In this document: piece after piece, positions 1 through 64,000 of the stretch | Layout: each line of letters begins with the position of its first letter | Position numbering within the stretch: the stretch's first letter is position 1 | From: Urechis unicinctus | Taxonomy: Eukaryota; Annelida; Polychaeta; Xenopneusta; Urechidae | Direction: 5' to 3' | DNA: 64,000 nucleotides | NCBI GenBank assembly: GCA_034190875.2 | Contig: CM067349.1 | Location: forward strand, 34,927,071-34,991,070 | Program-made: the position numbers and the translations under genes | The notes under the pieces: model-generated | The model's input: only the letters and a program-made list of their open reading frames with translations | Told to the model about the DNA's origin: nothing | Database searches by the model: none

Positions 1-463
1 TAACTTATCAAAACAGGAACAAACACCTGCTCTTCTCAAGGCTGTATGATGCGATCAGAATCTAGCATTGTTGTCATTACACTGATTAGTGCATCATGAT
101 TGATCCACTTAAAACATCACTCAATGAAGTTACAAGATAAGCATCCAATGTTAACTCTGGCCTCGATAAAAAGAGATTGCATCAGTTACTTGCCATGAAA
201 AATCTATCACCAATGTTCGCACTCTCATTTTGGGTGACGTCAGAAGTGCCAAGCAATTCTTTTGGCCCACCTCTTCTTCTTCTTTTTTTCCCTGTTAATA
301 ATTCGTTTTCACAACAGAAAACAAAGGCATCAGAAGAATAATATCATATATTCATATTTAACTCATTGAAAGCCATTTGTAATAACAGATCAGTTACGCT
401 GTGGCATAATGAAGTAAAATATGGTATCCAATCCTACGCGATTGCAAACATAACCCGGTTTAC
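1..463. other. No exon found downstream of SLC22 copy A
   Basis: This is where exons 6-9 of the minus-strand transporter copy A would begin. In copy B the matching intron is only 123 bp. I read the reverse complement for an equivalent of the B exon 6 loop ([16 protein letters not shown]) and found none, so the rest of copy A lies beyond the window edge or has been lost. Confidence 0.5.
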
Positions 464-2071
464 CACTGTAATAATTCGGGAGTCGAAATTCTCGGGAAGG
501 GGACATCCGTTCATCCTGGCTATCTTGCGTATTATCACGTTAGCCTCGTCATATTTATTCTGCTGCACAAGCCAGCACACTGATTCATCAAGCAGCCTGT
601 AAACCAACATAATTGCACCATCATATCCGCATTTATGTCCATAACCCATCGGTGTCAAGCTTCTTGCTGATATTCAATCACACGCTAATGGCTCTCAGTC
701 GGGCTGTGTTCGATGGCGTTTTAAAATTTATACATTACAATGCTCGTCCCGGAATTAATCAGACTTGATAATCAATTTCTTATGATCAATAACATCGTTG
801 AATGACTAACGTCATGCATTAAGTTTTGTAATGGTCTAATGTAATGTGATATCGCACATACCACCAGTATGTCAGCAATGCAATCAGAGGTATCGCTACA
901 GTAAGCTGAAGCTTAACGTCATCACGTATAGCATAGGACAGACCAGGCCAGAGCATTGCTCCAAAAGAAAAGAACAAATTGATAGCCACGCCCATTATCG
1001 TCCGCCATAGACCAGTGAGCAGTTCCATCACTAAAGCCAGTAAATACACAGAGACAAGATACAAGAACGTCCAACATGTAACATCTGCCTCGCAAAGTGA
1101 TAAGTTTGTGTTTGTTTACCCATGACGAAAGTGGGGAGATACGCCATTGAGTTACTGACGCCCATGAGAAACCTTGCAATCAGCGTCACTGAGTAATGTA
1201 AAGGGAATGCGCCAATCATCGTTGATGTCACCTTCAGCACAATACCTGCGTACAGCGCCTTTTTTTCTTCCATACCTGATAATACAATAATCATGCAGTA
1301 ATTAATTCAATAATTGCATGTTAAATATCATAAATTGTTTGGTTAGATATGGGATAATGTAACATACTTATCGGAGACATAGCCGACCACAAGGGCACCA
1401 ACGAGAATACCTGCCATGAAGAGAGTAGACAGCATCGACACCATCCAATTGTCATCACACACGAGGTCGTACTGAAAAATACAACAACAAGCTCAATTCT
1501 CCTCTACTGCATAGCTGAAGGCATAGATGCGTCCTTTATACACACGCGAAACACTTGCCCGACTGGTGATGGTGTTGATGAAGACGCTCTGGTCGTAAAC
1601 CCAATCCGAACAGTCTTTTATCTCACTGTTGTTGGTCAATGTGCCCCTGTCCCAGTTGATGAAATCGTCTAATGTATAGGATCTATAGTCAAGGTCATAC
1701 ATCTTACATTTGTCGTAGTCGCTATTATCGTCCGATGGTATAGCAACATATTTTTGGTGGCTGTGGGATAGGTTCCGTAGCTCTGGTATATAACACCAAT
1801 GATCCTGCTCGCCCGCTACGAAGTTGATGTTGATGGATTCTGCTGATAACACACTTATGGGGCACAATAGAAGGCATACAACCAACTGGTAGGTCCCCAT
1901 GCCGCCGGCTTGTTCGAGCACATCTTCCAACAGGATTGGGCTTTCCTGCTGTTCGTGACCTTTGCCATTGCGATCCGACTCATCGTGAATGTTTGTGGTA
2001 CGATCGTCGGTCATTTCTGGTGTGGTAGATCGCTTCCCATCCAAGTCATCCGGCTGATTGTTAGTTGGCAT
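464..2071 (-). pseudogene. SLC22-family transporter, copy A (5' five exons, frameshift in exon 3)
   Basis: Likely a 12-TM major-facilitator carrier of the SLC22 organic ion family in the plasma membrane. Exons: 2071-1559, 1471-1368, 1275-1120, 1030-862, 596-464. Exon 1 (171 codons, ATG at 2071) has a charged N-terminus, TM1 and the large extracellular loop with Cys residues and N-glycosylation sequons (NLS, NNS). Exon 2 opens with the family motif YDLVCDDNW and carries TM2. Exon 3 carries the GRKK motif and TM3-4, exon 4 TM5-6 ending in YWW, and exon 5 the ES..WL loop motif. Exons 2, 4 and 5 match copy B exactly in length (104, 169, 133 nt) and phase. Exon 3 is 156 nt against 155 because a run after GGAAG has 7 A instead of 6, so the GRKK half and the rest of the exon are in different frames. 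Intron 1 appears to be GC-AG. No exon beyond 464 was found. It may be a pseudogene, or the indel may be a sequencing error. Confidence 0.75.
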
Positions 2072-2411
2072 TTAAACTCGTTGTATGTGTCGACTTGTGT
2101 CTATGAATATATCATCGTTATCGCGTAGCATCAGCACCATCCGCGAAAGGTGTTAGTGGACTCATTTGGTAGATAAGACATCTTCACAAAAGCAGCGAGA
2201 ATTCTGTCAAGGTGGCCGATTGTTTCGACATATGGGTATGTCGTTCAGACTGATCTTTGATCGATGCATCAATCGACCTAACAATATAAAACGCAACTAT
2301 ATCAGTCATTAGCTTAATCAGGGGTCAATTGCACAGCTTAATCAGGGGTCAATTGCACAGAGAGTACATGTGATGAGAGAGTTATACTTAAAGAGCCGGA
2401 AGAAAAGTCAA
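2072..2411. other. Upstream region of SLC22 copy A with a 24-bp tandem repeat
   Basis: Presumed promoter/5' UTR side of copy A. The only clear structure is a perfect 24-bp unit present twice head to tail at 2311-2334 and 2335-2358 (begins AGCTTAATCAGGGG). No TATA box is evident near the start codon. Confidence 0.5.
2311..2358. repeat. Perfect 2 x 24-bp tandem repeat
   Basis: Two adjacent identical 24-bp copies about 240 bp upstream of the copy A start codon, followed by the (TA)n array. Confidence 0.9.
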
Positions 2412-2663
<252 letters not shown>

Positions 2664-5296
2664 AGACAATATGCTGGATGTTATGCATTTATTTCAATGA
2701 TATATCCCCATATGACCAAACATTTGATTTGGACAGTGTTTGTAGTGTTTTCCTCGATCTATATATCCTTGTTTGAGACAGTGGGTGACCCCATTAGAGC
2801 TAATGCAGCGCGTTAATATAGACAACAAATTTTGGTTTAAAAATTTTGCTATTTCCCTAAACTGTTCCGTGTATGCGAAATCAATGTTATTATCATCAAT
2901 GTGAACCATATAATAACAATGATTTCAATATGCAACAAACAAGTTTAAACCTTTATAGACTCAAAATATAGGAGTCTTGAATCCGTTGGGGCCACTACCT
3001 CAAGCTGAATTGTCGTATTATTATGGACTATTTATGCATGATCGTCCTGTGTACCGGCATAAAAAGATTGCTTGTTGAAGCCGATGCTTATTTTCCTTTG
3101 GCTTATCCACACGAAATTCAGGCGATATCGGGCGCGAAAGAAAGTCCGTCAGTGACCATTAAAATCGAGGTAGAGGTAATGACTGCCGATGCAATGTTTA
3201 ATATTTGCTCAATAATTGACTTACGCATAAAAACACCCTTCCTCTTAATCGCCTGTAGGAGATCATACTTTACAGAAAACGCGCCCTCTCCTCTTAACAT
3301 CATTTTATTTTGACCTACCACACCACAATCTTCATGTCGGAAATCGCCCCTCCTCCATATATGAGAGGCTAGATATCCTAGGGCGGCGAGATTGCGCAAC
3401 GTAAGTCGGATTGTAACGGACTTGTTATTATGAGAGGAAAAGGTAACTAGGTTGGAAAGATATAAGGTATGAATCTAGTATATGGTATGATAAAAACTTA
3501 GCAAATTCCGGGCGGTCGTTAACGACAACATAATGCATGAGACCGGTTGTTGACAACCATCAGAATTCGGAGTGGAATTTGGCCGAAAAGTTAGAAATTA
3601 ATCGAATATCAAGTGTTCGCCGGAGATTTGTTAAAAAAAAACACCATATTCATTAAATTCAGTCAATACTCTCACCGTTGGTGGCTTTAAAATCTTCTTA
3701 GTACGTATTTTTAAGGTGATAAGTGATGCTCAGTTAAGCATGTTTGTCAATCTACCGATAAGAGTGGGTTTTCCTGTTAGACCAACAAGGGAGTACCCGA
3801 TCGACTGTTGGTCTGTCGGGCTAATGCGCATATTCCTGCGTTCTTGGGTGCATGGGGGTGGCTGGGGCCTGTTGTGTCGGAGGAAGTGGTCATGTCTGGT
3901 TGCGCCCATATGCCTGTTTGCATGAGTGGGTGGCTTAGCGTGCGAAAAATACGGCATTTATTCGATCAATACAGTTTTCATGTTAAACACTCCCAGGAAT
4001 AGCGAAAGATGGACGCTTTTATTGTGAAACTGTCGTTTCTTTTGCTTGCTGATTGAGTCTTCATTATTATCTCGTTGCACGTTTCATGTTGTGAAACTGT
4101 CGTTACTAGCATCATCCCGAAATGATAATTGCATTAATGTTCTTGGATCACCCTACAAACAATAGTTATAATGACATTGACAACAACCAGCTAACAACTT
4201 AAACCGTAACTAAAGAGGTACAGTTACTTACAACAGCCAAACCCTCGTTTGTTTTACCTCGCTGGATGAGGATTGCCCGACAAGCCTTCATTATTATCTC
4301 GGATACGTTCTGGACGTTATGATTACTGGCGTCATCCCGAATGTTACCGCATGTGTAGCTTCTTCTGACTGACAGGCAGCAGGACGGCAATGAGTGGGGT
4401 GCAAGCGATAAACATAAACAATATTCCTTAATATCACTATGTCATATATTGCAGTGATTGTCGATTACAACAGCCAAAATGATATAATTTGAGCGCAGAA
4501 TATACCCAGGAAATCATACACAAACTGTTCAGCATCATCTCATTTCAATAACATTTCTTGCTCCGGCCCTTTTGAAATATGTCCAAAACCTGTTACAATC
4601 GTGCGCAAGATGACGGAGGTCGTGTTGTGTAGCTGTCGTCCTGTTGAACAACGCAATCGCATTTCGCCGACTCATTGGGGCCCGGCGCAATCACTGTCAA
4701 TGTTGACATTACAACGTTACTGTGATTACATAATCATCACATGTCATTCAATAGTTATACTGCTTGACTGTGTATACCTCTATATATCCAACCGAACAGG
4801 CGTAAAAGGCATCGTCTTCCTGTGGGAGTGTCATTACCCTATGACGGAGCCAGTATTCATATATACAGACCTGTGAACAAAACGTCCCGGCGTAAGACAC
4901 TGACAGCAGACCCATTAGCAAATGGTAATAATGTGGTTTTGAGTCACTTTTAACAACGAGATCATATCGCGACGGTACAGGCCTATCAGATGAAACCCCT
5001 AAGGCAAGGCGATCAGATGAGTCTCAAAACTGTGTGCAATATTCCCATTCGATCGAATGCCGATCGCGCGATACGCAAATACGTTAGCGGCGACTTACTT
5101 TTGGTAAAATTTATTTTCATGATTTTTTATATAAACAAAATTCACATTCTCCGTTTTTCATCATCCCTGAGTTCATTCTCATTAAGATATCGTTGACTAC
5201 TGATTCGGGTCTATAAAAGCAAACATTTCCATGCTATACCATGACTAGCGAGATTTGGATTTCCCTGGTATTGAGATTAGCTACAACGGTTCATCT
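2664..5296. other. Non-coding stretch with short diverged repeats
   Basis: No supportable gene. A roughly 60-bp motif (CTTCATTATTATCTCG followed by CATCCCGAA) occurs at about 4060-4123 and again at about 4289-4341. The stretch 4690-4875 resembles 23640-23790 (shared translation cores LLDC and FLWECH), but neither copy looks like a gene. Confidence 0.5.
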
Positions 5297-5476
5297 GCTG
5301 TGACATCGGGACGCCCATCGGACTTTCCTCATGAATATTCAAATTGGTTGAATGACCGCCCCGCCAAATGATGCCGCCCCAAGTGACGCTGCCCGCTGTG
5401 ACAATAGGACGCCCATCGGACTTTCCTCATGATACTTGAATTAGTTGAATGACTGCCCCGCCAGATGATGCTGCCC
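5297..5476. repeat. Diverged 98-bp tandem duplication
   Basis: Two copies beginning GCTGTGACA at 5297 and 5395. They share the block GGACGCCCATCGGACTTTCC and end in GATGATGC(C/T)GCCC-type sequence. GC-rich against an AT-rich background. Confidence 0.85.
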
Positions 5477-7394
5477 AGTTAATTTGCTCTCAAACATGTG
5501 CATTACTGTGGCTTATCATACAGTAATGTTAAATATGTCGTAGTATAACCGTGCGTTAACACAAAACTATATAATATTTTGACTGTATTTTCATTTTAAC
5601 ACTTTAGACGTAATAATTTTAGAAGCCGCCCGGGTTGTGTATGAAGCTCTCAGCCATTCCAATCCAGACGATGTCAGATTATTGCTATGGAGATATCCCC
5701 AAATGCTTATCAATGGTCAACTTGAGATTGCAAATATGCTAAGGAACATTTTGCTGACATAACTTTATATTGTGGTTTGTTGCTGTTGATATTAAGCATT
5801 CATCTTCGCTATTGAAAACAATCCGCATCACCATAAATCATGTATCTCTCTCGCCCCTGTCATATAGTGTCTGTTATGCAAACAAAAAATCTCTTTATTT
5901 GGATCATTGTTATTTATTCCTTAAATGAGAACGATGGCGTATAAAGGGGTTTGAATATTGTGGGAGCCATCAATTTAGAAAGGATAGACTTTAAGAGCAG
6001 TACTTGGTGTTACCTAGGGAATAACGCTGACGCTCCTCTGGCACGTGCATATGTCATAACTAATCGGTCAGAGATATTTGACATTGTTAAATATGCGATT
6101 CATTAAAGTTGACTAACGGGTTGTTCGGGTAAAAGCTCAGTGTTTAGCATGATGCATTAGTCGTCCCATATACCACAAGTATTCCCCGATGACGGCGTTT
6201 TTGCTGTTGGTGTTTAATAATCAAGACAATGATGACTTCTCTTGCATGATGCTTCTCAATCCTCTACGCATTAATCAGGTAAATGTAGCGTGAATTCACT
6301 ATTTTCTGGACGAGAATTTCATTTGCGCTTTTTACTCCAACAGCAGAAAAAACCGTAGCGTTTCATCTTATCTACCATTGACTACCCCTAGTCGTAATCT
6401 GATGCCAATTTTTCCTCGCCTTTGTAGCCATGCACAATTTGGCAGGCAGTCATTTTGTAAGTTAATGAAGCAGAGAGGGAGACTCCCAGTCACGGAATAA
6501 ATACAACACAAATTAACAAAACATTGTAATAACATGTTTTTCATCCTGACCAGTACATTTTGAGGATAACATTACCGCCAACTTGTAATTGTTGAAGATT
6601 TCTTCATTTTGCTAAAAGTTTCGACTAATCGTTGATCGAGTTGCGGAAATGAGGTGACCGCGTTCAATAACGTCAATTTCTACTTCATGATATCATAAAG
6701 CCATGATATTTCTGTCTAATGAGACTACTATCTTTTTTGCCTGGGTTGCCTGAGCTATCTAGCGCAAGATCAACCTCTGTATGGAAGAAGTATTTCTTTT
6801 GTTTGATCCGACATAATGCTTAATCATTGCAAGGATCTTAGCATCATATATGCAAGCACGATTGATATATGCCTCGGTGTATTCTAGCATTGAAGATACA
6901 TGGCGCTAGGCTGTTTAATGTCAGGAATTAAAACCCTCCTCTCTGCAGTAAGGATGATACGTGTAGTTTTGTGCGAGAATGATTTGCTGAAACAACTTAT
7001 CTCCCATATAGCTTAACACGCTGAGGCTTGTTGAAAGATTCCGCCTAATACACAATCTAACCTGGGTAGAATCATTTCAGCAACTTATCCAAGAATTATT
7101 TTAAAATGTGAGTAGCACACGAAGTCCCGAAATCACAAGTCAGCTGCATCATCGCAGAGCTGTCTTTTGGGTTAATATCCATTATTTTAATTGCATGGCT
7201 GGAACTTGCGTCAGCCTATACTTTTTGCTAGTACATGCATGGCTGCACAGACGAAGAGCTCTTGTTTTCTTTTAGCAACGGGTAGCTACAAACAATAATC
7301 AATAATTGGTTGAAAGAAAATGTTCTGTGTTATCGCAGGCCAAGAGCTATGCAAAACGCACATGGAATCCGTTCGCTAATCATCGGGTACTCAC
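5477..7394. other. No gene seen
   Basis: Stops are dense in all frames, and I saw no exon-like block with flanking splice signals and no RNA gene. Confidence 0.5.
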
Positions 7395-9436
7395 GCTACG
7401 TTTAACTGATAAATGGGTCGAAGAGAAGCAGTCATCAGTTTCTACAATGAGAAATCATCAATCTCTTCATGACTGAGCATGAGCTGCACTTGGGCCGTCA
7501 ATGAAGAATAACTGCTGTCATTTGTAATGCATCCAATGATTAATGGATGCTTCACGCTGTGAATGGTAGGACTTTTGTTTGCTGCCAGAGGTAAGCCGAT
7601 TGCTTTCTTTTACATCGTTGGCGAATTGAATAACAGAGGCTGCTGTCGCTGTATGAGGCCCAGGGACCATTACAAACTATGTAAAATATCACCAAGCGAT
7701 CAGGTTTGACAGATGTACTTGTAAGTAGAGCGTGTGCTGGACAAGCCCGAGTAGTTATGTCTCACATTTAATGTCACATTGATTCCAACTACCTTCATAA
7801 AACCACTTAAGTCGCAAGCGTTCTCATTATAGAAACACATTTTCGAGTGTATCAAGCTCGCGTCACTATATCAATATTTCTTACTTGTTTGTAAATCAAA
7901 GACGATATCCAAAGAGGAAAGCCAACCTGAGTAATAACGTTCAAGAATGTACATTGATAGCGACGCATAATGCTCTATATTAAAGGGAGTAGCCCGCGCC
8001 ATACAGATAATTATGTTTTCTGATGTTTGTCGACATTTACAGCCTGTTTTGCTTCAGCGCGCAATTGATAAGTCAATGGGGATATCTTAGCAGCAGTAGG
8101 CTAATACTAACGACTAGTGGCTTATCTATACACAACGCGGAATTAAGATACACTACAACAATGATATAACCAGAGAAGTAAGTGGAAACGATGACAATAT
8201 ATCAGCTGATTTGCAGAGAACAATGCGATATATTTTTACACATTATATCCATATAATAAGTCACATTAATACAGACGTCGGAAAATTAGCCTATCGACAC
8301 CAGGCAGCGTCCTTCAGTGGGGCGGTATGGGCCTAATTTGAATATTCATGATTGGAGTAACATGGGCGTCATGACGCCACAATTGAAATATTTCGATCCC
8401 TAAAGCACTATTTTCCGGGAGAGTCGCCAGTGAATCGTGTTCAAATGATCTCGTCGACGATGGTGTTGATGGGAACAAAAAAGGTGATGATAACAAGTTA
8501 ATGATAGTAATGAGCGAGAAGATTACAAATATTTTGAATTCATGAAAGAAAACACGGCCATTATCAGCGAATGAGTTTGGGGTTGAGATTATTTGTCCAC
8601 ATAAATTGGTGATCAGCACGTCACGTGAGTATGCGCACATAGGTACGCGATGATCATCACACTACCTCCAGGTAGGGACTTGCCTAACACAATAAGAACC
8701 ATTGTGTTAGCGTCATTTAGTGGCAAGAGTGTGAAGCATTTGTTTACAATGGATGTGTCTCTGACACGACTCTCTCTTTGACCAGACCATGATCAACAAT
8801 TTATTTAGGATCTGCCATTTAATTTTCTGGAGGAATTAATGTAGCTAGGAAATTGTTTTAAAAAACTGGTCTAGTGCCTAATGGGCATTGAATACTCAAC
8901 TTTGTGCGTCCTGGCTGAAGACGAGGGTGTGTTTTAATTGCATGCTATTGGGTGTTATTCGGTGCTTCAGACGATATGCGCATAGCTGTGTGAAATGGTG
9001 CCAATGGGACGGGTGGATGAGCTGGTGCCTATATACGCGCGTATAAAGGTGGGCATGCGCGTGCGTGGATGTGCGGGCGCTATTCTACACACACATGTGT
9101 GTGCATGCAAGCTTAATGAACAAAGAGAGCAAGTACAATCATTAGGATACAAAGCGTATGAATGACAAAAGTATAGATATAGATTGTAGGCATGTTTAAA
9201 TCTTGCGAATGTCCTGCTAAAATGATAGCGTTCAATACAATATTCATATGCCAGGGATAATGGAAAAAATAGATCTGATGCAAATATTGTGATTGTGAAA
9301 CCATTGTCTTCACAACGCGTCGGCATGTCTTGCTCTGCCTGACTATACCTTAGAGGAGTCGTTGCCTGTGAGTTCACCACAGCAAACACTTGAACACGAA
9401 ATGATGATTGGCTAATTTACTCTGATGATCCTGCAT

Positions 9437-9742
9437 GGTCTATCATGTTAAAAAAACATATAAGTAACCAGTTTACTATTAATTCTTAACTTATAACGCT
9501 TCAGTCAGCTATACAGCTAGATGAGGATTGTCTGATAGGCGTTCATTATGATTTATATATCAAAGCAGTAACTCCCGTTATGATCACTGGTCTATCTTGT
9601 TAAAAAAACATATAAGTTACCAGTTAACTATTAATACTTAACTCACAATGCTTCAGCCAGTTATACAGCTAGATGAGGATTGTCTAATAGGCGTTCATTG
9701 TGATTTAGATATAGAATCAGTAACTCCCGTTATGATCGCTGG
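9437..9742. repeat. 152-bp tandem duplication
   Basis: Two adjacent copies beginning GGTCTATC at 9437 and 9589. Each holds TTAAAAAAACATATAAGT and a GATGAGGATTGTCT block. Only one equivalent unit is obvious in the paralogous block near 30520-30600, so this duplication probably came after the segmental duplication. Confidence 0.85.
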
Positions 9743-10563
9743 TTTTAATGACTTTTCAAGTCGTGCTCGCGTTTGTCTTAATCTATGCTGCTGCATTCTA
9801 TGATTCATTATTTGGCACTAATGTATTCACATTTTACAATCTATCTCGGCAACTGTGGGTTGCGGAAACGTTATATCGGTATGTATGGATTTTCTTCTAG
9901 GCAGAAACAGGCCTCCTCTCTTCTCATGCGATTTGTACTGCATGCGTTTGCGGATATCTTGCGCCAATGAGAAGGTTATCACGTCAGGGGTTCGTGAGGA
10001 CTGAGCGGTTGGCTAGGTTATTTAACAAGAGCCAGCTAGCTTTGAAATGTGTTGATTTCAAATGGAAACGTTTGTGTTTCAGATTGAGGTAGCAATTACC
10101 ACTGCTAATGTGGTTGCTATGAGGTGTATAATTATCAAATAATGACTTAGTGTAAAAATTGAATGTGATTATTATGCTGTCAGCAAGCGCTGTAAATAAC
10201 CCATTACAGTGGTGACCCGATCCAACACGGCTTGAACAAGAACTGTGTGTTTCTCTTGTTGTAACTGACACGATGCTAAGTCGTTTGTTAAAATCGTAAC
10301 AGAATTCGCATCTTCATTCTAGAATTGATGAGAAATGGCGTTAAATATAGTGAGGACCTTGCTGTTAACATAATGGATTTTGCAGTGTATATTTCGTGCG
10401 AGTTTGTTTAGGTCAATCAACTAATCTCGCATGTTATTGTTGCGATATTAATAGACTCCCTATATCACTACAGATGTCAAATGTCTTATAATTGCTCACT
10501 TGGCAATGTGTTCTGTAGCAATATGATACACATGCATACAGTTGCAATGTAACAGTATGGCGT

Positions 10564-10677
10564 GCATTGTGAGCGGAGTTTGAGAACTTAAATCAATAGA
10601 TTATCGAACTGCGTAATTATGCATTGCGAGCGGAGTTTGATAAATACATCAGTAGGTTGTAGAACTGCGTAATTATG
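10564..10677. repeat. 57-bp tandem duplication
   Basis: Two copies beginning GCATTG(T/C)GAGCGGAGTTTGA at 10564 and 10621, both ending GAACTGCGTAATTATG. Confidence 0.85.
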
Positions 10678-11560
10678 GACCTCCCTGCAGATTACTATCT
10701 ATATATGTATGATCAGGTTGATGTTAATGAACCGCATTGAGCACAATTAATCGATAATGTCGACCAATAATTAACTGTAGATGAGGGGAGCACAAGAACT
10801 CGGGATTTATTGAGAGAAACGACATTCTCGATGTTGATGGGACCCAAAAATTGAACGGTCACTTAGCGATCAGGTTCGACACGTGCTTGTATAAAAGAAT
10901 CTTTTCCGTTAATCAGCAAATTAATGTTAGGTATCCACATCGATACTTATTACATTCTATTATATCATGAGCAGCCAATTTTCTCATTTAAAGAACAACT
11001 TTCAAATAGAAATGTTACAACGACAATGTATTATAGGTTAATACGTCCGTGTGCGTTGATTACCAACTGTCATGACCAAATTACCAATGGCCTTGTCAGC
11101 GCGTGTTTGGTGGGATATACTTTGCCTTCGTTAAAGGACTAGTGTGTCTTTTTAGTAACACATTGAGGGAATGAACGTCGATGAACATAAGAAAGATATT
11201 TGAGGCATATATGGGTGCATTCAGGCTCTTTGTAGTTCCCAAAAAGCAATACCCATTATAGAATGATTCCAAAGTAATCATTATACTTCCCGCTTGTTTT
11301 ATGATAAATCATATATCATTATCAGAGTAAGTCAATGAGAATGCACGGAGCATAGCATTCGACGCCCATTGCAATAGGAATGAAACATTTGTGGATTGAG
11401 TGGTAGTGTGTGGCAGTATTCACCCCGTCTCAACATAGAGTTTAACATCTTGTTAGTGGACATATTTTCGGGGACTCATCGGATGGATTTGTTGTGCCGG
11501 CCATATGCTACCACAATTTGCTTGCGTGTCTAATCGTATAAACATAACGGTGCGTTGATG

Positions 11561-12138
11561 TGGTAACGACGCGGTCACAGGACGACGGTGTCAGTTTCAT
11601 CTTCTCGGCTGAATGAGAAGAGATATGCCGGGCCAAGAAGCATTATGCTGGAATAATATGATGTGACGATGCATTCACATCTATGGCAACTCGGCTAACT
11701 CGGCATCGCTGGCAGAAAATATAACTACGAGCAACAGTACACTCTCTGAACTTAACACAGCAAATGAATTATCTCGGAGTTACGATTTCGTTATCTACAT
11801 TAAGAGATATAGAATGTCGTTCTACTGGGTTGCCTCACTGTACAGCCTCGTAGTGAGTCAGGTAAGTTTAACCTGGCGATTTGTGCACATATACGATCAG
11901 AGGTTTATCAACAATCAACATATGCTATTTATCTGTTGTAGTTTGATGTTTAAATTGCTTCATCAAAATATCTTCAACACTTTGCATTCAAATAAAACCG
12001 ATGAGCAGGTGTCGCTGATTGGCATTTCAACATTATCAGCAATAATCAACGATATGGTTAGAGACAGTTGATCATCCAATCGAAGCAGCATGAAAATCAG
12101 TTCCCACAATCAGTACATAGTTGCTTCCTCTCAGGTAT
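11561..12138. other. No gene seen
   Basis: About 11985-12075 (core GTGTCGCTGATTGGCAT) resembles 27836-27930, another member of the diverged low-copy repeats of this locus. An 85-codon open frame at 11814-12071 has no recognisable features. Confidence 0.4.
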
Positions 12139-12266
12139 CACCCGATTCTGAAACCTGCAATGCCAAGTAGCGTGTGCAGGTCTCCAACTGCTTATGCTAA
12201 TAGACATTGCAGCTGGTCTTATCGTACCATGTGAGATACCTGCATTCGCCAATCAGCGTTGCAGGT
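12139..12266 (+). repeat. 128-bp dispersed repeat, inverted partner at 22776-22903
   Basis: The reverse complement of 22776-22903 with one mismatch that I can see (127/128). The identity stops sharply at both ends. This is far younger than the segmental duplication around it, so it is probably a short mobile-element fragment or a recent ectopic copy. Confidence 0.85.
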
Positions 12267-15200
12267 CGAAATGCAACCAAAGACATGCAAGACCGGTATA
12301 GCGCTACGCCAATATCAGTAATAAATTTTAAAAATATGGGATGTGGTCAATAATTATTAATTTATAATTGAATTACGAAACGATTATAGAAAGAGCATTC
12401 TGGGATGAATTGGAGTATAATGGATTGATTCAGGCCAACACAAAGTCATTAACTCTTGATATACGATTCCCATAACTTAGCTATAAAGTTTTTTAGATAT
12501 TACATGTTTGAATCATATTCAGAAGCTCGTTGCTTAGGTTCTTGGACGGGGATGACGTTAGCCTAGTGAAGTTTCAGTGATGGGTACATTTTTAAAAAGC
12601 ATCATTGATCCAAACCCCTTCGACTTTTCAGGGCGGTTCGCCGCGGAAGCACCGTTATCGAGCTAGTTTATGATCAACAAGCCTGTCGCATATCACGTGT
12701 GACGCAATGCAGTGTCTGTTCTAATGGACTGTACGAGTTATAATTCAGAGAATATTCATGGTATATGACAGGTACCTTACTCGCATTGTTTCATATATAC
12801 TCATTGCGTGTTGGTCTCTTGCAGTAGGTGAAGCCAGAGAAAAACACTTTGTATTGATATGAGCGATAATATAACAGTGGCTTGATAATTTCAGGCGAGT
12901 GCTGTGGCCCGTGTGGGTAAGGACTAGGGGGCGATGGTGTGTGTAGGTCGCAGGCCTAAGCCCCGTTGGATGAGGTTGATTAAGCTTAATGAAAAAATTA
13001 GTCCTATATATTTATTGGTTACCGTCACATAATAATGCAGTAATGCTGTGTTGCCACTTTTATCAGCTGACATTTATTTACTCTTCTTGCTCGAGTACGT
13101 TCAAATAAAGCAGGTAGTTGGTAGTGGGATGGTCTCTTCCTCAATCTGCACTAGCAGAGGGTCAACTGAGGTTGACTCATCAATGGCTTTTGTTCTTTAG
13201 TTTGGGTCGACTGGCAATAAATTGGTCACCATATCTGACAAAACTTTCATGGCTAGAAAACCCTAACAGGATACACATTGTCATTTTGCGGTTTGTCAGG
13301 TTAGCATTAGCATAATTATACATCCGCGTAGATTTTACCTCGTTGCTATATTTAAGGACACGTTTTGTGTTTTAATAAAGCAGCGGTATTAAATCTAGCA
13401 TCGTTATTTAAATTATACAACTGATTAATTCATCGTTTTCCAGCAATGTTGTTGCCCTTTGTTAGAACGTAAAATTCTGATGTTTATTTTTAACAAAGTT
13501 AGTATGTCAGGGCACGAAATTGGTTATAAAAGTATATTCCACGGACTCATTTGTCACATTTGTCGTCCGCCAGGCCGATAACTTTTCTGTTACCATGCTC
13601 GACGTCAAAAGATAAACATGTTGACAATAGCGCGATTGTTTGAAATTGTGAACTGACCCAATTGACTTGACTTGACCTCAGCTTTTATCCAGAGTACTTC
13701 GGTTATTTGTGTATTGAAGAAAGCACACGATTATCAATGAATTTGTATAACTCGTTTTTATTGGTCAGTCTATGTCAAGTGCAAATGAGTGTCAAATGTT
13801 CCCGGCATTACAAGTCTCTGATTTGAAACTTCACGCAAAATATTTTTCCCAAGTTTAACAACAATGGACAAGTTTGTCAAACCTTTACCTGACTGCAACT
13901 GTGATGAATTAGAAAAAAGTCCACCTTCACTCAGCTTTTTCACTTCTACTTTCAGCATTGTGAATAAAAAGGCCATTGAGAGGACCAGTTAAATACTGGT
14001 AGGGCCAGTTCATTTTGTTGAAGGGCCAGTTGAACAAAAATTGAGGGCCAATTCACATATTTGCCAATTTCATGCCCTGTATGTTTAATCGCCGCAGCTT
14101 CTTTTTTATATTGCACCGATAATTAAGCTAGCATAGCTGTTAAAATTACACCTTGGAAACCGGGGAGTTAGGCTACCAGAGTGCTCATCCTAAGCTTGTA
14201 AATTACTGCAGCAAGTGGAATTTTAGCATGATATTTTTTAGTTCCTGATATGGACGTAAGTAAAACAACACTTCGTTAACATCTCATGTTTTTCAATCAA
14301 GTCCTGCTAATTTTTACTAGTCCGATTGAAAATATGACTAACAAGGAATTTACCGGAATCGCCGATCACCCTGTGAGTCTTGCAATGCAGTTAGTTTAGC
14401 CGTTGATGTCGCAAATAGACAATTTAGGTTTTCTTTTTTGGTAAACCGAACCCACGTTCCCAGGTATCGCTGATCGATCTTAATATACTTTGTTTAAAAC
14501 AAATTTGAATATAAAAAATGACTTGTCCCATTGTACAAGTTAGATGGCAGCTTCACTTGTCCGATGGCTACCCTACTTGCCAGGGACAATCAGGTGATGG
14601 TTAATGTTTCACCCTGTAGCTGTAAGCAATATTGTTGTAATGGTTGCAATCATAAATAGTTGATTGATAGCAGACAGGGAGCACCATATAATAACAACAC
14701 TCACTGCTGGTGCTGTGACAGTACAGATGCACCCTATCGTTGTCCTGATTGCCTGTCTGCAATATGACTCTACTATGGCCATTGAACACCCATTCATGAG
14801 TGGCAGGTATGGCGCCACTGCTGTATGTATTATTAATGAAGAAATAACTATTGCTGACAGTTACTTGTGGTCCTTTTTGTATTGTGTTACTCTATTTAGG
14901 GCGACCATTTTATCACTGCTGATCTCCCGGGTTCGAAGCAAATCAAGGATCCTCATGAATCCCCGGACGCACCATCATCTTTACTAATATTTAAGTAAGT
15001 TAACCGAAATAAGCCAAGCACCTAACCATTGCTTTCTTTCACACATTGATTGAACCTGACACAGCAAAAATGCATATGAATGGTTCATCGATTTGATATA
15101 AATATTATGGTAATACAATAACTGAGGTTAAAAATGTTAAGTATATGTACATGCATATCTTATAAGTCTCTCTATTTGTGCATATTACAGCTATGCAGGG

Positions 15201-15600
15201 TGCACCCCCTCAGGTGTTGCAGCATGGAAGAGAGGGACCTCACAAATCTTTTGAGGAATGGCTTCTGGCCACTGACCCCTAACAAGCGAGGAGTTATAGC
15301 AAGGTAGCTTGACCAACTGCAGTGCCTATCACTTGAGGCACAGATTTAAGTGCAGGCATTTGTCACTTCCACTGATATACACACATCCTCAAAGTTGGGC
15401 AAGGTAATTTGTGATATATCTTAAAAATTGATTAACAAATGAGATAAGATATGTGTGATCAATTCATATTTCCCTTTGTGTAACAAAAGGAATCTTTCAC
15501 TCTGTTCCGTATCAGTCGCAGTGGAAAGATTCTTGAGTATCCACAACAAGTCAAGGTCCCCTAGCCTGAAGCCTGTGGGCGCTGTTTACATGTTACTGAT
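12267..15600. other. Non-coding, probable old repeat debris
   Basis: No supportable gene. About 13985-14060 has several copies of a GGGCCAGTT-type motif. About 14520-14590 has repeated (A)CTTGTCC motifs. A short block at 15210-15300 could encode residues such as FEEWLLATDP but has no confirmed splice sites. Confidence 0.35.
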
Positions 15601-15607
15601 ATTCAAT

Positions 15608-15659
15608 AGTCTCTAGGGCGAGAAGCGTAGCGGAACCCCTAGAGTCTGGGACGCAGACT
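15608..15659. repeat. Compound hairpin
   Basis: CTCTAGGG at 15611-15618 pairs with CCCTAGAG at 15637-15644, and AGTCTG at 15643-15648 pairs with CAGACT at 15654-15659, giving two overlapping hairpins. It may be the end of a non-autonomous element; no identity is assigned. Confidence 0.5.
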
Positions 15660-18600
15660 AATCCACAACTGTGGCAGGAGATGAGGGCTGCCCCAATATC
15701 ACTTTCATTGTCTGTTTCTTGGCTTATTGAATTTCCAGTCTGGGCTGCTAGACTCAGATGATGCAGACACAACCCTGAGGATCACAGCTAAGCTCACCAT
15801 GTATGTAACTATCATAAACAGTTTTTAGCTCTTCTGTTCAGCAGAGTTTACTAAGTACCTGTCTGTTTGTAAACTTTTGATGGCACAAATTACACAAAGA
15901 CCCACCTGTTACAATTGTACCCTGCAGACTAAAAATCTGCCCTGCATGACCTTCGCCGAGTTATTTATGAAAAAATTATGAATTAGTGTTTAACCCTGGT
16001 GTGTCGTTAAATACTTTATCAAACCATAATAGTGATTAATTGTCCTCTAGTCATTACTTTAAATTGAAATTCATGCCAAAAGATGAAGAGATCCAAGGTA
16101 TATTGACCTCTCAATTGAATGTTTTATATCTAGTTGTATTTTTTGCAAACAATGTCAGAAATGTATTTGATTACAGGTTTGACAAGAAGCTGACTGAAAT
16201 TGGCAAGTAACATCAAGGTTGTTTGTTCTCTATTCACTATGCAACCAAGGTCTACAGAACAAGGCTCGACAACCACCATCAAGCTGTTGCAACATCTTGC
16301 ACATTCTTTTTCAATTATCTCCATATTTTTGCACTCTTGTCAGCATGTCTGAAATAAAATAACCTGATATTATGAACTTTCTCATTTAGTGTTGATTTAT
16401 GCATGGCTATCAAGCTTAAGGACTTATTGTGCCATCAATAATATCAATACAGTACCATGAAGATATTAACCGATGAATACACTAAAATACATAGGGGAAT
16501 GATGAATTATTCCACCTCAAGCTATGTGAACATTGACTAGAATAGCTCTGGCATTTGTGCTGGGTCTGCAAGTAAAATAACAAGAATATCATAGCGTTTT
16601 GAGCTACAATATGGAAATTTCTGACGTGAATTTATATGCTTTATGATTAAATCAATCGAATTTGACAGTGAAATAGAGGTCAGTCGATAGAGCACTCTCT
16701 AGAGCGTCCACATCGCTTTGCTAACGGAACTATTAGACACCGGATATATCAGGCTACAAAGTGATGCCGTTATTATCCCGTGCGACCCCATGTTGCGCCC
16801 CGCAAAGATGCGAAAACCCCCACACTGGACCCAACAACATGAATAACTTTATTTTATGGGGCTACATAATGATGTCGTCATAATCAGCGATGTGACGTCA
16901 CACTTGTTAGTCCTTTACATGTAAGATTTATATCAGTCTTATTCGTGGTCGTCGATATATAATCAAAGATAGTTCTAGTAGTATATTTAAAATAACCCCC
17001 GGACATAACTATGTGCTACAGAAGAAGCACAAATGCGAGTGAAGACCATAGTCAATGATTAGATTGACGCGGTTCCGTTGACGCGGTTCATGGACACGTA
17101 GGTTCTTATCGAAAATTAAATCGTGTTCCCTGACACGCGGCCAGATATAACTCTATATTTTAAATATATCTTGCAAACAGATCAGATGAACGACCCTGAC
17201 TAAACTTTATTAACCTTTGCAAATTCACCACATGCGATTCCTGGTATTGTCGATACCATAGCTCATGTCCTTCCCCAGACTGAGACGCTTAGCAAATAAT
17301 GTTAAGTTGCTATAATTTCGCCAATAGCTAACTACTAATTCTATCCCAAAGTCTATGACAATATACTTGATGTAAATTGTAACATATATTCATCTTCGCT
17401 TTTATATTTTACCTTAAAGGGTTTTCAATGCTAGCTTTGCAACACAGACAAATTTTGATGGACGTGAGTCATAAGGGGGATGGCAATTGCTTATGCACGA
17501 TAAATCGGCAGATTCACGCCACCTCTTATCAGTTATTTTGGGATCAAATGGAGTGGCGTTTATACCCCGGTAAAACTCACATTAACGGATCAGCTGTCCA
17601 CGGCGGAGCAGGAAACCACGGAGTGCACAACTTTACAACACTTTCGGAGTCCGCCACTGTACCCCAACTTAAATCCATATTAAATATTCGAGCTGCCTAT
17701 GATAACTTATGGTTTTAACAGGATAGATCCGACACAACTAGATTTTATATGATAGATGAGTATATCATATGGATGGCTTTTGATAAAAATAACATTTTAC
17801 TGCTAATCTGAAAACGCTTCATTTATCTCACATGCTACACCTTACCCTGATTAAACTAACTACCGTAGTTAAATGTTTAGGATTTCTTGTCGGGGATAGA
17901 GAATATTCTGGCGTTATTATTAAAGTGACCGACAAGTGAACACAGGCTCCGATGTATAACAATCATTCCAAGAATTAAATTTTAACGCGGTATGTGTAGA
18001 ATTATATCCTGGTATTTTTTCCAGAGATTAATTGCATAGTATCTTATATTGCCCTGCTTTGTATATTTTGACCATCATTAGGGTATTCTATCATATGGGT
18101 GAACGAGACAATCTTGATTGAAATCTATTACGTCCACCTATAGCGAGTAGACTATTAATATCATGGTAACAGTTACCAGATTCAAATATAATTTGCAGTC
18201 CATCGGCGAAATCACCACATACCTAGATCTGATTATTTGCTCTATGTGTAGTGCTTGTTTCACTGGATTATCGAATGTCGTGTATTGCAGGGTGGCGATA
18301 AAAAAAATGTGGAAAAAGTGCCTATATATGACTGTAATTGACGGGGCCATCACAGAGCCCGATATATTCAGATAGGGTGATTTCAGCGGCATGGATCAGA
18401 GGTGTATGTTGAGCACGTGGCATGACTTGATCGACATGTTGACGGCGCAGCAAGCGTCTGAACACCCCGACAAGCGGGTACTTTCAACTGTCTAGAAGTG
18501 GTGTGTTTCGTCAACATTAAGCATATTACATTGTTTAGTCCATGTTAAAGCGATACAAATTGGGTACCCGAAATCTAAAGTACATCTTAGTATAATAGAT

Positions 18601-18685
18601 ATTTTGCGGCCAGGTCTATTTCCTATCTTTTTAAATGTGGTAATTTGTATAAGAATAGTATTTCAATATATATTTTTTGTTTCAT
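15660..18685. other. No gene seen
   Basis: Open frames (for example 17428-17718) have no family features. A tRNA A-box-like stretch near 16675-16700 lacks a B box and a cloverleaf. Confidence 0.4.
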
Positions 18686-18689
18686 ACCC

Positions 18690-18905
18690 AGCAAACACAT
18701 AACGTTCCGCCAACGTTACTGTTAGTCACAGAATGTTGTTGCAACACAGATAGCACTACAACACTGGGCCAACACTGGCTAAACTGCTGGCACCCAGTCG
18801 GCATACCAACATAGGCCCACCGTAGTCTTATCCGGCAGACCAATGTAGGCTTGCTAATGTTTTGTCAACGTTGGCAAGCCTACCTAGTCCCAGACCTAGT
18901 ATTCC
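18690..18905. repeat. Dispersed-repeat-like block rich in CCAACGTT/CCAACA motifs
   Basis: More GC-rich than its surroundings, with repeated AACGTT, CCAACACTGG and TAGGCTTGC/GCAAGCCTA complements (arms near 18847-18856 and 18872-18881). It looks like a foldback or non-autonomous repeat, but the ends are unclear. Confidence 0.4.
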
Positions 18906-20390
18906 AACGATTAGGTGGACATGGTTGAACTGATTTAGTTGTAGTTTCCATGTGTATAAATAAATAACAACCAGATCTCAGAAAAACATCTACTTTATTT
19001 AGTGTCATATTTTTATTCTGAACCAGAATCTGAGTTCTCGCTGTAATTGCTTGGAGTCAAGTTTCGCTGTAAAACATAAGTACAAAATTGTGAGCTAAAT
19101 AATGTAGAAAAAATACAGAACAATGTGTTTTTCACTGAATCATCATATTGGAGAGAAGCCTAGACACTTATATGCTGGCTCGTTTCCTTTCACCCACCCA
19201 CCCGCACCACAAAAACCCACACACACACATACAAACAATCAAACAAAATTTGAAGCCTCCGACAGAAATATGGTGGTTACAGTTTACTATCTACTGACAA
19301 AAATTCTTCTTTTCTTCTTCTTCTTTTTTACCCTCCATTCCTGTCACTAGCTACCAAAAGCCATTTGTTGATGCATTCCTCAACATCTGCCTCCTTAATT
19401 GACAGCATTTTAGCCACATCTGATTAAACATTTTATGCAGGTTATTGATAATTTATGGCAACTGAATATTATCATTAATCTACTAACCCTACACAGCGCT
19501 GACAAGACCTTTTCTTGCCCAGTTGGAAGATCTGGCCAAGCTGTTACTCAGTAGTGAAAGGAGCATTTTCTCCACTGTATCTTTCACCCCAAATCAATGC
19601 AGGGAGCATAACTGAGTAACCTAAACACACACAACAACAATCAGACATTTTCCTGCTATGCTGTAAGTAATACACTCATGACAGTATCTAGCATATGGGT
19701 TTTGTAATTGAAAACACCTACATGAAATAAATATTGATTGAATATTGACTCTAAGGTAATGTCCTGTGTGATTTGATATTGGGGTGCTAGTAGAATCAAT
19801 GGGCTAGTTTACCTAGCTTATTCAATTGATAATAATGTAATATCAAGTATTATATTAATATCTGTTCAGAAGCATACACAAGAACTGAAACGAACCGCTA
19901 AGATAAAAGGAAGAAGGGTAAACACATCTTTAACAAGGCATATTGTTAGTGAAGCACCATACCTATTTGAAAATTACTGTCAAGAGTAACTTAGTGTCAT
20001 TAGTATTTATGTCGTTTTATTTACCTGCATTGTACTTTTTTAATTAAGATATGCTATGTTGAATGGTCTGTCAGTAAGTGCATTAGCTGAAACAATAGGG
20101 ACACTGCGCAAATGTCCAAGGTGGAGGCTGGCAAGGTGCAAGCATTAGAAATGCCTTCTGGGGTTGTCTGTTAGCGACCAGGCAGTTACAACCTGATTGA
20201 ACTGGAAGCTGTTCTGTCCCACAGGAAAGACAAAGTTTGAGGGTACATACAACAATGTTCCAGACTGAACACTATTATTATATATTGAATTATAGAAAAG
20301 ATATGCAGCTATAGTAACTGATACCAATATCATTGAAAACAATAAGAGCACATATCATAGTCAGTCAGAACATCATACATATTGATGATT
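18906..20390. other. No gene supported
   Basis: A CA-rich microsatellite lies at about 19200-19235. Minus-strand text at 19350-19400 could encode an EECINKWLL-like peptide, but no complete exon is seen. Confidence 0.35.
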
Positions 20391-20399
20391 AAATCACCA

Positions 20400-20620
20400 C
20401 TGTTTCAGTGGTCACCGACAAGATCCAGTGTAGGTCCACGTTGGAAATAATTCCCTCCCATGAATGAGGTCCAGCCAACTGTTGACATGGAAACAGATGC
20501 TGTAGATGCTGTGAAGGACAAAAGCAAGGATACAAACACATGGGAACCATATTCCTTTGTCAAGGGAATTTTGGGGCAGGCGAATATTCTGTCGAGTGCG
20601 TGAAAAGCATAAAAAACTTA
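20400..20620 (+). pseudogene. Decayed copy of the exon-like block at 20757-21110
   Basis: Begins with the same TGTTTCAG/TGGTCACC acceptor-like junction, then a shortened first part, then the same SFVKGIL-encoding stretch. Deletions and stops break it. It is a direct duplicate offset by about 355 bp. Confidence 0.45.
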
Positions 20621-20756
20621 TAGAGAGATAATCAATCATTATTTTGGATATGTGGATCTTTAATGTCAACTCAGTTGAATTTAATAATGTTATCAGTAGC
20701 ATATGTTTCTTTTGAAATGTTATCGTCATTGATAATGGATAACTATGTTTGATTAA

Positions 20757-21110
20757 ACACTGTTTCAGTGGTCACCAACAACTTGGAAGGTGCAGTGGAG
20801 GTCCACGTTGGAAATGACTCAATGAATGAGGTAGAGCCAAGTTTCGACGACCACAATAAGGTAATGGAAACAGTAGATTCTGTGGAGGACACCAGTACAG
20901 GTACAGTTGAAGGTGTTTGAAGAGAGTATTGAAAGAAAGAAGGGAGATATGAAGTGGAAGACATATTGAAACGGATGAAACGAGGACGAGGGTGGAGCTT
21001 TTAATAAAGTGGTTGGGGTATGACAAAACCACATGTGCACTATATTCTTTTGTTAAGGGAATTTTAGGGTCAGGTGAATATTCTGTCGAGAGAGTGAACA
21101 TCACAAAAAC
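20757..21110 (+). other. Exon-like block, unidentified gene fragment
   Basis: After a TGTTTCAG acceptor-like site (20760s) an acidic frame stays open for 44 codons (begins VTNNLEGAVEV, ends SVEDTSTG) up to a GTACAG donor-like site near 20897. A second stretch near 21030-21110 encodes LYSFVKGILGSGEYS and then a stop. The neighbouring duplicate at 20400-20620 keeps the same two parts. I do not recognise the protein. It could be two exons of a gene fragment or part of a mobile element. Confidence 0.3.
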
Positions 21111-21320
21111 CTAGTTGTATATAATAATTTAATCAGCAGCATGTGTGTTATGAAACTATTCCAGCTATAAGCCCTTAATTATCAGCATGATGTGGCCTGT
21201 ACCAAATCCCTTTGATTAATGGCTGACAAGAGACCGTGGACCAATGGCGTGGGCTGTTCAAGGGCCTCGGGGGAATACAACGACCGGGAGCACTATATAT
21301 CAATCAGCCCGCTCATATAC

Positions 21321-21628
21321 CCGGGGGGGGGGGGGGGGGGGGGGGCACTTGGCCTTATTCTGAATAGGTTTGTGACGCGGGACCTTAAAAACCCGTACCC
21401 GTCGAACAAGGTCAAAATGGCCAAAAGCATACCCCGTTGTACAAGGTATTATGCGAATGTATAACCCTCCAAACAGATTTGAAGCTGAAAAAATTAACCC
21501 TGTTGTACAAGTATGAGGCCAAAATAACCCGTTGTACAAGTTGAGAGGCCGAAAAAACATACCCCGTCTCGCGGCACATATATACTACCTCTATACATTT
21601 AAGTGCCCCGCCCCCCCCCCCCCCCCGG
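21321..21628. mobile_element. Putative small element with G-run/C-run inverted ends
   Basis: The left end is CCG followed by 22 more G (G-run 21323-21345) and then CACTT. The right end is AAGTGCCCCG, then 16 C (21611-21626) and GG. The two ends are inverted repeats of each other. The interior has three to four copies of a CCGTTGTACAAG-like motif (about 21438, 21500, 21529). It resembles a non-autonomous (MITE-like) element; no flanking target duplication could be fixed with confidence. Confidence 0.5.
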
Positions 21629-21639
21629 TCATATCATTT

Positions 21640-22775
21640 CAAAATTTATCTACGGCTATGCTTCACACACCAATATTTATGTTGATATTATGATATAAAC
21701 ACTAGTTTCAAACTCACTCACTCACTCGCGTACATTAAACACTCGTGTTGTTTTATTAATGCAGCGCCTGACCACTTCAAGTTACCGAACTCAATATTTC
21801 ACGTCAATCGCTTTATCTGTTTATTATCGCCCATATCAAGTCACAATGTTCAGACATAACTCGCTGTAAATTATTAACAATGCTACCGATAAATTGACAC
21901 TTGACCCCTTTGGATCGAGGAGATATCGCATATCATCTCCAATAATGCTTTCATCCGCAAAACAAAATCACTTCAACAATTCGACAGCCTAAACTCTCCC
22001 ATGTTCATGATGTTGTTGTTGGTTATTCAGATTTGAGTGGTTTCGGCAGCTTTTGCCATGTACCACCTAAACTCTTTCAACACCAGAGACCGGTATATCC
22101 GTCTGGGCGTCGTGGTTATAATATGACTGCGGAGACGTGTGATTGGCCTATAGAGGGGATTCCATGCCAGGATTCCATGACGTTGCCAAAAAGTCGCCTT
22201 TTTCTGCAGATACCCATTAAGACCCTGTTACGGATAAGGGGCCAGTCGGATCGATTTTGTAATGAATAAGATGTGTGGAAAACATGGATGGAAAAACAAT
22301 GTTTATCCCTGGGAAACTACACAGCCAACTGTATATGACAGAAATCTGTCCCAAAAATCACTCCCGCTTGTACACCGGCAATACGTCACAAGATGTAGAA
22401 TGTTAACGAACCCTCGAGTAAGGCTATTTAGGTTAAACATTGGCAATTTATTAATGACCAATGTTCGAATTTCAGTATTAAAAACCGAAAAATTTGCTAG
22501 ATGAGTTCACCGCGTATAAATAGTAACACCGATCATAAAGATAAGGATCATTTAAAAGATTTATCCGGGGCCAAAATTAAGGTTTGAAGTAAAACATGAA
22601 TAAAGTTTTAAAATGTGGCAACTAAAATACCAGATTTCATGCTTGCGTTTTCCATGATCGCAAAACGATTATCGAGTTTAACGAGATGGAGATCACGAGT
22701 GTCATTCGCAAGGTGGCGATACTCACGCTGCATCCAATCTCGCAGTTCACCGCTCGCGTCACGAGATCTCGTTCC
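21640..22775. other. No gene supported
   Basis: A minus-strand open frame at 22608-22835 ends within the 128-bp repeat. It is therefore not a conserved gene I can support. Confidence 0.35.
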
Positions 22776-22903
22776 ACCTGCAACGCTGGTTGGCGAATGC
22801 AGGTATCTCACATGGTACGATAAGACCAGCTGCAATGTCTATTAGCATAAGCAGTTGGAGACCTGCACACGCTACTTGGCATTGCAGGTTTCAGAATCGG
22901 GTG
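22776..22903 (-). repeat. 128-bp dispersed repeat, inverted partner at 12139-12266
   Basis: Partner of the copy at 12139-12266 in opposite orientation, about 99% identical. Identity stops sharply outside 22776-22903. Confidence 0.85.
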
Positions 22904-25900
22904 CAGGTATAGCTTGCTGCAAAAAAAGATGACAAACTAGTGTAGTTAATAATGAAATAAAAAAATGAAGCTAATTTTGGCATATGATGATGGCATCATA
23001 TTAGAAACATAATGTTCTTGTCACCATCAAATTGAAAAAGTTCTTAATCATGTCAGCAAAATGCACGCACGCGGCGCTAGGTTTGCTTTAAGATATCACA
23101 TGTATGATGACATTTGTTGACTCCATTCATGTCGCTCAATCGCTTATGAGCTCGTAATTCGTCGATCGTAAACATAATGTCAGGGACCGAGCGTTTATGA
23201 TGATGACATTTATCTGCTCTTCTTGTAACGATGAGCAAGAGCTAACTCGTACAGAATATATTGGCCATGTTCCCTTAACTGAGTGATGCCTGCGACTTCT
23301 GTGTTGCCGAACATATACTTCCTATAAGCAATTTGAACACACACATTATCACACCTGGACACATTCATGGTACGTGCTCTGTGAGAAAAAAAGGCTCTCA
23401 ATCGATATAATTTGTTTACTATAGCAAAGCTATAATATTACATACGGCAGCAAAGGCCACAGCTTAATCATATGAAACAAAGCTTAAGAAGAGGGAGGTG
23501 CGAACTACTATCACAGTGACATGCAAACGTTGTCAAAAAAGATTAAGGTATTTAACAGGAATGATCTATTTTCAGCATCAAACTCATTCCGTGATGATGA
23601 TGGTAGGCTCGGCGCAGAAACTGTCAATGTTGCCAGTACGCGTTGGTGTGAAAATATAACCCAATCATCTTATTCTAGCCTAATGCTACTTGACTGTGCG
23701 TATTGCTACGCCTTCAGTCGGGAAAATGGAAGTGACACTGTTTTCCTGTGGGAGTGTCATTCATCTACCAGTGCGCCATTATGCATATAATACGGCACTT
23801 TGACAAATCGCTGTGGCGAATGACAGTAACATTAAGCCAATCAGACAACTCTTTTGAGATGAAACACAGTTAAAGGCAGCTAAATGAATAGGGACAATGA
23901 TAAAGAAAGTCTGTATCACAAAAAAAATGGATCATCTACGCGTGATATAACAAACTCTTTGAAGTTTGATTGGTATTATTTGATGCAATCCGCTTCAATG
24001 TCATCGAGGCTCTGGGTAAATATTGTATAAATCTATATAGCGCTACCAAGGTTTCAACTTCCCTAAAATATGATTGACTATCATGTATCATCCATTCATG
24101 CCACAGAGAGATATTTTAACAGGCCGCTCTACCTTGAGTTTTGAATGAGATTACCCTCCTATTGATAAACGAACCTTATGTGTTAACGTAAATCACACTT
24201 ATGGGAAAGACAAATTGAATGATATAATTTATTGAATTACGATTTCAAGGTTGGCCATAAGAGGCTTCATTCATAAGCAGTTGGGAAAGTGGTACAATGG
24301 TTGAAATAATTAGTTGCATTATCGCGGCGCTGTAAATGATGACGGTACCGTCTTCACAAGATTGCTCATACAATATTCTTCGATACGGCATGAATCTTTT
24401 GCGTGAGTTTAGGGTAATGAAAGTACGATTGAGCGGATAAATATGATTGACGGTAGGGACAAAATCGTTAGAATGTGTTGCATCAGTATTTGGTTCAGTT
24501 GAGAAATTATCTGAAAGAAGTCACGCTGCCGTGATATATGTTTCATATCAATAACAATCTGTGCATTGGACAGAAAATTAAATAGTTTCTCCAAACCTGT
24601 TTTGCATTGAGTTGTCTATTTGACTGCTGTTATTGATGCAAAATCGTATCTACCGAATTTTCCGTTACCGTGTCGTATATACAAACTAATGGTAACGTTT
24701 TCACCAACCATTAAGGGAAATAACGGCCCTATATCTATATGTTACTTAGCCGCTGAACATATATAAGCAGCCGGTGGTTACTCTTTGCCACATATTTTGG
24801 GTGCCGGACGATAACTGCATAATTGTTCCAAACCATGCTTTCCAGCGCTATCATATTTCCGTCTATATTCCAACAGAATGAATAACGTGTTCCACTCCAG
24901 TGAATGCGATTGATTGAATCGCTGGTGCCGCAAATCGAAAGCAATGTAGCATAAGCTTCACAATGCATAATGCGCACATGAAAGGTGGAATGTGGCTTTG
25001 TCGCGCTGCATCGCGCAGCGCTTTGTTCGGACAGCTACTAGACATATTGCGTTGCTAATGGACACAAGTAACGGCAAGCAGCATATTCGCACTCAGAATG
25101 AAAACAGTTATGCAATGTTCGTTGCGTCCGCACAGACACTACCGAATTATTGAACTTGAGCAGTACATTGTGACAACATCTCCTGTCTAAGCGCGGCCTC
25201 TTTCAGTTTTGATCGTTTTAGGCATTGTTCATGTTGAATATTGAAAAAATAAAGTAGAATATAGATGCAAGATTGCTTTAAGGAACTAGACATACATCTC
25301 TGTTGAGCCGTTTGATGGTTTGTAGTAACTCACTGTCATGAAAGTCTATGCGTATTTATGATTAGGATGTGCGCATCATGATTGGTCATTGCACAACAAT
25401 AGCCAGTTTTGTGTGATTATGTGAAATGACTTATATCATCTAAGTTAATATTACAGCCTCATGGCTGTATTTCATATCGATCTTTATCTGAACCGCTTGT
25501 TTTATTATACATATATTCAAGATATATTTTAGGCAACTTACACAGCCGGATTTATCGTTTCCAGCTTTCCGTGCAACATGCACAAATTGCAAGGATTGAT
25601 TATCGTGTAGGGATGGTTAGCTCCGTTTCTCAAAGCACCCTCAAAATAATATAACGTTTAATGTCTGGCCAGTATACAGAAGGTAGATGATCTACAAGAC
25701 GGTGAGAGGCTAGGGTAATGATTACTCGATAGTAGATGCCGGCGTTATTTAGTATTCCTACTGTTATCAATACAAATATTTACTGCAATCATAATCTAGA
25801 ATGTATGAGCTTATAAATAGGCCATTGGGATTAGGTCGCACTCCTACCGCATCTCTTGCCAATGCTTCTATGCGTGAGGGGTTCGAGGGCTGTCGACAGG

Positions 25901-28900
25901 GTTTGACATCATCAGCCAACAGGTATTGACGCTGGCATTGCATTATATTAACAATAATCTAATCCGTCCGAAGTTTTTCATTTGCACATTACCACTATGG
26001 CAAATTATCGGTACCTTATCGTACTAGCAGAACTTTTGCTCAACCAATTACTTATTTCACCACATGCAACATTATAATTATACAGAGTGATTAATAGATT
26101 GAATCTATGTTTGAGTAAAATTTATATCCGAATCTATTTATAAAAGCCCCAATGCAATTATACAGTGACGATTGTTTTGGCAAATAATATATAATTATAG
26201 CATGTTCAGCGATGCATTAGACGCAGTTTTACATCCTTGCGTATATGCTACCGTTGTGCAATGATGGTAAGCAAGACTGCGTCCAACGGTCTTAAATAAT
26301 AACGCAGAGACAATATGACGCAACGGTTGGCCCCAAAAGCCCAATTTACACTATTTATGAACGATATATGATCCCATGAGATGTTTAAAGAATCTTATCT
26401 ACCTTATATAGGCTTGTAAATAGACTATTTTGGTATTGTATCTTCAGAATGTCCAAACGTTAAGGTCGAACCCGTGATCGACGCATTGTGACCTTCGACC
26501 TAGGACATGCCTCTTCTTTTACTACATCTTACGAATAGCTTTTGTAGACAGAAGCAAGCTTCTAACACAGCACATTAGCGGCAAAGTGGAAAATAGTCGT
26601 CAACATGACTTTAATGGATACTTGACATATTATATATAACCACAGAAAGTGAACAGTTGCACTGAAAACATATTTCAAAAACCCATCGATGCATAGTCAA
26701 ATTGTTTGATGATGCAACTCAATAATTACTGCGTTAGAGCAACTTATCGATGACTACAAAAAACCTCTTTGCGGTCAAATAAAATGACAACGGGTAAAAA
26801 AAAATACCTCTGGCAATTGTTTGGTACATTTTCTTTTGAATTATGTTAGCAACATGAACCTGAATTAATAAGGAATAGCATCAATACTGCCTATAAATTT
26901 GCACGAGCAGTGGTTGATATATTGAGTAATCAAGCGCTTGAGCATCCGGCTCGTGCTTGATTGATGTGTTAGTAATTTATATTGTCATTACTTCTAACCA
27001 GTTATATTTTTCTTCAACAATTTAAGGCATCGAGAGTAAGAATCATGAGCTGGATGCGTATAGATATGCAGAGCCAACTAGCCTTATTTTGCAATTGGAT
27101 GCTATAGTGAAGGTTGTACATCAACTTGGTAATGCTTGCATCCATAGTGATTGGGCTCTGCCTAGAGGCATTGCCAAGAAATTACGTGTTGTTGATAACG
27201 CCACAACTATACATATCCAAATGACCAAAGCAATCCCATGTAACATTTTCTGACAACTTAAACATCGCACCTCTAATTGCGTGTGTTTGTTTGGTATATT
27301 CGGTGCTCTAAAGCTGTGGATGTCGCTGTTGTAAATGATCATGCTCAAATGCATGTTAACATTGTCTGAACAATTGAGATATAAAAAGTAACTAACCTCA
27401 GGAACATTGGTAATGCAGCATGGTTACTAGAGCCTGCAGAAAATACAGTAAAGAGGCTTGATTACATACTTTTCTTTGATGTGGTGCTTCCGTTGCGAGA
27501 ACACGTAACTTGGTATAGGTGTCAGCGATTCTTTGTAGGCGAATGCATTTTTGCACTTTCTTATAACAATTATGCCTCTTAAATAACTATTGTCACACAA
27601 ACCACTCTTTGAACTAAGCATAGTGAATCAATTATTAAAGATGTATTATCTATTATCTGGACGATGATATAAATTATGTAGCATCAATGTGCTGATGCAT
27701 AGTTCCGCTTTGTAGTGTGTGTGCTTGCTCACTGGACATACATTATAACTTGTTTATAACAGAAGTTATAGAGGCCCCTTGCATTTACATGTCACATAGT
27801 CTGGCATTGACAGCATAATATCATGATTGGTCGCACAGCCGATAAGCAAGTGTCATTGATTGGCATCATGCAAATTTCAACAATAATCAAAAGGCATTGG
27901 TTTTACAGAAAGGGTTTAACAGTTACCCGATAACAGCATCACAGAGCAACGGCCCTCATTATCTACAACGTATAGCCATAAATATGTTGAATACAAAGCA
28001 TAAGCCGCATTAAAGCAAGCTAGAAGACGCACTGAAGCAAATATTGTGATTGATGCATATCCCAAGTACTCCAGGATTGAGATACCAATCATTTTGATCC
28101 TATCTTCTCCAGCAATGCATTTGCAAATTGATCGTCAGTTCCAGCAGTAATAGATAAGTGGCTCTCTGTCTGAGGGACAGCATGCAGCCAAGGGAAATAG
28201 CGGTTGACCTTTGTTAGCGATGAAATGGAAATAAGGGATTTAGCGCTTTGGGTACCAGCGCAATATTATAATACACGGAACCGTAAAAATTGAGGATTGA
28301 GCGTCCTTAAACTATAATTGACCAAAATATATCGACGTGTTGTCGTGCAGCTGAACCACAGATGGTTTGTAAATTATTTTTTTTGCCGCCCTAGTCTTGA
28401 ACAAGATTGAATGTCGCTATTAATGAAAAGTACTTAAGTGATTACTTTCAACATATTTGGAAACTTATGTCACGCTTACGGGAAAGTCGAATTACAGTTT
28501 ATAATTTTGTAAATTGCTCGTGACATAAAAAATTGTCATCTATGAAATGAACGATCAAATTTAAATTTCATGATACATATGCGCAATTGTAAGTTCTGAC
28601 AGCATCGTTCTTACAAAATTGACCAATGCAATATTCTCTAATATGACATGATTTTGGAATGCTGCTTGCGATTGCGGCAAAACATACTTTAAGAGGTGTT
28701 ACCCTTCAACATATCAAATATGATAAATAACGGCATGCTTTGCCATGCAATCGTGGAGGTCAGACTGTTAGGCGCAAGTGTCAAAATATACCATGTCAAA
28801 TACATTACAGGTAACATTGACCCAGTACATATGGTAGTGACAGATACTTGTCATTTGGAGGCAACAAAATCTAGCGTCTACCTTGACATATTCACCTTCG

Positions 28901-29324
28901 GAGAGTAAAAGTCTAACTCCAACATAATGTATTGTCGATGTTCGTTTCAATGATTGATGCACGCCACTTTTTTTGCCGACTTCTTATTAGTGATTAGAAT
29001 ACAAGCACTTCAAAAAATCTACGCTTTCTGTCTTATAAATACCTGCAGAAAGGTAGTGTATGTACTATAGCTCCTTCTGTCATGTTCGTATCCTGCATTT
29101 ATTCATTTTGCTAATTCCTTCAAATTCCATCGAATATACGGCTATTTTGTTTAAAGGTTTATTTGCATCGATTAATATAGCACCAACGTTGTTTTGTAGC
29201 ACCGTACTTGTAGCCAGTGACATAGGAAAGCTTCGTATGGTGGGTTGTGCCCTTCATAATTTAAGTCTATTATCATAATAGTATCAAGAATTGATAAATG
29301 CTAGTTTCTGTTGTAATGCATCAT
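22904..29324. other. Non-coding stretch with diverged low-copy repeats
   Basis: No gene supported. Segments resemble others in the window: 23090-23400 with 32760-33080, 23640-23790 with 4690-4875, 27836-27930 with 11985-12075, and 28140-28215 with 32665-32740. The remainder is AT-rich sequence with no long frame. Confidence 0.45.
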
Positions 29325-32300
29325 TAACTCATGCTTCATTTAGCTGATAAATGTGTCAAAAAGTAGGATCAATGAGAAATCATCAATTCTTTTTCAACCA
29401 AGCATAAGCTGAATTTGGCGCCGTCAATAGAGAAAAACATAAAGAAAGATTAATATATCTTGCGAGTGCACAAGCATATAGCCGACTAACCCGGTTTAGC
29501 TATTTGTCATCTGTGATACATTCATTGATTAATTGTTACTCCTCACAATGAATGTTATGATTGGGGTTGGCTGCAGGGGATACCACGCCGATTGCTGTCT
29601 TTTGAATAACCGAGGCTGTTGTCTCTATTTGAGTCTCAGGTAGCATAACAAACGATGTAAGATATCACTGAGCGATCCTGTTTGATAAATGTACGCGTAA
29701 GTGTAGCGTGTACGCAAATCACTGGACAGTGAATATTTTCCAATTATTCTCACATTGATTGCTATTATCATCACGAAACCACTGAAGTCGCACATGTTAT
29801 TATTCAGGAAACACATGTATTCATTATTTGATCGGAAAGCAAAGACGATATCAACAAATTATTTAAAACGTACGATTTTATTTTCTGTATGATTTATTGT
29901 GGGTAGTACATTGTGTATTATCACTGGTCTAGTACCTAATGTGTTGTTAAGGCTCCAGTGAACAGTTTGCGTCGTTGCTCAGTGCGAGAATGTGTTTTCA
30001 TTTGCATGCTAATGTGTTTGGTCTGTGCTTCAGACATGGGCTTTACTGCCTGAATGCGTTTAAATGTGCATATCTGATTGTATGGGCGGATGAGCTTGTG
30101 CCTATATATGAGCGTATATACGTAGGCGCGTTTCGGTGATGTGTAGGTGCTCTCTGACACACGCATATGTGCATGCATGCTTATCGAACAAAGTTAAGAC
30201 GTATAGATATATATTACGAGAATGATTAAATCTTGCTGATGTCTTGCGAAATCGATAGCATTCAATACAATATTCTGATGCCAAGAATAAGGGAATAAAA
30301 TGGATCGGATGTTAACATTATGATTGTAAAACCGTTGTCTCTACAGCGCGTCCGCATATCTTGCTGTACCTGGCTATGAGGAATCGTTGATGGTGAGTAC
30401 AACTTTGCCAACGTATGAGCACGAAATGATGTTGGTACTACATGATCCATACCGTTATATTATTAATACAAGTTACCAGCTAAATATTTGTTCCATACTA
30501 ATAACGCTGCAGGCAGTATCACAGCTAGATTACGACTGTCTGATAGGCCCTCATTATGATGTAGATGTTGAATTAGTTATTACCGTTATGATCGCTTTTC
30601 AAGTCATCCTCCCATTGGTCTTTATCTATGCCGCTGCATTTTATAATTCATCGTTTGGCGCTTATTTATTCCCATTTTACTAAAGTTTGTGCTGATTGTT
30701 ATGAACCCTATACATCGGCAATCGTAGGATGCGGAAACGTTATTGCAACATGCGGGAATTGCCTCTTTAGTATAGACAGACCTCATGTTCTTCTCCAAAT
30801 GTGTGTAGCTACCATTATTAAGACAACATATCCTTGCGTTGCCTGAGCTTTATCGCGCACGATTATTCTGGTATGGAATGGGTTGGAACACGGCTTTAAT
30901 GAACACAAAATGTATGTTTCTCTCGTATGAACTGACACGATGCTTGGTCATTTGTGAAGATCTAAGCCGTATCCATGCAAGCATGAATGTGATATGCCTT
31001 TGTTCATTCTTGCATTAATGAGAAATGGCGTTAGACTTCGCTGAGGTCGAGGTTAAATTATTGGTGCGAGCATGATTAGATCAATCAACCAATGTACCAT
31101 GTAACTGTTACGACATTAATAGCCCACTTACCACTGAAGAGGAAATATGACTAATAATTGATAACATGAACTATTTATGCCATGTGTTGTTGATTTGTAA
31201 TCTGTATCTGTTTAGAACAAATGCTTTGAAAAATACAACTGCAATGTAACAATATGGGGCGCATTCTGAGCTTCACCACTGAATCGAATGGTCAACTGTA
31301 GGACCAATATATCGGTAGGTTGTAGGGCTGCATAATCGTGCACGTCCACCGCAAGCGATTCATGCGATTCAATAATCTGTAAATAAAAGATCAGGCAGAT
31401 ATTTACGAGTCGTACTGAGAAGAATCAAGGGGCACGTGAACTCGTGGGATAACAAGCATTAGGAAGCATAACCTCATAGTATACTTGACAAGATATCAAA
31501 ATTGGCATTTTATCTTGGGTAAATATATGCACCATTCTCTGCGATGCTGGAAATTGTGTAGTTAGCGTGATAAAAGTACTGCTTAGCAGTATTGCTGCTC
31601 TAGATTGGCATTGAACAACCACATTTGATATTCAATGATTTACTGGGAGAAAGTTATTTTCGTAGTGGAAAGGGCCCAATCAATTTATTGAAAATGCATT
31701 TCGAACGTCTTTCTACTGAACGGGGCTTCAGTATACTAATGAATCAACCAAGGAGCAGTGGATCTCATTATCTGTTACAATAAGTCTGTTCTTAATTTTG
31801 TACGAGTCATCAATTGAGCCTAACTGTTGCACAGAGGCAGATTGATGCATCTCACAAAAAACACCATTTCGCGCGACCAATATGCTAGAGGTTTTGTTGT
31901 AAACGCTAATGCATTCATCTATGTACAGTTAATTTACAGAGAGTGATTAAATTGCCGTTTTCTGCGACGTCGGGTGCAAGGTGAAGAAGTTTCGATATAT
32001 TTCCTTTGCATTATTGCAATTTGAATTACAGATGCTGAGGAGACATTACAAACAGTGTTTGTGATCTACATTAAATATAAACTGTCATCGAGCGATCAGA
32101 TTCGACATGTGCGTGTGTAAGAGGAGCTTTTCTGTTATTCCGTAGATTAATCTTGAGTGCTTCTTTTTCGCACTCGATTTCCACATAGATGCCTACCAAG
32201 ACCCCCCAACCTAAGAGCATATATATCTTATTGGAGTAACAGCTTTCAAATTGAAATATAGCAAAGACAATGACTCATATGTTTGGAACAATAGAAGTAA

Positions 32301-32600
32301 CATTATGGACAGCATATTGTTTTGCACATCATGACCTCTTTGCATTGATTAACAACCGTCATGCCTAAATCCTCAATGGCCAAGTCAATGCGCGATAATG
32401 GGGATGTACCTAAACTTAAATGACTGTGCGACTTTACTTATCAATGCGAATGCACAGAACATAGCAATAGTCGACGCTCAGAGAAAATGAGGAATATTGT
32501 GCGTGAAATGTGTAGCTGTGTGTTGATGTATTCACCTTGTCTCGCCATGAAGTTAAACCTCGGGTCGGTAAACATGTTTTCGGTCAAAGTAATTAGCTGT
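29325..32600 (+). repeat. Segmental duplication, copy 2 (paired with 7395-11560)
   Basis: Collinear and in direct orientation with 7395-11560, with many substitutions and indels. It is shorter than copy 1 by nearly 0.9 kb. No gene is evident in either copy. Confidence 0.7.
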
Positions 32601-32759
32601 GTCGTCGTTAACCTCCTGGTTAATGGTTTGATCTTGCGTGTGCAAATTAATCGTTAGTTCTCACAGTGCCACATAAGTTGCTCTCTCTCTAAGGGTCAGC
32701 ATGCAGCCAGGCGAGATGGAGGCTGAATTTCGTACGCGATGAAATACAAAAAAACAAGG

Positions 32760-33080
32760 TTTATCTTAGTTTAGATATTACATGCATGATGTTCGTGGTC
32801 ACTACCTGTCGCCTAATCGATATTGAGCGAATAATTCGGCGATCGGAAGTTTGATATCAGGGATCAAGCGACAATGATGGTGACAGAAAACTGTAATTCC
32901 GATACAACCCAATATATCATATTCTATGGTAGAGGTAGTAAAAACTCAACCATAATGTATTAACGACGTTCCCTGAAATGAGTGATACATATTTCTGTTT
33001 TGCCAAAGACAGGCTTCGTATAAGCGTTTTGACCACCCGCAAACATACACCTATACATAGCAATGATTCGTGTTATGTCC
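32760..33080. repeat. Diverged repeat, partner at 23090-23400
   Basis: Shares ordered blocks with 23090-23400 (AATTCG(T/G)CGATCG, then GTCAGGGA-like, then GAGTGAT and ATAAGC motifs) in the same orientation. Confidence 0.5.
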
Positions 33081-33235
33081 ATAAAAACCCTAAATAGAGG
33101 TATTGTGCCGACTATAGTACGTTTTGTCTTGTCATTGTCAGTGATGGAATAGGTACTATAATATAAGTATTCCACTAGTTGAGATGAACATGTTCTCATC
33201 GAATAGTTTTACATAATCATCGACTCAAAAAAATG

Positions 33236-33550
<315 letters not shown>

Positions 33551-33553
<3 letters not shown>

Positions 33554-36049
33554 CTGATGCAACTTCATGGTGCACAGACGCATCGGTATAGAAAGCCACG
33601 AATGATGCTCACTCTCTCCAAGTTTTATGCTCCATTTAGCAATTACATATTTTTTACATCTTTCCCATGTTAAAACATTTCCCCGTGATAAATTGAATAA
33701 ATGCTGCTTATAAACTATCCTTTGCATCAAAGGGTGTCACAGTATCACTAGTGCGTTCAGCTTTCTTCATTTGCAATATATGCTTTTATATACGGTAAAG
33801 AGTTATTTTCAAGAGTAACGTTGCGGTTCAAAGGCTTTCGTTCAAAATACCAAATATAGCGCCATATCAGCATGATTTACACACTGCGTTAAATATCATT
33901 CTCAGCGCATATCCAAAACCACATGCTTTTCATACTTGCTGATGTGTTGCCATACAATTCACAACTATCAGAGTGGTATTCACTATATCAAGCTGGAGAC
34001 TGACGCGCGGTAACTTAACATCCACTTTGTGACTTCCAGTTCACAGATGTATTCGTCGTCGTACACTTTTGTTGCAGGTTTGTTACTTGGCCTTTAGGTA
34101 CACATGCAGATATGACTCAATTGCCGGGTTAGTGACCACAATTGCCAAGGATAGTGCATTGGTTAGGTTAAACTCTAGCAAAAAGTTTATCCTCAATCAC
34201 AATATAAGCAAACATACAGTTGCTAAGCTTTTAATTTCAGCGCTAACCTTGTTTTGCGAAGATGCATGGAATAAGATAATAAACAGCAAAAGGTCATTGT
34301 TAGCGTGAAACACGTGTTAGGCCGATATCGTTAGGCTTGGAACGTTGCACTTGCAGAACAGGGCGGTTAACGAATCTAAAATGTAAATTGTATCAAATTA
34401 ACAGTACAAATAATAGCATGTTTATAATTCAAGAGACCAACATGTTTTTTTTAAATTGCGGATTATTTTCCAAGTCACGCGCTGAAAGCACAGGGTCGGC
34501 TGACATTGCCAGCATGAGTGTATTTGGAGTGCCAACCTTATGCATCTTACTCAATGTCAAAAGTATCAAAATATAAAAAATGATTAGTTATCAGTTTTAT
34601 ATGCCTGGTATATTATAAATACTACGATAAAAATACGCACCATCATCTTCCATTCCATCTCTAATCATAATCTCGATTCTGTAAAGGTGTCAGACCTAAC
34701 CTTGTGAGAGAGAGGCAAACCATGTGGTCCTGTTAACCCGACTAATGATGATTATTGCCACCAGCGTTACTTATAAGATGATAGGCACACTTGGATACGA
34801 ACCTGCTCATATTGCTTGCAGGAAGACGTTGCAGTTATTCAGTTACTTGTCATATGTATACAAGTTATTCAGTTACTTGTCATATGTATACAAGCATAAA
34901 TGCAAGCATGTATGCTTATTAATTTGTTATTTGGAGTGTTTGCATGGGTACGCAATTGGGCTGGTGCGTCAGAAGACGAACGCTTGGCTGAGTGGATCAG
35001 TAACCTCTTGTTTATCTCTATGTGTGGCGTGGTATGCAGGCGCCTGTCCTCGTGCATAAAGTGCGTGAGTATGCGTGCGCATAGATATGGAGATACATTT
35101 TCATGTTCTAACTGATAGAAATGGGTCTATCCAGAGTTAGAGAATACGAGCAATGGCGAGAGAAATGTTGTGAGCATGATTGGATAATAAGAATGTCTTG
35201 TAATTGCCATATTATTAATTTGGGAAACCAATGAACATGTAGCACTAATTCAAGAATTCAAGAATAAAAAAATCTGACTCAAACATTATGATGGTAAATC
35301 AGCGTCTCCTAAGTGCGCCATTACGTCATAACGTTTTGGAATAGTCGGTGAAAGTGAAATTGCATGCCCCAGAGTATGAAGACAGTGTAAAGTTACTAGG
35401 TACCCATTTAGAACATCCTCACAGAGCTACCGCTACTATGCGCAGTCCAACATTTCATTTGTATTGCTAAGATTGCAGCCTCGTATGTAGAATCACGCAT
35501 TCTTGTTACGGAGAGCCAATAATCATAACGGGAAAAAGTATCCGGCATCATAACGAGGACTTTTTCAGCGAGTAATTCGAGCGAAAGCTGTGCCGCTGTT
35601 AGTAGCTGTACGGTTTTAATGGTTAGCTGGGTATTACCAATATCATTTGAACTATATTGGGAATATAGAGTGATCCTAGAACATCGATGCAGTTATTATT
35701 CCGCGATCATGAATAGTGAATGTTCTGTTTGATTTAACTCTACTGAAAACCTCCCAAATCTGAACGATGAAAGTTATGACGGTTCAACAATCAAAACCTC
35801 CATTTTTCTGTTATTCTTAGGAGTGCGCATAATTTTCGCACGCACAATCGTAGGCCACCGCTCATGGGTGCATGCAAAAAGGCACACGCAGATGCGCTGA
35901 GACAACACCATATCCGTCGACGTACAAACCCGCGTACTCACTACAGAACGTAGACACTTTCATAGACAAATATATTTATATATGTAGACAAACATGTATA
36001 TTTCATATGAGCATCGAAGTTTCTATATGTATATCTATGTTTATATGTT

Positions 36050-36050
<1 letters not shown>
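33551..36050. other. No gene seen; one perfect 30-bp tandem duplication
   Basis: The only clear structure is a perfect 30-bp unit twice, at 34834-34863 and 34864-34893 (core TCAGTTACTTGTCATATG). No supportable gene. Confidence 0.55.
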
Positions 36051-36512
<462 letters not shown>

Positions 36513-39371
36513 TGATATATATGTATACGCATATGGTTCCCCATACTTATGTCTATGTTATTGTGATGTCTAACCGGTGCAACATATTGCCAGCGTGTAT
36601 TTGAAAAAAAGTGAATTCCTTGTTTGCACACCGTTGATTCAATTGTGTTTTATTTCTGTGATTTATCCATTGGCATAAGTCAGGAACTTGTTGACATCCC
36701 CAGCCTCCCAGGGGTAATATAGTTTGTGTTTCTGTCGATATCCGGAGCAGAAAAGGTTTTCCTCTAAGTATTGAGCTTTAAACGGGAAATCGTATCATTA
36801 AATAACTTAATGATTTAGGGTCGAGAATGAATATTAGGGTCTATTATGAACGCATCTTATGATAGGGCTCAAATGGTTCAGAACACGCGTATAATGTACA
36901 TATAATGATTTTCTATTAAACGTACAATGCAATATACAGTCGTAATTATGCCAGCTATAGACTTTTGTGCTCTTATGTTCGTAAAATAAACAGTCAGCAA
37001 TTCGACAGTGTATGTTCAACAATGGGCCTTTTGAGTCGGTGATATACCGCACATATACTTCAAAACTTTGTTCATTGTTGGGGCGAATAAATCGAAGGCA
37101 GTGAGTGACCCATTTGTGAGTATTTGTAGGTCTGCCAGTGAAGGTCGTCTGTGCGGCTTGATGACGCGTCGTATTAATCAAGGTCGCAAAGAGAATATAT
37201 AATCTTTATCATCACGCGACCAAGCATTATTTGGACGCTGCAACAATTGCCATGGCTGGTAAAATAAAGTTTTAATCAAGAGCCTTCATCGAGACGCTGG
37301 ATATATCAATACGGATACGATAGTCCGAATCCAGATGGGCCGTATACATTCCTGGATCATGTCTCCTTGAGATTATATGCGAAACTATTATTACGACGAT
37401 GTGTAGCAGATTAAATGAGCACAACGATTCTTCGTGGAAGCGCAAATTGGATCATTATTTAATTCACTGCAGACATGTAGACTTTTAACCATGTCACACG
37501 CTAACATGGCTCTATCTACGATTAACAGTTGACTGAAGTGACTATCAGGCCACATTATTGCAGCTGGGAGAATCTACAGATGTTGAATTGTGTAATCCAA
37601 GCTGTGCTCGAATAACAAGCACACGTCATCACCTCCGTTGACTTCAGCTCATGTGTCAATACTAAAAATAGCATCGATATAACGAAATGCATAGAAGGGT
37701 ACAATGATATATTATTGTCGAGCATATATCAATACATATAGTTCTTATATCGGGCCCTTGACGTTTTGTAGCAAATTGTATCAATGATGACGGCGCATAA
37801 TGTCCTAGTGGAAATTCAAATTCAGTTCTATTTTCTTATTATCAGGAACATTCACCTATGCGTTGGCAATGACATCTACTTTGCTGTCAGGCCCAATTAA
37901 TTGCTACATATGGATCAGTAATCGCTTAGCATAAGCATTTCCAATAACCATATCAAATCGCACAGAAAGACAGGCTGCACACTGGCAATCTGATATACAT
38001 CCAATCTATATTTCCCACCTTCAATTATGAGGAGACATTTCATTTCGGTTCAGAATTACCTGATGAAATATTTGTTACGAAAGATAACGATAAATCAAGT
38101 ATGTTGCAAATATGCTGAAGTGACAGTAATGATGAGGAAAGCAATATTGCAAATATCCAACGAACTGTTCTTTCCAGCATTATATCGAGGATGATAATAA
38201 CTTTTCAGAGGTCAGGAATTATGTAAACATGCAACAGATTGCACTGATAAAGCATTACACCGTTATAGATATCAGAAACGTATCAGATATGGGATCATTC
38301 AGCTCACATAACGGTGAAGCTCAGTAATCTTACTGTTTGGCATAACAGTGTGCATCTTTGTCAAGCACATCATTGACATCGAATATGCGAACTTGTAACG
38401 ACAATTCATAAATGCATTTGGACACTTGTAACCGTCAGTTTGCAATTTCATTACGCAATTACAAATGTACTGGTAGTTTCCGGACTGATGCAGCGCTTAT
38501 GAGAGTAGCTTGATCAAGCACGATAATCCAAGCTAAGTTGAGCCCTCTGACATTAGTTGGGGAGTCGTTCTTTTGCATCCTGGAACACTAGCATTGTGTT
38601 CTAGTTAATGGTTAAATTCACAATTGCACGTAAACATTTTCAAGCTTCATTACTTTGATATTAAAAATATATTACATACAGCGGATGCAGCTTATTGGTT
38701 TACTGTGTTCCATATGTGGCATCAGTATTAAAGTTGATTTCACAATCTGCCAACCAAGTACAGTTTACTATGTTTATCAATTGCGGTAACATAAAGACTT
38801 CAACTTCCGGAACTCCACTACACACTTGACCTGTTTAATCAGCGGTAAATGTTTGATGACTGTGGAATCACCGCGTTTCCGTTTCAGTATTACTGTTGTT
38901 CGGCCTCATGCATACCTAACAGTGGGATTTGATAAAGGGTGGCAGTGCAGTTTAGCACATGACGTTGAAGCCTGCTCGCTTAGTGACGTCCAGTGATATG
39001 GTGCGCAAATAGCCAATTGGAGCAAACATATCCGTTTCTGAGTCACTAAATGCACAGGGCCAGTAACATGGAGCTTGCGCATACTATTGAGAACAGAATT
39101 ATTCGACCTAGGATCTTCTGTCACTTTACATTATCCGTAATGTCTGGCGAAGAAAGTCATACGCAGTCCACAAAGGAGAAAATCGTTCGTGCCATCCATG
39201 TCAATTGATATTATTACTTTTGTTACACTGAAGGTGTCTTTGGATCATAGAATATCTTAATACAGCTCACAATGTGAGCTCTAAGCATGTATACGAAATA
39301 ATTAAATTGATAGGCGTACCCAAGCTATTTTGCATTGCACATGAAACAACTTTGAAACACAAGAAAAGTTT
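36513..39371. other. No gene seen
   Basis: The longest frame (36834-37181, minus strand) has no recognisable motif, signal or splice context. Nothing else was found. Confidence 0.45.
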
Positions 39372-39965
<594 letters not shown>

Positions 39966-42806
39966 GTAAGTAAGTCAATACGTAAGTTAAAATGTATGTA
40001 TGATTAACAATTTAAAATGACTCACGAATATGGACACTCCATGCCTCATGGTGATTAGTGACCGAGGTGAATATACCTTTGGGTCCATATATGCCGTGCA
40101 AATGTTATTACAGTAAAAACATCGTTTTAAACCTTCGTCCTTAAAATATGTATCGAGCTGGTATTTGAAAGGGCTCAGTGAACTTGCTGCGACAATCTTG
40201 GCTGGTAAACTACTCGAAGGGTCACTACGCGATTGCATGAGTTAGTTATTCTTTATTTCCCCTAGGTATAGATTTGCTCAAGGTGTAGGACTGTGGACGA
40301 AGTTTTGAGTTCCCAGCGCCGCCAAGGAGCCGAATCGACACTGCTATTATCTACTCCATTGAACAGTATGTTAGTCTGTGTTTGGTCCACACGGATATGC
40401 CTTGTTTTGAGAGTTGTCAGTTCTAACAGGCTCAATCACCGTTTATAGCCTAACTCAGACCTATGTATATCACACTTAATAAGTGTGATAAAAACTCCCC
40501 ATGAGCGACTAGTGAACCACCGAGAACTCTGCTAGCCTAATTTATTATGACACCTTAATCTATTTTAAGTCAACTGTGTATATATACTTTAGTTAGTAGG
40601 ACAATTAATTCTTTCCGTTATGTGTCTACGTATATTTTCATTACACACATTTCAAGTGTTCCGTTTCCTGAAACACATCACTTCAGTTATAGATTCGAAT
40701 CTCCAACGTATCCATCAAATGCTTCGTTCTCATGGTACTGAACATACTTCTTGATATGATCTTTACATTGTGGCTGCTGACCCTAGGTATCTCTCGAATT
40801 TTCACGTTTTGCTTGCAATTAACGGATCGCAACTCTCGGCTTCATGTGTGACTACAATTGCATTCAGAACGAGAGCTTCTCATGTTTCTACGCCGCAAAT
40901 AGCCTTATATGTAAGATTTTCATCAATACTTAGCTTTAATTGTTCTATTACACAACAGTGTTGCCAAATAGAGGTACTAGATATAATATACATAAACATG
41001 GTGATTGATGAATGGCTCACGTCGTTGTTTAAAATTTAGCAATGGGCTTTGATGTCGTGTTGGGACCATTTGAGTGAGTAGGCGATAAATAACAGTCATA
41101 GGTGAGGGACCGAAATATCATAATTATGACAGCGATTTATAAGTGCAATTTACGATATTTTACAAGAAATATACGGTAAAAAATATAACAGTAACCACTT
41201 GCAAGACACCGATATTTCCAAAGAAATGTAATATAAACAACCCCCAACACTCTCACAATCTGGAATAAGCTGCTAAGCTATGCTGGAATAGTGTAAATTG
41301 TTGCGGTAACACACACATATTATGTACCTTGCAGGTTCTACAACAGTTAGGTATAACCTGAGTTAGCTCTTATACAAAATACAGCAACTCATGAAATATA
41401 TTTGATTCATCCCTATGTGCATATCGAAAATCCTTGTATTTTCTACTAATTATGAATTAGAGTAAGTGTAACTTTTCTGTCTAATAGCCAGCTAAGCGTG
41501 ATTTGTTCGGAGCTAATACGCACTTATGTAATAATGATGATTTAATATGTAATGTAACAAACATCATTTAGATTATAACGTAGCATCTATATCTGGCGCT
41601 CATTTTATGTAAGAAAAAGCTCGCTGCAGTCATAGAGTAGAATTCAATTGAAACATCAGCGGACGTACACTTGAGCGACTTCCCGGCGATATTAAAGCAT
41701 GAGCTTTTCGTGATGTGGTCTTTTTATATCGTCTGTGTTTTACAACAGGAGTATACGGTTAATAGCACTACCACTGTGGACAATATTCCGCATGCATGTG
41801 CGCGTGGGCGTCTATTCTTAAATGAGGAGTTGGTTGAGAATAAGAAAGCGATTTCTATATTCTTATTTGGGTCAGTTAGTTGTAACCTAACATTAGTATT
41901 CCGAAAGCAAATGCGGAAAAACACATTGCAACCTTACATTATTTGTTCATGTCTTCTTTTGATGCAATGCTGGTCGTTCGATCAGGCTCCAAAGTACTGG
42001 GGGAACTTCGTTCACGTCTTATGCAGATAATACATCGTACCATGTCAAGATCAGATGATATTAACGTTTATTTCTCTGAGCCGATGATTATATTGATACA
42101 TAAGAGGACGAACATATGTGCGGACCTCATCGTGGTATCTAAGTACAATCGTTCCGAGTGTTGTGCAAAAGGAGAATACGATTTATAGTACTAACGATAA
42201 AAAAAGAAGAAGAAGCGGTATATTTTATTCCTCATCCTGATTCACATTCTACTGGTTCAGCATGGTATGTCTACAAACTGCACGATTAACTTGGATATTG
42301 GTGTAACATTTCACACCAGTACCCGACTTGTGTCCATACAAATCTGGCAATATACGAGTGCTGTTATGAATTATCAATTGTGGGATGTCATATATTTGGT
42401 GATACCAATAAATCTTCAGCAAATATGTGCATGCGTGCAGACACTTGCGCAGGCAGTGAGATTTCAAAGAACTTATATGAGACCAAAACGCCTTCATTAA
42501 TGCATCAAATATACATGATCCATCGACTATTACTCGTACAAAAATGACAAGACAGTGTGGTTTATGGAATTGATTGTGAGTAAGAAAGGCGATTCGACGA
42601 ATTGATTGTATACATAAATGCAAGCAAAACGAGCGTAGAAAACGCGTTCATCTCTGTGAGCGCTATTTTACATGTAATACCATCTCATCTTTGGCCTTCG
42701 CTTTTTTTCGACTGCAACAAAAAAATACCGAAACCATGCACCCTATGTTTGACACGAAAAAAGCACTCCAATCATTCAGTTACGGTTTATGAAAACGATG
42801 AATTAA
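39966..42806. other. Intergenic stretch downstream of SLC22 copy B
   Basis: No gene supported. A perfect 10-bp-stem hairpin lies at 40468-40490 (TATCACACTT, loop AAT, AAGTGTGATA). Open frames at 41671-42030 and 42249-42623 have no family features. Confidence 0.45.
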
Positions 42807-44806
42807 CTACCTGTCATATTCTTCAGCTTCTTCCAATGTCGTAAAAAACGGTGCATGCAAAGTCTCAGGTAGTGCCAACAGCATGCAGCCAGAGAGCAAA
42901 GCAATACAGCCGCACAGTAATGATGGCAGCGGCTCCCACACATTGCCCTACACAGGTCATCACTCTTAAATGAGAATCCTATATCGTTTTGCCCAAACGC
43001 AGTTAAAGGGATATCAATGCGCTCATATTTGCCAGTAATGGAACAGTTTAAGTGCATTGTGTATAACAAGCAATAATTTTACCAAGGGTCCCCCAAAGTA
43101 GGGTGCAAGCATTCCAGATATTCGCGCGCTCATAGACGATGACCCAACTCCGAAATTTCTCACTTCTGTCGGAAATATCTCAGACGAATAGAGGTAGATA
43201 CCATTGAAACCAAGAGTAACAAATCCTTTTGCAACAGCAGCGAACACAGAATGCGCAATTCCAACATCTGTCAATAAAACTCAGATCAATTATTTGGCTT
43301 TAACCTCACTGTAAAATATAAAAGGAAATAAGAACTATGTAGATACAGTCATTGAAAAGTAACCTTTAGCAATCATAATGGCTGATACTACTGATGCGAT
43401 GCCAGACAATATCATGGCACCACTACACGTGATTCGACGGCCAGTCACTTCCCAGCCCATAAGGCAGATGCATAGAACCGTAAATGGGATCTCTACAAAT
43501 CCGCTGATAAACGTATTCACGTAAATGTTCCCGAACAATCGTCCCGTATTCAGCGATAGCGCATAGTACATGAGACCACAGGAGAACCTGGAATAGTTGA
43601 AAGAACATATCAGTATCATCGATGATCTGTAATTGCGATGGAGAGTCAGATATATGATGGGTTAAGACAGTATGACCAGTAGAAGTAGATGATTATGGTG
43701 CGCATGCGCATTCGTGGAAACACGAAAAGTTTGGTGCATGTCCTCTGTTGTCCCAAGTCAGTCTGTGCACACATAGCAAATTAACAACACTGATGTTACG
43801 CATGATATTGCCCGTTGCTTGTCATATACTTTTTTAATCAAAACATTATCGTCGCGTTTTGGGTTAACGATATCATCAATCGGACCATGTACAGCATATG
43901 AGCATCGAATCCATTGGGGAGTTGCTTCCGATTCACAGATGCAATCTTCCTCAAAATGGTGTCAAGTTCCTTATACTTTCGCTTCTGCAGCAGCCAATAT
44001 GGCGTTTCATCTAAAAACCTACAGCAAATGCACTCCTTGAACATGCTTTATTGTCGTTCGTTGACCTTGTATAATTTTGGGATCAGACTGAAATAGCACA
44101 CACATAATTTTCTATGCAAAAAAGCGTAATTGCTAGACTGGATAATATGCTACATATATTTACCACCAGTAGATTAAGAACATAACCGTCGGGGCTGCCA
44201 TCGTATACTGAAGTTTAATGTCATCCCGAATAAAGAAGGCAGTAAAGGGCCAGATCATGAAATTGACCCCACTGCACATGTGTATGAAAAGCCCAAGCAT
44301 ACGTCTCCATTTCACGGTGACGAATTCCATTACTGTCCAAGTGGAAACAATTATAAGCAGCAAGAAGTAGGCCATCAATTCATCGTACAGAGGTGAACAA
44401 ACGTCTCGATTTAAATAGTTTATGTTCGGACTCACGAAGTACAAAGCCAGTAATGTAAGCCCCCATATTCCCAACTCCAACGCAGAATTTGAAGATGCAA
44501 GTAGCGATGATATTAATCGGAATCGGGGCAATCAGTAAGGTGGCAACCTTCAACACCAGACTAAAATACAATGCCTTTTTGCGGCCAAATCTAGAAAGAA
44601 AACGATGAATATTGAATTCGTCTACGGCAAATATTGCACATTCTGATATTCTTACTATAGCCTATGCATGCTACTTACCTGTCCGATAGGTACCCAAAAA
44701 TTACAGAGCCAACCAGAATACCAAACATCAACGAAGATGTAACAAGTGACCCCATCCAGCTTTTGTCACACACGAGGTTAAACTGGAATCAGAACATGCT
44801 GTTTAG

Positions 44807-44863
<57 letters not shown>

Positions 44864-45757
44864 TATATATATATATATATATATATCTAGAGATATATAT
44901 ATATATATATATAGAGATAGAGAGATAGAGATATATATATATATATCTCTCCCTCTCTATATCTCCTCTCTATATATATCTACGTATATATATCTATGTA
45001 TATATATAGATATATGTATATATGTCTATATGTATCTAGATACATATATATATAGATAGATATATCTCTATCTCCTCTATATATATATATATATCTCTCT
45101 CTCTATATATCTAGAGAGATCTAGAGATCTATATCTCTATCTCTCTATCTATCTCTATCTCTCTCTATATCTCTCTATCTATCTCTATCTATCTCTATCT
45201 CTCTATATCTATATATATATATCTATATATATATATCTATATACATGCCACGTATTTATATGTATTTTAATTGTGTACATTCTCCGACTTACTCTGCTGG
45301 TAAGTGTATTGATGAATTGGCTCGTGTCATACATCCAGCTGGAACAGGGCGTTTTTGCTGTTTCCTTTGTCATATTAGACTTGTTCCTTGCCAGTAATTC
45401 GTCGAGAGCAGCAAAAGAAGAGTAATTCAGTTGAAACATCATGCAGCTGCTGTGTTCCCCATTGTTTTCTCGTGGTATCGCTACGGCCTTCTGCTGTTCA
45501 TATGACAAATTCTGTAGCTCGTCTACGTAGCACCAATGATTTTGGTGCCCGGCCACAAAATTCATGCCTACCGATTCTGCTGAAAATAAAGAAACTGCAG
45601 CCACTAGGATAAAGACGATCGATTGATATCGACCAAAGTTCCCCAACTCCATGTATATATCTTCTATGTTCATACGGCGGTTGGTTTCATCTTGTGGCTT
45701 TTCTAACAACTTGTCAATGTTGGTCTCGGTAGCGTCATCGTTGACTATACCAGTCAT
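42807..45757 (-). CDS. SLC22-family organic ion transporter, copy B (nine exons, complete)
   Basis: Predicted plasma-membrane carrier with 12 TM segments; the substrate cannot be told from sequence. Exons: 45757-45293, 44782-44679, 44590-44436, 44332-44164, 44018-43886, 43762-43677, 43587-43364, 43267-43083, 42947-42807. All junctions are GT-AG and phases match (1662 nt, 553 aa, a usual length for the family). Exon 1 has a GNFGRYQ amphipathic start, TM1 and a large loop with Cys and several N-glycosylation sequons. Exon 2 begins FNLVCD. The exon 2/3 junction restores SDRFGRKK. Exon 4 ends YWW. Exons 5-6 form the intracellular loop with LDETPYWLL. Exon 7 carries TM7-9, exon 8 has [13 protein letters not shown], and exon 9 has LPETLHAP and the acidic tail. 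The ATG at 45757 is chosen; the frame upstream has only non-ATG codons. The exon 5 donor (GTCCGA) is weak. A Polinton sits 171 bp upstream of the start. Confidence 0.92.
44809..45245. repeat. TA/TCTA microsatellite in intron 1 of SLC22 copy B
   Basis: An array of TA, TAGA and TCTC repeats that fills most of the 510-bp first intron. It explains why this intron is far longer than the other seven (88-145 bp). Confidence 0.95.
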
Positions 45758-45922
45758 GATTACAGCAGACGAGGACACCAAGAAGTACTTCCCCGCTTTT
45801 CCGTCTGTAAAGTGAGCAAGGGTCCGTTGTTTAATATATTAATACATTGGTGGGTGCAGTTCTCCATCATATGTACCCCTGTTGTAGTATTGAGTGCATG
45901 AAATAGTAAACACAGACAACTG
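45758..45922 (-). promoter_or_regulatory. Residual 5' flank of SLC22 copy B
   Basis: Only about 165 bp of host DNA remain between the transporter start codon and the Polinton target duplication. The rest of any native promoter now lies beyond 61357. No TATA box is obvious. Confidence 0.4.
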
Positions 45923-45928
45923 GCCCGC
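45923..45928. repeat. Target site duplication, left
   Basis: GCCCGC directly abuts the AGTAGTG terminus of the element and is repeated exactly at 61352-61357. A 6-bp duplication is typical of Polinton integration. Confidence 0.95.
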
Positions 45929-46390
45929 AGTAGTGTAAGAGGTACCCCTACTTACCTCGTTTTTGACGTCGAACGATGGACGAAGTGGATTGCGCAATAT
46001 ATTTTTCGCTGACGATCGCTTCCGGATTCGGTGCGATATTTTGATGACATCATTATATTTTTGGAAAGTGATTTCACCATCTGTTCTGTCCTTCAAATCT
46101 TTGCGACTTTGTTTTTTCGACCTCATGGAGGCGCGCTATTTTGGATGAGGTCATTCTATTTTTGGAAAGTGATTTCACAATTTTCGTCGGATATGTCGTC
46201 ATAGTTTGCTGAGCTAAGCTAAGTGATGGGATAGAGGGTGTATATAAAACGGGAGAGTGTCTCAGTTCTGCTTTCAGTTATAATCATGGCTGAGAAGAGA
46301 CAGCTAGAAGTTTTCAATGATGTGTGCAAACGCAGTAGACGGATGAGCGACGCGGACTTGTTAAAAGCCGTGGCGCAAATTGAAATGGAG
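45929..46390 (+). repeat. Left terminal inverted repeat (about 462 bp)
   Basis: Pairs with 60353-61351. The first 142 bp are identical and about 6 mismatches occur in the first 230 bp. It contains two copies of a TTTTGGAAAGTGATTTCAC motif (about 46059 and 46157), a TATA box, and the first 35 codons of the left-arm gene. It lacks about 537 bp found in the right repeat. Confidence 0.92.
46241..46249 (+). promoter_or_regulatory. TATA box of left-arm gene 1, inside the TIR
   Basis: TATATAAAA lies 37 bp before the ATG at 46286. The same box is kept in the right repeat at 60494-60502. Confidence 0.75.
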
Positions 46391-47116
46391 GAAGTGAAAC
46401 CACTATACACACGATACTTTGCACAGTATTCGATAGTGGTTTGGAATAAAGATGTAGTGTTTTTGAAAAACAATTTCAAGAAATGTCACATAGAGTTGGG
46501 GATGAACTGTGTATTGGACTGTGGTTACGAAATAGCTGCTGTCACAGAAACAATGAAACAGTTAGAAGCGGGAGAGGAGAGTCATGTCGAGGTCTCTATT
46601 GGTGCAGACGTCACAATGAGTGTTCGATACCCGATCCCTATGGTGCTGATAAAGAAGGGCCAGGTGACAATGCAAATGGACAGTTACTTGTGGTATATGT
46701 TTGTAGAAGCGTGGGAGGAGTTGAAACAGCTCTACAGAACCCACGTGGTGAGAGCGAAATTAATGGAGGAATATCTGATGGTGGTATACACAGACACGCT
46801 TGTCGATTTAATCGAAGCTCTAATACCAGAAAAATGCCATGGCTGTTAGATCGACCACCCGAGTCAGCGACAGCATAATCTTTGTTTGATGGCCGAACCT
46901 GAAGAACAAGTTCGGATGTGTATGGCGGATGCTCTCGAGCGTGTTGACGAACACTATGTATCAAGTTTATGGGAATTAAGTATAGGTTTAATTGACCCCT
47001 GTCCCTCGTGGATGGAACGTAGCAAATGGTTGTGTGTGGACTATAGGAAATATTGGTTGGAGTCGGTGAAATCAGATATTGAAATACGTGTAATTAACAG
47101 ATTGTGTAATAAATGA
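46286..47116 (+). pseudogene. Polinton left-arm protein 1, unknown function, internal TAG
   Basis: One frame from ATG 46286 to TGA 47114-47116 (277 codons), interrupted by TAG at 46847-46849, just after a CHGC motif. The ATG is preferred over in-frame upstream codons because it directly follows the TATA box. The first 35 codons lie in the terminal repeat and recur in the right-end gene. The middle (YPIPMVLIKKGQVTMQMDSY) and the C-terminal part after the stop (ALERVDEHYVSSLW) resemble the second left-arm gene at 48063-48855, so the two are paralogues. No domain is recognised; the paired Cys residues suggest a possible metal site (inference). The AATAAA at 47108-47113 overlaps the stop codon. 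Confidence 0.7.
47108..47113 (+). terminator. Poly(A) signal of left-arm gene 1
   Basis: AATAAA directly abuts the TGA stop, a compact arrangement also seen for the ATPase and protease genes of this element. Confidence 0.6.
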
Positions 47117-47169
47117 GTGAAAATACAGGCCTGTGTTTGTTTCTTTTAATTATTATTTGGAATGTATGT

Positions 47170-47176
47170 TATAAAG
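47170..47176 (+). promoter_or_regulatory. TATA-like box before the 77-aa gene
   Basis: TATAAAG, 58 bp upstream of the ATG at 47234. Confidence 0.45.
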
Positions 47177-47233
47177 AGTTCAAATTTGGTGGGTGGTCAT
47201 TTATGGCTAAGATAGTCAGAGAGTAACATCAAC

Positions 47234-47467
47234 ATGACGGATGCGTATAGCAGGTGGTCTGTTTTAAAAGACAAGTTACAGATGCATGCACAACTAACTG
47301 GAGAACTGAGAGACAATAAGATCTCTAGACAAATTAGTATAAATCAACAGCGCTTGATGGAGTATGGTTACGATTTTGATACGGCTCTTAGTAAAGCGAT
47401 CGAAGCTAGAGAGTGTTTAATGGATCGTCAGTTAACTTCGTTCGTGTCTGAAAATGAGGTAGATTAA
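47234..47467 (+). CDS. Small Polinton protein, 77 aa, unknown
   Basis: Open from ATG 47234 to TAA 47465-47467 with no lesion. Polar and probably helical: charged residues are spread along it (DKLQMHAQL, RQISINQQRLMEYG, ECLMDRQL), with no signal peptide and no membrane segment. It has its own TATA-like box upstream and is spaced from both neighbours, so it is probably a separate transcript. A 26-nt internal stretch (47326-47351) recurs exactly inside a polymerase intron at 56627-56652. I do not recognise the family. Confidence 0.6.
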   Translation: MTDAYSRWSVLKDKLQMHAQLTGELRDNKISRQISINQQRLMEYGYDFDTALSKAIEARECLMDRQLTSFVSENEVD

Positions 47468-47548
47468 TGTAATTATAAATATCTGATTATAAATATTGGT
47501 TAACAACAAGTTTACTGGTAGTAGAGTTTGAATCTTTAAAGCGACGAC

Positions 47549-47866
47549 ATGGATACTTGTGTAGAATGTGACGAATGTCAGAGAGTCGCTGAGACTCAAC
47601 AACCATATAGACCCAAGTCACCTGCTCAGGGTAAACACAGAATCCTGAGGTTACGGCGTTGTCCTCTGTGTCAATGTGGGTTTGTAACGAAGGCGCTTTT
47701 GACCCAACACTTGAAATATCACTGTAATTATAAGCTCTACATATACAATCGAAACTTCAAAAACAACAGGCACAACAAAGCAGAGGAAGGTTGTGACGTA
47801 ATCGGAAAGCTTAACTTCCACGTTCGAAGAACCCCACAACCCCGGTGTGCGTGTGATACAACGTGA
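47549..47866 (+). CDS. C2H2 zinc-finger protein, 105 aa
   Basis: Open throughout. One classical C2H2 finger in the middle (about residues 38-58): CPLC, then F, L and H...H with C-x2-C-x12-H-x3-H spacing. An extra Cys pair near the N-terminus (CVECDEC) may bind metal. The rest is basic (Arg/Lys/His). It may act as a DNA- or RNA-binding regulator of element or host transcription (inference). It sits between the 77-aa gene and a repeated CACGTG block. Confidence 0.7.
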   Translation: MDTCVECDECQRVAETQQPYRPKSPAQGKHRILRLRRCPLCQCGFVTKALLTQHLKYHCNYKLYIYNRNFKNNRHNKAEEGCDVIGKLNFHVRRTPQPRCACDTT

Positions 47867-47889
47867 TTTACCGGATCTGAAATTAATTT

Positions 47890-48021
47890 GTCACGTGATC
47901 ATGATAAACCGCTGACTACAGCTAAATCAATTCGTCACGTGATCATGAAAAAAGCGCTGACATCAGCTTAATTAAGTCGACACGTTATCATGAAAAACCC
48001 CTTACATTAGCTCGATCAGGG
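47890..48021 (+). promoter_or_regulatory. Three 45-bp repeats with CACGTG/ATCATGA core
   Basis: Units start at 47890, 47934 and 47979. The first two carry GTCACGTGATCATGA and the third the variant GACACGTTATCATGA. Each is followed by a GCTGAC..CAGCT-type segment (weaker in the third). CACGTG is an E-box palindrome. A TATA-like GATAAATAA (48022-48030) and the start codon at 48063 follow, so this looks like an upstream activating array. Confidence 0.6.
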
Positions 48022-48062
48022 GATAAATAAGAGAACACGGACAGCTTTTTGTTTCATTCAGG

Positions 48063-48855
48063 ATGGCAGAGGAGAACGGCGAGGAGTGTGATTACATTGA
48101 TGGACCGTTGTATACCAGTCGTCGTAGTGGTCACTTTCTAATTTCACAGTGGTGTAGTAACCCAGACCCAATGATTTACACATTCGCGATCGATGGAGCG
48201 GACATCAAATAAAATTACCCTCAAATGCCTTTCTCTGAAGCGGGACGGCTCTTACATCACTCACCTTATCGTTGATTGACGCGGAAGCTGGCCAATCGGA
48301 CGTTGATACGGAAGAAACCATTTGTGACGATGTGATTGGTCGAGTGAAAGCCCCATTCCCCTATATTGAAATTACCCGTGAAAGCGTGACCATGTGCTTT
48401 GATAGTTTCAATTGGTGGCAGCTCATAAAAGCTTACCAAGACCTATCACACGCCCACAAAAGATGGATGACCAAGGAATGTCGCCTGATGGGTGGGATAT
48501 GATAATTAGCCTTTATAGTGGTTTGATGAAGCCATTGTTATCTGACATAGCTCAAGAACCATGCGTCGTGTGTGGAACGGGCGTATGTCAAGCCGAGAAC
48601 CAACAAAAGATGTATTCACATTGCGTTGGAAGAGCCTTGGATAAGGTGGACGAACATCACGTCACTTTATTATGGTGCTTGTTGTGTGAGCAACACAATT
48701 CGACTGAACTGTGTCTTTGGCTCTCTAGAGAGTATCGACGTACCATGTTAGGTTTTTGTGTGACCACCGAACACTGGTCTAAAGTCTTAATGGGGGAACC
48801 TTATGACTGTAAATATAATAAAATTATTAGACACATGAATATATATGATTGGTGA
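48063..48855 (+). pseudogene. Polinton left-arm protein 2, paralogue of protein 1, multiple lesions
   Basis: Begins MAEENGEECDY at ATG 48063. The frame stops at TAA 48210-48212, continues in other frames (48272-48502) and shifts again near 48490 to the frame ending at 48855. The segments aligning to protein 1 are PFPYIEITRESVTMCFDSF (middle) and ALDKVDEHHVTLLW (C-terminal), with a CVVCGTGVC cluster between them where protein 1 has CHGC. At least three disruptions. The poly(A) signal at 48859-48864 follows directly. Function unknown. Confidence 0.65.
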
Positions 48856-48858
48856 TTG

Positions 48859-48864
48859 AATAAA
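48859..48864 (+). terminator. Poly(A) signal of left-arm gene 2
   Basis: AATAAA, 4 bp after the stop codon. Confidence 0.55.
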
Positions 48865-48935
48865 AAGTGATGATATACTTTAATTGAATTTCTTTTTGAG
48901 TTCTACTTATCACGACACTATCTACCTATCCTATC

Positions 48936-48944
48936 TATAAAAAG
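48936..48944 (+). promoter_or_regulatory. TATA box of the ATPase gene
   Basis: TATAAAAAG, 35 bp upstream of the ATG at 48979, the same spacing as in the TIR promoter. Confidence 0.65.
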
Positions 48945-48978
48945 AGTGGGGAACTGTGAAGGATAACTCAGTATAAGA

Positions 48979-49577
48979 ATGGATCGAGCCTTAAAACACC
49001 CCTTTAGTTGCGTGATAGCTGGTCCGAGCGGCTGTGGAAAAACTTACTTTGTGAGTGAGTTAATCAAAGGTAGTCACATTGAGCCACCACCCGACCGAAT
49101 CGTGTGGTGTTTCGGAGAGTGGCAAACAATGTACACTCAACTACCCCACGGGAATTTGTAGAGGGATTGAATTTTGAGACAGATCCTCAACAAAGAACTT
49201 TGTTGATCATCGATGATTTGATGGAAGAAACTGACGAACGCGTCACTCGCCTATTCACCAAAGGGAGTCACCATGGCAATCTTAGCGTGTTGTATTTAGT
49301 ACAAAATTTATTTGGAAAGAATAAAGAACATCGAACAATCAGTTTGAACGCTCATTATTTAGTGGTATTTAAGAACCCTCGGGACGCTTCACAAATCATG
49401 CATTTAGCCAAACAAATGTACCCGCGAAACATCAAGTATGTACAAGAAGCCTTTTCGGATGCTACTTCGCAACCTCACGGTTATTTGTTTATCGATTTGA
49501 AACAGGCAACACCAGATCACTTACGGCTACGAACTGACATACTACGACCCAATCAAGTTGTATACCTACAGAAATAA
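48979..49577 (+). pseudogene. Polinton genome-packaging ATPase (FtsK/HerA type), one frameshift
   Basis: Known role of the family: ATP-driven translocation of the element's DNA into capsids. Walker A GPSGCGKT is near residue 16 and Walker B LLIIDDL near residue 75, followed by a sensor-like YLVQN segment. Length about 199 codons, near the usual 200-250. The first frame stops at 49161, while the homologous downstream part (from about EFVEGLNF) is open in another frame to TAA 49577, so a single indel lies near 49140-49155, just after the FGEWQ stretch. AATAAA overlaps the stop. Confidence 0.88.
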
Positions 49578-49626
49578 ATTCCGTCGATCGTCGGACGACC
49601 GCCATTCTTATTGTTAGACATAGATC

Positions 49627-49959
49627 ATGGCAGAGCGTCTCAGAAAACACGCTGATACATTACGAGTGATGGCTAAAGCCAAACCCCCTGTCAATAGGGC
49701 TTTGATTCACACGGCTGACAAAGAATTGATAAATTGTCTATGTGAATGTGCACTCAATGTTTTAAAAGGAAACGTATCCTTGACTTCAGTTCAGAAGCGT
49801 AAATTAGCCCGATACAAACAAGGTCTGCGCACTTTGATCTCACCTAAAACTAACGTCAAGAAAAAGAAAAGAGTATTACAAACCGGTGGTTTTCTCCCGG
49901 CGTTATTATGACCTATTTTAGGTATCGCTGGTCCGTTGTTAGGCAAACTATTGGGCTAA
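49627..49959 (+). pseudogene. Small basic Polinton virion-like protein, TGA before the hydrophobic tail
   Basis: From ATG 49627 the frame is open to TGA 49909-49911, then again to TAA 49957-49959. The body is basic and helical (RALIHTADKELIN, LTSVQKRKLARYK), with a Lys-rich linker (NVKKKKRVL) and GGFLPALL. The tail beyond the stop is Gly/Leu/Ile-rich and hydrophobic. From general knowledge, proteins of this layout lie between ATPase and integrase in many Polinton and adintovirus genomes and are suspected to be core or membrane-active virion proteins. The stop removes the hydrophobic end. Confidence 0.6.
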
Positions 49960-49963
49960 AATT

Positions 49964-50593
49964 ATGGCTAAGAAAATGATGTTGGTTGATCCCCGGGTAC
50001 TGTCAAGTGGGCGTTACGATCAAGCTCCCACTGTCGACGTGTTATCCAACTTGGATGTGGAGATGAGGGATGTCCTGAATCGTAGTGATTTATCGGAGGA
50101 GGCTAAAGTAGAATCTTATAACCAAATTTTAACAAAACACCACGAATATTAATGCCAGCACAGAACCCCGACACCTCACACAGCCTTAGCTAATACCCCG
50201 CCCCACACACCCAAACAAGAAGATGTGTCTATTGCGGAAGTTGTAGAAACCATCCCTGATAAATTTCAGAAAAAAGGGCGTTTGCTATTAGAACGCCTTC
50301 GAAAAAACCCAGACGTGAGTTGGAATGAACGAGGGCAATTAACGATTAAAGGACAAGCCGTTAGTGGGACTAACGTGACGGATTTGGTTAACGATGTGTT
50401 GAGACGACGTAAACACTTAGAACCAGAGGGTTGGAAAAGATTTGCTGAAGCGTTGCGAGACTCCAACATTCCTCAAGATTTAATAGGTCACCCCGATCGA
50501 TGGAACTATATCCGACAGGGTGCGATGCAAATAGATAAAAGACCTGGTGAGGAGGAGCCTGTAACACAAAATTGGACGTCATGGAGAAGTTAA
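49964..50593 (+). pseudogene. Conserved Polinton ORF (MAKKM..DPR type), internal TAA
   Basis: Frame from ATG 49964 to TAA 50593 (210 codons), interrupted by TAA at 50150-50152. The N-terminal part has MAKKMMLVDPRVL and a NRSDLSEEAKVESYNQIL helix. The C-terminal part has LLLERLRKNPDVSWNERG and LVNDVLRRRKHLEPEGW, patterns I recognise from Polinton-like elements but with no known activity. It starts 5 bp after the previous gene and overlaps the integrase start by 13 bp, so the three are tightly packed. Confidence 0.65.
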
Positions 50594-51626
50594 GTGTGTA
50601 TTTCGACCCTGAGGCACCGGTCGCGTATGGAGGGGTGCAGCCATTGGTTAGAGCTACGAAACTCAAAACAAATGCAGTCAGGCAATGGTTGGGTGAGCAA
50701 GATGCCTATACATTACATAAACCGATCCGTCGTCGATTTCGAAGACGACGCGTCATAGTCGGGGGGATTGACCATCAATGGCAAGCCGATTTAGTGGACA
50801 TAGCTCGCTTAGCCAAACAGAACCAAGACATGAAATTTCTCTTGACCTGTATCGATGTATTCTCGAAATATGCGTGGGTGATACCACTAAAAAATAAAAC
50901 GGGTGACAGTTTGATTCGAGCCTTTGAGAGTATATTAAAACAAGGGCAGAAGCCCCTGTGTTTACAGACCGATAAGGGTTGAGAATTTATCAACCATAAA
51001 TTTCAGACATTTCTTAAGCAGCAGGGGATTTGCTTTTTTACCACCCACAACGAAGAAACCAAAGCTAGCATAGTCGAGCGGTTTAATCGTACGTTAAAAA
51101 CTAAAATGTGGCGTTATTTTACCAAACACAATACCAGTGTTTATCTACCGGTTCTGGCTTTGCTGGTGAAAGGATACAACGTCAGTTATTATCGCAGCAT
51201 CAAGCGCCCCCGATATCAATCTCGGTGCGTAATCAAGAAGACACGTGGATGACATTATACGGGGAACGCTCTGATGGGGTTAAACGACCATGGTATGATA
51301 TCGGGGATCGTGTCCGCATCAGTCAAGCACTGGGTAAATTTAAAAAGGGTTACACTTCCAATTGGAGTGAGGAGTTGTTTCGGGTGGAGAACGTTCACTT
51401 AGGCTCCCCTAATGTGTATACGATAAAGGATGATAATGACGAAGTGTTAGAGGGAACATTTTACGCGGAAGAATTACAGAAAGTGAATGACATAGCATTG
51501 TATAGGGTTGAAAAAATGATCAAAGAACATAAACGGAAAGGACAAAAACAATACTTTGTCAAGTGGTTTGGCTACCCTGCCAGTTTTAATAGTTGGGTCA
51601 GTGGTGTGGAGCTGTATAAAAACTGA
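50581..51626 (+). pseudogene. Retroviral-type integrase with chromodomain, TGA in the core and a frameshift
   Basis: Family role: inserts element DNA with a 6-bp target duplication. ATG 50581 is used (the frame opens 9 bp earlier with a TTG). DDE catalytic core: first Asp in WQADLVD, second Asp in QTDKG, Glu in SIVERFNRTLK. A TGA (50980-50982) lies right after TDKG, between the second Asp and the Glu. A second break is a frame change in a C run near 51207-51213; downstream residues continue in the other frame. The C-terminus (about 51500-51610) is a chromodomain: YRVEKMI, then YFVKWFGYP and SWV. Chromodomains of such integrases bind histone marks and guide target choice. Confidence 0.9.
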
Positions 51627-51651
51627 GATTTGGAACAGAAGCGTCATTAGG

Positions 51652-51878
51652 ATGGAAGATCAGAGAAGTGATCGGGTGTGGACCATATTTGGTCGGGAAA
51701 TTCCGAAAGCCGAAATCGTGTTTTTCACACAACCCTCATTTTATATACCGTAATCATCGTCAGCATCTACAATCTATCGGCGGGTAAAGGAGATAGTAAT
51801 TTGTGGACTGCTCTGTTAAGCAGTAGCTTAGGGTACATTCTTCCCAACACTACTATGAAACATAAAGCGACGTCATGA
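51652..51878 (+). pseudogene. Small Polinton membrane protein, frameshifted
   Basis: Begins MEDQRSDRVW at ATG 51652. The first frame ends at 51753, while the homologous second half (a hydrophobic LILYTVIIVSIYNL segment, then DSNLWTALLSSSLGYILPN) is open in another frame to TGA 51878. The shift lies between about 51700 and 51745. One predicted TM helix. The stop overlaps the next gene's start (ATGA, 51875-51878). Similar short membrane proteins sit beside the penton gene in other Polintons; function unknown. Confidence 0.55.
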
Positions 51879-52654
51879 GTTTCTTTCTGCCTTCCAACAG
51901 TTCAATGAATTATCACCCCAACAACACGCTGACACGTTACTTTACTCAATTGCCTAAACCCATACAATTAAAAGGTAATTGGGAGGTGGGATTAGCAGAA
52001 ATTCAGTACCCTGTTTCCTGGTACAACATCGGGGACAATGTCGGTTTTGTCATAGTGGATGAGCGAGCTGGATACCATACGATAGACAGACACTTGGAAG
52101 GGGATCCTATGGTCGAGTCCTTGGTCGTTCGCCTGACCCCCGGTTCCTACAGTGCTGAACAATTGATAGACAGGATCAATATGCACATCCGCAAATCGCA
52201 TCTCAGAGGCGTGGTTCGATTTCAATTCAATTCCCACTCACAGACCGTGAATGTAAAAATAACTGATCCCAAACTTCAAGTTGTCATGACCGAAGGTCAT
52301 CGTCAAATATTGAGGTGTGAGGAATGTCTTTCGCTTTACGATTCTTAAACTGATTACAAGCCTAATGTATTTCGAGGGTTGTACGCACTGTACGTTTATT
52401 GTAGTATAATTGAATCACAAGTGGTTGGTGACACGATGGCCTCCTTGTTACGCACAGTTCCTGTGGACTACGACCGGGTGCACAAAATGGTGACCCAGAC
52501 ATACGAACAGATATTTTATTACTCTGTGGGCACCAAAACCTTTTGTACCATAGAAATTGATATAAGAGACGACACGGGTCAGTCCGTGACATTCGAAGAC
52601 GGACATGTGATGGTGACTTTACATTTCCGTGAAACCAAGAAGAACTTAATTTGA
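51875..52654 (+). pseudogene. Minor capsid (penton-like) protein, copy 1, internal TAA
   Basis: 260 codons from ATG 51875 to TGA 52654, broken by an in-frame TAA at 52346-52348. N-terminal signature SNSSMNYHPNNTLTRY and WEVGLAEIQYP, typical of Polinton penton-type single jelly-roll proteins that form the capsid vertices. The part after the stop keeps LYALYVYC, VVGD and IEIDIRDDTG. It is directly followed by a second, diverged copy (52674-53483). Confidence 0.85.
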
Positions 52655-52673
52655 GTCTCATGGCATCACCATC

Positions 52674-53483
52674 ATGAGTTTCTTTCTGACCCTACCTTCC
52701 AACAGTTCAATGAATTATCACCCCAACAACACGTTGACACGTTATTTAACTCGACTCCCCAAAGCTTTACAGTTGGAAGGGGCTTGGGAAGTGGGATTAG
52801 CGGAAATTCAGTACCCTTACACGTGGTACAATGTTACTGAGGACGAGGGGTTGGTCGTCATCGATCGCGTGGCTGGTGCGTTCAATCTCCCCCTGGATAT
52901 CTGTTGCAGTGAGCGATATTACATTGTGAGTGAATTTGCAGAGGCCCGTCCCAAATATTTTCACATTACCCCTGGTTTTTATACGGCCGGATCGTTGATA
53001 GAAGCCTTTGCAGCCAAGTTACAGGAGCAAAATGAGGAGCGAGTGCGTCTCACCTACAATCGATAACGACAGACAGCAACTATGACCCTAGACAATGAAT
53101 CAGTTGTAGTTTACATGGACGAGGGGTTGCGTCAAAGACTCGGTTTTGAAATGGGGATTTGTGAGAACAGTCAAGTCGGTCAGCACATTGTTGACCCTGA
53201 TCGAGGCTTGTACGGACTCTATGTCTATTGTAATCTCATCGAAGCTCAGGTGGTAGGAGACACCGTGGTTCCCCTTCTGCGTATTATTCCAATCGATCAC
53301 GATCGTCGCGGGCAGTTGATCAACTCCACGTATAAAAAGATATTTTATTATCCGATAGCCACCAAGACTTTTTCTACTATAGAAATCAATATAAGAGATG
53401 ACACGGGTCGACCCATTCCATTTGAATCTGGTAAAGTGACAGTGACGTTACATTTCCGTAAAATCAAGAAAGCTATATTTTGA
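52674..53483 (+). pseudogene. Minor capsid (penton-like) protein, copy 2, internal TAA
   Basis: 270 codons with an in-frame TAA at 53064-53066. Nearly the same start as copy 1 (SNSSMNYHPNNTLTRY) and the same WEVGLAEIQYP, LYVYC, VVGD and IEINIRDDTG blocks, but a more divergent middle (AGAFNLPLDICCSER) with an extra segment. 19 bp separate it from copy 1. It is a tandem gene duplication rather than an assembly repeat, since divergence is clear through the centre. Confidence 0.85.
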
Positions 53484-53488
53484 AAACC

Positions 53489-53893
53489 ATGGCTGATATT
53501 TACACCCCGTATTACCTGAACCAAGCAGGTGGAGGGCTCCCCGTGTTTTCCGGTGCCAGAAGTCAGCGTGGACATGGCCTTGGTAATGTGGTTGGTGGTC
53601 TGGCTAAAATGGTGTTACCGCTGGTTTGAAAAGTTTTACCTGTCGTTAAAAAACACGCCTTGAAAACAGGAGTGAGGGTGGTTGGAGATTTGTTGGGAGG
53701 GAAGTCTCTGAAACAGTCGGCTAAGAAACGATTGTTACAAACCGGAGAGGAAGTGTTTGATCAAATAGTTCAACCCAAACAACCGCGTCGCCAACCACCA
53801 TTCTCTATAAAACGACTCGCACGAGGTAGGAACAGTAGTTCACGCCGTCACCGTGGAACAACTCGGAGGTTGGCAAAAGATATTTTCGGTTAG
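53489..53893 (+). pseudogene. pVI-like minor virion protein, internal TGA
   Basis: 135 codons from ATG 53489 to TAG 53891-53893 with an in-frame TGA at 53627-53629. The N-terminal third has GARSQRGHGLGNVVGGL, then a hydrophobic MVLPLV stretch; after the stop come a VVGDLLGGKSLKQSAKKR helix and a very basic tail (RRHRGTTRRLAKD). The layout (QRGHG-Gly motif, amphipathic segment, Arg-rich end) matches small virion proteins encoded just before the major capsid gene in Polintons. The role is inferred. Confidence 0.6.
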
Positions 53894-53896
53894 ATC

Positions 53897-55177
53897 ATGG
53901 CACTGGTACACCCCCAATCTTGTCCCTGTGTCAAAAGTGAATTAGACCTATTTTCGATTCCCCCAACTCAAAGCAGTGTCGATCATGGATCGTGGATCGA
54001 ATTCCATCCGGTAGCTGCTTTAGGTTCGTGTCCAGTCGAATTCTACATCAGTGGGTCGGGTGATGATTATATCGATCTGAACGACACTTATTTACAAGTG
54101 AATGCCAAAGTGTTGAAAAAGGATGGGGAGGTCTTGGCGGCTGATAGTGCTGTAGCACCCTTTAACCTCTGGTTACACTGACTCTTTTCCCAAGTTGATG
54201 TCTCTCTCAACGAAAAACTTGTGTCCTCCTCGACAAACACATACCCGTATCTCGCTTATATGGAAACGCTATTGAGCTATGGTTCAGAAGCCAAAAATTG
54301 TCAGTTAACAGCTAGTTTATGGTACAAAGACACCCCAAAACACATGGACGCCATGGGTGGTACTCACAACCGGGGGATGATAGCTAGAAAGGAACGAGCT
54401 CAAGAGAGTCGCATTGTGGATATGATGGGCAAATTACATTTAGATTTATTTAGTCAAGAACGCTATTTATTAAACGGCGTAGATTTGAAGTTGCGATTAG
54501 TACGCAGCGGTGACAGCTTTGCCCTTATGGCCAATCCTGCAGATGGATTTGCCCCTAAAATAGTTCTGCAATCCGTGACCTTATTCGTACGCAAAATAAA
54601 GTTGAACCCCACCGTGCAACTAGCTCACATTAAGGCTTTAGAACGAAGCCCAGCTAAATACCCCATAAGACGCATAGAAACCAAAGTGTTTTCTGCATCC
54701 CAAGGAGCTATGACGATCAATCAAGAAAATTTATTTTTGGGTCAGTTACCCAAACGAATTGTAGTCGGAAGTGTTGATAATAGGGCGTTCAATGGTGATT
54801 ACACTCAGAACCCCTTCAACTTTAAGCATAACGACCTCACATATTTAGCTCTGTACGTTGACGGGCAACAAGTGCCCGCAAAACCATTACAGCCCGATTT
54901 TAATCACCATATATACACCCGCAGTTATGCTAATTTATTTATTAGCACTGGACAACTCTATCAAGACCAAGGCAATGCCATAAGTTGGAGTGATTATCCC
55001 AACGGCTATACACTATTCGCTTTTGATCTGACCTCCGACCTGGGTGATAGCGGCACTCATTTTAATTTGTTGAAACAAGGAAACGTGCGCTTGGAAATGC
55101 GTTTTGGTACGGCCCTAGAACGTACCATTAATGTCATTGTGTATGCCGAATTTGAAAATATGATTCAAATTGACTGA
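53897..55177 (+). pseudogene. Major capsid protein (double jelly-roll), internal TGA
   Basis: 427 codons from ATG 53897 to TGA 55177, interrupted by TGA at 54179-54181 after FNLWLH. Blocks typical of Polinton hexon-like proteins: HGSWIEFHPV, DDYIDLNDTYL, then VDVSLNEKLVSSSTNTYPY right after the stop, RYLLNGVDLKLRLVR, YTQNPFNFKHNDLTYLALYVDG and a C-terminal GNVRLEMRFG. Except for the one stop, the frame is clean over its full length. It starts 3 bp after the previous stop codon. Confidence 0.92.
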
Positions 55178-55212
55178 AACCGTAACGTTCTGTTTGATTA
55201 CGCTGCCTAACA

Positions 55213-55656
55213 ATGGATACCAGGCAATTACACAAGCTCTTACAAAAAGACGCTTTCACTCGAGCTACTGTGCGCGGAGTGTTTGCGCGGAATAAATTAC
55301 CCCGCCATGTCAACTACCCCAGCGGTTTCGTTTGTAATACGGATCCAGCTTCCAAAAAAGGCAAACACTGGATTGCTATTTTCATTGATCATAATGAACG
55401 AGGCGAATATTTTGATTCTTACGGACTACCTCCTATTCATAACGTATTTGTGAAGTTCTTGACCAAGCCTTGTGTGACCTGGTCTTATAATACAAAGCCA
55501 TTACAAGACTTTAATTCCAATACTTGTGGACTTTATTGCTTGTATTATTTAAAGAGACGATGTCGTGGAATAAGTTTCAACCAATTGCTAGCTGTATTTA
55601 CCGACGATTATTCAACCAACGATGAGCTGGTGACATGTTTAATTCAAGGCAAATAA
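55213..55656 (+). CDS. Adenain-type cysteine protease (Ulp1-like), intact
   Basis: 147 aa with no lesion. Family role: maturation cleavage of virion proteins. Catalytic His in GKHWIAIF (near residue 56), acidic partner in EYFDSYG, Gln in LQDFNSN and Cys in NTCGLYC (near residue 114). The order His-Asp-Gln-Cys and the length fit Polinton/adenovirus proteases. It is the last rightward gene; AATAAA (55652-55657) overlaps its stop, and the polymerase gene ends 163 bp away on the other strand. Confidence 0.92.
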   Translation: MDTRQLHKLLQKDAFTRATVRGVFARNKLPRHVNYPSGFVCNTDPASKKGKHWIAIFIDHNERGEYFDSYGLPPIHNVFVKFLTKPCVTWSYNTKPLQDFNSNTCGLYCLYYLKRRCRGISFNQLLAVFTDDYSTNDELVTCLIQGK

Positions 55657-55818
55657 ACAACGCGTGTTGAAAATGTACGACGTTTTTATTCTTAGTTTCT
55701 CTCACAGCCTTTAAACATCAATTTCTTACAGAGCGCACATCCATCGATTACATAACACCTTCACTTCAATTTTTTACATAATAACACATATCAATTTCTT
55801 AAATAGCATATTAATGTA

Positions 55819-58800
55819 TCACACATCTAAAGGTTTAGTGCTTACACCATCTGCATTCACAATTCTCTTGGGGTAAAAATAACTTAATCCATCTCTAATT
55901 TGCGTATACGAATACATTGTGTTATTGTTAACGCAAAAGCCATGGTTCACACCGTGACCCGATTTTTGTTCTCTCAGCACATTCATATATTTCTCCTTGT
56001 TCAGGTCATTTTGACGCTTATTGAGTCCTTTACACGAGGCTTTATCCGTAGTTCCATAACAGTAATAGGTTTTACTGCACAGTCCGATAAAACCATCTCC
56101 ACTCCACTCCTCTTTAAATAACCCGGGGTACGTTTATCATATTTTTGGCGGGTCACACAGCACGGTTGAGGTACCCACGGGGTTCTGTTCGTTTTACACT
56201 GTATAAAGTCGTTGTTGTGATCATCACACGCTACAGCTGGCAACCACTGAGGGTATTCTCGGTAAAATTGTTCTTTCATGTTGGGTTTGATGACATCTGT
56301 TAGATGACTACTACTAAGAGCGATATAACTACTATCTGTGTCCATCTGTACATAGGCAAAATCAGATCTCGCGACATACTTGTCAATAAAATCATAGTAA
56401 AATTCAAGCATTCTTAATTTGGCGTATTGATAAACAAAATAGCCTATTTGTTGGGGTAAGTCGAGATCAATGGTGGTTTTGGCCATGTCGAATTCAAATA
56501 GGTTGGGGGTTAATTCGTTCAAGGCTAAGAATCTGTTGTTGTTGATCAATTTCTGACCCTCTCGGTAGTTGGCGTATCTGACATCACGGTGTTTAGTTTT
56601 ATCCGTGATGCATTTACCTACAAACATAGACAAATTAGTATAAATCAACAGCACTTGACGGGTTTTTTTTTTTTTTAATCATAAATTTGAAATATATTTG
56701 AAAATAACAATTAAATCAATATATTTTACAATAATACATTTTAGTATATTTACCATAGGCCGAATTTCCAAGTACCTTAAAAGTTTCGGCTATAACGGGC
56801 TGACTTGGGTCGACATCACCCCCACGTCTACACACAAACAAGAACATTATCAAAAATAAAATTCAACGCTTGAAAGAGTATATCACATATAACTATAAGA
56901 GTATATCATATATATTCGTGCATACCTGGCGTCTGATACGGTCTCAGCAAATCGTTTGAAACAGGCTGTGGGTTCATACTCCAGTGTTTGGTATATCTTT
57001 GTGATCACCAGGCCATGTTCCAAGTACCATTTCAGTAGTGGGCTAGCAAGCAATATTTTCACACCTTTGTAGCTCCCTATCAACATCCGCCATTCCGTCT
57101 ATTTGAAAATAAATAATAAAAATCGTTATGTCATCATAATGATCGCAACAAAATACATTATGATCCCACGCCCCTTGTCACCTTGTGTACTTACTTTCAT
57201 AATGTCCCGTTGTTCAGCATAGTCATTTCACTAAAATAGTCTTTAAGGGTTTCTGGTACGTGTATATCTACTTCAGCCATTCCAAAAAAGGTTCCGTCAC
57301 GTATATTGGCTATGAGCTGTTTTTCCGTCAAACCGGTTTGTGGTGGTTGAGGTCGACTGTACGTGAACGCTTTGATCTGAGGGTCTGTTTTTCGATTTTC
57401 CGTCCATTCACATTCCCACACAGCTACGACATCATAACGTAATCCTCTCAAATACTGGGTATTTCTTTCTGTTTCGGTATGTAAATCACTCATTAGTTTT
57501 CCACTGATGGGGCTATGGGTCAATTTCAGACACGGACAACCATGCCATACACATCAGTGAAACTGATATACTGTTTGCGTTTCTTTGCACCAACCGTCTA
57601 CGGGTAATCGCCGGGCGCCAATTCGTTTTTCCCCTCTGTTTAGACGATGTTGTATTTGATTTTGTGAGCTGTGTGCTATCCAAGCCAACCATTCATCCGC
57701 TACACCACGTTTTCGGGTCTGAATTGGTTTAAACTCAGGCCCGTGACGTCGGGTCGGAAAGTTGGCTGGCATGGGTTGACATAAAGCCCACAGATACAAG
57801 GCATTCGCATCATAACCTACGATTCCTTCACACAACTTCGCTTCATTTCCGTTCTGTTCACGCCTGAAGTAAGTTTTTCCTTTTTCGTGGTAACGATGAA
57901 AGATGATTGAGGGTCCGCCCACTATTCCATTTTTAATCAACCAATTGATGTCGTTGTTCTTTTCGTCAGGTAAGGTAAAATAATCTTCCAAGTCTTGAAA
58001 TAAATATTGCATGGTTAATCCGGGCACTGATATTCCATCCTTCAACATATCAATACCTCTCTCACTGTAAAAACTACTCTGTTTCTCTATGGCTTCCAGA
58101 AACGGTTCGACATCTAAATTGTTGTAATATATCAAAAAGTCTTTAAAAGTCTGCATATGACCTGCTTGCCACGCTTCTTGACATTCAGCGTATTGGTCAG
58201 CTGTAATGTTTTCTTGTTTTAACGTACTGTAAAAAGCTGCATGGGGTGGTAATTCTGTGCTGTTCAAACGATGAGTGTCACCCATTCATACGGGAAATAT
58301 CTCTTTTTCTGTTCGCATTGAAAGGCTCGTAGGTATTTGTCGTATGTATATCCAGGTGCAATAAAGTTGGTGATATCCAAAAACCGTACATGGTCCGTTT
58401 CAATGCACATAAATGAGTTGTTTCGTTTGATGGTATACTTGATCGATGAATGTTCTTGCAGGTAAGTTGTCAACGGTATTTTCACAACGTTGAGGTCATA
58501 ATTCGATGAGTTGAATCCGACTAACGGTAATACATGTAAATAGTTGTCGAATTTGTTCTGTAATTTCTGCAATGGAAGTTCTCCCTTAGCGACCGGGTCC
58601 CGTTGATGCGTGACATTGATTTTATCTTCTAACTGGGTTAGGGCATCTTCGTATTGAGCAAGCATCAGTAGATAGGCGGCGTTTGATATCTCCTCTATAT
58701 ACATCATCATCCTGTCAATCAATGTTTGTGCGTTTCCTTCCGTTACAAAGCATTTTGGTTCTGTATAATCAGGTACATTGCTGCATACACTCACTGATAA

Positions 58801-59979
58801 CGGTACGTGTTTTTGGTCCCAGGTGACTTTGGGTGAATTGATGGGCAGGTTGTCTTCTCCAAAATAACTTTCAAAATCATAGGTGGCTCTGTAAGGGTAA
58901 ATACTGTCTACTATTTCCATTCCTTTGTCCCTTAACGCTTCAAAGATAGTGGGTGGTAGATGAAAAACACCGCCTGGGTACTTGTATTTCGTTTCCACAG
59001 TACATTTGTTTTCGTGGCGATGTAGTTTTTTCTCACTTTTCCACAGCTTCTGACAGGTACCACAAATATATGATTTGCTATAAAGGTCAAAGTTTTTTAT
59101 GTAACTAAAGTGATTTTCGTGCAGGTTCAATTTCAAGGTCGAGGCGAATTTTGTACGCGTTCGCTTGACCAAAGTAGCTACCTGAAACACATATAACAAA
59201 ACGATCACATCTCATATTTCCATTTCGATATCAAATGATTACATCGTTTATGTTGTTACTTCTGTTTAATCACTACAAGACACACTTACTTGATTCTCGT
59301 CTAGCGCATACACAGTGATATTTACTTCGAATTGTTTTGCTAGTCTTTCGACGTCTTCAAGAGGTACACCCGCAAATGTTTTTTTCTTTTGTTTGGGGTA
59401 AGCAGTCTTTAACAATGTTTTTGCTGCGTTCTCTAGACTCCTGATCTTCGCTCCTCTGTGTAAGGCCAGTGCCCTGAAAAAGCACAATCGGTCTTGATAC
59501 GGTTTACCTGTGGTTTTCTTTCGGTCTAACAAGTTGATGGCTCTGTTTGTTTTCAGGTGTTCCGGTATAACAGGTGGTGGGTAGCCGATCACGTGATCTT
59601 CGATTGGGTTCACAAGGATGGTCAAATTAGTCACTTCCTCTACACTCCATTTCGAATCCGGTCGTTGGTTCTGGGCGTAGGTTAAAATGTCTGTTTGTGT
59701 TATTGCATCTATAGCCCTCTCAAAATCATCGGCATTCCGTACGACTATAGGGTTTGGTAGCATACGATGGTTATTGACGGACGAATGAAAGTACCGCAAT
59801 TCATCTGATTCTTTGTGACGTAATAAGAATCCATAACTGCCGTTGATTTTAAAGGCTGAATCGCATTCCTCAAATATATAGTGGTTGAGGTTGGGCAAAT
59901 CTTCTGATAAACTATAATTGTAAACAGTTTGCAGGCTTCCAAATCGCGTATGAGTCCGTATAGCTCTTTCATTTGCAGC
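55819..59979 (-). pseudogene. Protein-primed DNA polymerase B, spliced and broken
   Basis: Family role: replication of the element from protein-primed ends. Likely exons (minus): 59979-59290, 59181-57195, 57098-56926, 56827-56754, 56617-55819, each with GT-AG junctions. The N-terminal exon has a region typical of Polinton polymerases (DRLCFFRALALH). Exon 2 carries a zinc-like CGTCQKLW..H cluster, exonuclease motifs around YDFESYFGE and GFNSSNYDLNV, and palm motif A-like GYDANALYLWA. NSAYG spans the exon 4/5 junction, and exon 5 has the catalytic YVQMDTDSSYI. Breaks: a frame change near 58265-58275, TGA at 57554-57556, a frame change with probable small deletion near 57210-57235, and a frame change near 56120-56126. 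The 5' end may join the right-TIR exons (60457-60349 and 60253 onward), but that junction is unresolved. Confidence 0.85.
56627..56660 (+). repeat. Intronic copy of part of the 77-aa gene
   Basis: 26 nt identical to 47326-47351 (about 32 of 34 over the longer match), in the same DNA orientation, followed by a run of T. It lies within the last polymerase intron, next to its acceptor. Confidence 0.75.
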
Positions 59980-60086
59980 CTACACAGCTTCTGCCGACAT
60001 AATCATCGATAATCTGTCAATATAAATATCACCCAAAGTCATAAAGCTTTCCATTATGTCATTCCTCAATTCTACCGGTAATAGAC

Positions 60087-60457
60087 CTATCCTTTAATAG
60101 ACCTACCCTTAGCGTTGTCGACTGCAGCGCCATTTTCAGTTTGTGTTGGGGGGCTGTGTTGAGCGTTGTTTAACAAATTCAGTGCTGCATTGGCCTGATC
60201 GATTGCATACGCATCCATAGCGGCGTGTAAAATATCTTCGTGTCCCGTCAACACTAAAACACACACGCGTAACAAAAATAAATAAATAAATAAATGACGT
60301 ATACGTGGTAAATCTATAATTCAGGTATAGAAATAAAATCATACTCACTGCTTTCCATCTCGATTTGCGCCACGGCTTTTATCAAGTCCGCATCGCTTAT
60401 CAGTCTAATGCGTTTGCACACATCATTGAAAGCTTCTAGCTGTCTCTTCTCAGCCAT
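60087..60457 (-). CDS. Right-end TIR gene: shared leader exon spliced to a different exon
   Basis: Exon 1 (60457-60349) starts with the MAEKRQLEAFNDVCKR leader of the TIR and ends at a consensus donor GTGAGT. A 95-bp intron follows, with acceptor GTTTTAG before 60253. Exon 2 stays in frame (LTGHEDILHAAMDAYAI, ANAALNLLNNAQ) and is open to a stop at 60087, or may splice on to the polymerase exon at 59979. Without splicing, exon 1 would stop shortly after the donor. The TATA box at 60494-60502 drives it. Whether this is a separate small protein or the 5' end of the polymerase gene is not settled. Confidence 0.55.
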
Positions 60458-61351
60458 GGTTATAACTGAACGCAGAACTGAGACACTCTCCCGTTTTATA
60501 TACACCCTCTATCCCATCACTTAGCTTAGCTCAGCAAACTATGACAACATATCCGACGAAAACTGTGAAATCACTTTCCAAAAATAGAATGACCTCATCC
60601 AAATAGCGCCCAGCTCAATGTATTGACATGAGGTCGCAAAACCAAGGTCGCAAAGATTTCAAGGACGGAAAATATTCGAGCAGATGATGAAATCAGTTTC
60701 CAAAAATAGAATGATGTCACCACAATATCTGAGGTGAATGCGAAATCGACTGACAGCAGTGTTGACAATGATATACGCTTGAGTATAATAAAACTATCGA
60801 AAATGACCTCACCCAAATACCGCCCATTCATCACATCAGGTCGAAGGTCAACAACCTTCCTAAGGACATAGCCCCAAATGAACTCACTCGAATACCGTAC
60901 ATTGCGTGAGCCTGCTAAGGTCACCAATTCAATATATCACCACATGTCATGGGATAAAGGAAGTTAATAGCAACAAATCACCTCGTAAACATCGTCTTCA
61001 TATCTGAACAGATGGTGAATACTCCACTAACATTAACACTATCCTTCACTTCTCTTTCAACACCATTACCGCTAATTGACTTTTAATACCCATTTACAAA
61101 CTCCCTCTCAATAAAACTGCGAAAAATGACCTCATCCAAAATAGCGCGCCTCCATGAGGTCGCAAAACCAAGGTCGCAAAGATTTCAAGGACGGAACAGA
61201 TGGTGAAATCACTTTCCAAAAATAGAATGATGTCATCAAAATATCGCACCGAATCCGGAAGCGATCGTCAGCGAAAAATATATTGCGCAATCCACTTCGT
61301 CCATCGTTCGACGTCAAAAACGAGGTAAGTAGGGGTACCTCTTACACTACT
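60353..61351 (-). repeat. Right terminal inverted repeat (about 999 bp)
   Basis: Inverted partner of 45929-46390 but with about 537 extra bp (roughly 60607-61122). The extra part holds further decayed copies of the TIR-internal unit (ATGAGGTCGCAAAACCAAGG and AATGACCTCA(C/T)CCAAAT motifs at about 60627, 60802 and 61130-61175). Confidence 0.9.
60494..60502 (-). promoter_or_regulatory. TATA box in the right TIR
   Basis: TATATAAAA on the minus strand, 37 bp before the ATG at 60457; mirror of the left box. Confidence 0.75.
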
Positions 61352-61357
61352 GCCCGC
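61352..61357. repeat. Target site duplication, right
   Basis: GCCCGC directly after the ...CACTACT terminus, identical to 45923-45928. Confidence 0.95.
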
Positions 61358-62451
61358 ATCATGGCTTGAATAATATGGCGACAGCAGCAAAGCACCGCCT
61401 TGCTGTTCCGGCCATGTTGAACAACGTTTTTGTGCCAATAAATTGCAAGTGATGCATCGAATTCTGTTCACAAGCATCACCATCGGACGTAAGCTTACTC
61501 GTACATAGCTCCTGTCGAAAGGCAATATAAATATATACCGTTCTGCTCCAATATTTTAGTCGCACATTACAACATGCGTTTGACTATATCGCTGAATTTG
61601 GCATCTAGCAAAAACATTAACCAAGAGCCTGTAAAAAAATGTCATGTCACACCAAAAGCTTACCACCGATCGATGCGATAATTGAAGAAATGCCAGCTAT
61701 ATATCATTTTCGACTATCAATTTTTCACATATCAGTTTGCGCAAAACCTTGAGATCTTTGGATTAAGTAGAGCCCTGTGTAACTGTAGGGTATCAACGAT
61801 ATTATTATAAATATGCTGAAACTCTGACATTTTGTGTGCCTTTCTTTTCTTCCCTAACGGCTCTACCTTACCAGTTGTAAATTGGTCTTTAAATGCATCT
61901 TTTTACTGGTGCGGTACATTCAAACTAAAAGCGTCACGAGCCCAATAAACTTTGGTGACGTCAAATATAAGGTTAGAGCACGAGGAGGACCAGGTGTTCC
62001 CGTTATGTGGAACCGCGCCAAAAACGCTTTTTGGAAACCTGTTCGGTAATTATTTTCTTTCGAGCCCTGGAAGTCTGGTAGACTCCATCTCGTTATGGGC
62101 GAGCCAAAATATTAATTCACCAAAACGTTTGTCATTCGCGGATCTATTGACATAACAGCTGTCACCGTTACGCGGTCAAGCGCCCTGATGAGACGAGTCC
62201 ATATAACCAGGTTCTGCATCGCTCCCCGCGAGCTAGAACGAATTCCCTGTGGGTTACGTTATGATAACATCCCTGATGGTATGGCTTTAACGTGTGCGGT
62301 AAGAGTAGACGCTATGATTTTGCTAAGCACTCACCCACTGTTCTGCCTGGATATTTCCGCTAAACTAGGAAATAATAATGTCAATAGGCAAACGACCACA
62401 TGCTGCAGATATAACGAATAATGCCCAGTAATTTATCTGAAGCCGTCCATA
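61358..62451. other. Host flank to the right of the Polinton; no gene supported
   Basis: Before insertion this DNA would have adjoined the 5' flank of SLC22 copy B, so it may contain the native promoter or first untranslated exon of that gene (inference). No convincing coding exon. Confidence 0.45.
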
Positions 62452-63820
<1,369 letters not shown>

Positions 63821-63842
63821 ATAGATAGATCGATAGATAGAT

Positions 63843-63925
<83 letters not shown>
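63821..63925. repeat. (GATA)n/(GA)n microsatellite
   Basis: GATA repeats pass into GA repeats up to 63924; GA-rich sequence continues toward the window end. Confidence 0.95.
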
Positions 63926-63926
<1 letters not shown>

Positions 63927-64000
63927 GCAGAAAGTATGAGTGTAAGATGTAGAGAGAGAGCGAGTGAGAAAGATAGAGACAGATCTAGAGTGAGATCGAG

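Follow-up and report, generated by a model that had tools for sequence, protein, structure and literature searches.

The window, that is, the whole 64,000-nucleotide stretch analysed here, contains an element at 45929–61351 that is flanked on both sides by the 6-bp target-site duplication GCCCGC and carries the following features at and near its two ends.

45923..45928, target-site duplication GCCCGC, left copy (twin at 61352–61357)
45929..46389, plus strand, left terminal inverted repeat (from arm-versus-arm alignment and the target-site duplication)
46241..46249, plus strand, TATA box of the left arm (TATATAAAA), recurring as TATATAAAA or TGTATAAAA in other copies
46286..46390, plus strand, left leader of 35 codons, the long form, which is the minority form on left arms (from sequence and copy comparison)
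46286..47116, plus strand, gene A, whose frame ends at 47116, with an in-frame stop at codon 188 (46847–46849) in this copy
59182..59289, minus strand, 108-bp intron of the polymerase-like gene, GTAAGT...TTTCAG (from copy comparison)
60087..60253, minus strand, exon 2 of the right gene, with the stop at its end and a predicted product of 91 aa (from sequence)
60254..60348, minus strand, 95-bp intron of the right gene, GTGAGT...TTTTAG (from sequence and copies)
60349..60457, minus strand, exon 1 of the right gene, the leader (36 codons plus 1 nt, 109 nt; from sequence and copies)
60494..60502, minus strand, TATA box of the right arm (TATATAAAA; from sequence)
60354..61351, minus strand, right terminal inverted repeat, including about 520 extra bases of subterminal repeats (from alignment)
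61352..61357, target-site duplication GCCCGC, right copy (twin at 45923–45928)

The element is a Polinton/Maverick, because genes of ATPase, integrase/chromodomain, capsid and protease type and a minus-strand polymerase-like gene lie between its repeats. These start with AGTAGTG, in keeping with the AGT start and 6-bp duplication of Polinton/Maverick ends. The integrase is of retroviral type (rve, E 1.7e-6, 28.7 bits, under the cut-off of 32.6; Chromo, 36.2 bits, over its cut-off), the protease of adenovirus/Ulp1 type (Peptidase_C5, 21.5 bits, cut-off 21.3), and the packaging ATPase matched Adeno_IVa2 (24.1 bits, cut-off 21), with Pox_A32 under its cut-off. The Polinton-type capsid matched 1943 proteins at E ≤ 0.001 with a best identity of 72%, one of them named F54H12.2-like, a name which we take to mark Polinton capsids. 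The minus-strand gene, named by motif and place, is presumably a protein-primed DNA polymerase B; its pieces matched no Pfam model and no PDB chain. It carries an early stop in this copy, and both boundaries of its intron were located in 22 of 26 right segments, the donor reading GTAAGT in 21. Two environmental relatives were found for one polymerase piece, and in an environmental relative the frame stops near the point matching the intron; a comparison of the capsid and one polymerase piece with viral contigs found no relative.

Vertebrate Mavericks (PMC8097293) combine modules for capsid, protease, integrase and polymerase with inverted repeats of 46–1447 bp and a 6-bp target-site duplication, and intact ones are reported to be intronless. 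The element described here has the capsid, protease and integrase modules, a presumed polymerase, inverted repeats and the 6-bp duplication but differs in having two conserved GT-AG introns on its right side and coding sequence in its repeat; since intronlessness is a trait of the vertebrate elements and no definition of the superfamily, its membership stands. Long TA-rich simple-repeat stretches lie on both flanks of the insertion (44800–45250 and 62450–62750), and the tested ORFs of the flanking host DNA had no Pfam match.

The match between the arms spans 45927–46389 and 60354–61353, the right arm being longer by about 520 bases owing to subterminal repeats inside it. Imperfect subterminal direct repeats in families of 52, 49 and 31 nt were observed in the right repeat (60354–61353), and at one locus of another end-type (L123) the outer and inner repeat parts are likewise about 1.3 kb apart. 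On both arms the repeat ends within coding sequence, having passed through a TATA box, an ATG (46286 on the left, 60457 on the right, each 37 nt behind the TATA box) and an open leader of 35 codons (60457–60353 on the minus strand for the right arm). The earlier note had described the same TATA box and 35-codon leader at both ends; they are present in this copy, where 96 of 105 leader nucleotides are identical and five amino acids differ by alignment count, and the layout is more than chance, since it recurs among copies in the same genome. The long leader shows a KR...KRSR pattern and an acidic tail; a role in nuclear localisation would be a guess based on such motifs.

Copies were searched in the host's own genome (1.19 Gb) and sampled in four ways. 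The first sample used the repeat plus leader as query (best 40 of 1115 candidates scored, 30 fetched), was chosen by likeness to the query and favours long leaders; it gave 23 right-type loci, all 23 with open leaders, and seven left-type loci, one of them the window itself and another, L011, frame-shifted. The second used gene A as query (best 40 of 547 candidates scored, 30 fetched, 29 besides the window): the leader frame was kept in 27 of 29 left arms, the exceptions being L032 and L043, and the leader was of the short type in 27 of 29, with L038 and L039 long. Oddities here were L055, which lies at a contig end, L052, which has lost the promoter part, and L040, which lacks five more codons. 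The third comprised 20 left arms picked by hand to span the best 150 of 1396 candidates, all 20 in frame, 19 of them short and one long. The fourth was not chosen by leader but with the intron and exon 2 as query (20 right arms taken from the best 40 of 673 candidates), and all 20 had a long-type leader and GTGAGT, with the frame kept in 16 (L087, L094 and L098 are frame-damaged and L099 has no ATG). The open leader frame, which the earlier note had proposed to look for in related elements, is thus mostly kept on both arms.

The two arms differ in leader length. The left and right forms are set apart by an in-frame 42 nt: a 21-codon leader was found in 51 of 54 left arms unselected for leader length (27/29 from the second sample, 5/5 from element pairs and 19/20 from the third), and the 14 codons absent from most left arms are absent from none of the 54 right-type loci. 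The long form is thus the rule on right arms and the short one on the left arms sampled, to which the left arm in the window is an exception, and equal 35-codon leaders on both arms are a minority state among these copies. Retrieval of second arms gave nothing usable in 8 of 10 and in 7 of 12 fetched stretches, one of the seven yielding the outer arm part only. Arms spaced by less than the length of an element, either as tandems or face to face, were seen at G000:C396 (L004 and L006), C1:50.185–50.196 Mb, C13:53.452–53.459 Mb and C16:35.283–35.305 Mb, as if elements had been nested or rearranged.

On the left the frame runs unspliced from the leader into gene A, as the earlier note had it. The 277 codons given there apply to this copy only if it is read past the stop at codon 188, which leaves an ORF of 187 aa; among 33 other copies, 19 are free of stops upstream of codon 277, a count that leaves out duplicates of the window and of L004/L006. 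A homologue search with gene A returned 57 candidates and none at E ≤ 0.01, there was no match to PDB at E ≤ 5, and neither gene A nor the right exons matched a Pfam family above the cut-off. A single-sequence AlphaFold model of gene A had a mean pLDDT of 35.9 and was set aside. By eye, ORFs at 48272–48855 look like the central and C-terminal regions of gene A (TM..DS..W, RALDKVDEHH), which suggests that the element holds a second, diverged version of this gene.

On the right the predicted splice joins a GTGAGT donor, read from 60348, to an acceptor AG ending at 60254, with matching phases. The sites and phase predicted in the earlier note for this junction were borne out by the sequence and are kept among the copies. 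In an alignment-based count that did not presuppose the donor, GTRAGT was present in 50 of 54 right-type loci (40 GTGAGT, 10 GTAAGT) and GTGGGT in one, three (L070, L128 and L130) having no aligned donor; the acceptor AG was present in 51 of 54, being lost in L015 and L083 and uncovered in L125. A motif-based count found 51 of the 54 loci and missed L083, L095 and L128 because its search motif contains the donor GT; in that count exon 1 was 109 nt long in 45 of 51. Intron length ranged from 87 to 99 nt (n = 49), with residues modulo 3 of 0 in 13, 1 in 11 and 2 in 25, and the intron of end-type C has a different middle and the acceptor TTTCAG instead of TTTTAG. Profile searches with exon 2 recognised no homologue. 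Exon 2 (DEDILHAAMDAYAI, 60251–60170) and the end of the leader (DADLLKAVEQI, 60400–60353) look alike by eye and may stem from an old internal duplication. The end of exon 2 overlaps the polymerase frame by about 60 nt, and this overlap (60040–60110) is near-invariant across copies, more so than either flank.

The earlier note had also called for synonymous-biased differences between the arms, and these were found: in 13 comparable of 17 within-element arm pairs there were 56 synonymous and 15 nonsynonymous differences, five of the latter from the single pair L054/L094, whose right leader is damaged. For the final 16 codons, 35 left copies out of 39 and 43 right copies out of 46 were usable, with L040, aligned across its deletion, left out. 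Here the commonest letter differs between the arms at three sites, each of them a third position with a synonymous change (codons 22, 33 and 35). A smaller sample had given five such sites, again synonymous throughout, of which two were lost in the larger one. In the smaller sample, which included L040, pN/pS was 0.06 for inter-arm comparisons, 0.28 within the left copies and 0.11 within the right ones. Variants present in at least two long leaders comprised 10 synonymous and 9 nonsynonymous changes, where about 26% synonymous would be expected, and singleton variants comprised 4 synonymous, 13 nonsynonymous and one stop, a pattern that looks as for neutral decay after insertion. Because the copies share ancestry the counts are not independent, and no P value is claimed. 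In codons 1–19, amino acids change freely between end-types.

The copies fall into four end-types: A, which includes the window; B (L103–L109, L122, L123 and L124); C (L121, L125, L126, L131 and L132, and the decayed L127, L128 and L130); and D, which is one locus only (L129). Right arms of different end-types are 53–88% identical in the 60 nt before the ATG, and TATA box, ATG, leader and donor recur nonetheless. A C element on C11 has the long leader on both arms; the C pair on C10:52.8 (L131, L132) and two B elements have a short left and a long right leader. Over the 130 nt upstream of the ATG, the two arms of eight type-A elements differ at 1–8 sites (mean 2.8%), and the inter-arm difference is 2.8% both within one element and between elements, so that recent within-element exchange is not visible at that scale. 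The arms of the C11 element, by comparison, are 99% alike over 140 nt before the ATG and 65–72% alike to arms of other types, and the element at C9:24.55 has a rare leader variant common to both arms. The leader shared on C11 and the variant shared at C9:24.55 indicate that sequence passes between arms. In seven of eight type-A pairs, left and right arms can be told apart by a T/C marker lying two bases upstream of the ATG. These comparisons point to a slow concerted evolution between arms that would fade at the start codon, direction and timing being inferred.

We consider it probable that the inverted repeat carries a promoter and a first coding stretch that is used unspliced on the left and spliced on the right, under selection and concerted evolution. 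Transcription would start from the TATA promoter of each arm and head inwards over the ATG and the opening codons. The left leader would simply form the N-terminal part of gene A; the right leader would end at a 5′ splice site and be joined over an intron of about 95 bp to a different exon, giving a protein of about 91 aa with a related N-terminal module. Selection on the protein would hold the leader in frame on both arms, and the arms would be re-homogenised over longer times, with an inner edge that stays arm-specific in its 14-codon difference and synonymous markers. The open frames, synonymous bias, splice-site conservation and recurrence in four end-types that speak for this emerge from comparison of the copies; the layout would predict that the two TATA boxes drive transcription, that the right gene is spliced in vivo, that both genes are co-expressed and that the leader acts as a shared functional module, and coordinated expression of both arms, which the earlier note had envisaged, would follow from the shared promoter sequence. 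Its idea that promoter and protein N-terminus are duplicated in the repeat is backed by copy comparison as regards the gene structure of a left unspliced and a right spliced gene, but a "common leader peptide" was overstated, because 14 codons are absent from most sampled left arms and the common part is MA(G/E)KR and the last 16 codons. The earlier interpretation is supported for gene structure and selection, and expression remains predicted.

Had the repeat instead grown into the start of one gene, the leader on the other arm would be a non-functional passenger kept similar by exchange. The leader shared by the C11 arms and the variant shared at C9:24.55 fit such passive spread, but right leaders retain their frame and canonical splice sites, inter-arm differences are mainly synonymous, and the 14 codons missing from most sampled left arms are retained on the right; we regard this explanation as improbable and rejected it. 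We likewise rejected, as very improbable indeed, conservation of the leader as DNA, in the form of a promoter-proximal or replication element with an incidental open frame. In type A, conservation of the noncoding part of the repeat equals or exceeds that of the leader (the query of both samples included that part), but the third-position bias, the in-frame 42-nt difference between arms and the conservation of the leader between end-types, despite 53–88% identity in the 60 nt upstream, all argue for coding.

An alternative that is compatible with the main reading, and that we hold to be unlikely, is that the right leader serves mainly as the first exon of the polymerase gene through an alternative acceptor skipping exon 2, the 91-aa product being secondary. 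The polymerase frame begins directly after the stop of exon 2 and hardly varies there, its apparent first ATG is absent in the end-type B loci L123 and L124, and an acceptor in the right phase can be read by eye; no clear pyrimidine tract precedes this acceptor, however, and 43 of 45 readable copies retain the stop of exon 2. No slippery site for a frameshift from exon 2 into the polymerase frame was seen on inspection by eye.

More tentatively, and with less than even confidence, the promoter-and-first-exon reading may be extended to a repeat that is a working double first exon, giving two convergent genes, and possibly the polymerase too via alternative splicing, a common N-terminus. Exchange between arms would then make the two proteins evolve in concert, and the 14-codon difference, which strips a basic KR...KRSR stretch from most left products, may tune the localisation of these products separately. 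Our confidence in both the main and this bolder reading was lowered slightly because type-A arms are as different within an element as between elements.

Two known systems resemble the arrangement in part. In maize MuDR, two convergent genes are transcribed from start points inside the terminal inverted repeats, and the part that they share is promoter and untranslated leader. The likeness would lie in convergent genes led from the repeats, with TATA boxes here in both arms, known from their sequence; MuDR differs in that its genes are not known to share a protein N-terminus and in belonging to an unrelated family. In herpes simplex virus, inverted repeats give a promoter and an untranslated first exon to two different genes, US1 and US12, in the adjoining unique sequence, whereas the shared part here encodes protein and splicing is predicted for just one arm. 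In the accessible parts of the respective sources, the 3′ part of one MuDR repeat corresponds to the mudrA transcript (PMC8224964), herpes simplex US12 has a known intron (PMC10675037), and transcripts and short ORFs are reported for transpoviron repeats (PMC11464507). The accessible parts of PMC6211774, PMC11464507 and PMC2836005 contained no case of such an arrangement, and a search of the literature on ends, promoters and introns of Polintons, Mavericks and adintoviruses, with Repbase and most subscription journals outside it, found no description. The arrangement is a new variant within Polintons.

Inverted repeats are usually regarded as ends for replication and integration. The repeats described here appear to hold a protein-coding first exon under selection at both ends, which would tie the evolution of genes to the upkeep of the ends. 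For annotation such repeats are a warning that masking of terminal repeats can delete true start exons. With many copies in one genome, they would also offer a system in which to follow how the two arms of virus-like elements evolve in concert.
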